Shown here in pieces: positions 1 to 46,419 of a stretch of 46,419 nucleotides of DNA. The translations under genes were made by a program, and so were the position numbers. Within the stretch, counting starts at the first letter, position 1; each line of letters begins with the position of its first letter. Location: NCBI GenBank assembly GCA_024398105.1, contig JAKSJP010000020.1, positions 1-46,419 on the forward strand. Direction: 5' to 3'. The notes below the pieces were generated by a model. That model did not search any database and was not told where the DNA came from. It saw nothing but the letters and a program-made list of their open reading frames with translations. This DNA is from Bacteroidales bacterium. Its GTDB lineage: Bacteria; Bacteroidota; Bacteroidia; Bacteroidales; UBA932.

Positions 1-150
1 CATATATTGATAATTAGAACTTTATCATCATCTTTGGTTCCTATATATTTTGACAGATGGAATTGAGTTCCGAAGAATCCTAGGATTAATGCTGATATTG
101 GAAAGATAATCAGTTACAACATAATTTTTTTCCGTCCGGCAAAACACATA

Positions 151-194
151 TGATTCCCTCATTCCTGTAGGTATTTTTCACCCACAGGGAATCA
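151..194. repeat. Inverted repeat A (TGATTCCCT ... AGGGAATCA)
   Basis: TGATTCCCT at 151-159 pairs perfectly with AGGGAATCA at 186-194. Nested inside, CCTGTAGG (164-171) pairs at 7 of 8 positions with CCCACAGG (181-188), so two alternative foldings exist. It shares the TTCCCT/AGGGAA theme with the inverted repeat 29 bases further on. An operator or the end of a mobile element are both possible; the function is unknown. Confidence 0.6.
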
Positions 195-222
195 CTTAAA
201 ACACTGATATTCTGCTAATTAA

Positions 223-261
223 CCATTTCCCTATAGTGAGATTCTGCCTATAGGGAAATGG
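223..261. repeat. Inverted repeat B, perfect 14-bp arms
   Basis: CCATTTCCCTATAG at 223-236 is an exact reverse complement of CTATAGGGAAATGG at 248-261, with an 11-base spacer. After one mismatch the arms extend by three further pairs (219-221 with 263-265). There is no T-run that would make it a clear terminator. Together with inverted repeat A it forms a pair with a common core, as operators for a dimeric helix-turn-helix regulator often do; that reading is inference. Confidence 0.65.
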
Positions 262-399
262 CTAACTTACAGTGACATAAATACTTAGGTGCGTTCGAAA
301 ACTGTATGCTTTTCGGCCCGCAAACAAGCTAACATTCCCGGATCTCCGAAACTGCCCGAAGATACGGTTGTAAAAGACTTTGGTTGTTACTATGTGGGA

Positions 400-1584
400 T
401 TATTCGTTGTCAATTATCGGGAGAAGGTGGTTCATGCTCCTGAAATTGACGATCTTCACAACTCCTGCTTCATTCTGGAAATCACCGTTATATATCACGG
501 CCTTTTCCTTGACTGGGGTTCCCACCCATGCCGGCAGTGATTTGAGCGAGGATTCAAATGATGGATCGTAAGTCATTGCGGACTTCACCTCCATAGCGGT
601 AATCTCACCTTCCTGCTTCAGAATAATATCCACTTCATTTTGATTGGAATCCCTATAAAAGAATACACCGCCTTCACGACCTCGATTGAATCGATGCTTG
701 ACGACTTCCATCACGAGCATGTTTTCAAAGATATTGCCTCTCATCTTATCCCTGGAAAGCTGTTTTGAGGACTCTATGTCAAGAAGATAACATGCAAGAC
801 CGGGGTCTGTAAAATACAGCTTAGGCGACTTTACCAGACGCTTAGAGATATTCTCATAGTAAGGTGGCAACAGTGTTATGATATATGATGTCTGAAGAAC
901 ATCAAGCCATCGGCTGACCGTCTTGGAATCCGCACCCAGTTCACAGCCTATCTCGGATGCGTTAAATAGAGAGCCGACACGCGCAGCGCAAAGTTTCATG
1001 AACTTGAGGAACTTCATAAGGTCCTGCACGTTAAGAAGGTCCCTTACATCCTTTTCAAGGTATGTCTTCACATACGATGGATAGAACAGGGAAGCCTTAT
1101 TCTTGCCTGCCCATATTGCTGGATAAAAACCACCGAACATAAGCTGGTCGGTATCTTTGCCTTTCAGTGACTCTGTAAGCTCGTCAAATGACATAGGAAG
1201 CAGTTCGTAGACACCAGCACGTCCTGGAAGAGACTCAACTATTCCCTTCATCAACTCGAAATTGGAACTACCGGAAAGAAAGAATCGTTTCTCTGGGTTC
1301 TTGTCCACAATTCCCTGTATATACTCCAGGAGAACAGGGACCTTCTGCACTTCATCGATAAACATTCCTTCAGGATGCTGGCTCAAGAATGCGACAGGGT
1401 CGTTCTCGGCAAACTGCCTTACATGAAGATCCTTCATGCTATACATTGCATACTGAGGAAATAAATGCCTGATGAGTGTACTCTTGCCTGATTGCCTTGG
1501 ACCAGTGACTGAAATCACGGAGAAGTATTTATATGCTTCAAGAATGGTTTCTTCTATCTTTCTGTGAATGTATACCTCTTTCAT
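400..1584 (-). CDS. ATPase of the AAA/DUF4143 family
   Basis: The protein (about 394 residues) has an N-terminal P-loop, GPRQSGKSTL, and a Walker B-like stretch, GMFIDEVQKVP, followed by the Sensor-like LSGSSNFELMKG and a C-terminal DUF4143 region ending in a nuclease-like fold segment (EVDIILKQEGEITAMEVKS). Proteins of this family are common in Bacteroidetes and archaea as single accessory genes; their cellular role is not established. The ATG at 1584 (MKEVYIHRK) is preferred over an in-frame ATG at 1623, because a consensus promoter (TTTG-N19-TATTTTTG, 1613-1643) lies between the two. The frame is intact. Neighbours are non-coding on both sides, and the local base composition is AT-richer than the rest of the window, so horizontal acquisition is plausible. 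Confidence 0.85.
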   Translation of the reverse strand: MKEVYIHRKIEETILEAYKYFSVISVTGPRQSGKSTLIRHLFPQYAMYSMKDLHVRQFAENDPVAFLSQHPEGMFIDEVQKVPVLLEYIQGIVDKNPEKRFFLSGSSNFELMKGIVESLPGRAGVYELLPMSFDELTESLKGKDTDQLMFGGFYPAIWAGKNKASLFYPSYVKTYLEKDVRDLLNVQDLMKFLKFMKLCAARVGSLFNASEIGCELGADSKTVSRWLDVLQTSYIITLLPPYYENISKRLVKSPKLYFTDPGLACYLLDIESSKQLSRDKMRGNIFENMLVMEVVKHRFNRGREGGVFFYRDSNQNEVDIILKQEGEITAMEVKSAMTYDPSFESSLKSLPAWVGTPVKEKAVIYNGDFQNEAGVVKIVNFRSMNHLLPIIDNE

Positions 1585-1612
1585 AATTCTATGTATTTTC
1601 GGAATGTGAATC

Positions 1613-1643
1613 CAAAAATACATATTAATTATGACTATACAAA
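1613..1643 (-). promoter_or_regulatory. Bacteroidetes-type promoter of the ATPase gene
   Basis: On the minus strand TTTG (plus 1640-1643) is followed after exactly 19 bases by TATTTTTG (plus 1613-1620), a full match to the phylum consensus TTTG-N19-TAnnTTTG. Transcription would begin near 1607, about 23 bases ahead of the ATG at 1584. Confidence 0.75.
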
Positions 1644-1941
1644 CACCTTCGTAAAATATTCATTGCTATGTTGTCACCCATGAATCTCATTCTTTTATGA
1701 CTGTAATCTTATCTAGCGCAGCAGAGTTTGTACCGCGCATGAATCGGCCCGCAAACTGATTGCGATTTCCGAGCATCATAAATTTTCTGGCAATAAAAGG
1801 CATATGTTTAGAACAGATCTCATTATGTAAAACAGAGTTGCACTACATTTTTACAATCTGTTTTTTGCTCTACGTCCGCGAAGGTAATCCTCCAATAAAT
1901 TGATAATTAGGTAATTAGGAATCGAGGTCAAGATAAAAATA
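1624..1941. other. Intergenic region between ATPase gene and tRNA locus
   Basis: Apart from the ATPase promoter at its left edge, no coding frame is convincing here. It holds the second copy of the 13-base direct repeat TCGGCCCGCAAAC (1744-1756; first copy 313-325). I see no RNA gene. Confidence 0.5.
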
Positions 1942-1980
1942 AATAAACCAACTTATTGATAATCAATAAGTTGGTTTATT
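1942..1980 (-). terminator. Rho-independent terminator of the tRNA-Leu gene
   Basis: The 19-base arm 1942-1960 and its exact reverse complement 1962-1980 surround a single central base, a 39-bp palindrome. On the minus strand it starts 4 bases after the tRNA 3' end and is followed by a T-rich tail (TTATTTTTATC). This fits a terminator for the minus-strand tRNA transcript. Confidence 0.75.
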
Positions 1981-2034
1981 GTGTGCCTCGGACGGGACTC
2001 GAACCCGTACAGGCATTACTGCCCAAGGGATTTT

Positions 2035-2768
2035 CTTACTGCTATGGCTTTCGCCACCGGGCTTTGCCGTTCGTAGTCTGGACTATTCCTTCACCATGGA
2101 ATTAATCTTTAGGTGTACCGTGTCTAGTCTCTGCACCTTCCTGTCTCAGGCTTGGCTCAAGATTACCATCTGCATTACCAGTTAAGGCTTCCTTGAATTT
2201 ACGGTATTCTACATCTCTCTTTTCAGAGAGAGCACTCAACTTTGTTTTTCCTCGATAATTGTTTGTAAGAGCATGGCAGTTCGGACAAAGAAGGAGAAGA
2301 TTTACCAATCGGTTATCCGTGTTGATACCATTTACATGGTGGATCTCAAGCGGAATATCATGGCCCATCCATTCTTTGAGTCCGCAGTTTTCGCAGTGTC
2401 TGATACCAGTCAGTTTCTTGTAATGTTCCCTGAGTCTCCATGAGCATTTGTATGAGGATTCTTTTGTGAAAATATCCTCAACAGTCATCTTCTTCCCAGG
2501 ATTAAAAGCAAGTCCGACGTTCCATCCTTTGCCAGTGAAATGCGATGTGTCAAGATTGTGCTCGAGTATGAGTCTGTTTACTGTTCGGTAATTGCCGCCA
2601 ATAGGCCTTAATCCTAATAGTCTTAAGACTCCTGCGATAGACTTGCTATCCCTTACAGCGTTCTTGACATCCTCTGTTGAATACCTGGCTTTACTCATGT
2701 TACTTTATTATAGTACGTAAAGTTAGGTTTTCCTGCCGTGTTTTACAAAATTATCAATGATCTAGCCT
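2035..2768 (-). ncRNA. Group I intron in the tRNA-Leu(UAA) anticodon
   Basis: The minus strand shows the conserved group I core in order. A P-like element, AATCTTGAGCCAAGCC, is at 2164-2149. A Q/R region, AAGGTGCAGAGACTAGACA, follows at about 2140-2122. The S element AAGGAATAGTCC is at 2091-2080. P7 can form from GACTA (2129-2125) and TAGTC (2085-2081). A TGGC-GAAA-GCCA tetraloop hairpin (2056-2045) sits in the P9 region. The 5' exon ends in U and the intron ends in G (position 2035), as splicing chemistry requires. The core closely resembles the cyanobacterial tRNA-Leu intron I remember (GGTGCAGAGACT motif), so subgroup IC3 is likely by inference. P1 and the 5' strand of P3 were not resolved. 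An HNH endonuclease frame fills most of the interior. Confidence 0.92.
2102..2698 (-). CDS. HNH homing endonuclease encoded in the group I intron
   Basis: The 198-residue protein has an N-terminal helical, DNA-binding-like region (STEDVKNAVRDSKSIAGVL). It then has a zinc-supported HNH nuclease: C102 and C105 (HCENCG), the catalytic pair H120-H121 (LEIHHVNG), N130-type spacing, and C138/C141 (LCPNCHALTNN). Such enzymes cut intron-less alleles and so spread their intron; the expected target here is an unsplit tRNA-Leu(UAA) gene. The ATG at 2698 lies 70 bases inside the intron and the stop at 2102 is 67 bases before its end. Roughly the last 20 residues (from about 179, DGNLEPSLRQEGAETRHG) are read from the catalytic P, Q and R elements. 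The protein tail is therefore constrained by RNA structure and may be dispensable. The frame is intact, so the element may still be mobile. Confidence 0.9.
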   Translation of the reverse strand: MSKARYSTEDVKNAVRDSKSIAGVLRLLGLRPIGGNYRTVNRLILEHNLDTSHFTGKGWNVGLAFNPGKKMTVEDIFTKESSYKCSWRLREHYKKLTGIRHCENCGLKEWMGHDIPLEIHHVNGINTDNRLVNLLLLCPNCHALTNNYRGKTKLSALSEKRDVEYRKFKEALTGNADGNLEPSLRQEGAETRHGTPKD

Positions 2769-2811
2769 AAGTCCCTCGTGTCTACCATTCCACCACCAAG
2801 GCGTGGGAATG

Positions 2812-2819
2812 CAAAGATA
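2812..2819 (-). promoter_or_regulatory. -7 promoter element of the tRNA-Leu gene
   Basis: The minus strand reads TATCTTTG, a perfect TAnnTTTG match, ten bases upstream of the mature tRNA 5' end at 2802. No good TTTG partner is seen at the usual distance. The position fits a start a few bases ahead of the tRNA. Confidence 0.65.
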
Positions 2820-3191
2820 ACTATTTTATTTTGCTTATGGTGGAAAAAATGAAAGATGGGAGTGTAATTATTGATTGCTGATAAATATGTGGATAATTGG
2901 ATTCCACGTTTGGCGCTGCTGAGTGTCATATAAAATGTTTTACTGGTGTCAATTCTGCTGGAAGGTGCTGATTATTATATAGTTGGTGTAAAAAACAACT
3001 GTATATGGTGGAAAAAACGTCTGATGACGGATTTGGAGTAGCAATACTTTTAGATTTAATCGTTTTATTCTTCATCATTAATTATCTTGCGCTTTGGTAA
3101 TCAGGGAATTATTGTCATCTGGTTACAAGTACACCTATTTATATATAGGGCGAAAAAACGGAATAACCATTATTAACTAATCACTATTTTT
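2820..3191. promoter_or_regulatory. Long 5' regulatory region of the susCD operon
   Basis: No gene is visible. The stretch carries related A-rich motifs: ATGGTGGAAAAAA at 2837-2849 and again at 3005-3017, and the similar ATAGGGCGAAAAAACG at 3145-3160. An imperfect inverted repeat, TATATAGTTG / CAACTGTATA, lies at 2976-3005. No exact TAnnTTTG faces susC; the nearest is TATCTTGC at 3083-3090. The motifs may be regulator sites or leader sequence, which cannot be decided from the sequence. Confidence 0.4.
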
Positions 3192-6100
3192 ATGTTCAAA
3201 CAATTAACCGCAAAATTGGCTGCGATCGTTATGATCTTTGCCATGGCTGCTTTGAGCGTAAACGCTCAGAACAGAGCTATCAGCGGTACTGTTGTTGACG
3301 CAGCTGGTGTTCCTATCATCGGAGCATCTGTTGTCGTTGTCGGCAATACCACTAATGGTGCAATGACAGACTTAGACGGAAAGTTCGTTCTGAATGTTCC
3401 TGCAAATGCTGTCCTCTCAGTTTCTTGCATTGGTTACTCAACACAGAATATCCCTGTCGGTAACCAGTCTGTTTTCAACATCACCCTCGCAGAGGACTCT
3501 GAGTTCCTCGAGGAGACAGTCGTAATCGGCTACGGTGTACAGAAGAAGTCTGACCTCACCGGTGCCGTCGGTTCAGTAAACTCAAGTTCACTCCAGGCGC
3601 TTTCAACTACAGACGCAGCTGACGCACTCAAGGGAAAGGTTGCTGGTATCCAGATCCTTTCAAACGGTGCTCCTGGTTCAGGTTCTGATATCCGTGTCCG
3701 TGGTGTGTCTTCAAACGGTGGTAACCTTTCACCTCTCTTCATCGTCGATGGTCTTCAGGTATCAAGCATCCAGTACCTCGATCCTTCTATGATCGAGTCT
3801 ATGGAGATCCTCAAGGATGCAGCTTCTGCAGCTATCTACGGTGCACAGGCAGGTAACGGTGTCGTTCTCGTAACTACAAAGCAGGGTAAGGATGGTACAG
3901 CTACTGTATCTTATACCGCTAAGTTCACAAACCAGAACTACACCAGGCGTCCTCTCATGAACCGTGAGCAGCTCATCGACTATCTCGGCATGGAGTACGG
4001 TGCTGACTGGGTTAAGGGTCGTCTTGATGAGAATGACTATTCACATCCTGACTACGCTGGTGGCGTAATCGACACTGACTGGATCGGTGCTTACCTTGAG
4101 CCAACCTGGACACAGCAGCATTCGCTCTCACTCTCAGGTGGTAACAAGAATGGTCACTTCTTCCTTTCACTCAACTATGTTGACGACAATGGTGTCGTTA
4201 AGGGTGACCGTGATATCTACAAGCGTCTCACTGCACAGATGAACGCTGACTACAACTTCTTCAAGTGGTTGCAGGTGGGTACCACCAACTCTATCGAGAA
4301 GTGGGATACCAAGAGCGTCTCACAGAGAGGTTACTCATCATCATTCGAGTCTCTCATCAACTACGACCCAATGACTCCTGTATACTGGACAGCGGGCAGA
4401 GAGAAGGAGCAGATGAATCCTGATCAGTATGCTGTATGGGAGAAGTGGCAGAATGGTGGAAACCAGCGTCTCATCGGCGACGAGACAGGTCTCTTCGCAA
4501 TTACAAGATATTCAGACGTCGAGGGTAACCCACTCTCAAAGATCTACACATCAGACGGTACCTCAGGTGGTTTCAACATCAACGGTACGATGTACGCTAA
4601 CATCATGCCTGTCAAGGGTCTCACCATCACTTCACGTCTTGGTTACAGAATCAACCAGCAGACAGGCCACAGCTTCAGCTCTCCTTACTACATCGGTCGT
4701 GGTTCAAGTGAGAACTACTCTATCTCTGCAAGTGCTAACACAGGTTGGTACTACCAGTGGGAGAACTTCGCTAACTATATGAAGAACTTCGGTAAGCACA
4801 GCATCACCGCAATGGCCGGTATGTCTTACCGTGAGACCAACAGCGACAATGACAGCATCTCTGCAAGTGGTGCCGACATCCTTTCTTCATACGGCTCAGC
4901 ATTCGAGTACATCAACTATGTAAAGAGTGACATTTCAAAGTCAGTCAGCAACGCTCCTAGCCGTTCTGCATCTCTCGCATACTTCGGACGTTTGATCTAT
5001 AGCTATGACAACCGTTACAGCCTCCAGGCTAACTTCCGTGCAGATGCATTCGACTCATCTAAGCTCTCAAAGGCTAACCGTTGGGGTTACTTCCCATCAT
5101 TCTCTGCAGGTTGGACAATCTCTAACGAGAAGTTCTTCAAGAACAACATCAACGGTAACGCATTCAACTTCCTCAAGCTTCGTGGTTCATGGGGTCGCAA
5201 CGGTAACGTGAACGTGCTCAGTGGATACCGCTACGCTACAACAATCTCAATGGGTAACGGTTGGTATCAGTACGGTGTTGACCACATCGGTTCTGACTAC
5301 TCATCAGCACCTAACCTTGGCAACGGTCTTCCTAACCCTAACCTCAAGTGGGAGACTTCAGAGCAGATCGACCTCGGTCTCGATGCAAGATTCCTCAACA
5401 ACAGACTCTCTGTAGGTCTTGACTACTACAACAAGAAGACCAAGGACCTCCTCTTCAACATCGAGGTTCCTGTAGAGCTCGGTGCTAGCCGTACAACTGT
5501 GAACGGTGGTGTCGTACTCAACAGAGGTTTCGAGCTTGAACTCGGTTGGAAGGATAACATCGGTGACTTCTCTTACAGCATCAATGCAAACTTCTCAACC
5601 CTTAAGAACGAGGTTCTCGAGCTTGCTTCACGTGCTACACGTTCAACAGCTAGTGACGCTTCTTCAACCAACTATAAGATCAATACCGCATTCGAGCCAG
5701 GTTATCCAGTATGGTACCTCCTTGGTTACAAGTATCTTGGTAATGACTCAGAGGGTAAGGGTATCTATGAGGATGTTGATGAAAACGGCGAGATCGCTTC
5801 TGCTGATATGCAGTTCATCGGTACTGTAACTCCTACCTACACACTCGGTCTTAACATCAACCTCGCATACAAGGGCTTCGACTTCACTCTCAATGGTAAT
5901 GGCGAAGGTGGTCACTGGGTTGTTCCTGTAACTCACCGTACAGGTTTCAAGAACAATCTCAAGTACTACTACGAGAATGCTTCTAAGATGCCAAAGGCAG
6001 ACACCATCGTGGCAGCTGACGATCCATTCTGGTCATCTACAGGTAACTGCTTCAGAGCTGACTACTTCCGTATCGGTACTCTCCAGCTTGGTTATACCAT

Positions 6101-6299
6101 CCCTTCTGCTATCACAAAGAAGGCTGCTATCAGCAACCTCCGCGTATATGCATCTCTTGACGACTACTTCACAATCACCAAGTATCCAGGTCTCGATCCT
6201 GCAACTGCAACTAACGGTGGTACAACTGGTAGAGGTCTCGACTGGGGTTCATATCCTACAATGCAGAAGATCATCCTTGGTGTTAACTTAACATTCTAA
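3192..6299 (+). CDS. SusC/RagA-family TonB-dependent outer-membrane transporter
   Basis: The 1035-residue protein forms the outer-membrane barrel of a SusCD importer. A signal peptide covers residues 1-25 (cleavage after VNA). It is followed by the carboxypeptidase-regulatory-like domain (about 28-100), a TonB-box-like segment EETVVIGYG (107-115), the plug domain (about 115-235, with IRVRG and PLFIVDG), and a long beta-barrel ending in ...QKIILGVNLTF with a terminal aromatic. It ends directly before susD. Codon use is strongly biased (CTC, TCA and GGT dominate), which suggests high expression. No glycoside hydrolase, sulfatase, sensor or anti-sigma gene adjoins, so the ligand cannot be named. 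The sequence is intact. Confidence 0.95.
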   Translation: MFKQLTAKLAAIVMIFAMAALSVNAQNRAISGTVVDAAGVPIIGASVVVVGNTTNGAMTDLDGKFVLNVPANAVLSVSCIGYSTQNIPVGNQSVFNITLAEDSEFLEETVVIGYGVQKKSDLTGAVGSVNSSSLQALSTTDAADALKGKVAGIQILSNGAPGSGSDIRVRGVSSNGGNLSPLFIVDGLQVSSIQYLDPSMIESMEILKDAASAAIYGAQAGNGVVLVTTKQGKDGTATVSYTAKFTNQNYTRRPLMNREQLIDYLGMEYGADWVKGRLDENDYSHPDYAGGVIDTDWIGAYLEPTWTQQHSLSLSGGNKNGHFFLSLNYVDDNGVVKGDRDIYKRLTAQMNADYNFFKWLQVGTTNSIEKWDTKSVSQRGYSSSFESLINYDPMTPVYWTAGREKEQMNPDQYAVWEKWQNGGNQRLIGDETGLFAITRYSDVEGNPLSKIYTSDGTSGGFNINGTMYANIMPVKGLTITSRLGYRINQQTGHSFSSPYYIGRGSSENYSISASANTGWYYQWENFANYMKNFGKHSITAMAGMSYRETNSDNDSISASGADILSSYGSAFEYINYVKSDISKSVSNAPSRSASLAYFGRLIYSYDNRYSLQANFRADAFDSSKLSKANRWGYFPSFSAGWTISNEKFFKNNINGNAFNFLKLRGSWGRNGNVNVLSGYRYATTISMGNGWYQYGVDHIGSDYSSAPNLGNGLPNPNLKWETSEQIDLGLDARFLNNRLSVGLDYYNKKTKDLLFNIEVPVELGASRTTVNGGVVLNRGFELELGWKDNIGDFSYSINANFSTLKNEVLELASRATRSTASDASSTNYKINTAFEPGYPVWYLLGYKYLGNDSEGKGIYEDVDENGEIASADMQFIGTVTPTYTLGLNINLAYKGFDFTLNGNGEGGHWVVPVTHRTGFKNNLKYYYENASKMPKADTIVAADDPFWSSTGNCFRADYFRIGTLQLGYTIPSAITKKAAISNLRVYASLDDYFTITKYPGLDPATATNGGTTGRGLDWGSYPTMQKIILGVNLTF

Positions 6300-6311
6300 T
6301 TGCATTACAAT

Positions 6312-8117
6312 ATGAAAAAGATAATACTCCCTATAGCTTTAGGTCTTGCTCTTTTGGCGACTTCATGCCAGAACAAGCTTGAAATCCCTCAGAAGGGTGT
6401 TGTCTCAGCTGACGATTTCTACAAAACTGAAGCTGATGCCCAGGCTCTCCTGACCAACATGTACCAGGCCCTTTTCAGCAGCCATAACATCGCTTCTACA
6501 GAGGGTATCTACAACGCTCAGCTGATGCTCATCAACTACTCTGCAGACGATGTCCTTGCAGCAGGTGGCGACCCAGAGGACCATGGTGACTTCCGTGTCT
6601 TCGATGAGTTCCGTTACGACCATGCGAATGGCCCGCTCAAGAACCTCTATTCAGGTTATGCAAATGGTATCTTCACTACCAACCTCGTGATCTCTAACTT
6701 CTCAACTGAGAATGCTGAGGGTAAGGAGCCAAAGATCGACACTCAGTTCACAAGAGCATGTGTAGAGGAAGCTCGCGTTCTCCGTGCTTACTTCCATATG
6801 ATGGAGGCTCTCTGTTTCAATACTACATGTATTGTCAGCCGTCTTCTCGATCCTACTGAGTTCCCTGAGCAGGCTGCCAGCCAGAAGGAAGTCCTCGATT
6901 GGGTTATCTCTGAGTGTGATAAGGCTATCAACTCAGGTCTCCTTCTCGTAGACGGTGGTAAGGCTGACAAGGATGCTACCGCACGTATGACCAAGGGTTT
7001 CGCTCAGTTCATCGCTGGTAAGGCAGCTATGTTCAACCATGACCATGCTACTGCTCGTAAGTACCTCGGTGACCTCATCAAGCAGGGCAGCTACTCTCTC
7101 GTTCCTACAAGCGAGTACTGGACTCTCTTCCACGCAGCCGGTGACGGTAATGAGGAAGTCATCTTCGCTCCTAACATGATCGAGGATCCTAACTTCACCA
7201 ACTCAGGCGGTGGTAGAAACCGTGGTGGTTGGATGATCAACAACGTTCTTTGCTGGCGTACCGACAAGATGGCTTCAGCTCCATCTGTAGTTGCAAAGGC
7301 TCCTGCAAACGGTGGTGGTTGGAATGGTGGTGCAATCCAGGAAACTTTCGCTAAGAAGTTCCTTGCACATGATGGCGACTCACCTCGTCGTAAGGCTACA
7401 TTCCTCACAGAAGAAGAGTTCCTTTATGAAATGGATTGGTCAGGTTCTGCAGTGAACAATGGAACCCGCGCAGAAAAGGAAAAGGACGTAAATCGTGGTA
7501 TCAAAGATCCTACCGGTATCTACAGCCATGGTCCTTACTTTGAGCTGAAGAACATCATCTTCAACAACATCCCTAAGCTTCTTGCTGGTGACAAGGCAGA
7601 CTCATATCCAGTCGACAACCTTTCAAACTATGGTTTCCAGAACCAGAAGAACAAGCTCATCGCTCGTTACGCTGAGGCTCTCCTTCTCTATGCAGAGGCT
7701 TGTATCGATGGTGATGCTAGTGACAAGGCAGCAGGTCTTGCAGCTCTCAATGAAGTTCAGACACGTTCAGGTTCAGGAAAGACCAGCTCTGAGCTTACAT
7801 GGGAAGCAGTGTCTGAGGAGAAGCAGTATGAGCTCTGGTTCGAGGGTGCTCGTTTCCACGATCTCGTTCGTTGGGCAGCTGAGAATAGAGTAAATCTTGA
7901 CGATGTATTCAACAAGTCAAAGATCCACGACAACATCCCTACAGTTACTGACGACTTCTTCACAAAGGATGCTCCTGCTCACAAGCTCTCAGTAAGCTAC
8001 ACAGAAGCTCACTTCAACCCATTCGTGGTTGGTAAGCACGAGTACTTCCCTATCCCACGTGATATGAAGATCTCTAACCCTAACCTCCACGATGTTCTTG
8101 GTTGGGCAGCTGAGTAA
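6312..8117 (+). CDS. SusD/RagB-family surface lipoprotein
   Basis: This is the ligand-binding lid that partners SusC on the cell surface. The start is ATG at 6312, 12 bases after the susC stop; the in-frame TTG at 6300 directly abuts susC and is less likely. The lipoprotein signal LLATSCQNK puts the acylated cysteine at residue 19. Family features are the N-terminal tetratricopeptide-like helices (ADDFYKTEADAQALLTNMY), the AEALLLYAEA helix, and the C-terminal segment with ELWFEGARFHDLVRW and YFPIP typical of SusD_RagB. Length (about 601 residues) is normal. It is cotranscribed with susC and followed by a strong hairpin terminator. Confidence 0.95.
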   Translation: MKKIILPIALGLALLATSCQNKLEIPQKGVVSADDFYKTEADAQALLTNMYQALFSSHNIASTEGIYNAQLMLINYSADDVLAAGGDPEDHGDFRVFDEFRYDHANGPLKNLYSGYANGIFTTNLVISNFSTENAEGKEPKIDTQFTRACVEEARVLRAYFHMMEALCFNTTCIVSRLLDPTEFPEQAASQKEVLDWVISECDKAINSGLLLVDGGKADKDATARMTKGFAQFIAGKAAMFNHDHATARKYLGDLIKQGSYSLVPTSEYWTLFHAAGDGNEEVIFAPNMIEDPNFTNSGGGRNRGGWMINNVLCWRTDKMASAPSVVAKAPANGGGWNGGAIQETFAKKFLAHDGDSPRRKATFLTEEEFLYEMDWSGSAVNNGTRAEKEKDVNRGIKDPTGIYSHGPYFELKNIIFNNIPKLLAGDKADSYPVDNLSNYGFQNQKNKLIARYAEALLLYAEACIDGDASDKAAGLAALNEVQTRSGSGKTSSELTWEAVSEEKQYELWFEGARFHDLVRWAAENRVNLDDVFNKSKIHDNIPTVTDDFFTKDAPAHKLSVSYTEAHFNPFVVGKHEYFPIPRDMKISNPNLHDVLGWAAE

Positions 8118-8136
8118 TCTAGAATAACTCTTATAT

Positions 8137-8166
8137 AAAAGAAGGGGCCAGACGGCCCCTTCTTTT
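8137..8166. terminator. Bidirectional terminator between susD and thrB
   Basis: AAAAGAAGGGGCC (8137-8149) pairs perfectly with GGCCCCTTCTTTT (8154-8166) around the loop AGAC. U-rich tracts follow in both directions, so it can end both the susCD transcript and the oppositely oriented thrB transcript. Confidence 0.9.
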
Positions 8167-8180
8167 ATTATTTATGTTTT

Positions 8181-9074
8181 TTATTCGTAATCGCAGGTGT
8201 ATCCCTTCTGGTCCAGTTCCAGCTTTACGACCTCCCAGCCGTCAAGAAGGCTTCCCAGCTCTTCCTTGATGCGGACGACACCCATTATGTCATTGGCGCT
8301 GATCACAGCCATGAGTGATGGACCTGCACCTGAAAGGTAGCTGCCAAGCACCTTTTCGTCTTTGTCAAGGGTATCCATGATCTCGTGGTAGCCGGTGATC
8401 AGATGACCTCTGTATGGCTGATGCAGGCGGTCCTTGAAGCCAAGCTTGAGACCTTCGTCGTAGCCGTTGATGAGCGACGCTACGGAGAGCGCCAGATGCG
8501 ATACGTTGGCGATGGCGTCCTGCCTTGAGATGGTCGGAGGCAGCACCTTACGTGAGAGTTCGGTAGAAAGGGTGAAAGGCGGGATCAGGGTCACGAAGCG
8601 GTAGTCGTGCTTGACTGGGATGTTGAGAGTCTTCACCTTGTCGCCGTACATGACAGATACCGTCAGGCCTCCGAAGATGGCCGGAGCCACGTTGTCCGGG
8701 TGGCCTTCGATCTTGGTCGCGAGATCAAGTATCTCTTCGCGCTCCTCGCTGCGGTTCATGAAAGCATATGCTGCCACGATGCCGGCCACGATGCATGTCG
8801 ATGAGCTTCCGAGTCCGCGGGTATGCGGTACGTCTCCCGAGCAGGCGATCTTCACACCCTTGAAGTCAAGGCCGCAGTAAGCCGCTGCCGTCTTGAATGC
8901 CTGGTAGGTCATGTTGTCTTCATTGCAGAACTGCTCAGGGCAGCCTGTGATCTCCAGACCGCCTTCGCTGAGTTCAAATACGAAGGTGTTGTATAGTGTG
9001 AGGGCAAGTCCTGCCACATCGAATCCAGGTCCGATGTTAGCGCTGGTCGCAGGTACTTTGATTCTTACTTTCAT
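8181..9074 (-). CDS. thrB: Homoserine kinase
   Basis: It phosphorylates L-homoserine with ATP, the step before threonine synthase. The 297-residue protein is a GHMP kinase: the N-terminal PATSANIGPGFD motif, the ATP-binding HTRGLGSSSTCIVAG at about 85-99, and the C-terminal LSGAGPSLMAV. It lies 18 bases downstream of thrC and ends just before the shared terminator, so it is probably the last gene of the fabG-comF-thrC-thrB strand. The usual third partner, a thrA-type aspartokinase/homoserine dehydrogenase, is not in the window. Confidence 0.95.
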   Translation of the reverse strand: MKVRIKVPATSANIGPGFDVAGLALTLYNTFVFELSEGGLEITGCPEQFCNEDNMTYQAFKTAAAYCGLDFKGVKIACSGDVPHTRGLGSSSTCIVAGIVAAYAFMNRSEEREEILDLATKIEGHPDNVAPAIFGGLTVSVMYGDKVKTLNIPVKHDYRFVTLIPPFTLSTELSRKVLPPTISRQDAIANVSHLALSVASLINGYDEGLKLGFKDRLHQPYRGHLITGYHEIMDTLDKDEKVLGSYLSGAGPSLMAVISANDIMGVVRIKEELGSLLDGWEVVKLELDQKGYTCDYE

Positions 9075-9092
9075 GGTATAAGCAGTTCTGTT

Positions 9093-10571
9093 TTACTTTC
9101 TTACAGCGTCCTTGATGAACGCAGGGATCTCGCTTCTGTCGATGACGGTCGTGTGGAGCACAGGCCTTTCCTTGATTCCGCAGAGCGGGCCAGGGACAGG
9201 GACTCCGGTCAAGGCGGTCAGTCTGTCGATGGCGGTGTAGACGTCAAGTACTTCGCCCGAGACGGCACCATGGACAGATTCAGGGAATTTGTATGGCGAG
9301 GCGGTCGATACGACGATTGTCGGTGTCTTGTCAGAGCTTTCGCGGCGGTAGCGCTCGAGGAATCCGTATCCGCATGCGGTGTGGGTGTCGAGCACGTATC
9401 CTGTCTTGTCGTAGCAGTCCTTGATTGTCTCAAGTACCTGCTCTTCAGTGAGATAGCCGGCAGTGAACTCTTCCTTGATGCGTGCGAGGACCTCAGGTTC
9501 AATCTCGTAGACACCGTTGTTCTTGAGACCTTCCATGTAGCTGCGGGTCTTGTCGCCGTCGCGTCCTGTCATGTACCATACGAGTCTCTCGAGGTTGCTT
9601 GAGACAAGGATGTCCATCGCTGGTGCGTTGGTCTTGAAGAACTCGCGGTTGGCGTCGTAGCGGCCGGTCTGGAAGAAGTCGGTGAGGATGTTGTTCTTGT
9701 TCGATGCGACGAGGAAACGCTCTACCGGCAGGCCCATCTGCTTGGCGATCCATCCTGCGAGGCAGTTTCCGAAGTTGCCGCTAGGGACGCAGAAGTTGAT
9801 CTTGTCGCCGAGGGCGATGTCGCCTCTGCGCGCAAGCTCGAGGTAGCTGGAGATGTAGTAGACGATCTGAGGGATGAGTCGGCCGATGTTGATCGAGTTT
9901 GCAGAAGAGAGGAATACTCCGCTCTCATTGCACGCCTGTGCGATCTGGGGATCCGCGAACGCGGCCTTCACGGCTCTCTGCGCATCATCGAAGTTGCCCT
10001 TGATTCCTACGACCTTGACGTTCTTTCCTTCCTGTGAGACCATCTGCTGCTTCTGGATGGCGCTGACGCCGTCGGTAGGGTAGAACACGATTATTCCGGT
10101 TCCCTCGACGTCCTTGAAGCCTTCAAGCGCTGCCTTTCCGGTGTCTCCGGATGTCGCGGCGAGGATGATGACCTTCCTGTCTTCGCCCAGCTGCTTGAGC
10201 GACAGGGTCATCAGGTGTGGAAGGAGCGAGAGGGCCATGTCCTTGAACGCAGCGGTCTGGCCATGGAAAAGTTCTGCGATCCATGCGTCTCCAGCCTTCT
10301 TCACAGGCACGACTTCCTTAGGGAAAAGTCCTTTTCCGTAGGCGTTGAGGCATGCCTGGGCGATAAGGCTCCTGCCCTCTTCAGGGACGAATGTAGATAC
10401 TATCTCTGTCGCGAGTGAAACGTAGTCAAGTCTGATAAGGCTGGAAAGGTCCAGCTTCGGGAGTTCGAAATCGGGCACGAGGAGTCCGCCGTCGTTTCCA
10501 ATTCCTTGAACGATGGCCTTATAGAATCCGACGGGTTCCTGCTGATTTCTGGTGCTTACGTAATTCTTCAT
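9093..10571 (-). CDS. thrC: Threonine synthase
   Basis: This PLP enzyme converts O-phospho-L-homoserine to threonine. The start is ATG at 10571 (MKNYVSTRNQQEPV), giving 492 residues. The same frame stays open upstream to 11372, but that part is an out-of-frame reading of comF. The family start, YVSTRNQ-type, and the PLP lysine in HGQTAAFKDMALSLL (K110) are present. So are the phosphate-binding glycine-rich stretch ATSGDTGKAA and the SGNFGN loop. A weak TATCTTGC lies about 25 bases upstream, so it may have its own start site besides read-through from fabG/comF. Confidence 0.94.
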   Translation of the reverse strand: MKNYVSTRNQQEPVGFYKAIVQGIGNDGGLLVPDFELPKLDLSSLIRLDYVSLATEIVSTFVPEEGRSLIAQACLNAYGKGLFPKEVVPVKKAGDAWIAELFHGQTAAFKDMALSLLPHLMTLSLKQLGEDRKVIILAATSGDTGKAALEGFKDVEGTGIIVFYPTDGVSAIQKQQMVSQEGKNVKVVGIKGNFDDAQRAVKAAFADPQIAQACNESGVFLSSANSINIGRLIPQIVYYISSYLELARRGDIALGDKINFCVPSGNFGNCLAGWIAKQMGLPVERFLVASNKNNILTDFFQTGRYDANREFFKTNAPAMDILVSSNLERLVWYMTGRDGDKTRSYMEGLKNNGVYEIEPEVLARIKEEFTAGYLTEEQVLETIKDCYDKTGYVLDTHTACGYGFLERYRRESSDKTPTIVVSTASPYKFPESVHGAVSGEVLDVYTAIDRLTALTGVPVPGPLCGIKERPVLHTTVIDRSEIPAFIKDAVRK

Positions 10572-10615
10572 GGGGAAATACACTAGAAGTATGCAAGATA
10601 GAAAATTAATTCCAA

Positions 10616-11464
10616 TTATCCTACATATCCGAGCGTCACGATGCATACGCGTACGTCCGGATTCCATTCCTTCAGGGCTTTCCAGCATGCAAACAGCGTT
10701 GCCCCGGTGGTGAAGACGTCGTCGACCAGAAGGACGTTGAGCGGCCCGGGACCACATCCGGCCACAAGCCTTTCCGCTGTCTTCCTCCGGACCGAGAACG
10801 CCCCCTTGACATTGTCCGCCTTCTGTCCGACCGACAGCTTGGTCTGAGTCCTCGTACGTCGGTTCCTTCTTAAAAGATCCGAGACCATGGTACCTCCGAT
10901 CCCGCACCTTACCAGTTCCCTGGCGATCACCTCCGCCTGGTTGTAGCCTCGGGACCATCTTCGGGTCCAATGCAGCGGGACAGGCACCACTGCGTCTGTC
11001 TCGCCAAGGTACGGGCTTTCTTTCAGCCGCTCTGCCAGCATACGGGCGAAGAAGCGGCCGGCGGACTGGTTCCCGTGGTATTTCAGGCTCTGGGTGATCT
11101 TCCTGTAGCCGGTCTTCGAGCGGTAGAAGAAAAGGGCGACGGCCCAGACGTAGGGCGTATACCTTGGGACTGGCTCCTGGCCCTCGGGCGGGGTACCATG
11201 GTCCTGGACCGCTCCGATGCCGCTCTCGATATGCCGTTGGACCAGAAGGTTGAACTTGTCGGCCATCGCGTTGCGGCCCTGGAGATGGAAGAAGGTCTGG
11301 GGAAGGTCCGAGCGGCACCAGATGCAGAGGTGCCTTTCGTCCTTGAGCAGCGGCTGGCCGCAGACTATGCACTCGCGGGGCATAAGCAGGTCACCGACCG
11401 CCTGGAGTATCTGACTGGTATCGGGACGCCTTCCCACCATTATATGAAAAACCTTTCCGCGCAT
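10616..11464 (-). CDS. ComF-family phosphoribosyltransferase-like protein
   Basis: The protein (up to 282 residues) has the two-part architecture of ComF. An N-terminal zinc-ribbon-like region has paired cysteines CIVCG and CIWC, and a C-terminal type I phosphoribosyltransferase domain has the signature VLLVDDVFTTGATL. VPLHWTRRWSRGYNQAE and RRTRTQTKLS are also typical. ComF proteins support DNA uptake or handling in several bacteria; the exact reaction is unknown. The ATG at 11464 is the longest start; ATG at 11440 (MVGRRPD) is an equally good choice. It lies between fabG and thrC on the same strand, with a 93-base repeat-bearing gap before it. Confidence 0.85.
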   Translation of the reverse strand: MRGKVFHIMVGRRPDTSQILQAVGDLLMPRECIVCGQPLLKDERHLCIWCRSDLPQTFFHLQGRNAMADKFNLLVQRHIESGIGAVQDHGTPPEGQEPVPRYTPYVWAVALFFYRSKTGYRKITQSLKYHGNQSAGRFFARMLAERLKESPYLGETDAVVPVPLHWTRRWSRGYNQAEVIARELVRCGIGGTMVSDLLRRNRRTRTQTKLSVGQKADNVKGAFSVRRKTAERLVAGCGPGPLNVLLVDDVFTTGATLFACWKALKEWNPDVRVCIVTLGYVG

Positions 11465-11494
11465 GGATGCAAGTAACGCATTTTCTGCTGCGGA

Positions 11495-11558
11495 AAGGTA
11501 AAGATTCTTGATTTTTCAGGTAAAGATTCCTGCGAAAAGGTAAAGATTCCTGAAAAAT
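11495..11558 (-). repeat. Three 20-22-base repeats between fabG and comF
   Basis: On the minus strand CAGGAATCTTTACC, CAGGAATCTTTACC and CAAGAATCTTTACC occur in a row (plus copies 11537-11552, 11517-11532, 11495-11510). An inverted repeat, ATTTTTCAGG at 11511-11520 with CCTGAAAAAT at 11549-11558, encloses two copies and touches the fabG stop. It may act as an attenuating hairpin between the two genes or as a protein-binding array; neither is shown. Confidence 0.6.
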
Positions 11559-12304
11559 TACATGTTCATACCGCCGTCGACCTCGATTACCTGGCCTGAA
11601 ACGTAAGATGACATGTCTGAAGCGAGGAAGGTACATACGTTTGCGATGTCCTCGACGGTACCGCCACGGCGGAGAGGAATCTTCTCCATCCATTCCTTGC
11701 GTACCTCCTCAGGGAGTGCCTGGGTCATAGGAGTGTCGATGAAGCCTGGAGCGACTGCGTTTGCGCGGATGCCCTTGCGGCCCATCTCCTGGCTGATACT
11801 CTTGGCAAGAGCGATGAGACCTGCCTTTGAAGCAGCGTAGTTACACTGAGCAGCGTTGCCATGGACACCGACAACTGAAGACATGTTGATGATAGAACCA
11901 CCCTTCTGGCGCATCATGATAGGGGTGAGCGCGTGGATGAAGTTGAAAGCAGACTTGAGGTTCACTGCGAGGACTGCGTCCCACTGAGCCTCTGTCATCT
12001 TGAGCATAAGACCGTCCTTGGTGATACCTGCATTGTTCACGAGGATGTCGATGTGGCCGAAGTCAGCCTTGATCTTGTCCACGATCTCGTGGGTCTCATC
12101 GAAGTTTGCGGCGTTCGATGCGTATGCCTCTACCTTGTGGCCGAAAGCCTTGATTTCTGCGATTGTTTCCTCTGCAGCCTCATTGATCACGAGGTCAGTG
12201 ATAGCTACGTCAGCGCCTTCTGCGGCGAACTTGAGAGCAATTGCCTTTCCAATTCCTCTGGCTGCACCTGTTACGATAGCAACCTTTCCGTCTAAAAGTC
12301 CCAT
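11558..12304 (-). CDS. fabG: 3-oxoacyl-[acyl-carrier-protein] reductase
   Basis: It reduces 3-oxoacyl-ACP with NADPH in fatty-acid elongation. The 248-residue short-chain dehydrogenase has the cofactor motif TGAARGIG (12-19), NNAG (90-93) and the catalytic set S143, Y156 and K160 (NYAASKAG). It also has the family C-terminus YVSGQVIEVDGGMNM. Length is typical. It has its own consensus promoter and starts the minus-strand series that continues with comF and the threonine genes. Confidence 0.95.
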   Translation of the reverse strand: MGLLDGKVAIVTGAARGIGKAIALKFAAEGADVAITDLVINEAAEETIAEIKAFGHKVEAYASNAANFDETHEIVDKIKADFGHIDILVNNAGITKDGLMLKMTEAQWDAVLAVNLKSAFNFIHALTPIMMRQKGGSIINMSSVVGVHGNAAQCNYAASKAGLIALAKSISQEMGRKGIRANAVAPGFIDTPMTQALPEEVRKEWMEKIPLRRGGTVEDIANVCTFLASDMSSYVSGQVIEVDGGMNM

Positions 12305-12338
12305 ATTTAAAATATTGAGTTAAAATTCCAGTACTCCG

Positions 12339-12369
12339 CAAAATTACCGCCTTTATCGGCTTTTGCAAA
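12339..12369 (-). promoter_or_regulatory. Consensus promoter of fabG
   Basis: The minus strand shows TTTG (plus 12366-12369), 19 bases, then TAATTTTG (plus 12339-12346), an exact fit to the Bacteroidetes primary sigma consensus. It overlaps, back to back, the region serving ahcY on the other strand. Confidence 0.8.
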
Positions 12370-12377
12370 ATTAATCG

Positions 12378-12385
12378 TAAATTTG
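12378..12385 (+). promoter_or_regulatory. -7 promoter element of ahcY
   Basis: TAAATTTG is a perfect TAnnTTTG match 26 bases before the ahcY start codon. A clear TTTG at the usual distance is missing. It shares a 106-base intergenic space with the divergent fabG promoter. Confidence 0.65.
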
Positions 12386-12410
12386 CCCCACTTATAACGC
12401 AATATATATC

Positions 12411-13664
12411 ATGGTTTCGGAAATTAGGGACATCAATCTCTGGGAAAGCGGAGAACTTAAGATAGAATGGGTAAGGCGTCACATGCCGCTTCTCGACTGG
12501 ATCGAGAAGGATTTCAGGGAAAATCAGCCTTTCAAGGGCCTTCGCATCGCTTTGTCGGTGCATCTCGAGGCGAAGACAGCCCATCTCTGTGAGGTTCTCG
12601 CAGCCGGCGGAGCCGAGATGTATATAACAGGCAGCAATCCTCTCAGCACGCAGGACGACATCGCTGCGGCTCTCGTCCATGAGGGTCTCAACGTGTTCGC
12701 CCTCCATGGTGCTACCGAGGAGGAGTATTTCCGTGGAATCAGGAAGGTGATCGAGGCTGCTCCGAACGTCATCATCGACGACGGCGGCGACCTTGTCAAC
12801 ATGATCCATGACAACTATCCGCAGCTTATCCCTGGCGTCATCGGCGGCTGTGAGGAGACCACTACCGGCATCCTCCGTCTCCAGGCTATGGACAAGGCTC
12901 AGAAGCTTCAGTTCCCTATGATGCTCGTGAATGACGCTGCCTGCAAGCATTTCTTCGACAACCGCTACGGCACAGGCCAGTCGGTATGGGACGGAATCAA
13001 CCGCACGACCAACCTCATCGTTGCCGGCAAGACAGTCGTCGTGGCTGGCTACGGCTGGTGCGGAAAGGGCGTTGCGATGCGCGCCAAGGGACTGGGTGCC
13101 AAGGTGATAGTTACCGAGATCGACCCTATCAAGGCGATGGAGGCAGTAATGGACGGATTCAGCGTGATGAAGATGGACCAGGCTGCTGCCGAGGGCGATT
13201 TCTTCATTACTGTCACAGGCTGCGCGGACGTCGTCAACGCAAGCCACTTCCTCAGGATGAAGGAAGGCGCGATCCTTACCAATGCCGGCCATTTCGACGT
13301 CGAGGTCGCTGTCGCTGCGCTTAAGACCATGGCGACTTCGGTCAAGCCTGCGCGCAACAACATCATGGCCTATACCCTTGAGAACGGCCGTACCGTCTAT
13401 GTCATCGGCGAAGGCCGTCTCGTGAACCTTGCCGCAGGTGACGGACATCCGGCAGAGATCATGGACATGTCATTCGCCATCCAGGCGCTCAGCGCAAGGT
13501 ATCTCGTCGAGAACCGCGACCGCATCTCACGTGTTCCTGGCCAGATGCTCAACAACGTCCCTAAGGAGGTCGACGAGCGCGTCGCACGCATCAAGCTCCA
13601 GGACTGGGGCATCGAGATCGACACCCTGACCCCGGAGCAGCACAGGTATCTGTACGGAGAATAG
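12411..13664 (+). CDS. ahcY: Adenosylhomocysteinase
   Basis: It hydrolyses S-adenosyl-L-homocysteine to adenosine and homocysteine, relieving product inhibition of methyltransferases. The NAD-binding Rossmann motif is GYGWCGKGVAMRAKGLGA (about 205-222). Substrate-site segments are SVHLEAKTAHL, NDAACKHFFDNRYGTGQS and the C-terminal HPAEIMDMSFA. At 417 residues it is the compact form without the internal insertion seen in longer homologues. It has its own -7 element, and the next gene begins 3 bases after its stop, so it leads the ahcY-upxY-rfb transcript or at least reads into it. Confidence 0.95.
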   Translation: MVSEIRDINLWESGELKIEWVRRHMPLLDWIEKDFRENQPFKGLRIALSVHLEAKTAHLCEVLAAGGAEMYITGSNPLSTQDDIAAALVHEGLNVFALHGATEEEYFRGIRKVIEAAPNVIIDDGGDLVNMIHDNYPQLIPGVIGGCEETTTGILRLQAMDKAQKLQFPMMLVNDAACKHFFDNRYGTGQSVWDGINRTTNLIVAGKTVVVAGYGWCGKGVAMRAKGLGAKVIVTEIDPIKAMEAVMDGFSVMKMDQAAAEGDFFITVTGCADVVNASHFLRMKEGAILTNAGHFDVEVAVAALKTMATSVKPARNNIMAYTLENGRTVYVIGEGRLVNLAAGDGHPAEIMDMSFAIQALSARYLVENRDRISRVPGQMLNNVPKEVDERVARIKLQDWGIEIDTLTPEQHRYLYGE

Positions 13665-13667
13665 ACT

Positions 13668-14219
13668 ATGGGCGAAGAAAGTGCAAAATGGTTCGCGATG
13701 AGCGCGCCATACAGGAATGAGATGAAAGCCGCGAGGATGCTCGATGAGCTCCATGCAGAGTACTTCATTCCTATGCACTATGTACTCGTCCAGAGAGGTG
13801 CATGCAAGAGGCGCCAGCTCGTTCCGGCTGTCAGCAACCTGCTTTTCGTCCATGCTACCGATGAACGGATGACCTATCTGAAAGGAAAGGTTCCGGTCAT
13901 GCAGTACAAGATGCTGAAAGGGCATACTGCCGACGGCAAGGTTGAGAAGAACGAGAAGATCGTCGTCCGCGACGAGGAGATGGAGGCGTTCATCAGAGTT
14001 TGCAAAGAGGAGCTTGAGAAGCTTCAGTTCCTGAGGCCAGAGGAAGTCAATCTCGAGAAGGGCACCAAGGTCCGCGTCATCGGCGGTCCCTTCGACGGTA
14101 TCGAGGGTACCTTTGTCAAGGTCAAGGGCTCCAGATCACGCAAGTTGGTGATATGTATAGACAATTTCATTTCGGTGGCAACAGAGGTTGCGCCGGAGAT
14201 GATTGAGGTGCTCGGGTAG
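13668..14219 (+). CDS. UpxY-like NusG-family transcription antiterminator
   Basis: The 183-residue protein begins with the NusG N-terminal fold (KWFAMSAPYRNEMKAARML) and ends with a KOW motif (KGTKVRVIGGPFDGIEGTF, about 126-144). Specialised NusG paralogues of the UpxY type sit at the head of Bacteroidales polysaccharide operons and keep RNA polymerase going through them. Here it precedes rfbACDB by 48 bases, which fits that role. However, no glycosyltransferases, flippase or UpxZ partner follow in this window. It is distinct from housekeeping NusG by its context, away from ribosomal protein genes. Assignment to UpxY is by family resemblance and position. Confidence 0.85.
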   Translation: MGEESAKWFAMSAPYRNEMKAARMLDELHAEYFIPMHYVLVQRGACKRRQLVPAVSNLLFVHATDERMTYLKGKVPVMQYKMLKGHTADGKVEKNEKIVVRDEEMEAFIRVCKEELEKLQFLRPEEVNLEKGTKVRVIGGPFDGIEGTFVKVKGSRSRKLVICIDNFISVATEVAPEMIEVLG

Positions 14220-14240
14220 CGATAGTCTCGTTTTTTTTGT

Positions 14241-14248
14241 AACTTAGC
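14241..14248 (+). promoter_or_regulatory. Possible -7 element ahead of rfbA
   Basis: TAACTTAG differs from TAnnTTTG at one specified base and follows a run of eight T. It lies 20 bases before rfbA. It is weak evidence for a separate rfb promoter. Confidence 0.3.
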
Positions 14249-14267
14249 CGAAGATACGTATCAGATT

Positions 14268-15173
14268 ATGAAAGGCATTGTTCTCGCGGGTGGCTCAGGA
14301 ACCCGCCTTTATCCTATTACCAAAGGTGTCAGCAAGCAGCTTCTGCCTGTCTATGACAAGCCGATGATCTATTATCCTATCTCTGTGCTCATGCTTGCAG
14401 GAATCAGGGATATACTCATTATTTCCACCCCTGCTGACCTGCCTGGATTCCAGCGCCTTCTCGGCGACGGCTCGGACTATGGTGTACATTTCGAGTATGC
14501 TGAGCAGCCATCGCCTGACGGACTTGCGCAGGCATTTACCATAGGCAAGGATTTCATCGGCGATGACAGCGCATGTCTCATCCTTGGAGACAATATCTTC
14601 CATGGAGTTGGCTTCACAGGCACTCTCCGTGAGGCTGTCCGTACCGTGGAGGAAGAGAAGAAGGCTGTAGTGTTCGGCTACTGGGTGAGCGATCCTGAGA
14701 GATATGGTGTGGCGGAATTCAATGACGAGGGTGACTGTGTCAGCATCGAGGAGAAGCCTGCCCATCCTAAGAGCAACTATGCTGTCACTGGTCTCTACTT
14801 CTATCCTAACAAGGTCGTCGACATCGCTGCGGATGTAAAGCCTTCTGCACGCGGAGAGTATGAGATCACCAGTGTCAACCAGGCTTTCCTGGAGGCAGGG
14901 GAACTCAAGGTGGTTCCGCTTGGACGCGGTTTCGCATGGCTCGATACAGGTACCCATGATTCTCTCGCCGACGCTTCCGTCTATGTGGAGACTATCGAGA
15001 AACGTCAGGGACTCAAGATCGCCTGCCTTGAGGGTATCGGCTACAGAATGGGCTGGATCTCGAAGGAAAAGATGGCAGAGCTCGCAAAGCCTATGCTCAA
15101 GAACCAGTATGGCCAGTATATCATGCGTGTAGTCTACGAGCTTGAACGCACCGGCGGTGCAAACCTTGACTAG
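14268..15173 (+). CDS. rfbA: Glucose-1-phosphate thymidylyltransferase
   Basis: It makes dTDP-glucose from dTTP and glucose-1-phosphate, the entry step to dTDP-L-rhamnose. The 301-residue protein starts with the nucleotide-binding signature [18 protein letters not shown]. It carries the conserved [25 protein letters not shown] and the C-terminal [14 protein letters not shown]. Length is standard for RmlA. Its stop codon abuts the rfbC start, so the four rfb genes form one tight operon. Confidence 0.96.
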
Positions 15174-15755
15174 ATGGAAGTAATCAAGACAGATATTGAG
15201 GGTGTAGTAATCCTCGAACCTCGCGTCTTCTCAGACGCACGCGGATATTTCTTCGAGTCCTTCTCACAGAGGGAATTCGAGGAGAAGGTCCGTAAGATCA
15301 ACTTCGTGCAGGACAACGAGTCGATGTCCTCATATGGTGTGATGCGTGGCCTTCATTTCCAGCGCCCACCATACACCCAGAGCAAGATCGTCCGTTGTGT
15401 CAAGGGCCGTGTCCTCGATGTCGCTGTAGACATCCGCAAGGGCTCGCCTACATACGGAAAGCATGTCGCTGTGGAAATCTCAGAAGAGAACCATAGGCAG
15501 ATATTCATCCCAAGGGGTTTCGCCCACGGCTTTGCAGTGCTTTCGGAGACTGCTGTGTTCCAGTACAAGTGCGACAACTTCTATGCGCCTCAGGCCGATG
15601 GCGGCATCTCCATCATGGACCGGTCGCTCGGAATTGACTGGCAGATTCCGCTCGAGAAAGCAATCCTGAGCGAGAAAGATACAAAGCACGAGCTGCTGAA
15701 GGATTTCGACAGCCCGTTCGACTATGACGTAAACCTCTATCCCGAATTCGAATAG
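15174..15755 (+). CDS. rfbC: dTDP-4-dehydrorhamnose 3,5-epimerase
   Basis: It epimerises C3 and C5 of dTDP-4-keto-6-deoxyglucose. The 193-residue cupin protein has the catalytic histidine in MRGLHFQRPP (H61) and the family segments DARGYFFES and IFIPRGFAHGFAVLSE. It starts at the base after the rfbA stop and ends one base before rfbD. Confidence 0.96.
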   Translation: MEVIKTDIEGVVILEPRVFSDARGYFFESFSQREFEEKVRKINFVQDNESMSSYGVMRGLHFQRPPYTQSKIVRCVKGRVLDVAVDIRKGSPTYGKHVAVEISEENHRQIFIPRGFAHGFAVLSETAVFQYKCDNFYAPQADGGISIMDRSLGIDWQIPLEKAILSEKDTKHELLKDFDSPFDYDVNLYPEFE

Positions 15756-15756
15756 C

Positions 15757-16662
15757 ATGAACATCCTGGTTACCGGAGCCAACGGCCAGCTCGGAAACGA
15801 GATGAGGATCGTCACGGCAGGCTCATCAGACAGATACATATTCACGGACGTCAACCAGGTCGAGGGCCTTGAGACGACGTATCTTGACATCACGGATCTT
15901 GACGCGGTACGTACCATGGTCTCGGAGAATGACGTGAAGGCGATCGTCAACTGTGCCGCATGGACCAATGTGGACGCATGCGAGACAGACCCTGGACTTG
16001 CCGAACTTGCCGAGAAGCTGAATGCCGACGCACCGGAGAACCTTGCGAAGGCCATGAAGGAAGCGGGCGGCCTGCTGGTCCAGATCTCGACCGACTATGT
16101 CTTCGGGAAGGAGCCTTACAACGTCCCTTGCCGCGAGGACCAGAAAGGCACGCCTACCGGCGTCTATGGCCTTACAAAGCTCCACGGAGAGCAAAGGATC
16201 ATGGCAACTGCTCCGGCGTACGTCATAATCCGCACCGCCTGGCTGTATTCGGAGTTCGGCAGGAATTTCTGCAAGACCATGCTCAACCTCACGGCGACCA
16301 AGCCTCAGCTCAAGGTCGTTTTCGACCAGTGCGGAACTCCTACCTATGCCTACGATCTCGCGTGTGTCATCTTCGACATACTGGAGAACCGCAAGTACGA
16401 GGGCAATACAGGCATCTACCACTACTCGAACGAGGGTGTCTGCAGCTGGTATGATTTCACAAAGATGATCGCGGAATACAGCGGTCAGACAGAGTGCGAC
16501 ATCCAGCCTTGCCACAGCAATGAGTTCCCGTCTCCTGTGACGCGTCCGTCTTACTCGGTCCTTGACAAGACCAAGATAAAGGAGACTTTCGGTATCAGCA
16601 TCCCATATTGGACTGACTCACTCAAGAAGTGCATCGCTAATCTCAAAAAGCAGGTTAAATGA
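15757..16662 (+). CDS. rfbD: dTDP-4-dehydrorhamnose reductase
   Basis: It performs the final NAD(P)H-dependent reduction to dTDP-L-rhamnose. The N-terminal Rossmann motif is NILVTGANGQLGNEM, and the catalytic pair is Y-x3-K in YGLTKLHGE. ISTDYVFG and IIRTAWLYSEFG are typical RmlD segments. Its end overlaps the rfbB start by 4 bases (ATGA), indicating translational coupling. Confidence 0.95.
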   Translation: MNILVTGANGQLGNEMRIVTAGSSDRYIFTDVNQVEGLETTYLDITDLDAVRTMVSENDVKAIVNCAAWTNVDACETDPGLAELAEKLNADAPENLAKAMKEAGGLLVQISTDYVFGKEPYNVPCREDQKGTPTGVYGLTKLHGEQRIMATAPAYVIIRTAWLYSEFGRNFCKTMLNLTATKPQLKVVFDQCGTPTYAYDLACVIFDILENRKYEGNTGIYHYSNEGVCSWYDFTKMIAEYSGQTECDIQPCHSNEFPSPVTRPSYSVLDKTKIKETFGISIPYWTDSLKKCIANLKKQVK

Positions 16663-17747
16663 AGAATATCGTCATCACAGGCGGAGCCGGCTTCATCGGC
16701 AGCCATGTCGTAAGACTTTTTGTCAACAAGTATCCCGAGTACAAGATCATTAATCTTGACAAGCTCACCTACGCAGGTAACTTGGCTAACCTCAAGGACA
16801 TCGAGGACAAGCCTAACTATAAGTTCGTAAGGATGGATATCTGCGACTTCGACGCATTCTACAAGCTGATGCAGGACGAGCAGATTGACGGAATCATCCA
16901 TCTCGCAGCGGAGAGCCATGTGGATCGCTCGATCAAGGACCCGTTCACATTCGCGAGGACCAACGTGATGGGCACCCTCAGCCTTCTTCAGGCAGCGAAG
17001 CTCTACTGGGAGTCACTTCCTGAGAAGTACGAGGGCAAGCGCTTCTACCACATCTCGACCGATGAGGTGTACGGCGCGCTGGAATTCGATGACACGCTTT
17101 TTACAGAGGAGACCAAGTACAATCCTCACAGCCCGTACTCAGCAAGCAAGGCCAGCAGTGACCACTTCGTAAGAGCATACCACGATACCTACGGCATGCC
17201 TACTATCGTGACCAACTGCTCTAACAACTACGGTCCGTACCAGTTCCCTGAGAAGCTGATCCCGCTCTTCATCAACAACATCCGTCACCGCAAGCCGCTC
17301 CCTGTCTATGGCAAGGGAGAGAACGTGCGTGACTGGCTCTATGTAGAGGATCACGCGCGTGCGATCGACACCATCTTCCACAACGGAAAGATCGCTGAGA
17401 CCTACAACATCGGCGGCTTCAACGAGTGGAAGAACATCGACATAATCAAGGTGGTGATCAAAACCGTCGACCGTCTTCTCGGCCGCGCCGAAGGAGAAGA
17501 CCTCGATCTCATCACTTACGTCACTGACCGTCTCGGCCACGATGCACGCTACGCCATCGACTCCCGTAAACTCCAGGCAGAGCTCGGCTGGGAGCCAAGC
17601 CTGCAGTTCGAGGAAGGCATCGAGAAGACCGTCAGATGGTATCTCGATAACGAGGAGTGGATGGACAACATCACTTCAGGCGATTACGAGAAGTACTACG
17701 ACGAAATGTATGCTACTTCACTTCCAGTACGACCACTGAAGCAGTAG
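16659..17747 (+). CDS. rfbB: dTDP-glucose 4,6-dehydratase
   Basis: It converts dTDP-glucose to dTDP-4-keto-6-deoxyglucose, the second step of the pathway. The 362-residue extended SDR protein shows [11 protein letters not shown] at the N-terminus, [18 protein letters not shown] with the catalytic acidic pair, and Y-x3-K in [20 protein letters not shown]. The last 35 bases overlap the 3' end of the convergent arabinofuranosidase gene. No terminator separates the two. Confidence 0.96.
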
Positions 17748-19266
17748 GGAGGGTGAGCGAGATCTTGCCGTTTGAGACCTTGATGTTCTTCATTGCTACA
17801 GGCTTCACTGTATCGCCCTTGCCGCCGAAGTCGTTGTAGGCCTGGATTGAGACCTTGCCGTCCTTGCCGTCGCCACGGAGGATCTCTCCTGTGACAGATG
17901 CAGGCTTGAGCTCGTCAAAGGCGATCTCGACAGTCTGCTCCTTGGTGAGGGAGGTGTTCACGAGCGAGATGTGGTAGGCGTCAGACTTCGATGCGCTGAT
18001 GCTGATCTCAGGATAGATGTCGCCGGTAGGTGCGGTCGTGAATTCTGTAGAGTAGACTGTAGGAACGTATGTGGCGTCCTGGTGTACGTTGTACATCCTG
18101 AACACATGGTAGCTAGGTGTAAGGATCATCTCGCTGCCCTGGGTAAGGATCATAGACTGGAGCACATTGACGATCTGAGCGATGTTGGCCATCTTGAGAC
18201 GGTCTGTGTGTGCGTGGAAGAGGTTGAGTGACATACCTGCTACAAGAGCGTCTCTCATTGTGTTCTGCTGATAGAGGTGGCCAGGGTTTGTGCCAGGCTC
18301 TACGTCGAACCAAGTTCCCCACTCGTCGAGGAGGAGACCTACGGTCTTCTTAGGGTCGTAGATGTCCATGATAGCGGCATGGTTCTTCACGATCTGGTCG
18401 ATCCTATAGGCTCTTCCGAGGGTGTTCTTGTACTCCTCGAGGGTGAAGTTGAGGGCAGGGCCCTTGCTTCCGTTCCAGCCCTTGACTGTGTAGAAATGGA
18501 GAGAAAGACCGTCCATCTCCTTGCCTGTAGCCTTCTGCATGAGGGTTCTTGTCCAGTCGTAGTCATCCTCGCTTGAGCCGCTGGCAACCTTGTAGAGCTC
18601 GTTGCCGTTGTACTCACGGCAGTATACTGCATATCTTCTGAAGAGGTCTGAATAGTACTCAGGGGTCATGTTTCCGCCGCATCCCCAGCTCTCGTTACCG
18701 ATGCCGAGATACTTTACTTTCCATGGTTCCTTGCGGCCGTTCTTCGCGCGGAGCTCAGCCATGGTACCCTTGTCCGCGGTCATATACTCGACCCACTTCG
18801 CAAGCTCTTCCACTGTACCAGAACCGACGTTGCCGGAGATGTATGGCTGGGTGTTGATGAGCTCGCAGAGGTTGAGGAACTCGTGTGTTCCGAAGGAGTT
18901 GTCCTCGATGGTGCCGCCCCAGTTTGAGTTCAGTACCTTTGTACGCTGCTCGACGGGTCCGATGCCTTCCATCCAGTGGTATTCATCGGCGAAGCATCCG
19001 CCTGGCCAGCGCAGTACAGGAACCTTGAGGTCCTGGAGAGCCTTTACGAGGTCCTTGCGGTAGCCGTCGATGTTAGGTATGCTTGAATCCTTGCCGACCC
19101 AGATTCCGTCATAGATACATCTTCCGAGATGTTCTGAGAACTGGCCGTAGATCTCGGCTGGAATGACTGGCTGGTCCTTTGCAGTCTCATGGACAGAAAC
19201 CTTTACCTGTGCGAAACCGGTAACGGAAAGGGCAGAGACCGCAGCAGCGATGATAAACTTCTTCAT
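17713..19266 (-). CDS. Secreted alpha-L-arabinofuranosidase, GH51 family
   Basis: It is expected to release terminal arabinose from plant arabinan or arabinoxylan in the periplasm or outside the cell. The 517-residue protein has a signal peptide (residues 1-19, ending GFA). The retaining GH51 residues are clear: acid/base E192 in [11 protein letters not shown] and nucleophile E315 in [25 protein letters not shown] is also diagnostic. It starts 12 bases after rodA on the same strand, so it is probably cotranscribed with the cell-elongation genes, an odd setting for a plant-glycan enzyme. No SusCD, arabinose catabolic gene or regulator adjoins. Its 3' end overlaps rfbB by 35 bases on the opposite strand. 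Confidence 0.93.
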
Positions 19267-19278
19267 ATACTATCTGGC

Positions 19279-20802
19279 TTAAAAATATTTCTTCTCTTCG
19301 TGGTGCAGCGCGATGAAGATGAACAGCAGCACCGTGAAAGACCACAGCGACGATCCTCCATAGCTCATCAGAGGCAGCGGGATTCCGATCACAGGCATGA
19401 GCCCGACGGTCATTCCGACATTGATGAAAAGGTGCATGAAGAAACAGCCGGCGACGCAGTATCCATATATGCGTGTGAAGTGCTCGCGGCAGCTTTCCGC
19501 ATCCCTGATGATCCTTGAGATCAGCAGGGCGTAGAGCAGGATCACGACGAAGCAGCCTACGAATCCCCACTCCTCACCGACGGTGCAGAATATGAAGTCC
19601 GTGCTCTGCTCAGGCACGAATCCGTAGGTCGTCTGGGTTCCGTTGAGGAATCCTTTCCCGAAGAATCCGCCGGAACCGATCGCGATCATGGACTGATGTA
19701 CGTTGTAGCCCACTCCGGCAAGGTCTTCCTTCATTCCCAGGAGGACCTCGATACGCGAGCGCTGGTGGTCCTGAAGGACATCGTTGAATATGAATTCAGT
19801 CGAATATGACAGGAACAGACCTGCGAGGAACGCGAGGACTGACAGTCCGATGAAGGTGTTCTTCTCGATGTAGGACTTGCGGAGGAGATATGGCATGAAC
19901 CCGAAAGCGACGAGGAGCAGGATGTAGAGAGGCCTGATCCTGAGCATCCATGGTGCCCTCGCGGAGTAGCGGATCGCATCGGCGACCATAGGGTCGACGT
20001 CCTTGATGACGGACGCACCGGGTACCATGGTCTCGAGAATCGAGTTCCAAAGCCATGGGAACAGGGCGACGCCGAGTATTATGCCGATGAATATCAGCAG
20101 CCAGTGCATGCTGCGTCGGGCGTTGGCGGCGTTGAAGAGCAGGATGGCGCTCAGGAGAACCGCGACGGCCGTGTATGTCGATGTCGTAAGGGTCAGGATG
20201 AAGAGGAGGATGGTCATTCCGATCAGGACTATGAACCAGCCTGAAAGGCCTTCCCTGTAGAGCATGAAGACGAATCCCACATAGACGAGGGCCGAGCCTG
20301 TCTCGCTCTCTGCGAGGATTACCAGGAACGGCAGTCCGATTATGGCGAGAGTGATGAGGAAGTCCTTGATATTGCTTATCTTATAGTTGCTTCGGCTCAT
20401 TATGAAGGCCAGCACCAGCGAGGTCGTTATCTTGGAGACCTCGGCCGGTTGGAACTTGACCGGACCGAATTCGAACCACGAATGGGATCCTTTGGTCTCC
20501 GTTCCGAGGAAGATTACCGCGACAAGCAGCACCAGCACTCCCATGTACATTATGATCGACCCTGTCTCCCATAGTCGGGACGGCAGGACAAAGAGGATCA
20601 GCGAGGCGAGCCCGAAGGCTGTGAGTATCCAGACGAACTGCTTTCCGCAACGGAAGTTCCAGTCGAGGATGGATGAAGGGTCGGAAGAATGGATCGAGGC
20701 ATAGATGTTCATCCAGCCGATGAAGACCAGAAGCAGGTACATTATCACCAGCTTCCAGTCAAACGACTGACTTAAACTTCTTCCTTTGAACGTCTTGTCC
20801 AT
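19279..20802 (-). CDS. rodA: RodA, SEDS-family peptidoglycan glycosyltransferase
   Basis: RodA polymerises lipid II into glycan strands during side-wall growth, working with PBP2. The 507-residue protein is highly hydrophobic with about ten membrane spans. It has the SEDS segments FQPAEVSKITTSLVLA, ESETGSALVYVG and, near the C-terminus, MTVGLMPVIGIPLPLMSYGGSS. It is longer than the E. coli protein (370 residues); the extra length sits around the large mid-protein loop. It starts one base after mrdA ends. Confidence 0.95.
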   Translation of the reverse strand: MDKTFKGRSLSQSFDWKLVIMYLLLVFIGWMNIYASIHSSDPSSILDWNFRCGKQFVWILTAFGLASLILFVLPSRLWETGSIIMYMGVLVLLVAVIFLGTETKGSHSWFEFGPVKFQPAEVSKITTSLVLAFIMSRSNYKISNIKDFLITLAIIGLPFLVILAESETGSALVYVGFVFMLYREGLSGWFIVLIGMTILLFILTLTTSTYTAVAVLLSAILLFNAANARRSMHWLLIFIGIILGVALFPWLWNSILETMVPGASVIKDVDPMVADAIRYSARAPWMLRIRPLYILLLVAFGFMPYLLRKSYIEKNTFIGLSVLAFLAGLFLSYSTEFIFNDVLQDHQRSRIEVLLGMKEDLAGVGYNVHQSMIAIGSGGFFGKGFLNGTQTTYGFVPEQSTDFIFCTVGEEWGFVGCFVVILLYALLISRIIRDAESCREHFTRIYGYCVAGCFFMHLFINVGMTVGLMPVIGIPLPLMSYGGSSLWSFTVLLFIFIALHHEEKKYF

Positions 20803-20803
20803 C

Positions 20804-22636
20804 CTAGTCCTTCTTTACTCTTGACATGAGGTTTCCGTCCATCACTCTCTTCTCGAGATCTGCACGCTTGACCTCTCCGTTGAGGTATTTCTCTATCATA
20901 AGCGAAGCGATTGGCGCCGCCCAGGTCGCACCGAAACCGGCGTTCTCGACATAGGCTGCAACCGCGATCTTCGGGTTGTCCTTAGGGGCGAAGCAGATAA
21001 ACACGGAGTTGTCCGCTCCACGAGGGTTCTGCGCGGTTCCGGTCTTTCCGCAGATGTCAAGACCTTCGACTGCCGCCACATGGGCTGTACCGCCGGCTCC
21101 CGCAGGGGCGTTGACGGCCTTCCACATACCGCCGCGCACCTTCTGGAACTGGGTCGTATCGACCATGGTATAGTTCCTCTCCTTGAACCTGTCGTCGATC
21201 TTGACGTTCTCTGATTCCTTGATGATGTGAGGAATGTAGTAATATCCGTTGTTCGCCACGGTGGCGCTGAGGTTTGCGATCTGGAGAGGGGTCACACCGA
21301 TCTCGCCCTGTCCGATCGAGAGGGAGATGATCGTGGTGAACTTCCATCCGTTCTTTCCGTAGATCCTGTCGTAGTAGTTCGAGGTAGGGATGTTTCCACC
21401 GAGTTCGGCAGGGAAGTCACTGCCCAGCTTGTGGCCGAATCCGAAGCTCATCACATACTCTCTCCACTTGGTGAAGGAATCCTGGATGGAATCGTATTTC
21501 CTGTTCTCAAGGATGTTCTTCAGCACGTAGCAGAAGTATCCGTTGCAGGACATCATGACCGCGTCCTCGAGGATGAGCGGAGAACGGTGTCCGTGGCATC
21601 CGAGCTTGCGGTTACCGTACGGGTAGCCATGGTTGCAAGGATATGCGTACTCAGGCTTGAGCACTCCTTCCTCGAGGCCAATGAGGCCGTTGACGAGCTT
21701 GAATACCGAGCCTGGAGGGTATGAGGCCTGCACGGCACGGTTGAACATAGGCTTGTATGGATCCTTGATGATGTCGTTGTAGTGCTTGCTGATGTCGGCG
21801 AGCATCTCTACGTCGATACCCGGGCTTGAGACCAGCGAAAGGATCTCTCCGGTCGATGGCTCGATGGCCACGAGGGATCCTACCTTGTTCTTCATCAGCT
21901 CCTGTCCGTACTGCTGGAGGACGGCGTCGATGGTCGTGTAGACGTCGTTGCCAGGAACGGCCTCCTTGTCGTAGGCGCCGTTCTCGTAGGCCGACTCGAT
22001 CTGGTTCTTCGAGTTACGCAGATAGATATGATAGCCCTTCTCGCCCTTGAGCTCCTGTTCCATGGCAGCTTCGATTCCGGTCTTCCCGGCGTAGTCACCG
22101 CTTCGGTACTCAGGATGGCTCTTGAGGAAGCTGGCGTCGACCTCGGACACATATCCGAGAAGGTTTCCGCCGGCGTTGAAAGGATAGTCACGTATGCTTC
22201 GCGCGAGTCCCTTGAAACCCGGGAACTTATACTGGACCTCCGAGAATCTCATGTATGACTCTGACGGGATCTGCTTGATCATGGTCATCGACTGGTAGCC
22301 GATCCTGCTTCTGTTGCGGGCATATTCCTTCATCTTGTCACGGATGAAATCCTCGCTGACATTGAGGATCTGGGCAAGCATGACCGTGTCGAACGGCTGG
22401 ACCTCCCTAGGCGTCACAAGGATGTCATAGGCGACCTTGTTGGATACGATGATCTTTCCGTTCCTGTCGTAGATGGTGCCGCGGGTAGGGTAGATGACGT
22501 CATAGACCATCGAGTTGTTGGTCGCGTCCTCCTTGTATCCGTTGTCAAACACCTGGATGAAGAAGATCTTCGTCAGCAGGATGCCGACGGCTACAAAAAG
22601 GCCTATGAGCAGCTTTGAGGACTTCTGGATCTCCAT
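20804..22636 (-). CDS. mrdA: Penicillin-binding protein 2, elongation transpeptidase
   Basis: This class B PBP crosslinks side-wall peptidoglycan. The 610-residue protein has an N-terminal membrane anchor (about 9-28) and the pedestal-domain motif TRGTIYDRNGKIIVSN. The transpeptidase motifs are SVFK (S310, in SYPPGSVFKLVNG), SCN (VMMSCNGYF) and KTG (K531, in CGKTGTAQNPRG). It sits between mreD and rodA, the standard elongasome partner order, with gaps of 1-2 bases. Confidence 0.95.
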   Translation of the reverse strand: MEIQKSSKLLIGLFVAVGILLTKIFFIQVFDNGYKEDATNNSMVYDVIYPTRGTIYDRNGKIIVSNKVAYDILVTPREVQPFDTVMLAQILNVSEDFIRDKMKEYARNRSRIGYQSMTMIKQIPSESYMRFSEVQYKFPGFKGLARSIRDYPFNAGGNLLGYVSEVDASFLKSHPEYRSGDYAGKTGIEAAMEQELKGEKGYHIYLRNSKNQIESAYENGAYDKEAVPGNDVYTTIDAVLQQYGQELMKNKVGSLVAIEPSTGEILSLVSSPGIDVEMLADISKHYNDIIKDPYKPMFNRAVQASYPPGSVFKLVNGLIGLEEGVLKPEYAYPCNHGYPYGNRKLGCHGHRSPLILEDAVMMSCNGYFCYVLKNILENRKYDSIQDSFTKWREYVMSFGFGHKLGSDFPAELGGNIPTSNYYDRIYGKNGWKFTTIISLSIGQGEIGVTPLQIANLSATVANNGYYYIPHIIKESENVKIDDRFKERNYTMVDTTQFQKVRGGMWKAVNAPAGAGGTAHVAAVEGLDICGKTGTAQNPRGADNSVFICFAPKDNPKIAVAAYVENAGFGATWAAPIASLMIEKYLNGEVKRADLEKRVMDGNLMSRVKKD

Positions 22637-22638
22637 CT

Positions 22639-23148
22639 CTACCTCCTTTCCTCAGAAGTGAGGATGTCAACAATGAAGACGGAAAGGGCACTGCCTGCCA
22701 GGAGCGAGCAGGCGAATCTCAGGATGTTGAAGATGAACGGTCTGGCTCCTGCGCCGTCTGCGATGATGTAGACAAGCAGGAAGAGAGACTGTACAAGTAC
22801 GATCGAGAATATTACTTTTCCGATACCGTATTTCCTGATGGAGATGCTGTCCTCCCTGACGAGAGGCTCTTCTCCGAAGACGAACCTGATGACATGCTCC
22901 CTTGCCGCAGCGACAGGGACGAGGGCAAGTATGTTGAGACCTATGACTCCTTCTGCCATGAAATCAACCATGAACCCGGTCGCGAAGGCGATCAGAAGCG
23001 AGCTGGTCGTGCTGAACTTTGTCGGAATGCAGAGGACCAGGGCCGGAAGTATCGACAGCATCACATATGCGGACAGGTTGAACCATTCGCAGATGAGGAC
23101 CTGGGCGATCACCAGGAGTATGTAGTAGAGGAAGAAATTCTGTTTCAT
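22639..23148 (-). CDS. mreD: Rod shape-determining protein MreD
   Basis: The 169-residue protein is almost entirely hydrophobic with about five membrane spans. It has the short family features YILLVIAQVLICEWFNL and an internal GFMVDFMAEGVIG. MreD is a poorly conserved inner-membrane member of the elongasome, and recognition rests largely on its position between mreC and mrdA, with one-to-two-base gaps. Confidence 0.88.
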   Translation of the reverse strand: MKQNFFLYYILLVIAQVLICEWFNLSAYVMLSILPALVLCIPTKFSTTSSLLIAFATGFMVDFMAEGVIGLNILALVPVAAAREHVIRFVFGEEPLVREDSISIRKYGIGKVIFSIVLVQSLFLLVYIIADGAGARPFIFNILRFACSLLAGSALSVFIVDILTSEERR

Positions 23149-23149
23149 G

Positions 23150-23986
23150 CTACCTGCCTCCCTTCTTGTTCTCTAATTCGTTTATCTCGCCCTTTCCGAT
23201 GTTGGTCGCAAGGACTACATATCTCACGTCGTTGAAGCCCTGGAGCAGCCTGACCTTGATGTCGTAGGTCGCACCGTTCACGATCTTCGAGTCTCCTGCG
23301 ATTCCCAGTGGGATGTCGGCAGGGAAGATGGATGAGAAACCGCTGGTGTAGACTGTGTCTCCCGGCTCGAACCTGCACTGGAGAGGGATCTCCCTGAGGA
23401 CTGCCCCGTTGGAAGAGACACCGTCCCACGAGAGAGGTCCGACAGACCCCTGTTCTCCTCCGATCCTCGCACTGATGTTGAGGTCTGAGTTCATGAGCGA
23501 CACGGCGTAGGAGTAGTGCCTGCTGACCGTGTCCACGATGCCGATCACACCCTGTGAGGTGATGATCGCCGACTGAGGGACGACTCCGTCCTCGGATCCC
23601 TGTCCGAGGATGAGATAGTTATGCTGCTTGTTGCGGCTGATCTTCACGATCGAAGCCGGCATGTAACGGAATCCGTCGACCGATGTGTAGTTCGACACGA
23701 TGGAATCCATCCTGTGCCTGTCGTCTTCGCTCTGGTATGCCTTGAGCGCCTTGAGCAGCTCGAAGTTCTCCAGGCGGAGCTGGTCGTTAGTCTCGCGAAG
23801 GGAGAAATACTCTGAGACAGACCTTCCGATGCCCCAGATGCCACCCATTACGGCATGCTTCTGCTTCGAAAGGAAGAAGTGCTGGGTGATTCCGTTGTGC
23901 TGGAGCATATTGAGTGCAGCAATCTCCATCGCTATGAAGATTGCTGCATCAATTAGTAATCTGTAGATTCCTCTCTTCTCCGCCAT
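23150..23986 (-). CDS. mreC: Rod shape-determining protein MreC
   Basis: The 278-residue periplasmic scaffold protein has one N-terminal membrane span (about 10-28). A coiled-coil region follows (SLRETNDQLRLENFELLKALK), then the beta-rich MreC domain containing GVVPQSAIITSQGVIGIV and GDTVYTSGFSSIFPADIPLG. It activates PBP2-RodA. Its start codon overlaps the mreB stop by one base (TAATG). Confidence 0.94.
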   Translation of the reverse strand: MAEKRGIYRLLIDAAIFIAMEIAALNMLQHNGITQHFFLSKQKHAVMGGIWGIGRSVSEYFSLRETNDQLRLENFELLKALKAYQSEDDRHRMDSIVSNYTSVDGFRYMPASIVKISRNKQHNYLILGQGSEDGVVPQSAIITSQGVIGIVDTVSRHYSYAVSLMNSDLNISARIGGEQGSVGPLSWDGVSSNGAVLREIPLQCRFEPGDTVYTSGFSSIFPADIPLGIAGDSKIVNGATYDIKVRLLQGFNDVRYVVLATNIGKGEINELENKKGGR

Positions 23987-25008
23987 TATCTCATCAGGAA
24001 CGAGTAGTTGTCAGAGTTCTTGAGAGCGAGACAGGTGCCTCGTGCCACTGCGCGGAGTGGGTCCTCAGCGACGTGGAAAGGAATGTTCACCTTCTCGGAG
24101 AATCTCTGGGCAAGGCCCCTGAGGAGTGCACCGCCACCTGAAAGGAAGATACCGTTGTCGACGATATCCGAGTAGAGCTCAGGTGGAGTCTGTTCGAGGA
24201 CGTGGAGGATTGCTGACTCGAGCTTTGAGATCGACTTGTCAAGACAGTGCGCGATCTCCTGGTAGGTCACTCTTGCCTCGACAGGATGGGCTGTCATGAG
24301 GTTAGGACCCTTTACTACGTAAGGCTCCGGCTCCTCCTCGAGGTTAGGGATCACCGCACCTACCGCCCACTTGATCTTCTCGGCTGTGATCTCACCGATC
24401 CTGACGTTGTGCTGCTGACGGAGGTAGTACTGGATGTCGTTGGTGAACTCGTCACCTGCTGTCTTGATACTTTCCTGGACTACGATGCCACCGAGGGAGA
24501 TGACTGCGATCTCAGCGGTACCACCGCCTATGTCGACTACCATGTTACCCTTTGGCGCCTCGACGTCGAGACCGATACCGAGTGCTGCTGCCATAGGCTC
24601 GTAGATAAGATATACCTCGCGGCCGCCGGCGTGCTCAGATGAATCGCGGACAGCTCGGATCTCGACTTCAGTTGAACCTGAAGGGATGCCGATCACCATC
24701 TTGAGGTTAGGGGTGAAAAGTGATTTCTTCTTGCTGTTTACCTGCTTGATGAAGCCTTTGATCATCTGCTCTGCGGCGTTGAAGTCGGCGATGACACCAC
24801 CCTTGAGAGGACGGATTGTCTTGATGCCGGGATTGGTCTTCTCCTGCATCAGCTTCGCCTTCTGGCCGAGAGCGATCAACTTTCCGGTATTGTTATCTAG
24901 CGCGACGATGCTTGGCTCGTCGAGAACAATCTGGTCGTTCTGGAAGATGACGGTGTTGGCTGTTCCTAAGTCAACTGCAAGTTCCTGCGTTAAAAACGAG
25001 AATGCCAT
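23986..25008 (-). CDS. mreB: Rod shape-determining protein MreB
   Basis: This actin homologue forms membrane-associated filaments that guide cell elongation. The 340-residue protein has the phosphate-1 motif AVDLGTANTVI, the phosphate-2 motif MVVDIGGGTAEIAVI and the adenosine motif FLSGGGALLRGL, in order. The N-terminus AFSFLTQELAVDLG suits membrane binding. It heads the mreB-mreC-mreD-mrdA-rodA operon behind a consensus -7 element. Confidence 0.96.
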   Translation of the reverse strand: MAFSFLTQELAVDLGTANTVIFQNDQIVLDEPSIVALDNNTGKLIALGQKAKLMQEKTNPGIKTIRPLKGGVIADFNAAEQMIKGFIKQVNSKKKSLFTPNLKMVIGIPSGSTEVEIRAVRDSSEHAGGREVYLIYEPMAAALGIGLDVEAPKGNMVVDIGGGTAEIAVISLGGIVVQESIKTAGDEFTNDIQYYLRQQHNVRIGEITAEKIKWAVGAVIPNLEEEPEPYVVKGPNLMTAHPVEARVTYQEIAHCLDKSISKLESAILHVLEQTPPELYSDIVDNGIFLSGGGALLRGLAQRFSEKVNIPFHVAEDPLRAVARGTCLALKNSDNYSFLMR

Positions 25009-25045
25009 ATTCTGCTGCTTTGTCTATTAAATTTCTTAAAGTTCT

Positions 25046-25053
25046 CAAAAGTA
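25046..25053 (-). promoter_or_regulatory. -7 promoter element of the mreB operon
   Basis: The minus strand reads TACTTTTG, an exact TAnnTTTG match 37 bases before the mreB ATG. No strong TTTG partner is seen at the usual distance. It lies beside the oppositely facing ispD element at 25065-25072. Confidence 0.65.
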
Positions 25054-25064
25054 CGAAAAAAAAG

Positions 25065-25072
25065 TAAATTTG
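25065..25072 (+). promoter_or_regulatory. -7 promoter element of ispD
   Basis: TAAATTTG matches TAnnTTTG and ends 21 bases before the ATG at 25094. This argues against the longer TTG start at 25070, which lies inside the element. Confidence 0.65.
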
Positions 25073-25093
25073 CAGAATAAACATGGGCAGAAA

Positions 25094-25810
25094 ATGGAGA
25101 GAAATTTTTATCTGATAGCAGTGGCAGGAGGAAGCGGTACCAGGATGGGTGCAAGCATCCCGAAGCAGTTCATCGAGATACGTGAGAAGGCCATACTCCA
25201 GAGAACTCTGGAGAAATTCATAAACGCCTGTCCCGACATCAGGATCATCACGGTCCTGCCGGAGGCGCACATCCCCTACTGGAAGGACTATTGCCTTGCC
25301 CGCAACTTCTCTCATCCTCAGACCCTTGTCAAGGGTGGGATCACCCGTTTCCACAGCGTCCGCAACGCCCTCGCGAAAGTCCCTGACGGAGCCTATGTCG
25401 CCGTCCATGACGGAGTCCGTCCTCTCCTTTCCGTCGACATGATACGCAGGATGTTCGGTTCCATGGAATCCTGCCGCGGCCTGATACCTGTCGTTCCGAC
25501 GCCGGACACCCTCAAGGCGCTCAGGCAGACCAAGGACGAAGCCGGTAACATGGTACTTGAACGCATCGCCGGTGCCGAGCTCGACCGTTCGCAGGTATTC
25601 GGGGCCCAGACCCCTCAGATCTTCCGTTCAGAAGACCTGAAGGAAGCCTATTCCCAGGCATTTGACACAGCCTTCACCGACGACGCCTCGGTGGCCGAGA
25701 GATACGGCATAGAGCTGGACTGGTGCATCGGGGAGCGCCTGAATCTGAAAATCACGACTCCCGAGGACATCGTCCTGGCGGAAGCCGTGATCAAGAATAA
25801 TCTCAAGTAG
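25094..25810 (+). CDS. ispD: 2-C-methyl-D-erythritol 4-phosphate cytidylyltransferase
   Basis: It joins CTP to methylerythritol phosphate in the non-mevalonate isoprenoid pathway. The 238-residue protein starts MERNFYLIAVAGG and has the nucleotide motif AVAGGSGTRMGASIPKQF, the family segment VAVHDGVRPL (catalytic-loop aspartate), and AGAELDRSQVFGAQTPQIF. The ATG at 25094 is chosen over TTG at 25070 because of the promoter position. It is a single-gene unit that converges on the Lrp-type regulator 7 bases downstream. Confidence 0.94.
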   Translation: MERNFYLIAVAGGSGTRMGASIPKQFIEIREKAILQRTLEKFINACPDIRIITVLPEAHIPYWKDYCLARNFSHPQTLVKGGITRFHSVRNALAKVPDGAYVAVHDGVRPLLSVDMIRRMFGSMESCRGLIPVVPTPDTLKALRQTKDEAGNMVLERIAGAELDRSQVFGAQTPQIFRSEDLKEAYSQAFDTAFTDDASVAERYGIELDWCIGERLNLKITTPEDIVLAEAVIKNNLK

Positions 25811-25817
25811 GATACCG

Positions 25818-26306
25818 TTACTCCTGAGAGTCGGTAGTGCTGTAGCCCTTTACCCAGATCTGACGGTCGATCGCCTCGTCGAGTGCGATCATGGTATCTG
25901 TAGCCTGGATGTAAGGAATCTTCTGGATAGTGTTCAGAAGGATGTCCATGAGGTGGTCGTTGTCGACACAGTACATCTTGAGCAGAAGGGTATACCTTCC
26001 GGTTACAAAATGACACTCCACGATCTCAGGGATAGTCCTGAGTGAAGCTACCACTTCGTTGTATTTGTTGGCCTCCGTAAGAGTCACGCTGATGAATACG
26101 CAGACATTGAGTCCCAGGGCCTGAGGCTTCACGAGAAGCCTTGAACCTGTGATGACACCATTAGCTTCCAATCTCTTGACTCTCTGATGGATAGCTGCTC
26201 CTGACACGCCACATTCCCTGGCAATCTCCAGGAATGGCATCCTTGCATTCTTAACGAGAAAACCTAGGATTTTCTGGTCTGTTGAATCGATATGGTAATT
26301 TGCCAT
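25818..26306 (-). CDS. Lrp/AsnC-family transcriptional regulator
   Basis: The 162-residue protein, starting MANYHIDSTDQKILG at 26306, has an N-terminal AsnC helix-turn-helix (MPFLEIARECGVSGAAIHQRVKRLE). A C-terminal ligand-binding RAM domain follows, with FVTGRYTLLLKMYCVDNDHLMDIL. Such regulators form octamers and respond to amino acids. Its targets are not evident: neither neighbour is an amino-acid gene. A TATTTTTG element (26334-26341) lies upstream, behind topA. Confidence 0.9.
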   Translation of the reverse strand: MANYHIDSTDQKILGFLVKNARMPFLEIARECGVSGAAIHQRVKRLEANGVITGSRLLVKPQALGLNVCVFISVTLTEANKYNEVVASLRTIPEIVECHFVTGRYTLLLKMYCVDNDHLMDILLNTIQKIPYIQATDTMIALDEAIDRQIWVKGYSTTDSQE

Positions 26307-26333
26307 AGTTATAAATTGAAACCGAGTTAAGCG

Positions 26334-26341
26334 CAAAAATA
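26334..26341 (-). promoter_or_regulatory. -7 promoter element of the Lrp-family gene
   Basis: The minus strand reads TATTTTTG, an exact TAnnTTTG match 27 bases upstream of the chosen ATG at 26306. It supports that start over an in-frame one at 26336, which would overlap the element. Confidence 0.6.
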
Positions 26342-26383
26342 CACAATAATTTTAATTTCAGCGACTTCTGCCATTAAAAATTA

Positions 26384-28684
26384 TTACTTACTGCGTTTTC
26401 TGAAGCCTTTCCTCTGGGTAGGTGTACTCGATTCTATGATGTTCCTGCACTGTTCTTCAGTAAGGGTCTTAGGGTCTGTACCCTTAGGTAGCTTATAGTT
26501 AGAACCATTGCACTTCAGGTATGGTCCGTAAGCACCTTCGAGCACCTGTATGTCACCCCACTGGGCTATAGGTCCGGCAGCCTTTTCACCTGCTTTCGCG
26601 ATGAGTTCAGCGCACTCTTCAAGTGTGATGGCAAGAGGGTTCTTTCCTCTCGGGAGAGAGATGTTCTTCGTTCCGAACCTGAGGTATGGACCGAAGCGGC
26701 CTGTTGTCGCGATCACATCGGTCCCGTCGATGGTTCCTACTGTCCTCGGGAGCTCGAAGAGCTTGAGTGCGTCCGCGAGAGTCATGTTCTCGATCAGCAT
26801 TCCGGTAGGGATGTTGGCGTATGCCTTGCTGTCGCCTTCGCCCTTCTGGACATATGGTCCGTACTGACCGAACTTGGCGATTACCTTCTGGCCGTCAGGT
26901 GCGATGCCGAGCTCTTTCTCGACATGGGTGTAGACCTTCTCCGAAAGCACATCCTCGGTCTTCTTGTGGAAAGGGTTGTAGAACTGTGAGATGACCTCGT
27001 TCCATGCCTTCCCGCCCTCGGCTACCATATCGAAGTCATTCTCGACGTTTGCTGTGAAATTATAGTCGAGGATGTCTGCGAAATTGCTTACAAGATAGTC
27101 AGTTACGATCATTCCGATCTCCTGAGGGACAAGCTTGCCCTTCTCGGCTCCGACAACCTCGTTCTTGTGGCTCTCCTTGATTGTAGAGCCTTTGAGGCTG
27201 AGGTTCCTGACAGCGATCTTCTCGCCCTCCTTGTTGGTCCTGCTGAGGTATCCTCTGGCGCTTGTGAGGGTCGAGATGGTGGTCGCATAGGTCGATGGAC
27301 GTCCGATTCCGATCTCCTCCATCTTCTTGATGAGGGTCGCCTCTGAGTATCTTGGCGGAGCCTGGGTGAACTTGCATTCGGCAGTGATTCCCATCTCAGA
27401 CATCGCACATCCTTCCTCGAGGACAGGGAGGATCACCTCCTCGTCGGTCTCGACATCGTCTGAACCTTCCATATAAAGCTTGAGGAAACCGTCGAACAGG
27501 ACCTCGGTGGTCTGCAGGGCGTATTTCTCCTGTCTCTTGTCCGAAGCGATCCTGATGTCGGTCCTCATGACCTTGGCGTCTGCCATCTGGGAAGCGACGG
27601 TCCTGTTCCAGATAAGCCTGTAGAGGCTCTGCTCCTGGGCGGTACCCTTGATCTCAGTGTTTTCGATATATGTAGGGCGGATGGCCTCGTGTGCCTCCTG
27701 GGCACCCTTCGAGCTGGTCTTGTAGTTCCTGACCTTAGAGTACTCATCGCCGAAGTTGTCCTTGATGAAGGCCTTGGCGGTGTTGATCGCGAGGGACGAG
27801 AGGTTGACAGAGTCGGTTCTCATGTAGGTGATGAGACCCTTCTCGTAGAGAGACTGTGCAAGTCTCATCGTCTGGTTTGAGGAGAGGTGGAGCTTCCTTG
27901 AAGCTTCCTGCTGGAGTGTCGATGTCGTGAAAGGTGCGGCAGGGACCCTGACGCCTTCCTTCTTCTCGATGGATGCGATGCTGTACTGAGCTCCTATGCT
28001 GTCCTGGAGGAACTGGTATGCCTCTTCATAGGAAGCGAACTTCCTGTCGAGAGTCGCGGTCACCTTGACTCCTTCGGCTGTGCCGGCTGGATGGAAGGTA
28101 GCCTGGACCTTGTAGAAAGCCTCCTTCTGGAATGCCATGATCTCTCTTTCCCTGTCGACGACAAGCCTGAGAGTGACGCTCTGGACGCGTCCGGCTGAAA
28201 GTCCTTTCTGGACCCTTCTCCAGAGGATAGGTGACAGCTCGAAGCCTACAAGTCTGTCAAGTACTCGTCTTGCCTGCTGGGCATTGACGAGGTTCATGTC
28301 GATTTCTCTCGGATTCTCTACCGCGTTGAGGATTGCAGGCTTGGTGATCTCGTGGAACACGATTCTCCTGGTCTTTCCCTTGTCGAGTCCGAGTGTCTCG
28401 TAGAGGTGCCATGAAATTGCTTCTCCCTCGCGGTCTTCATCGGATGCAAGAAGGACGCTGTCCGCCTTGTCCGCAAGAGCCTTGAGTTCCTTGATAAGAG
28501 GTTTCTTCTTTGCAGGGATGACATACTCGGGCTGGAAGCCGTTCTCGATGTCAACACTCATCTTATTGTCCTGAAGGTCGCGGATATGACCTTCCGACGC
28601 CTTGACTATATAATCTTTTCCAAGATATTTTTGAATTGTCCCAGCCTTGGTTGGGGACTCCACAATAACTAAATTTCCCGCCAT
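26384..28684 (-). CDS. topA: DNA topoisomerase I
   Basis: It relaxes negatively supercoiled DNA as a type IA enzyme. The 766-residue protein opens with the TOPRIM domain (NLVIVESPTKAGTIQKYL; ASDEDREGEAISWH). The catalytic tyrosine Y287 is in LITYMRTDSVNLS. The C-terminal part carries repeated GxYGPY/GRFGPYL zinc-ribbon-derived modules (KFGQYGPYVQKG, TTGRFGPYLRFG, EGAYGPYLKCNG) but lacks the cysteines of the E. coli zinc fingers, and ends in a basic KGFRKRSK tail. The ATG at 28684 (MAGNLVIVES) is preferred to TTG at 28693. It has its own promoter, divergent from the PBP gene. Confidence 0.95.
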   Translation of the reverse strand: MAGNLVIVESPTKAGTIQKYLGKDYIVKASEGHIRDLQDNKMSVDIENGFQPEYVIPAKKKPLIKELKALADKADSVLLASDEDREGEAISWHLYETLGLDKGKTRRIVFHEITKPAILNAVENPREIDMNLVNAQQARRVLDRLVGFELSPILWRRVQKGLSAGRVQSVTLRLVVDREREIMAFQKEAFYKVQATFHPAGTAEGVKVTATLDRKFASYEEAYQFLQDSIGAQYSIASIEKKEGVRVPAAPFTTSTLQQEASRKLHLSSNQTMRLAQSLYEKGLITYMRTDSVNLSSLAINTAKAFIKDNFGDEYSKVRNYKTSSKGAQEAHEAIRPTYIENTEIKGTAQEQSLYRLIWNRTVASQMADAKVMRTDIRIASDKRQEKYALQTTEVLFDGFLKLYMEGSDDVETDEEVILPVLEEGCAMSEMGITAECKFTQAPPRYSEATLIKKMEEIGIGRPSTYATTISTLTSARGYLSRTNKEGEKIAVRNLSLKGSTIKESHKNEVVGAEKGKLVPQEIGMIVTDYLVSNFADILDYNFTANVENDFDMVAEGGKAWNEVISQFYNPFHKKTEDVLSEKVYTHVEKELGIAPDGQKVIAKFGQYGPYVQKGEGDSKAYANIPTGMLIENMTLADALKLFELPRTVGTIDGTDVIATTGRFGPYLRFGTKNISLPRGKNPLAITLEECAELIAKAGEKAAGPIAQWGDIQVLEGAYGPYLKCNGSNYKLPKGTDPKTLTEEQCRNIIESSTPTQRKGFRKRSK

Positions 28685-28697
28685 AAATCCCAAATTT

Positions 28698-28731
28698 CAA
28701 AAATAGAGTGGCAAAGTAACGATGTTTCAAA
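28698..28731 (-). promoter_or_regulatory. Promoter of topA
   Basis: On the minus strand TTTG (plus 28728-28731) and TATTTTTG (plus 28698-28705) are 22 bases apart, within the tolerated range for this phylum. The start site would lie very close to the topA ATG at 28684, giving a short leader. Confidence 0.55.
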
Positions 28732-28753
28732 GCAAAAATCCAAATTAATTCGC

Positions 28754-28761
28754 TACTTTTG
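28754..28761 (+). promoter_or_regulatory. -7 promoter element of the class A PBP gene
   Basis: TACTTTTG is an exact TAnnTTTG match 56 bases before the ATG at 28817, divergent from the topA promoter. The TTTG box is not well matched. Confidence 0.6.
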
Positions 28762-28816
28762 TTTTTCCTGATCTTACCATGAAAATATATTTTCATAAAT
28801 TTTTGAACGACAGACG

Positions 28817-31192
28817 ATGACAGACAATACAAGAAAGAAACTTACCAAGTGGCTCTGGATACTGGTCCTCTGCCCAATGGCCCTGGTTTTCCTCCTTCTC
28901 GTGCTTGTGTGGATGTTCGCGGACATCCCTTCATTCAAGGAACTTGAGGACCCGGACACCAAGCTCGCCACCCAGGTGATCGCCGATGGAGGCGAGATCC
29001 TGACGTCCTACCATATCGAGAACCGTTCGTTCGCATCATACGACGACCTTTCTCCATATCTTGTCCATGCTGCAGTGGCTACGGAGGACAAGCGCTTCTA
29101 TCAGCACTCCGGCGTCGACATGAAGTCTCTCGGCCGTGTCGCTGTCAAGACTCTGCTCATGAGCAACTCGAGCCAGGGTGGAGGATCTACCATCACCCAG
29201 CAGCTCGCGAAGACTCTCTATCCGCGTGAGAAGATGTCCGGCTACAGCAAGCCGAGAAAGATCGTGGCGATGGTATGGGTGAAGCTCAAGGAGTGGATCA
29301 CCGCCGTCAAGCTCGAGAGGAACTACACCAAGGATGAGATTCTCGTGATGTATCTCAACTCGGTTGAATACAGCTCCCAGTCGTTCGGAGTCAAGGCCGC
29401 TGCCCAGACCTTCTTCGCCAAGTCCCCTTCTGAACTCAACGTGGAGGAGGCTGCGATGCTCGTCGGAATGGTCAACGCCCCTACGAAGTACAATCCGGTC
29501 AGGAATCCTGACAACGCCCTTTCGCGCCGCAACCTCGTGCTCAAGAGAATGTATGAGGACAAGAGGCTCTTCGACGCAGAAGGCAACCGCATGACGAGGG
29601 ACCAGCTCGACTCTCTGATGGACACCCCTATCGACTGCTCGGCATACGTCCTCCAGGACCACAACGCCGGCCTCGCACCGTACTTCCGCGACATGCTCCG
29701 CAAGTACATGAACGCGAAGAAGCCTGTCCGCAGAAACTATACATATCCTGAAGAGTTCTCCGCAGACTCCCTCAAGTGGGCAGATGACGAGCTCTACGGA
29801 TGGCTTACCAAGAACAAGAAGCCGGACGGAACCGAATACAATCTCGACAAGGACGGACTCAGGATATACACTACCATCAACTACAAGATGCAGAAGTATG
29901 CCGAGGAGGCCATGGCGGAGCATATGAAAAACCTCCAGAAGAGCTTCTACGGCGACCTTAAATACAAGAAGAACAGACCGTTCTCGAACGGTGTCGACCA
30001 GTCCGTCATCGACGGCATCATGCAGCGCTCGCGCCGAGGCAGCGAACGCTACCGTGTCCGCAAGAACGCAGGCATGTCGGAGGCCGAGATCATGAAGACC
30101 TTCGACGAACCTGTCCAGATGAGGGTATTCACATGGGACAAGAAAGGCTACATCGACACGACCATGACCCCGAACGACTCCATCCGCTACTACAAGTCGT
30201 TCCTCAGGTCGTCATTCGTGGCCATGGAGCCAGAGACAGGTCATGTCAAGGCGTATGTCGGCGGCCCTAACTACCGCCATTTCAAGTACGACAACGTCAC
30301 CCAGGGAAAGCGTCAGGTGGGTTCTACCATCAAGCCTTTCCTCTATACGCTTGCGATGCAGGAGGGCATGAGCCCTTGCGACGAGACTGTCTGCGTTCCT
30401 CAGACCTTCATCGTGGGTGACAATACATGGACTCCACGAAGCACTGACAAGGACCAGTGGATCGGAAAGACCGTGACCCTCAAGTGGGGCCTCACCAACT
30501 CTTCGAACAACATCTCAGCATACCTCATGAAGCTCTTCGGACCAGCCGCCATGGTCAACATGATGCACAGGATGGGAATCAGCGACCATGTGGAGGAAGT
30601 TCCTTCGATCTGCGTTGGATCGGCTGACCTCTACCTCTACGACATGGTAGCCGCATACAACACTTTCCCTTCAAAGGGCGTGTATGTGAGCCCGATCTTC
30701 GTCACCCGCATCGAGGACAAGCAGGGCAACGTGCTCGGCGAGTTCAACAACCGCAAACGCGAGGCCATCAGCGAAAGCACGGCATATCTCATGGAGAACC
30801 TTATGCAGGGCGTGGTCAACGCCGGTACGGCAGGCCGTCTCCGCTCTGTATATCAGCTCAAGGGACAGATCGCCGGAAAGACCGGAACCACCAACGACAA
30901 CTCCGACGGATGGTTCATCGGCTACACTCCTACGATCACGGCCGGCGTATGGACAGGTGGAGAGGACAGGCAGATCCATTTCGAGTCACTCGCTCTCGGT
31001 GGCGGTTCGAACATGGCACTCCCTATCTGGGGTATCTGGATGAAGAAGCTCATCAAGGACGGGACGCTGGGTATCAGCGAGAACGATGCGTTCGTCGCTC
31101 CTGCAGGAGTCTCAGTCAACCTCGACTGTACCGGAGGAGACGACGATGCAAGGTCTTCAGAGGAGACTGCTGCTGACTATTATTTCGACTAG
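28817..31192 (+). CDS. Bifunctional class A penicillin-binding protein (PBP1A type)
   Basis: It polymerises and crosslinks peptidoglycan. The 791-residue protein has a membrane anchor (about 12-35). The GT51 glycosyltransferase domain has EDKRFYQHSG (90-99) and GGSTITQQLAKTLYP (from 122). The transpeptidase domain has SxxK at S503 (GSTIKPFLY), the SSN motif in LTNSSNNISAYL, and KTG at 688-690 (AGKTGTTND). The C-terminus is acidic. It has its own -7 element and precedes ddl by 51 bases, joining late and early peptidoglycan functions. The E. coli-style name mrcA/ponA would fit but orthology cannot be settled here. Confidence 0.95.
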   Translation: MTDNTRKKLTKWLWILVLCPMALVFLLLVLVWMFADIPSFKELEDPDTKLATQVIADGGEILTSYHIENRSFASYDDLSPYLVHAAVATEDKRFYQHSGVDMKSLGRVAVKTLLMSNSSQGGGSTITQQLAKTLYPREKMSGYSKPRKIVAMVWVKLKEWITAVKLERNYTKDEILVMYLNSVEYSSQSFGVKAAAQTFFAKSPSELNVEEAAMLVGMVNAPTKYNPVRNPDNALSRRNLVLKRMYEDKRLFDAEGNRMTRDQLDSLMDTPIDCSAYVLQDHNAGLAPYFRDMLRKYMNAKKPVRRNYTYPEEFSADSLKWADDELYGWLTKNKKPDGTEYNLDKDGLRIYTTINYKMQKYAEEAMAEHMKNLQKSFYGDLKYKKNRPFSNGVDQSVIDGIMQRSRRGSERYRVRKNAGMSEAEIMKTFDEPVQMRVFTWDKKGYIDTTMTPNDSIRYYKSFLRSSFVAMEPETGHVKAYVGGPNYRHFKYDNVTQGKRQVGSTIKPFLYTLAMQEGMSPCDETVCVPQTFIVGDNTWTPRSTDKDQWIGKTVTLKWGLTNSSNNISAYLMKLFGPAAMVNMMHRMGISDHVEEVPSICVGSADLYLYDMVAAYNTFPSKGVYVSPIFVTRIEDKQGNVLGEFNNRKREAISESTAYLMENLMQGVVNAGTAGRLRSVYQLKGQIAGKTGTTNDNSDGWFIGYTPTITAGVWTGGEDRQIHFESLALGGGSNMALPIWGIWMKKLIKDGTLGISENDAFVAPAGVSVNLDCTGGDDDARSSEETAADYYFD

Positions 31193-31243
31193 CCCCAGGC
31201 AAGTCTTTCTGTTGGAAAAAAGATTAAACGGACTTTCAATATT

Positions 31244-32260
31244 ATGGGAAAGATCAATAACATAGCCGTTTTTTACGGCAGCGACTCTTCTGAATGGGAG
31301 GTTTCATGCCGCAGCGGCGAATTCACAGCATCGAGGATCGATGAATCCAAGTTCAATGTATATGAGGTTTTCGCCCGTTTTGGAAAATGGGAGCTCGTGG
31401 CATTCCGCAAGAAGGAATCCATGAGGGTCACCTTCCCTGAGGGTGCACGCCCACAGGTCGACCGCAACGACTTCTCTGTGAATGTCTATGGCGAGAAGAT
31501 CAAGCTTGACTTTGTTTATGTGATGCAGCATGGCCGTCCAGGTGAGAACGGACTTCTCCAGGGCTATCTTGAGATGCTTGGCATCCCTTACAGCAGCTGT
31601 TCTTCATTCGTGAGCGCCATCGTCTTCGACAAGTATTCGTGCAAGAGCTATCTGCGTGACGTGGATTTCGTGAAGCTTGCACCGGACGCATTCATCCGCA
31701 AGGGTGCTGATGTCGAGGCTTTCTGCAAGTCTGCGCTCGAGAAGCTCGCTCTTCCTCTCTTCGTGAAGCCTACCGACGGCGGTTCAAGCTTCGGTATCAC
31801 CAAGGTGAAGGAGGCTGACAAGCTTGCCGATGCCATCAACTATGCTTTCACCGAGGGCTCGACAGTCATCGTGGAGAGCGGTGTCAGCGGCAGGGAGCTT
31901 ACCTGCGGTGTGTATTTCGACGGCGAGAAGGTGAAGGCTCTTCCTGTCATCGAGATCGTGACAAGCAACGAGTATTTTGACTATGACGCGAAGTACAACG
32001 GCAACAGCCAGGAGATCTGTCCTGCTCAGATTCCGGACGAGCTTCGCGAGAAGGTCCAGGAGACTACCTGCAGGATCTATGAGCATCTCGGATGCAAGGG
32101 TCTTGTGAGGATCGATTATATTGCTGCTGAGGATGGACTTTATTTCCTCGAGGTGAACAATATCCCTGGTATGACCAGCGCTTCGCTCGTGCCTAAGATG
32201 GTGCGTGCCGCCGGCATGGATATCACCGCCTTCCTCACCACCATCATCGAAAATTCATAA
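31244..32260 (+). CDS. ddl: D-alanine--D-alanine ligase
   Basis: It makes the D-Ala-D-Ala dipeptide for the peptidoglycan stem. The 338-residue ATP-grasp protein shows HGRPGENGLLQGYLEMLGI (variant of the usual HGxxGEDG), LFVKPTDGGSSFGITKV, VESGVSGRELTCGVYF and the metal-binding FLEVNNIPGMTSASLVP. It follows the PBP gene on the same strand. The 321 bases after it contain two large palindromic elements rather than a simple terminator. Confidence 0.95.
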   Translation: MGKINNIAVFYGSDSSEWEVSCRSGEFTASRIDESKFNVYEVFARFGKWELVAFRKKESMRVTFPEGARPQVDRNDFSVNVYGEKIKLDFVYVMQHGRPGENGLLQGYLEMLGIPYSSCSSFVSAIVFDKYSCKSYLRDVDFVKLAPDAFIRKGADVEAFCKSALEKLALPLFVKPTDGGSSFGITKVKEADKLADAINYAFTEGSTVIVESGVSGRELTCGVYFDGEKVKALPVIEIVTSNEYFDYDAKYNGNSQEICPAQIPDELREKVQETTCRIYEHLGCKGLVRIDYIAAEDGLYFLEVNNIPGMTSASLVPKMVRAAGMDITAFLTTIIENS

Positions 32261-32272
32261 TTCAGATAACAG

Positions 32273-32420
32273 CAATCCGAAGTAGAATCACCGGACAAAG
32301 GTCAGAGGTCCGAACGGGTAAATCCCTCCCAGCTGACGCTGGGCCCCTCCCGTTCACGCGGTCACGGGCGACCACGCCCGTTCGGACCTCTGCCTTCGTC
32401 CTTGTCCATATTTCGGATTG
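32273..32420 (+). repeat. Structured palindromic element, copy 1
   Basis: The outer stem is 32303-32318 with 32377-32392 (16 perfect pairs), extended by 32293-32298 with 32402-32407 and 32273-32281 with 32412-32420. Inside are the box ATCCCTCCC (32322-32330), a hairpin CCCAGC/GCTGGG (32328-32343) and the box GGGCCCCTCCCG (32341-32352). An H-type pseudoknot follows: stem 1 CCCGT (32349-32353) with ACGGG (32364-32368), and stem 2 GGTC (32360-32363) with GACC (32370-32373). The second element downstream has the same order of parts in the opposite orientation. There is no T-run that would make it a plain terminator. Confidence 0.8.
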
Positions 32421-32433
32421 TTGTGCTCTGAGA

Positions 32434-32561
32434 GGTTGCAGCTGACAGGGTCCAGAAGGCGTTGCCACCCGCGGCACGTCAGCGGGAGGGGCCCGAAAGC
32501 CGCAGGCTTTTGGGAGGGATAGCGCGAAGCGCGTACCTTCTGGACCCTGTCAGCTGTAACC
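32434..32561 (-). repeat. Structured palindromic element, copy 2 (inverted)
   Basis: The outer stem is 32439-32459 with 32536-32556 (21 perfect pairs, plus flanking GGTT/AACC); its sequence is unrelated to that of copy 1. On the minus strand the interior reads: hairpin GCGC-TTC-GCGC, ATCCCTCCC (plus 32512-32520), hairpin AAAGCC/GGCTTT (plus 32496-32510), and GGGCCCCTCCCG (plus 32483-32494). The pseudoknot has stem 1 CCCGC (32482-32486) with GCGGG (32468-32472) and stem 2 TGCC (32473-32476) with GGCA (32463-32466). Both pseudoknot stems change relative to copy 1 while keeping pairing. It ends 20 bases before prmC. Confidence 0.8.
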
Positions 32562-32581
32562 GGTCAAAAAGAGACAATGAT

Positions 32582-33469
32582 ATGAAACTGGCAGAATTCA
32601 TAAGGGAGACGGTCGAGCGGCTGGGAGCCTTGTATCCTGAGAGGGAGGCGAGGTCGATCGTGCTGATGCTGACCGAAGCCATGCTCGGGACCAAGAACTA
32701 CACCCACATAGTCGAGCCCGGCTACGAGATACCGGCCTCCAAGGAGGCTGACCTGGCGGCGGCAGTCGAGAGACTCGCCGGCGGCGAGCCTGTCCAGTAC
32801 GTCCTCGGCAAGGCTGAGTTCTATGGAAGGACTTTCAACGTCAGTCCTGCAGTGCTCATCCCAAGGCCAGAGACCGAACTTCTCTGCCGCGAGGCCATCA
32901 AGATCGCAGAAAGGATGGTCCGCATGCGCTCAGCCTACGGAAAGACCACCCTCAGGATCCTCGACCTCTGTACAGGATCGGGCTGCATAGCATGGACCAT
33001 GGCCCTGGAAATCCCGGGAGCGGAGGTCGTCGGCGTCGATATATCCAACGAGGCGCTCAAGGTCGCATGTTCCCAGAACTTCCCGGAGATTGAGAAAAAC
33101 GGGTCGAGCATACGCTTCGCGGAAGGCGACGTCCTGAATCCGGCCCTCTTCCCGGAACTCGGAAAATTCGATCTCGTCCTCAGCAATCCGCCATACATCA
33201 AGGAAAGCGAAAAGGCGAAGATGCGTCCTAACGTACTTGAACATGAACCGGCCATAGCCCTCTTCGTCCCGGACGAAGACCCTCAGCTTTTCTATAGGGC
33301 TGTAGGCTATCTCGCTAAACGTTTACTCAACCCGGAAGGCTTCGGACTAGTCGAGATAAACGAGACGGAAGGTCCTCAGACTCAGGCAGCTATAAAGGCC
33401 GAGGGATTCTCCAGGACGACTTTGGTCAAGGATATAAATAACAGGAACCGATTCGTTGAATTTGCATAA
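32582..33469 (+). CDS. prmC: Peptide chain release factor N5-glutamine methyltransferase
   Basis: It methylates the GGQ glutamine of release factors using SAM. The 295-residue protein, starting MKLAEFIRETVERLG at 32582, has an N-terminal helical domain, the SAM-binding LDLCTGSGCIAWTMAL (about 122-137) and the catalytic SNPPYIKESE. It ends with the family tail ...NRNRFVEFA. The frame stays open upstream into the palindromic element, but that extension is non-coding by composition. A strong terminator follows at once. Confidence 0.94.
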   Translation: MKLAEFIRETVERLGALYPEREARSIVLMLTEAMLGTKNYTHIVEPGYEIPASKEADLAAAVERLAGGEPVQYVLGKAEFYGRTFNVSPAVLIPRPETELLCREAIKIAERMVRMRSAYGKTTLRILDLCTGSGCIAWTMALEIPGAEVVGVDISNEALKVACSQNFPEIEKNGSSIRFAEGDVLNPALFPELGKFDLVLSNPPYIKESEKAKMRPNVLEHEPAIALFVPDEDPQLFYRAVGYLAKRLLNPEGFGLVEINETEGPQTQAAIKAEGFSRTTLVKDINNRNRFVEFA

Positions 33470-33503
33470 AAAAGGCTTCCCACGGTGGTGGGAGGCCTTT
33501 TTT
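33468..33503 (+). terminator. Rho-independent terminator after prmC
   Basis: A 16-pair stem (33468-33483 with 33488-33503, one G-T pair) has a GGTG loop and a terminal T-run of six. It overlaps the prmC stop codon. A-rich on its left arm, it could also act in the reverse direction. Confidence 0.9.
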
Positions 33504-33568
33504 GCAGAAAGAAACGTTTAGCACAAAAGAAACGGATAATTATTCTTCTCTTTGCGGAAAAAACGACG

Positions 33569-34768
33569 ATGGGAAGAAAGACATTATTCATTTCCACGAT
33601 GGTCCTGGTAGCAGCCCTCTCCTGCGAACCGGTAGACCATCTCGGTCCCGAGAGTCCAGGAACGGTCGCCGGGGCCCAGGATTTCGCGAAGCTGCTTTCG
33701 GCGATCGACCTTGGCTCAGAACAGTACGCGGAAGTCTATGATGCAGTGAATTCGTCCATAGACAACGGCTACGACGAAGAATACACACTGCGCAATCTTT
33801 TCGAGACGCCAGGCGCGGGAGTCGGGGACGATGTCACCAAGGCTCCGGCGAAGTCCTATGACCGCCCTCTGCGCGAGCTGATATCGGAATATCTGACTGC
33901 TACCAAGGCAGCAGGGGACGCCTCCGGGAAGTATCCGGAGAACTTCATCTCAGACCTTATCTCGTCAGAGGCCCAGATATACTGGCCCTATTCGGAAAAC
34001 TGGGATGGCGTGACCGCCCCGATCTACACATTCAACCCCGGGGGAGAAAGCGAGACCAGCATAGGATACAAAGTAACCGTCAATGAAGAAGGCGAGCGGG
34101 AGATAACCGAGGTGACCGTGACCGAGGAACTGGCCATGGAAACTCCGGTCTGGGTGATCAACCGCAACGACGACAGCAGCTTCACGACCCTGGAGATGCT
34201 CCGCAAGTCCGACCCGGATTGGGGTGCAGGAGGAGCGATAACCATAGGCGGGAACAAGGGCGCTACGAAGGCAGGGGATGACGAGCCGAAGCTCAGGACC
34301 CTGATCCTGAAACAGTTCACCTCCCACCGCAACTATGACATATGGCTGGCCGGAGCAAGCGAGTTCTTCGTCAAGACCGGCTCTGTAGAGGACTTCTCGG
34401 CGAGCACGGAGGCGGAACTCCTTCTCTACGACCCTTCGATCACAGACTTCGTGGTCGTCGTAAGACGCGGCAAGGTGGGCCTCCCTATCCATTTCAACGC
34501 GGTCCTCGTCTCCCAATGGACGGATCAGCTGACAAGCTGTGCGTTCATGGTACATGAAGACGACGGCGGTACCCAGACCTCCTGGAAGTGCAGTGCAGAG
34601 GTCAAGCTCAAGTCGAAGACGACCGGCTTCAACATCGAGATCCCGTTCAGGTCAAGGGACGACATCGTCTGGAGAGGACAGCTGAGCCGTGCCTACCTTG
34701 AAAAGTATTCAGGCACGACGGGCCACTTTGGAGACGTGGATATAAAATTTGAGATCGTGGAGTTGTAA
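33569..34768 (+). CDS. Putative lipoprotein of unknown function
   Basis: I do not recognise the family. The ATG at 33569 gives 399 residues beginning MGRKTLFISTMVLVAALSCEP, a lipoprotein signal with cysteine at residue 19. The frame can be opened to 33485, but that part lies on the preceding terminator. The mature protein is acidic and rich in Asp, Glu, Thr and Ser, with two short threonine-lysine-alanine segments (VTKAPAKSYD, GATKAGDDEP) and a beta-rich C-terminal half (EVKLKSKTTGFNIEIPFRSR). Cysteines are rare. It stands alone between the prmC terminator and a convergent gene 7 bases downstream. A surface or periplasmic role is likely from the lipobox only. Confidence 0.75.
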   Translation: MGRKTLFISTMVLVAALSCEPVDHLGPESPGTVAGAQDFAKLLSAIDLGSEQYAEVYDAVNSSIDNGYDEEYTLRNLFETPGAGVGDDVTKAPAKSYDRPLRELISEYLTATKAAGDASGKYPENFISDLISSEAQIYWPYSENWDGVTAPIYTFNPGGESETSIGYKVTVNEEGEREITEVTVTEELAMETPVWVINRNDDSSFTTLEMLRKSDPDWGAGGAITIGGNKGATKAGDDEPKLRTLILKQFTSHRNYDIWLAGASEFFVKTGSVEDFSASTEAELLLYDPSITDFVVVVRRGKVGLPIHFNAVLVSQWTDQLTSCAFMVHEDDGGTQTSWKCSAEVKLKSKTTGFNIEIPFRSRDDIVWRGQLSRAYLEKYSGTTGHFGDVDIKFEIVEL

Positions 34769-34775
34769 AGGCGGC

Positions 34776-35459
34776 CTAGGCTTCTCCGTTGATATGCTTC
34801 GCAGCAGCGTCGAGAGCCTCATAGAAATCGGCTCCGTAAATTTCAGTGAGAGGCTCCTTCAGGAACTGATATACCCTGATGCCCTCTCGCTTTCCTTTCT
34901 CGAACGCATCCTTGCAGATGTTCCATCTGTGGAGGTTCAGAGCGTCCATTCCGCTGCTCAGACGGGTCACCCTGATAGGGTAGAGCCAGCATGAGACAGG
35001 CTTGCGGAAACTGCATTTGCCCTGGAAGAAGCACCTTTCCACAGAACACAGGCAGATGGCCTTGCCATCCTCGCCCTTCTCATAGTGGATATAAGCGCAG
35101 TCTTCAAGCCCTGCCGTGCCGATCAGACCGTCGGTGCCGGGGATATAGTCAAGACCTTCGATGCGATGAGGAGTGGATACCACAGGGGTGACGATGTCGC
35201 CGTCCCTGTCGATCTGGAAGAATCCGTTGGCGTCGACCGCGTCCCTTCCTTCCTGGGTCATCAATGGGGAATACACCTCATAGTTGCGCTCAAGCTCCTC
35301 AGCCTCACCTTCCTTCATAGGAGCGCCGCTGTCGCCGATCACACAGCAGCAGCCCTTGCATTTCTCGTAGTCGCAGGCAAAATATTCTGTCACGACATCC
35401 TCTGCCACGAGGACGCCGTCTATCTCTATGATAGTTCCGAAAGCCGATCTCTTTCCCAT
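34776..35459 (-). CDS. DUF3109 family cysteine-rich protein
   Basis: The 227-residue cytoplasmic protein carries the DUF3109 pattern: FACDYEKCKGCCCVIGDSGAP near the N-terminus (about 28-48), CAYIHYEKGEDGKAICLCSVE, and CSFRKPVSCWLYPIRV. The eight or more clustered cysteines suggest a metal or iron-sulfur site, as in the related YkgJ-type CxxC proteins; this is inference and no reaction is known. It starts 11 bases after the M16-like gene and is probably cotranscribed with it. Confidence 0.88.
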   Translation of the reverse strand: MGKRSAFGTIIEIDGVLVAEDVVTEYFACDYEKCKGCCCVIGDSGAPMKEGEAEELERNYEVYSPLMTQEGRDAVDANGFFQIDRDGDIVTPVVSTPHRIEGLDYIPGTDGLIGTAGLEDCAYIHYEKGEDGKAICLCSVERCFFQGKCSFRKPVSCWLYPIRVTRLSSGMDALNLHRWNICKDAFEKGKREGIRVYQFLKEPLTEIYGADFYEALDAAAKHINGEA

Positions 35460-35470
35460 CTTTTATTCAA

Positions 35471-38365
35471 TTACTCTTGATTCTCCCCAGTTTCCTGGGA
35501 TTCTTCCTGGGCTGTCTCCTCTTCCATCTGGGCAGGCATCGCGATTTCCAGCGCATCTGCCTCTTCCGGACAGACAGTGACTGAGTCAGCCGGTTCCGGA
35601 GGTGTGATCACTATCTCCAGCGTATGCAGGTCGATCGTGTCCGCAGGCACTATAGATCCGTCGAAAGGATAGTAGAACGAACCAGGTACAGGCCTCAAAG
35701 GTTCTACCTTGATGGTGTTCTGCTCCCTTACAGGTACTTCGTTGAACTCCTTCATATCGCGCTTGCGTACGACATATTCAGCGATTCCGCCACCGGCGAG
35801 GGCTGAGAGGATAGGGTTGACGGAAGTCTCCTTGACAGAGGAGATCCTGCCTTTATAGTCAGTGACGAGGTCCTTGCCGTAGGAATATCTGAGCGAGAGC
35901 ATCCTGGTCATCATTCCAGGATCCTTCATCCATGATTCGAAATAGTTGTTGAGGACGCTCTTGGCGACCTTGAGTCCATTTGCCGAAATGCCCTTGCTGC
36001 CGACCTCCTGGACCGCCTTCCTTGCCAGCTCCAGCACCACGTCCGCTGAATCAGTCCGCATCATCGAAGCCGGGAGTCCGCTGAGGTCTGCCTGCGAGAG
36101 GACTATGTCCATGGTAAGTTCCTCGTCAGGGAACATCCTGACCTCGTGCGAGACCTGTGCAGTCCAGCCTCTCTGCGAGATGGCCGAAGCGACTGCCTCC
36201 TGCATCGTGATGGCCGCGATGTTCGCCGCCATGAAATTGTCTGAGGTATAGTTGATAGGAGCAGACAGTGAGATTCCGACGGCCGGGCTCTCTTCCACGG
36301 CGTAGCCGGTAACCCTCGAAGCTACTGTTCCTCTGTGGCTTCTTGACCTGGAGGCGTAGGCCTTCTCGGTCTTGAACGAACCTATATATTGAAGCATGGT
36401 CTTCCTCAGAAGATTGACATCGATGTCTCCCACTATGATGAGCGCGCCGTCATTTGACCTCGCGAAGGTCTCGTCGAAATACTTCTGTGCCCTGCTCTGG
36501 AGATCGTCCGCGAGGCGCACCGGCCTCTTGTGCTCGGACATGATGATCTCCTTGTTCATCAGGCTGTCCAGCTTTGCGACGACCTGTCCTTCTTCACCGG
36601 AGATATCCGTACACTCCCTGAAATACCTGTAGGCATCTGCGTCGAGGCTTCTGCTCTCGGCTATCGACAGGAGGGATTTCATCAGAAGCTGGATCTTTCC
36701 TGATCTGGCACTTCCGCTGATGCTGAACTCCGAAAGCGAATTGCTTATGTCCATGGTTATTCCGTTCGAACGGACCATGTCCATGAAATCCTCGCCCTTC
36801 ATCCCGGAGATCCTGTATGTCCTGAGGATGTCAGCAAGGTAGGCACCTTCGCCTATCTTGAGGCCACGCATGTTCGAGAAACCGCCTTTCACTATCCATG
36901 AATAGTGGAAACTGCCGCTGCCCGGAACCCTCTTATAGATGATCTTCATTCCGTTCGTGAAGGTCCACATCTCGCCGCCGTACAGAGGCTCAGGCGATAC
37001 CAGCCTGATCTTGGTCTTTCCGGAAGGCTTGCGGAGCGAGGTGGTGTCCGCGCTGAATGAGCGGCCGTTGTCCGCAGGGGATGAAGGCCAGCCTGTCAGG
37101 AACGCCTCCTTGACCTTGCCGGCTGTCACGCCTTCTGCCTCAGTCTCGCAGATGAGGGCAAGATTCCTGCTCCTGTCCACCAGGGCCGACACGAAATTGT
37201 TGAAAAGTGAAGAAGACGTCGCGGCGTCGATCGCCCTGTCGGAGAAGAACCTGAGATTGTCCTGGTCAGATGCCAGCGAAGCTCCGTGCAGGAACGCCGC
37301 TATGCACTTGTCGACATAGGCCGAATTCTCGATGACCGTCTTTCCGTATCTGTCGCTGAGCACGAGGCTGAGCTCGTTCTCTATGTCCATGAACTCCGCC
37401 GCCGAGGTACCATGGGCCTCGATACCCGCCAAGGTCGCGGCAAGTATGCCTGTCGCCTTGTCAAGATGCTGGGCGGAGGTGGAGATGCTGATCCTGAACA
37501 GCTCGTCGCCGCCCTTGTCGGCGCTGCTCTGGTATGAGTAACCGATCGATGAATATGGGACGCCCGCCTCACGCAGTGCCCTTGAAAGCCTCTTCTTCAG
37601 CAGGATCTCCAGCTCTGCGGCATATCTTGAAGTCACGAGAGGAAGTACGGTTGCCATGTCCCCGGCCGGGGTCCTCGGGTACCTGTATTCCGCCGAAATG
37701 CTGTTACGGGACCATGAACGCACGACCTTGACGTCCGGCTCTTCGGTATCCTTCCACTGGTACTCGCCCGAGCTGCGTACCGCCTGTCTTTTCGCGACGA
37801 ACATGGACAGCATGTCCATCTTGCCCCGTATCTCACCTTCGTTGACGTCGCCGGATATGATGACCGCCTGGTTCTCCGGGGCATAGTTCGGACCCATCTT
37901 GCCGCCTTCGCGTCCGATGATGTCGAACACCATCAGGAGCGTTGAGTCGACTATGTCCGCCTGCCTGGCGAGCACAAGGTTCTCGAACCTGTAGACAGAG
38001 GCGTCAGGAGTCACTCTGACGAAGCCGTGGCCGGAAGGATGTACGGACTTGCCTTTGAGATATGTGAACGGGGTGGTCCTCCCCATGAAATGAGGCAGGT
38101 CTGCGAGCGCACCCCTGGCATTTACTGTCGCCATTCCTCTCAGGTCGCTTCCCTCGTCGCTGCTTCCGGCCTTCTGTACAAGAGCTATGTCAGCCATGCC
38201 CTTATAGGTCGGATTGCTTATTATATAATAATTTATGCCGTTGGCGAGAGTGCCTGAACTGATGTTTTTTGAGGCTGGCAACGTCGGAAGGTCTGCTGCT
38301 GGCACGGTAATTGGAAGGAGTGCTGACAGCAAAGACGTTAAAAGGTATTTTCTTAAAAATTTCAT
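35471..38365 (-). CDS. M16 (insulinase-like) protein lacking the zinc motif
   Basis: The 964-residue exported protein (signal peptide 1-23, ending VPA) has two M16-type halves. The N-terminal half shows LANGINYYIISNP and ALVQKAGSSDEGSDLRGMA, which align with the usual start of bacterial M16 enzymes. Where HxxEH should follow (GLAHFLEHM-type), this protein reads RGMATVNARGALADLPHF, so both zinc histidines and the glutamate are missing. The second half (MWTFTNGMKIIYKRVPGSGSF) resembles the non-catalytic M16 C-domain. The tail from about 930 is Glu-rich. A catalytically inactive chamber or binding protein is the best reading. It has its own -7 element and leads the DUF3109 gene. Confidence 0.85.
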   Translation of the reverse strand: MKFLRKYLLTSLLSALLPITVPAADLPTLPASKNISSGTLANGINYYIISNPTYKGMADIALVQKAGSSDEGSDLRGMATVNARGALADLPHFMGRTTPFTYLKGKSVHPSGHGFVRVTPDASVYRFENLVLARQADIVDSTLLMVFDIIGREGGKMGPNYAPENQAVIISGDVNEGEIRGKMDMLSMFVAKRQAVRSSGEYQWKDTEEPDVKVVRSWSRNSISAEYRYPRTPAGDMATVLPLVTSRYAAELEILLKKRLSRALREAGVPYSSIGYSYQSSADKGGDELFRISISTSAQHLDKATGILAATLAGIEAHGTSAAEFMDIENELSLVLSDRYGKTVIENSAYVDKCIAAFLHGASLASDQDNLRFFSDRAIDAATSSSLFNNFVSALVDRSRNLALICETEAEGVTAGKVKEAFLTGWPSSPADNGRSFSADTTSLRKPSGKTKIRLVSPEPLYGGEMWTFTNGMKIIYKRVPGSGSFHYSWIVKGGFSNMRGLKIGEGAYLADILRTYRISGMKGEDFMDMVRSNGITMDISNSLSEFSISGSARSGKIQLLMKSLLSIAESRSLDADAYRYFRECTDISGEEGQVVAKLDSLMNKEIIMSEHKRPVRLADDLQSRAQKYFDETFARSNDGALIIVGDIDVNLLRKTMLQYIGSFKTEKAYASRSRSHRGTVASRVTGYAVEESPAVGISLSAPINYTSDNFMAANIAAITMQEAVASAISQRGWTAQVSHEVRMFPDEELTMDIVLSQADLSGLPASMMRTDSADVVLELARKAVQEVGSKGISANGLKVAKSVLNNYFESWMKDPGMMTRMLSLRYSYGKDLVTDYKGRISSVKETSVNPILSALAGGGIAEYVVRKRDMKEFNEVPVREQNTIKVEPLRPVPGSFYYPFDGSIVPADTIDLHTLEIVITPPEPADSVTVCPEEADALEIAMPAQMEEETAQEESQETGENQE

Positions 38366-38383
38366 GAAAAGCCGGCGTTAATG

Positions 38384-38391
38384 CAAAAATA
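38384..38391 (-). promoter_or_regulatory. -7 promoter element of the M16-like gene
   Basis: The minus strand reads TATTTTTG, an exact TAnnTTTG match 18 bases upstream of the ATG at 38365, back to back with the promoter of the TPR gene. Confidence 0.6.
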
Positions 38392-38403
38392 GGATAATTT
38401 TAT

Positions 38404-38411
38404 TATCTTTG
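38404..38411 (+). promoter_or_regulatory. -7 promoter element of the TPR protein gene
   Basis: TATCTTTG is an exact TAnnTTTG match 64 bases ahead of the ATG at 38476. The roughly 55-base leader is A-rich near the start codon, the usual substitute for a Shine-Dalgarno sequence in this phylum. Confidence 0.65.
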
Positions 38412-38475
38412 TCAAGTATGGTTCATACCGCAAAACCAATACCACAAAGATTATTAACTAAACTAGTATTATAAA

Positions 38476-39411
38476 ATGAAAAAGATTATTCTTTCCCTCG
38501 CTGCAGTGATCCTCTCAGCAGGATTCGTTTTCGCTCAGGACATGGCCAGCGCAACTGAGACTGCAAAGACAGCAAATGACGCACTTAGCATCAAGGATTA
38601 TGCATCTGCACTCGCTGGTTTCCAGCAGGCACTTACCGAGGCTTCTGCTTGTGGTGAGGAAGGTGAGGAGCTTGTAAATACATGTAAGGGTGTCATCCCT
38701 ACAATCATGCTCAACATCGCAAAGAACGCCATCAAGGAGTCTAAGTTCGACGATGGTCTCAAGACTCTTGCAGACGCTATCAAGACTGCAGGTGAGTACG
38801 GTGCAGACGATGTAGTCGCTGAGGCTACTACTCTCGTAGGCCAGGCTAAGAAGGCTAAGGCAAGCTCACTCGTGAAGGCAAAGGATTATGTAAATGCTAT
38901 CGCAGCATATAAGGAGGTCCTCGAGGCTGATCCTGCAGACGGTGCTTCAGCACTCCAGCTTGGTGCAGCTCTCAACGCTACAGGTGACGCAGCAGGTGCT
39001 ATCGCAGCATTCGAGCAGGCTATGGCAAACGGCCAGGAGGCTACTGCAAAGAAGCAGCTCGCCAACATCTACCTCAAGGACGGCCAGGCTCTCCTCAAGG
39101 AGAAGAAGTTCAAGGAGGCTATCGAGGCTTGCCTCAAGTCAGCTGAGTACAACCCTTCAGCAAACGCTTACAAGCTCGCAGCTTCTGCAGCAACCCAGAG
39201 CAAGGACAACGCAAACGCTATCGCATACTACGAGAAGTATCTCGAGGTTTCACCAGACGCTAAGGATGCTCCTGCAATCACCTTCACAATCGCTGCTCTC
39301 TACCAGCAGGCAGGTAACAAGGCTAAGGCTCTTGAGAACTACAAGAAGGTTGCAAGCGACCCAACATACGGTCCACAGGCTAAGCCTCAGATCGACGCTC
39401 TCAGCAAGTAA
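38476..39411 (+). CDS. Exported tetratricopeptide-repeat protein
   Basis: The 311-residue protein has a signal peptide (1-20, ending VFA) and is otherwise all-helical and Ala/Lys-rich. TPR-like units are recognisable as IKDYASALAGFQQAL (about 40-54), KDYVNAIAAYKEVLEADP, GDAAGAIAAFEQAM, KKFKEAIEACLKSAEYNP and DNANAIAYYEKYLEVSP. The repeats suggest a periplasmic protein-protein scaffold; partners are unknown. Codon use is extremely biased (CTC, GCT, AAG), like susCD, so high expression is likely. The next gene starts 2 bases after its stop. Confidence 0.87.
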   Translation: MKKIILSLAAVILSAGFVFAQDMASATETAKTANDALSIKDYASALAGFQQALTEASACGEEGEELVNTCKGVIPTIMLNIAKNAIKESKFDDGLKTLADAIKTAGEYGADDVVAEATTLVGQAKKAKASSLVKAKDYVNAIAAYKEVLEADPADGASALQLGAALNATGDAAGAIAAFEQAMANGQEATAKKQLANIYLKDGQALLKEKKFKEAIEACLKSAEYNPSANAYKLAASAATQSKDNANAIAYYEKYLEVSPDAKDAPAITFTIAALYQQAGNKAKALENYKKVASDPTYGPQAKPQIDALSK

Positions 39412-39413
39412 TA

Positions 39414-41291
39414 ATGACTTCGCTTGAGCTCCTGGCGCCAGCCAGAAACGCTGAAATCGGCATCGCAGCTATTGACTGCGGTGCCGATGCTGTGTATATG
39501 GCGGGACCGTCTTTCGGAGCCCGTCAGGACGCAGGCAACCCTGTCGAGGACATCGCCACGGTCTGTGCCCATGCACGACGCTATGGAGCCCGGGTCTATG
39601 TCACCCTCAATACTATTCTCTACGACAGCGAGCTGGAGGAGGCCAGGAAGCTGATGCTTGCCCTGCAGGCTGTCGGCGTGACCGCCTTCATCGTCCAGGA
39701 CCTTGCAGTTGTAAGGATGGCGCGCGAGAGCGGGGTGACCATCCCTCTGCACGCCTCCACCCAATGTTCTATCCGAACCCCTGAGAAAGCCCGTCTCTAC
39801 CAGGACATGGGCTTCTCGAGAGTAGTGCTGGAACGTCAGCTTTCCCTTGAGCAGATCCGCTCGGTAAGGAAGGCGATCGAATCGGAAATCGAGTTCTTTG
39901 TCCATGGTGCCCTGTGCGTCTGCTACAGCGGCGAGTGCTACCTTTCCGAGCACATCGCCCTCAGGAGTGCCAACAGAGGCTCCTGCATACAGGCATGCCG
40001 TTCGAGGTATGACCTTGTGGACAAGGACGGAAAGGTGGTGATGAAGGACAAGGCACTGCTTTCACTCAAGGACTACAATCTGTCTTCAAGGCTTGAGGAT
40101 CTCGCAGACGCAGGTGTCTGCTCGTTCAAGATCGAGGGTCGTCTGAAGAATATCTCATATGTCAGGAACGTGGTGAGGAAGTACTCCATGGAACTTGACG
40201 CTCTCGTGTCCAAGAGGCCGGGAGACTATGAAAGAGCCTCTGCCGGAAGGGTGGTCAAGGGCTTCATGCCTGATCTCGGGAAGACCTTCAACCGCGGATA
40301 TACAGAACTCTTCCTTGACGGAAAGAGAGGTCGCTGGGCCTCGATGGACATCCCTAAGGGCAAGGGTGAGGAGGTCGGAACGATAGTTTCCGCAAGGCCG
40401 TCTGGCAGGGAGAACATGGAGCTCTCGGTCAAGCTTCTCCCGGGAGTGGTCCTTTCGAACGGAGACGGATTCGCCTGCATGGCAGGAGGAGAGGTCATCG
40501 GTTTCAGGGGCGATGTCTGCACCGGCAACCGCATTCTGTGCCGCTCGCTCCAGAGTCCTGGACCGGGCGCGAATGCCGGTCTGAAGCCAGGAACGAAACT
40601 TTTCAGGAACATAAGCGTCGCCTTCGAGAAGGAGATGAGTTCCCAGCCATGCCTTAGGGAGATCCCGACGGAGGTGATGGTAGCAGTGTCGCGGGAACAG
40701 GGTACCATAGTCCTGACCGCCTCTGCCCGTACGCAGGACGGGAGGACGGCTCTTGTCAGGGTGGAATGCGGCGACGTAGTGGCGGACAACCAGGAGAGGA
40801 TGCGCTCGTTGATCGAGAACCAGCTGAGCCGTCATTCGGGGGATTTCGCCTTTACGCTTGTAAGTATATCAGGACAGGGGATGCCGCTTCTTGCCGCCGC
40901 TGCACTCAACGGCATCAGAAGGTCTCTCGCCGAGCAGCTGGAGGGTTCTGACTGCCTCTGTTCACCAATCATGGACCGCACGCTTGAGAACCATGCCGGC
41001 CGTGCGCTTGAAGGCCAGGAGATAGGCTACAGATGCAATGTCGCCAATGCGCTTTCAAGACAGTCCTATCTGGAGATGGGTGCCTCTTCTGTAGCAGCTG
41101 CGTACGAACTCGAGCACCAGGAAGGTGTCGAGCTGATGCGCACGAAATACTGTATCCGCTATGAACTTGGACTATGTCTCAAGCACGGCGGAAACAAGGT
41201 GCAGGGTCCGCTGTACCTTGTCAATAACGGGCGTCGTCTGGCCCTTGGCTTTGATTGTAAGGAATGTGAGATGACCGTCAAGGAGGCTTGA
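39414..41291 (+). CDS. Peptidase U32 family protein (RlhA/TrhP-like)
   Basis: The 625-residue protein starts with the U32 signature ELLAPARNAEIGIAAIDCGADAVY and contains the cysteine cluster characteristic of the family: VHGALCVCYSGECYLS and RGSCIQACRSRYDL (about 163-205), followed by LKDYNL and FKIEGRLK. Family members studied in E. coli act in prephenate-dependent hydroxylation of 23S rRNA (RlhA) or tRNA (TrhP) rather than proteolysis, so an RNA-modification role is likely. The choice of subfamily is uncertain. It has the long C-terminal collagenase-like extension. It is tightly linked to the TPR gene. Confidence 0.9.
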   Translation: MTSLELLAPARNAEIGIAAIDCGADAVYMAGPSFGARQDAGNPVEDIATVCAHARRYGARVYVTLNTILYDSELEEARKLMLALQAVGVTAFIVQDLAVVRMARESGVTIPLHASTQCSIRTPEKARLYQDMGFSRVVLERQLSLEQIRSVRKAIESEIEFFVHGALCVCYSGECYLSEHIALRSANRGSCIQACRSRYDLVDKDGKVVMKDKALLSLKDYNLSSRLEDLADAGVCSFKIEGRLKNISYVRNVVRKYSMELDALVSKRPGDYERASAGRVVKGFMPDLGKTFNRGYTELFLDGKRGRWASMDIPKGKGEEVGTIVSARPSGRENMELSVKLLPGVVLSNGDGFACMAGGEVIGFRGDVCTGNRILCRSLQSPGPGANAGLKPGTKLFRNISVAFEKEMSSQPCLREIPTEVMVAVSREQGTIVLTASARTQDGRTALVRVECGDVVADNQERMRSLIENQLSRHSGDFAFTLVSISGQGMPLLAAAALNGIRRSLAEQLEGSDCLCSPIMDRTLENHAGRALEGQEIGYRCNVANALSRQSYLEMGASSVAAAYELEHQEGVELMRTKYCIRYELGLCLKHGGNKVQGPLYLVNNGRRLALGFDCKECEMTVKEA

Positions 41292-41305
41292 AGCGGTCAC
41301 GGAGG

Positions 41306-41542
41306 CTAAGCCTCCTGGGATTCCTCGCCGGTCATGTCCTCCGAAAGCAGCTTCATGGCTGCCTCATAGTCTTCAGCATTTACCTTGACCGCGATAGCAT
41401 TGATGTTGTCATTGATGCTAGGGTAGACTGATACGGCACCGAATGCCTGGGCAGGGATTCCATTCTCGCGGAGCATGCCTGCGGTGATCTCTGCACTCAT
41501 CTGGTCGCCGAAAGTGGCGACTGTCTTGAATTCCTCTTTCAT
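41306..41542 (-). CDS. DUF2007 small protein
   Basis: The 78-residue protein matches the DUF2007 pattern: KTVATFGDQMSAEITAGMLRENGIPA near the start and AIAVKVNAEDYEAAMKLL near the end, a ferredoxin-like fold resembling PII-type signalling proteins. Its function is unknown. It starts 19 bases downstream of the membrane-protein gene on the same strand, so the two are probably one unit, and it converges on the U32 gene. Confidence 0.82.
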   Translation of the reverse strand: MKEEFKTVATFGDQMSAEITAGMLRENGIPAQAFGAVSVYPSINDNINAIAVKVNAEDYEAAMKLLSEDMTGEESQEA

Positions 41543-41561
41543 AGTTGTAGGATATAAGTGG

Positions 41562-42032
41562 CTAGGACTGTTCGTCGTAGCGGAATTTATGCTCCAGACC
41601 CATGCTGAGCCTTACTACATCCTTGCGCAGGCCTTCCATGACGAAACCTCCGAGGCATCTTGTGAGGGTGATGCGGTCCTCGAACATCCTGAATGTCCTG
41701 TTGAGAGGTCCTGCGGCACGGAATGTCATGTTCTCTCCTTCCTCTGTCTCAAGAATGTAGGCACGGCTTTCCATGTACATTATGACACCTTCCCTGATTT
41801 CGCTGTACTCGCCCTTGACGCGTGTCTCCCTCTTCATGAAGCCGAAATATGGGTAGGCCGCACCGAAGACCACGAGCATCGCTGCGATCTGCCAGAGTGA
41901 GTCTGTGCCGTTGCGGAACATCGTGTTGATGTCGGCCTCGACGAAGCCGAGGGCAACCATGATTGTCATGATTATGACGAGGACGATCAGGAAATAGAAG
42001 AAATATTTTACTGCTCTTGTTAAGTATCGCAT
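41562..42032 (-). CDS. Small membrane protein of unknown function
   Basis: The 156-residue protein has two membrane spans (about 9-30 and 47-64) and a cytoplasmic or periplasmic beta-rich tail (MTFRAAGPLNRTFRMFEDRITLTR). I do not recognise a named family. It has a TATATTTG promoter element 23 bases upstream and is followed by the DUF2007 gene. Nothing in the sequence points to a specific activity. Confidence 0.8.
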   Translation of the reverse strand: MRYLTRAVKYFFYFLIVLVIIMTIMVALGFVEADINTMFRNGTDSLWQIAAMLVVFGAAYPYFGFMKRETRVKGEYSEIREGVIMYMESRAYILETEEGENMTFRAAGPLNRTFRMFEDRITLTRCLGGFVMEGLRKDVVRLSMGLEHKFRYDEQS

Positions 42033-42054
42033 GGTTATTGTTCTTAAACTTCAG

Positions 42055-42062
42055 CAAATATA
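42055..42062 (-). promoter_or_regulatory. -7 promoter element of the membrane-protein gene
   Basis: The minus strand reads TATATTTG, an exact TAnnTTTG match 23 bases before the ATG at 42032, divergent from the element at 42083-42090. Confidence 0.6.
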
Positions 42063-42082
42063 ACAAATTCGATAGTTTTTGT

Positions 42083-42090
42083 TAATTTTG
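42083..42090 (+). promoter_or_regulatory. -7 promoter element of the coiled-coil protein gene
   Basis: TAATTTTG is an exact TAnnTTTG match 34 bases before the ATG at 42124. A TTTTTG lies too close upstream to serve as the distal box. Confidence 0.6.
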
Positions 42091-42123
42091 TATTGATGTT
42101 AAACGCTTAAATTATCAGAAGAT

Positions 42124-43083
42124 ATGGCAGAAGATCCACTGGAGCGCATTGCTCGTGAAGAAAGAGAAAAGAAGGACAATGGTCTCAAGAAGGTTGTCTA
42201 CGCCCTCTCAGCAGCGGTCGTAGTGCTTCTTGGTATTTTTGGATATCAGCAGATTAAGATGTCGAAGATCCGCTCGCTCGTCAATGAGGACGGAAGCAAA
42301 GGCGGCTCATTCTTCGCACTCGTAGAAGAACTCAATGATGAGAAGAAGGACCTCGTGTCTCAGCTCGAGACTCTCCAGAGTGACTATGAGAACCTCTCTT
42401 CTGAGTACGACTCGATCAACTCCCAGCTTGATACCTCAAGGGCGGAGATCGCTCAGCTCCTCGAGAACATCAAGAAGACCGACGCTACCAACAGAGCCAA
42501 GATGCGTCAGTACGAGAAGGAGCTCGGAACCCTCAGAAGCATCATGAGGAACTATATCGTGCAGATCGACTCTCTCAACACTCTCAACCACCAGCTCACA
42601 GCTGAGGTCGCAAGTGTAAGGAAGGAGGCCGCTGACAGCAAGAGAGCCAATGAGGAACTCTCACAGCAGGTCGAGAACCTCAGCGGACAGGTTGCCGCAG
42701 GTTCAGTCATCAAGGCCCGCGGAGTCAGCCTCTACGCATATAACAGCCAGGACAAGGAGACCGACCGAAGCAGCAGGACAGTACGTCTGATGACGACCCT
42801 CAGCCTCGTCGAGAACGATCTCGCACCTAAGGGTCCGGTCACAGTCTACATCAGAGTCAAGGATCCTGAGGGAATCATCCTTACCAACAGCGTACGCACT
42901 TCATTCAAGCTCGGCGGTGAGACTCTCGTCGCATCTGCAAGCCGTGAAGTCGACTACGAAGGCCGTGAGGTCGATCTCAGCATCTATCTCAACGACATCG
43001 CAGAGTATGTCAAGGGTGTCTACACGGTTGAGGCTTTCACAGAAAAGGGAAGGCTTGGTTCAGCTGAGCTGATGCTCCGATAG
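42124..43083 (+). CDS. Membrane-anchored coiled-coil protein of unknown function
   Basis: The 319-residue protein has a charged cytoplasmic N-terminus, one membrane span (about 22-41) and a long coiled coil (about 65-195; SQLETLQSDYENLSSEYDSI). A C-terminal beta-sandwich-like domain follows (VRLMTTLSLVENDLAPKGPV ... YTVEAFTEKGRLGSAEL). The layout suggests a periplasmic spacer with a terminal binding domain. Similar proteins occur across Bacteroidetes without a known role. hemW begins 4 bases after its stop, so the two are probably cotranscribed. Confidence 0.85.
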   Translation: MAEDPLERIAREEREKKDNGLKKVVYALSAAVVVLLGIFGYQQIKMSKIRSLVNEDGSKGGSFFALVEELNDEKKDLVSQLETLQSDYENLSSEYDSINSQLDTSRAEIAQLLENIKKTDATNRAKMRQYEKELGTLRSIMRNYIVQIDSLNTLNHQLTAEVASVRKEAADSKRANEELSQQVENLSGQVAAGSVIKARGVSLYAYNSQDKETDRSSRTVRLMTTLSLVENDLAPKGPVTVYIRVKDPEGIILTNSVRTSFKLGGETLVASASREVDYEGREVDLSIYLNDIAEYVKGVYTVEAFTEKGRLGSAELMLR

Positions 43084-43086
43084 CTG

Positions 43087-44229
43087 ATGATCTACGTCCA
43101 TGTCCCGTTCTGCAGAAGTTTCTGCACGTACTGCGGCTTCTACTCTGAAGTGGCGGGAAGGAACGAGGAAAGGTTCGCCGGCTATGTCGACGCTCTGGTC
43201 GCAGAGGCGGTCCAGAGAAAGGACGAGATAGAGGCGACACTTGGCACCAATACGCTTTATATAGGAGGAGGAACCCCGTCGGTTCTTCCTCTTGCTATGC
43301 TTGGACGTGTCGTCGAGGCTCTGCCTTACGGTCCGTTCGAGGAATTCACGGTAGAGGTCAATCCGGAGGATATAGTTGAGAAAGGTGCAGACTACGCTGC
43401 CGCTCTCAAAGCTATTGGCGTCACGAGGGTCAGCATGGGAGTCCAGTCCTTCGACGACTGCACCCTACGTTGGATGAACCGTCGCCATGATTCCTCCCGT
43501 GCCCGCGAAGCCTTCAGGATTCTCCGCGAGGTGGGTTTTGACAATCTCAGCATCGACCTGATCTTCGGAATCTCCGGTGTCTCCGAGCAGCAGTGGCGCG
43601 AGACTGTCCGCCAGGCCATCCATATCGGGGATGGCAAGGACACTGCCATCCACATCAGCGACGGCCAGACCGCTGTCCCTGCCGCTTTTGCCAGGCCGCA
43701 GCATATCTCGGCCTACCAGCTGTCGATAGAGGAGGGCAGCGCCCTTGAGAAGATGGTCAGTGACGGCCGCTACACCGAGGCCTCCGAGGAAGAATGCCGC
43801 AGGCAGTACGACATCCTCTGCGAGGAACTTTCGGCTGCCGGCTATGTCCATTACGAGATTTCCAACTTCGCCCTCCCTGGCTTCGAAGCCCGCCACAACA
43901 GCGCCTACTGGACAAGGATCCCGTACGTCGGTCTCGGCGCCGGCGCCCATTCCTTCGACGGCAGCACCCGCCGCTGGAACTCAGAGATGAATGACCATGG
44001 TACCGACAGCCTGTCGGAGACACTGACGGAGGACGACGCAGACGTCGAGCGCATAATGCTCGCCCTGCGCACGGCCAAGGGAATCGACGCGGCCTGGCTT
44101 CGCGGAAAATGCGGAAATGAAAGGGTCGACCGTCTGATTTCGGAAGGCGCCTTGACCGAAGGTACCATGATCCGTATCCCCGAGGACCGATTCTTCGTTT
44201 CGGACGACATAATCAGGGAACTTCTCTGA
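43087..44229 (+). CDS. hemW: HemW-like radical SAM heme chaperone
   Basis: HemW proteins are related to coproporphyrinogen III dehydrogenase but act in heme delivery. The 380-residue protein has the radical SAM cluster motif C9-x3-C13-x2-C16 (CRSFCTYC) right at the N-terminus, the GGGTPS loop, and the HemN/HemW segment PQHISAYQLSIEEGS. The C-terminal half includes HYEISNFALPGFEARHN and the YVGLGAGAHSF motif. Unusually, a 10-residue tandem duplication (AIHIGDGKDT / AIHISDGQTA, about 177-196) sits directly before the HIS motif. Heme-binding activity cannot be judged from sequence. Confidence 0.9.
   Translation: MIYVHVPFCRSFCTYCGFYSEVAGRNEERFAGYVDALVAEAVQRKDEIEATLGTNTLYIGGGTPSVLPLAMLGRVVEALPYGPFEEFTVEVNPEDIVEKGADYAAALKAIGVTRVSMGVQSFDDCTLRWMNRRHDSSRAREAFRILREVGFDNLSIDLIFGISGVSEQQWRETVRQAIHIGDGKDTAIHISDGQTAVPAAFARPQHISAYQLSIEEGSALEKMVSDGRYTEASEEECRRQYDILCEELSAAGYVHYEISNFALPGFEARHNSAYWTRIPYVGLGAGAHSFDGSTRRWNSEMNDHGTDSLSETLTEDDADVERIMLALRTAKGIDAAWLRGKCGNERVDRLISEGALTEGTMIRIPEDRFFVSDDIIRELL
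43615..43665 (+). repeat. 30-bp-period tandem duplication inside hemW
   Basis: Positions 43615-43635 and 43645-43665 are 21-base near-identical segments one period of 30 bases apart, keeping the frame. They encode two copies of AIH-I-G/S-DG. Confidence 0.6.
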
Positions 44230-44238
44230 AATATTTGC

Positions 44239-44246
44239 TATCTTTA
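44239..44246 (+). promoter_or_regulatory. Possible -7 element of the aminopeptidase P gene
   Basis: TATCTTTA differs from TAnnTTTG only in the last base and lies 35 bases before the ATG at 44282. Confidence 0.4.
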
Positions 44247-44281
44247 GAAACCAATCTATACACAAGAAAACTGATATTACC

Positions 44282-46141
44282 ATGAACGTATATTACCAGA
44301 GACTGGAAAACATCCGCGCCATAATGCGCGAGAAGGGCTGGGACGCGCTTGTAATCACAGCTTCGGACCCTCATAACAGCGAATATCCTGGAATCAGATG
44401 GAAGCAGGTGCAGTGGATCACAGGCTTTGCGGGTGAGTGCGGCGACATCGTCATCACTCTCGACCATGCGGGCCTCTGGACAGACACCCGTTATTTCATC
44501 CAGGCCAACAAGGTCCTTCCGGGAACCGGCTTCGAGCTCCATAAGACAAGGGTCCCTGAGCAGGTGCTCATCCCTGAGTGGCTCGCTTCACATGCCTTCG
44601 CCGAGAAGGAGGGCCAGGTGGTCGTGGCGGTCGACGGTATTACCCAGACGATTTCGTCCGTCAATTCCATCAAGGACGCCTTCAGGTCTGCAGGACGTGT
44701 CGAGAACGACCGCGAGAACGGGTTCATGGTTGTCAATGCGCCGGATTTCCTCGATGGTCTCTGGGGCGACAGACCTGCTGTACCTCAGTCTCCGATCATC
44801 ACTCTGAGCGACGAGCTGACCGGCGAGTCCCGCCAGGACAAGATCCTCTGGCTCAGGAACTATCTCATCGACAACAGGTGCGAGGCTATGCTTCTAACCG
44901 CGCTCGACGAGATTGCGTGGGTGCTCAACGCCCGCGGTTCAGACGTGGAGTACAATCCTGTGATCATCTCGTATCTCCTTGTCACCATGGATGAGGTCTG
45001 CTGGTTCGTCCGCAAGAATTCAGTCAAGGCTCTCGACGGCGAGACAAGTGCAAGCTTCGAGGAGATGCGTCGCGAAGGAATCAAGATACTTCCTTACGAG
45101 GATGTGGAGATCGCTCTCGCAAACCTCAAGGACGAGGGTGGCGTACGTGCTCTCTATGTAGATCCTTCTACTCTCAACTATAATCTTTACAGAATACTCG
45201 AGACCAACCTTGACAGCGTCTCTGTGCGCTTCGGAAATTCTCCTGTCGCCCTGCGCAAGTCGATCAAGAATGAGGTCGAACTCAATGGAATGAAGGAGGC
45301 TCACATCGAGGACGGTATCGCGATGGAGCGCTTCTACTACTGGCTCGAGAAGCAGTTCGAGTTCGGACAGACAGTGGACGAGTGGCAGGCTGCATGCAAG
45401 CTCCAGTCGTACAGGGCCCAGATTCCTGGCTATATGGGAGACAGTTTCGAGACTATCTCTGCCTATGGCGAGGGCGCGGCTCTGCCTCATTACGTCACTC
45501 CGAGGGAGAACGCCCCTGTCCTCGAGCGTCATGGTCTCTACCTCAACGATTCAGGCGGACAGTATCTTTTCGGTACGACCGACATCACCAGGACCATCCC
45601 TTGCGGTCCATGTACTGAGCTAGAGAAGGAGGACTACACTCTTGTCCTCAAGTGCCATATCGACCTTGCGATGGCCATCTTCCCTAAGGGAACCTGCGGC
45701 TGCCATCTCGATATCCTCGTGCGCAATGCTCTCTGGCAGAACAAGAGGAACTTCGGACATGGCTCTGGCCATGGAATCGGATTCTTCCTCAATGTCCACG
45801 AAGGCCCGCAGGAGTTCCGTCAGAACTTCAATTCGTACCCATACGTCCCTGGCATCGTCAACACCAATGAGCCTGGCATGTACCGCGAGGGCAAGCACGG
45901 TGTTCGCCATGAGAATGTCTTCATCGTAGAGGACGCCGGCACCAACGAGTTCGCGACCTGGTACAAGTTCAACACCATCACCCTCTGCCACATCGACACC
46001 TCCATCATCAAGAAGGAACTGATGACCCCAGAGGAGATCAAGTGGCTCAACGACTACCATCAGCGCGTCTACGACACCCTCTCGCCACGCCTCTCTCCAG
46101 AGATCGCCGAGTGGCTCAAGGGCAAGTGCGCCGCAATCTAG
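44282..46141 (+). CDS. Aminopeptidase P family protein (Xaa-Pro aminopeptidase, M24B)
   Basis: It is expected to remove an N-terminal residue preceding proline. The 619-residue protein has two creatinase-type N-terminal domains (about 1-310) and a C-terminal pita-bread metallopeptidase domain. The dinuclear metal ligands are all present: D423 (LNDSGGQY), D434 (GTTDITRT), H497 (GHGSGHGIGFF), E530 (TNEPGMY) and E544 (RHENVF). Length is normal for the long three-domain form. No signal peptide is visible, so it should be cytoplasmic. Tandem 43-bp repeats begin 7 bases after the stop. Confidence 0.94.
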   Translation: MNVYYQRLENIRAIMREKGWDALVITASDPHNSEYPGIRWKQVQWITGFAGECGDIVITLDHAGLWTDTRYFIQANKVLPGTGFELHKTRVPEQVLIPEWLASHAFAEKEGQVVVAVDGITQTISSVNSIKDAFRSAGRVENDRENGFMVVNAPDFLDGLWGDRPAVPQSPIITLSDELTGESRQDKILWLRNYLIDNRCEAMLLTALDEIAWVLNARGSDVEYNPVIISYLLVTMDEVCWFVRKNSVKALDGETSASFEEMRREGIKILPYEDVEIALANLKDEGGVRALYVDPSTLNYNLYRILETNLDSVSVRFGNSPVALRKSIKNEVELNGMKEAHIEDGIAMERFYYWLEKQFEFGQTVDEWQAACKLQSYRAQIPGYMGDSFETISAYGEGAALPHYVTPRENAPVLERHGLYLNDSGGQYLFGTTDITRTIPCGPCTELEKEDYTLVLKCHIDLAMAIFPKGTCGCHLDILVRNALWQNKRNFGHGSGHGIGFFLNVHEGPQEFRQNFNSYPYVPGIVNTNEPGMYREGKHGVRHENVFIVEDAGTNEFATWYKFNTITLCHIDTSIIKKELMTPEEIKWLNDYHQRVYDTLSPRLSPEIAEWLKGKCAAI

Positions 46142-46148
46142 CCGTCCC

Positions 46149-46362
46149 GCCATCTCCGCCGTCCCGGCAGCCCCAAGCCCCCGACGGGCCGCCAGCTCCG
46201 CCCGTCTCGTCAGCCCATTCCCTCCGACGGGCCGCCAGCTCCACCATCCTGGCAGCCCCATGTCCCCAGACGGACTGCCATCTCCACCGTCCTGGCAGCC
46301 CCATGTCCTCCGACAGACTGCCATCTCCACCGTCCTGGCAGCCCCATGTCCTCCGACGGACC
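46149..46362. repeat. Five tandem 43-bp repeats downstream of the aminopeptidase gene
   Basis: Units run 46149-46190 (42 bases), 46191-46233, 46234-46276, 46277-46319 and 46320-46362. Units 4 and 5 differ at two positions; units 1 and 2 are more diverged. Within a unit boundary TGGCA...TGCCA encloses GTCC...GGAC, so each junction can form a nested stem. The period is not divisible by three and no credible gene overlaps. The rest of the stretch to 46419 shows nothing further. Confidence 0.85.
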
Positions 46363-46419
46363 ACCGGCCACAGGGCTCTGTCCATCCTCGCATCCTACGT
46401 CATTCGTCATAAGTGAATG

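What the first reader, a model, noticed from the sequence alone, without database searches (positions are those of the whole stretch)
32273..32561. Pair of inverted structured elements with a covarying pseudoknot between ddl and prmC
Two elements in opposite orientation share the boxes ATCCCTCCC and GGGCCCCTCCCG and the same order of parts: outer stem, optional GC hairpin, hairpin, pseudoknot. Stem 1 is CCCGT/ACGGG in one and CCCGC/GCGGG in the other. Stem 2 is GGTC/GACC versus TGCC/GGCA. The internal hairpin is AGC/GCT versus AAAGCC/GGCTTT. Outer stems are long and perfect in each copy yet unrelated between copies. Conserved structure with changed sequence indicates selection on a folded RNA or single-stranded DNA. 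I do not recognise the family; a mobile palindromic element or a structured RNA are the main options.
Basis: partly seen in the sequence, partly recalled or inferred. Interest (0 to 1): 0.87.

Follow-up and report, generated by a model that had tools for sequence, protein, structure and literature searches.

The report
Mobile folded DNA with private arms
Between two genes of a gut bacterium sit two copies of a small mobile stretch of DNA that can fold into a knotted shape; it belongs to a family found in many related bacteria, and its outer arms differ from copy to copy, usually match each other within a copy, and at some sites include an inverted copy of the end of a neighbouring gene.

Summary
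Both elements belong to a dispersed family: 20 exact-box copies in this genome (32 model hits) and 61 of 199 genomes of its family, this one included. Over 94 distinct copies both pseudoknot stems are 99% paired with many two-sided changes, and none of the five variable pairs holds a G·U. ddl and prmC lie at most 33 bp apart in 28 of 28 relatives read, against 321 bp here, and four other copies have clean empty sites in relatives, so the elements move. The odd part is the outer stem: complementary within 105 of 108 copies, mostly unrelated between copies, and at one well-supported site made of a neighbouring gene's pre-existing end plus a new inverted copy; at another site both arms came with the element. 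I read this as a non-autonomous REP-like palindrome acting as folded single-stranded DNA whose end snaps back and copies host DNA. The enzyme is unknown: no copy was found near 20 Y1 genes examined, although Y1-like genes lie about 0.4-0.5 kb from four element loci (two orthologous), and one genome with 20 copies has no Y1 hit. No Rfam match; nine paper searches found no description.

The parts
32273..32304 (+). copy 1, left outer arm, private to this copy
   Evidence: pairs imperfectly with 32391-32420; unrelated to the flank of the near-identical copy L002
32305..32390 (+). copy 1, block shared with copy L002 (inner arms GAGGTCCGAACGGG / CCCGTTCGGACCTC plus core)
   Evidence: 86 nt with 2 differences from L002
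32324..32351 (+). copy 1, CCCTCCC - hairpin AGC..GCT - GGGCCCCTCCC
32349..32373 (+). copy 1, H-type pseudoknot: S1 CCCGT/ACGGG, L1 TCACGC, S2 GGTC/GACC, L3 C
   Evidence: covariation
32391..32424 (+). copy 1, right outer arm, private to this copy
32439..32459 (-). copy 2, 3' outer arm (CAGCTGACAGGGTCCAGAAGG on the + strand)
   Evidence: perfect 21-bp complement of 32536-32556
32463..32486 (-). copy 2, pseudoknot: S1 CCCGC/GCGGG, L1 TGACG, S2 TGCC/GGCA, L3 T
32484..32518 (-). copy 2, CCCTCCC - hairpin - GGGCCCCTCCC
32522..32532 (-). copy 2, optional GC hairpin (GCGCTTCGCGC)
32536..32556 (-). copy 2, 5' outer arm
31244..32260 (+). ddl, upstream neighbour
32582..33469 (+). prmC, downstream neighbour

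Best explanation
The window holds an inverted pair of non-autonomous mobile palindromic elements. The conserved core (CCCTCCC, hairpin, GGGCCCCTCCC, H-type pseudoknot) is under selection as a folded single strand, most likely single-stranded DNA exposed at replication, and is what a mobilising enzyme or the replication machinery recognises. On insertion, or later by the same route, the 3' end of the new strand folds back on the hairpin and copies host DNA next to the site, so the outer stem gains an inverted duplicate of the neighbouring sequence; synthesis then returns to the original template. Shown here: the family, the covariation, presence/absence between relatives, copy-private arms, and arms that at some sites include the pre-existing end of a flanking reading frame. 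Inferred: that the active form is DNA, the snap-back step, its timing and the enzyme.
For: Family: 20 exact copies in this genome, reversed-pattern control 0; 32 model hits; 61 of 199 family genomes, this one included, control 0 in all 199. Structure: 94 distinct copies, S1 99.1% and S2 98.9% paired, 259 two-sided cells against 64 in shuffles and at most 29 in slid controls, covariation 0.439 against 0.103 shuffled and at most 0.061 slid; no G.U in the five variable S1/S2 pairs (S1 pairing was not part of the search model). Mobility: ddl-prmC gap -4 to 33 bp in 28 of 28 relatives, 321 bp here; the L165 site is empty in 4 of 4 relatives looked at, L149 in 6 of 8, L178 in 2 of 4, L172 in the one aligned. 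Arms: 105 of 108 copies pair with their own arm better than 95% of swapped pairs, median score 20 against 6; the 86-nt block shared with L002 ends where the two copies get unrelated outer arms, each complementary to its own partner with mismatches. Target origin: at L149 all six empty alleles have GAG(C/T)TGTAG, which reads as the 3' end of an open frame, and two of them (G120, G131) hold the full ten nt AGCTGTAGAG; the filled allele adds the inverted copy CTCTACAGCT; a separate insertion at that junction in G046 has TGTAGA/TCTACA.
Against: At L165 the empty alleles contain neither arm, so that insertion brought its (imperfect) arms along; L178 and L172 also seem to have brought most of theirs, and at L107 neither arm is seen in the two diverged relatives lacking it. 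The longest apparent target-derived arm (L093, 19 nt) can be read backwards, as deletion between direct repeats ATCTG in G131, and the L171 single-arm allele is more likely a deletion because G087, G141 and G197 are all filled. In G098 one copy (L192) has arms that do not match each other. Some copies share arms (L172 and L116; cross-copy scores reach 27). Two of the five covariation measures do not exceed shuffles (pairs with a two-sided change 10 against 9.6; further pair types 29 against 31.5) and one U.G occurs at an otherwise fixed S1 pair. No enzyme was found. A 1-nt loop L3 across a 5-bp stem is tight for an H-type pseudoknot (general knowledge), so S1 and S2 may be alternative pairings. 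Absence of G.U could reflect few mutational events.
Confidence: 0.6

Rival explanations
1. A member of the REP/RAYT system: palindromes mobilised by a Y1 (HUH) transposase that cuts folded single-stranded DNA.
For: Similar size, intergenic position, inverted pairs and copy number to REPs/REPINs; Y1_Tnp in 47 of 61 element-bearing genomes against 83 of 138 others (lists compared by me; Fisher p 0.024, not corrected for kinship and including IS200). This genome has 4 Y1 hits; the three read are divergent RAYT-like open frames of 316-350 codons. Y1-like ORFs lie about 0.4-0.5 kb from the element in L301, L164, L100 and L161, the last two orthologous, and 5 kb or more away in L257 (no test against chance was made). 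A published Bacteroidetes RAYT subclass is flanked by 'atypical secondary structures' (PMC6006769, passages only).
Against: No element within about 2.5 kb (less at contig ends) of 20 other Y1 loci; palindromes of other sequence stand beside most of the 13 RAYT-like genes printed, and beside the one in L301, read by eye; G080 has 20 copies, is 96% complete and has no Y1 hit; 7 of 7 alphaproteobacterial genomes with the same boxes have none, while the control Caulobacter vibrioides has one.
Confidence: 0.2
2. A structured RNA (sRNA or 3'-end cis element), selected as RNA, that spread by retroposition or by chance.
For: Strong covariation; bias to gene 3' ends: 24 convergent against 5 divergent flanks of 55 classified, 26 tandem, 12 more unclear (simple ORF calls, kinship not corrected).
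Against: No Rfam family at gathering level in the window and only E 3.3 and 5.6 at relaxed threshold; no G.U in the five variable pseudoknot pairs; the core is found inverted at one orthologous site (L114 against L103, L173, L174), which an oriented RNA would hardly tolerate; arms that copy host DNA do not follow from RNA function.
Confidence: 0.15
3. Insertion into pre-existing hairpins (for example terminators), so the outer stem is simply the target.
For: Would explain private stems; group IIC introns do this (recalled). The L093 single-arm allele has a 7-bp inverted repeat at the site, and L172 and L178 sit at short palindromes (GGCC; CGGCCG in G131).
Against: Empty alleles at L149, L165, L178 and L172 show no long hairpin at the site; relatives have almost no room between ddl and prmC.
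Confidence: 0.05

Closest known systems
REP elements / REPINs (RAYT system)
   Same: Short intergenic palindromes in many copies, at times as inverted pairs, absent from some orthologous sites, biased to gene 3' ends.
   Different: Larger folded core with a covarying pseudoknot; outer stem private to each copy; no RAYT gene flanked on both sides by these elements was found; the feet show no constant sequence because the arms differ.
TIRYT-associated terminal inverted repeats (PMC3733652, passages)
   Same: Palindromic repeats beside Y1-type transposase genes; such genes with their own palindromes exist in this genome too.
   Different: Those palindromes are other sequences, each seen beside its own gene.
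Proteobacterial repeat CCCTCA-CCCTCCC-hairpin-GGGCCCCTCCC-TCTCCC..GGGAGAGGG
   Same: Identical two boxes around a hairpin, and an S1-like CCCTC/GAGGG pair; often inverted pairs.
   Different: Its 3' part reads as a plain hairpin rather than the pseudoknot (some copies also satisfy a loose pseudoknot parse with G.T pairs); six loci by motif, four of them scanned with Pfam, carry a DUF559 nuclease gene next to or between copies, whereas DUF559 is in 0 of 61 element-bearing family genomes.
MITEs of DNA transposons
   Same: Small, non-coding, palindromic, mobile.
   Different: No constant terminal inverted repeat or constant target duplication seen; the terminal repeat changes from copy to copy.

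Membership tests
REP / RAYT | Repeats flank a cognate Y1 (RAYT) gene | tested here: not met
   0 model hits near 20 Y1 loci. Four element loci have a Y1-like ORF 0.4-0.5 kb away, on one side of it; none was seen with elements on both sides.
REP / RAYT | Y1 transposase present in bearing genomes | tested here: inconclusive
   47 of 61 bearing genomes have one; G080 with 20 copies does not
REP / RAYT | Conserved GTAG/GTGG tetranucleotide at the foot of the hairpin | tested here: inconclusive
   Not scanned for directly; arms are mostly unrelated between copies, which leaves no constant tag at the outer foot
REP / RAYT | Mobile: present/absent at orthologous sites | tested here: met
Known structured RNA family (Rfam 15) | Covariance-model match at gathering score | tested here: not met
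   0 matches in the window; best relaxed match 15.3 bits against 69.1 required
Proteobacterial DUF559-associated repeat | CCCTCCC-hairpin-GGGCCCCTCCC core | tested here: met
Proteobacterial DUF559-associated repeat | 3' part is the CCCTCTCCC/GGGAGAGGG hairpin | tested here: not met
   a pseudoknot is there instead
Proteobacterial DUF559-associated repeat | DUF559 gene in the genome | tested here: not met
   0 of 61 bearing genomes, this one included
MITE of a DNA transposon | Constant terminal inverted repeats and fixed-length target duplication | tested here: not met
   private arms; a 2-bp GC can be read as duplicated at L172 and L178, none at L165
Retroelement / reverse-transcriptase-borne RNA | Cognate reverse transcriptase | not tested
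   No search for reverse transcriptases was run

The most novel reading that the evidence does not exclude
A new mode of spread: a folded single-stranded element that has no constant ends but writes them at new sites, by foldback synthesis that copies the host's flanking DNA in inverted orientation; the conserved core (double C-box, hairpin and a pseudoknot held by Watson-Crick pairs, whose complement could form a GGG-A-GGG ... GGG-A-GGG quadruplex round a hairpin, not computed here) is the lasting part, inner arms being inherited for a while.
Probability: 0.4. Interest if true: 0.85.

Novelty: new variant of a known kind. Interest (0 to 1): 0.7.

Why it matters
Bacterial palindromic repeats are usually explained by a dedicated transposase that recognises constant ends. 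Here the ends are private to most copies and at some sites are copies of host sequence, while a pseudoknot inside is held by compensatory change. If the reading holds, it gives a testable route by which hairpin DNA can spread and lengthen, and it puts the search for the enzyme on a sharply defined folded substrate. The same boxes in proteobacterial repeats and in phage contigs suggest a wider class of folded single-strand signals.

Tried and rejected
RAYT/Y1 partner: no element near any of 20 Y1 loci, weak association, though four element loci have a Y1-like ORF 0.4-0.5 kb away; kept as a rival. DUF559 partner, suggested by alphaproteobacterial copies: absent from all 61 bearing family genomes. 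Recurrent neighbour gene: the top clusters of ORFs printed were orthologous loci or looked like high-GC frame artefacts (only the top 15 and 12 clusters were printed). Pre-existing hairpin as target: four clean empty sites show no long one. Known RNA family: none. Plasmids and INPHARED phages: no blastn match. The IS whose end interrupts four copies could not be identified: its end occurs only at four contig ends, and nothing similar was found in plasmids. First alignments of L165, L178 and L149 were misleading and were redone by anchoring the flanks. Close relatives of this genome itself were not found (best ddl identity 74% in 150 other genus genomes), so empty sites were studied in another genus of the family. 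In one search about half the ddl relatives were printed on the wrong side; redid this.

Parts and rows left out: of 20 sites whose flanks were searched (7, out of 12 prepared; 13), I aligned 12; L149, L165, L178 and L172 gave clean empty alleles; L093, L107, L100 and L116 were equivocal; L117, L167 and probably L171 were decay; L109 was filled in the relatives aligned. The other 8 sites were not worked out. One search saw 204 distinct copies and used 132 (alphaproteobacterial format, short flanks or no GGG dropped), of which 105 were intact; one search used 108 intact copies, orthologs among them; one search left 12 of 67 unclear; one search used 28 of 29 loci (one lacked prmC), these being the best matches among 128 other genomes with a ddl hit; one search covered 100 loci that I chose out of those held; one search scored at most 150 candidates per genome, so 32 may be an undercount. 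Copies were found by exact boxes first, so box conservation in A1 and A3 is largely built in; A3 is fitted to a model that contains S2 (not S1).

Full report
OBSERVATION. The window has ddl (31244-32260) and prmC (32582-33469) with 321 bp between them, filled by two elements in opposite orientation. The two-box pattern CCCTCCCN{2,30}GGGCCCCTCCC matches twice, with 0.00 expected in 100 shuffles, and each element with its arms folds with z near -8.

FAMILY. In the window's own assembly (G000, 2.43 Mb, 48 contigs, 91.8% complete) the pattern has 20 exact matches and its reversed control none; a covariance model built on 41 copies (R1) finds 32 at E up to 0.001, some of them weak or cut by contig ends. 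In 199 genomes of the same GTDB family 61, this one included, have it, in 11 of 25 genera, up to 45 copies, control 0 in all 199. One further record is titled Candidatus Cryptobacteroides. Rfam has no match, and blastn finds the window elements neither in PLSDB plasmids nor in INPHARED phages.

STRUCTURE. In 41 copies chosen only by the boxes, 40 parse into S1 (5 bp), L1 (0-7 nt, mostly 3-6), S2 (3-7 bp), no L2 and, in all but one, a 1-nt L3; the exception (L010) has one S1 mismatch. On 94 distinct sequences (A3: 106 hits in 100 loci that I chose) S1 is 99.1% and S2 98.9% paired, with 259 two-sided cells against 64 in shuffles and at most 29 in slid controls, and covariation 0.439 against 0.103 and at most 0.061. 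Two other measures, pairs with a two-sided change and further pair types, do not exceed shuffles. S1 pairing was not in the search model; S2 was. None of the five variable S1/S2 pairs shows a G.U in any of the 94; one U.G occurs at a fixed S1 pair, and the internal hairpin has several (UG in 11 at one pair). A wider, less clean set gave 6 G.T cells of 525. I take this as a lean towards DNA-level pairing; few independent events could give the same.

MOBILITY. ddl and prmC are separated by -4 to 33 bp in 28 of 28 relatives in which both were found, so nearly all of the 321 bp looks acquired. For other copies I compared filled and empty sites in genus g6, where some genomes are 95-98% alike at these loci. 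The L165 site is empty in 4 of 4 relatives, L149 in 6 of 8 (the other two filled: one ortholog, one separate insertion), L178 in 2 of 4, L172 in the one aligned. Some alleles are decay products: at the L117 site G109 and G167 lack the left half, at L167 G141 keeps one arm, and at L171 the single-arm allele of G151 is probably a deletion. At one orthologous site the core is inverted in G173 against G191, G167 and G109. Copies lie mainly at gene 3' ends: 26 tandem, 24 convergent, 5 divergent, 12 unclear of 67 (convergent against divergent p 0.0005; simple ORF calls, orthologs included).

ARMS. This is the unusual part. Of 108 intact copies, 105 have left and right arms that pair better than 95% of swapped pairs; median score 20 against 6, though some swapped pairs reach 27 because certain copies share arms. 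Window copy 1 and copy L002 share 86 nt with two differences, and outside it each has a different stem, complementary to its own partner with mismatches. Copies L007, L018 and L021 share a core and inner arm and differ further out, L007 and L021 still sharing about six nt next to it; L006 is less regular. At the L149 site six empty alleles have GAG(C/T)TGTAG, which I read as the 3' end of an open frame; two of them (G120, G131) hold all of AGCTGTAGAG; the filled allele has that as the outer part of its left arm and the inverted copy CTCTACAGCT as its right arm; a separate insertion at the same junction in G046 has TGTAGA/TCTACA. At the L173 site the left arm reads as a conserved C-terminus, E-L-G-L-(K/E)-E-I-stop, in four genomes and the right arm is its inverted copy, decayed in G173, but no empty relative was available. 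At L178 the empty alleles hold TGAAAGCC (G046) or CGGCC (G131) and the filled allele has GGC...TTTTCA opposite. At L093 a 19-nt arm pre-exists in G131, but that allele may be a deletion. At L165 neither arm was in the target. At the L109 junction G098 has a copy whose two arms do not match. So arms are partly inherited and partly, at some sites, copied from the neighbour.

MECHANISM. The simplest account is foldback synthesis: a strand that has copied the hairpin ends in a sequence complementary to its own start, folds back, copies host DNA on the other side, then returns to its template at a short match. This could happen at insertion or later by template switching at a replication fork. An RNA copied by a reverse transcriptase primed at a nick would give the same product and is not excluded. 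The enzyme is unknown. RAYT-like genes exist here (4 Y1 hits in G000; alignment A2), but the palindromes beside most of those printed are others, no element lies near 20 Y1 loci, and G080 has 20 copies and no Y1 hit. Against this, Y1-like ORFs lie 0.4-0.5 kb from elements in L301, L164, L100 and L161, the last two orthologous. In Alphaproteobacteria the same boxes sit beside DUF559 nuclease genes, yet DUF559 is absent from all 61 bearing family genomes.

NOVELTY. In nine searches of an open-access library I found no description in the listings; I read only passages of PMC6006769 and PMC3733652. The kind, a mobile palindromic repeat, is known; the pseudoknot core and the private, partly host-copied arms make it a distinct variant, possibly a new mode of spread.

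Noticed in passing
G000 contig ends C6, C9, C26 and C38 (L013, L014, L008, L025; L538-L541): Four copies are cut at the same point of the pseudoknot by the same sequence GAGGGCACTGAAAAAGGGTAGC..., apparently the end of an insertion sequence that targets the element; its end was found only at these four contig ends.
   Followed up: partly
L359-L378, for example L360, L361, L364, L377; also L301: Divergent RAYT-like proteins of about 300-320 aa with a long C-terminal part; most of the genes printed have, by eye, their own palindrome on both sides.
   Followed up: partly
L242, L284, L298, L307 (by motif also L269, L279): DUF559 nuclease genes directly beside or between inverted copies of the proteobacterial form of the repeat; Pfam confirms DUF559 in the four scanned.
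   Followed up: partly
   Followed up: no
G000 C1:68030+/68187-, C25:10830+/10968-; L232 4601+/4765-: Further inverted pairs with about the spacing of the window pair.
   Followed up: no
L117, L137, L163 and other 92-nt model hits: A variant in which the internal hairpin is replaced by a longer one containing TCGTTACTTCGTAA, as if nested.
   Followed up: no
L114 against L103, L173, L174: The core is inverted between the same arms at one orthologous site.
   Followed up: partly
L192 (G098) against L109 (G173) and L203 (G046): At one junction three genomes have elements with different arms, and G098 combines a left arm like one with a right arm like the other, so its arms do not match.
   Followed up: no
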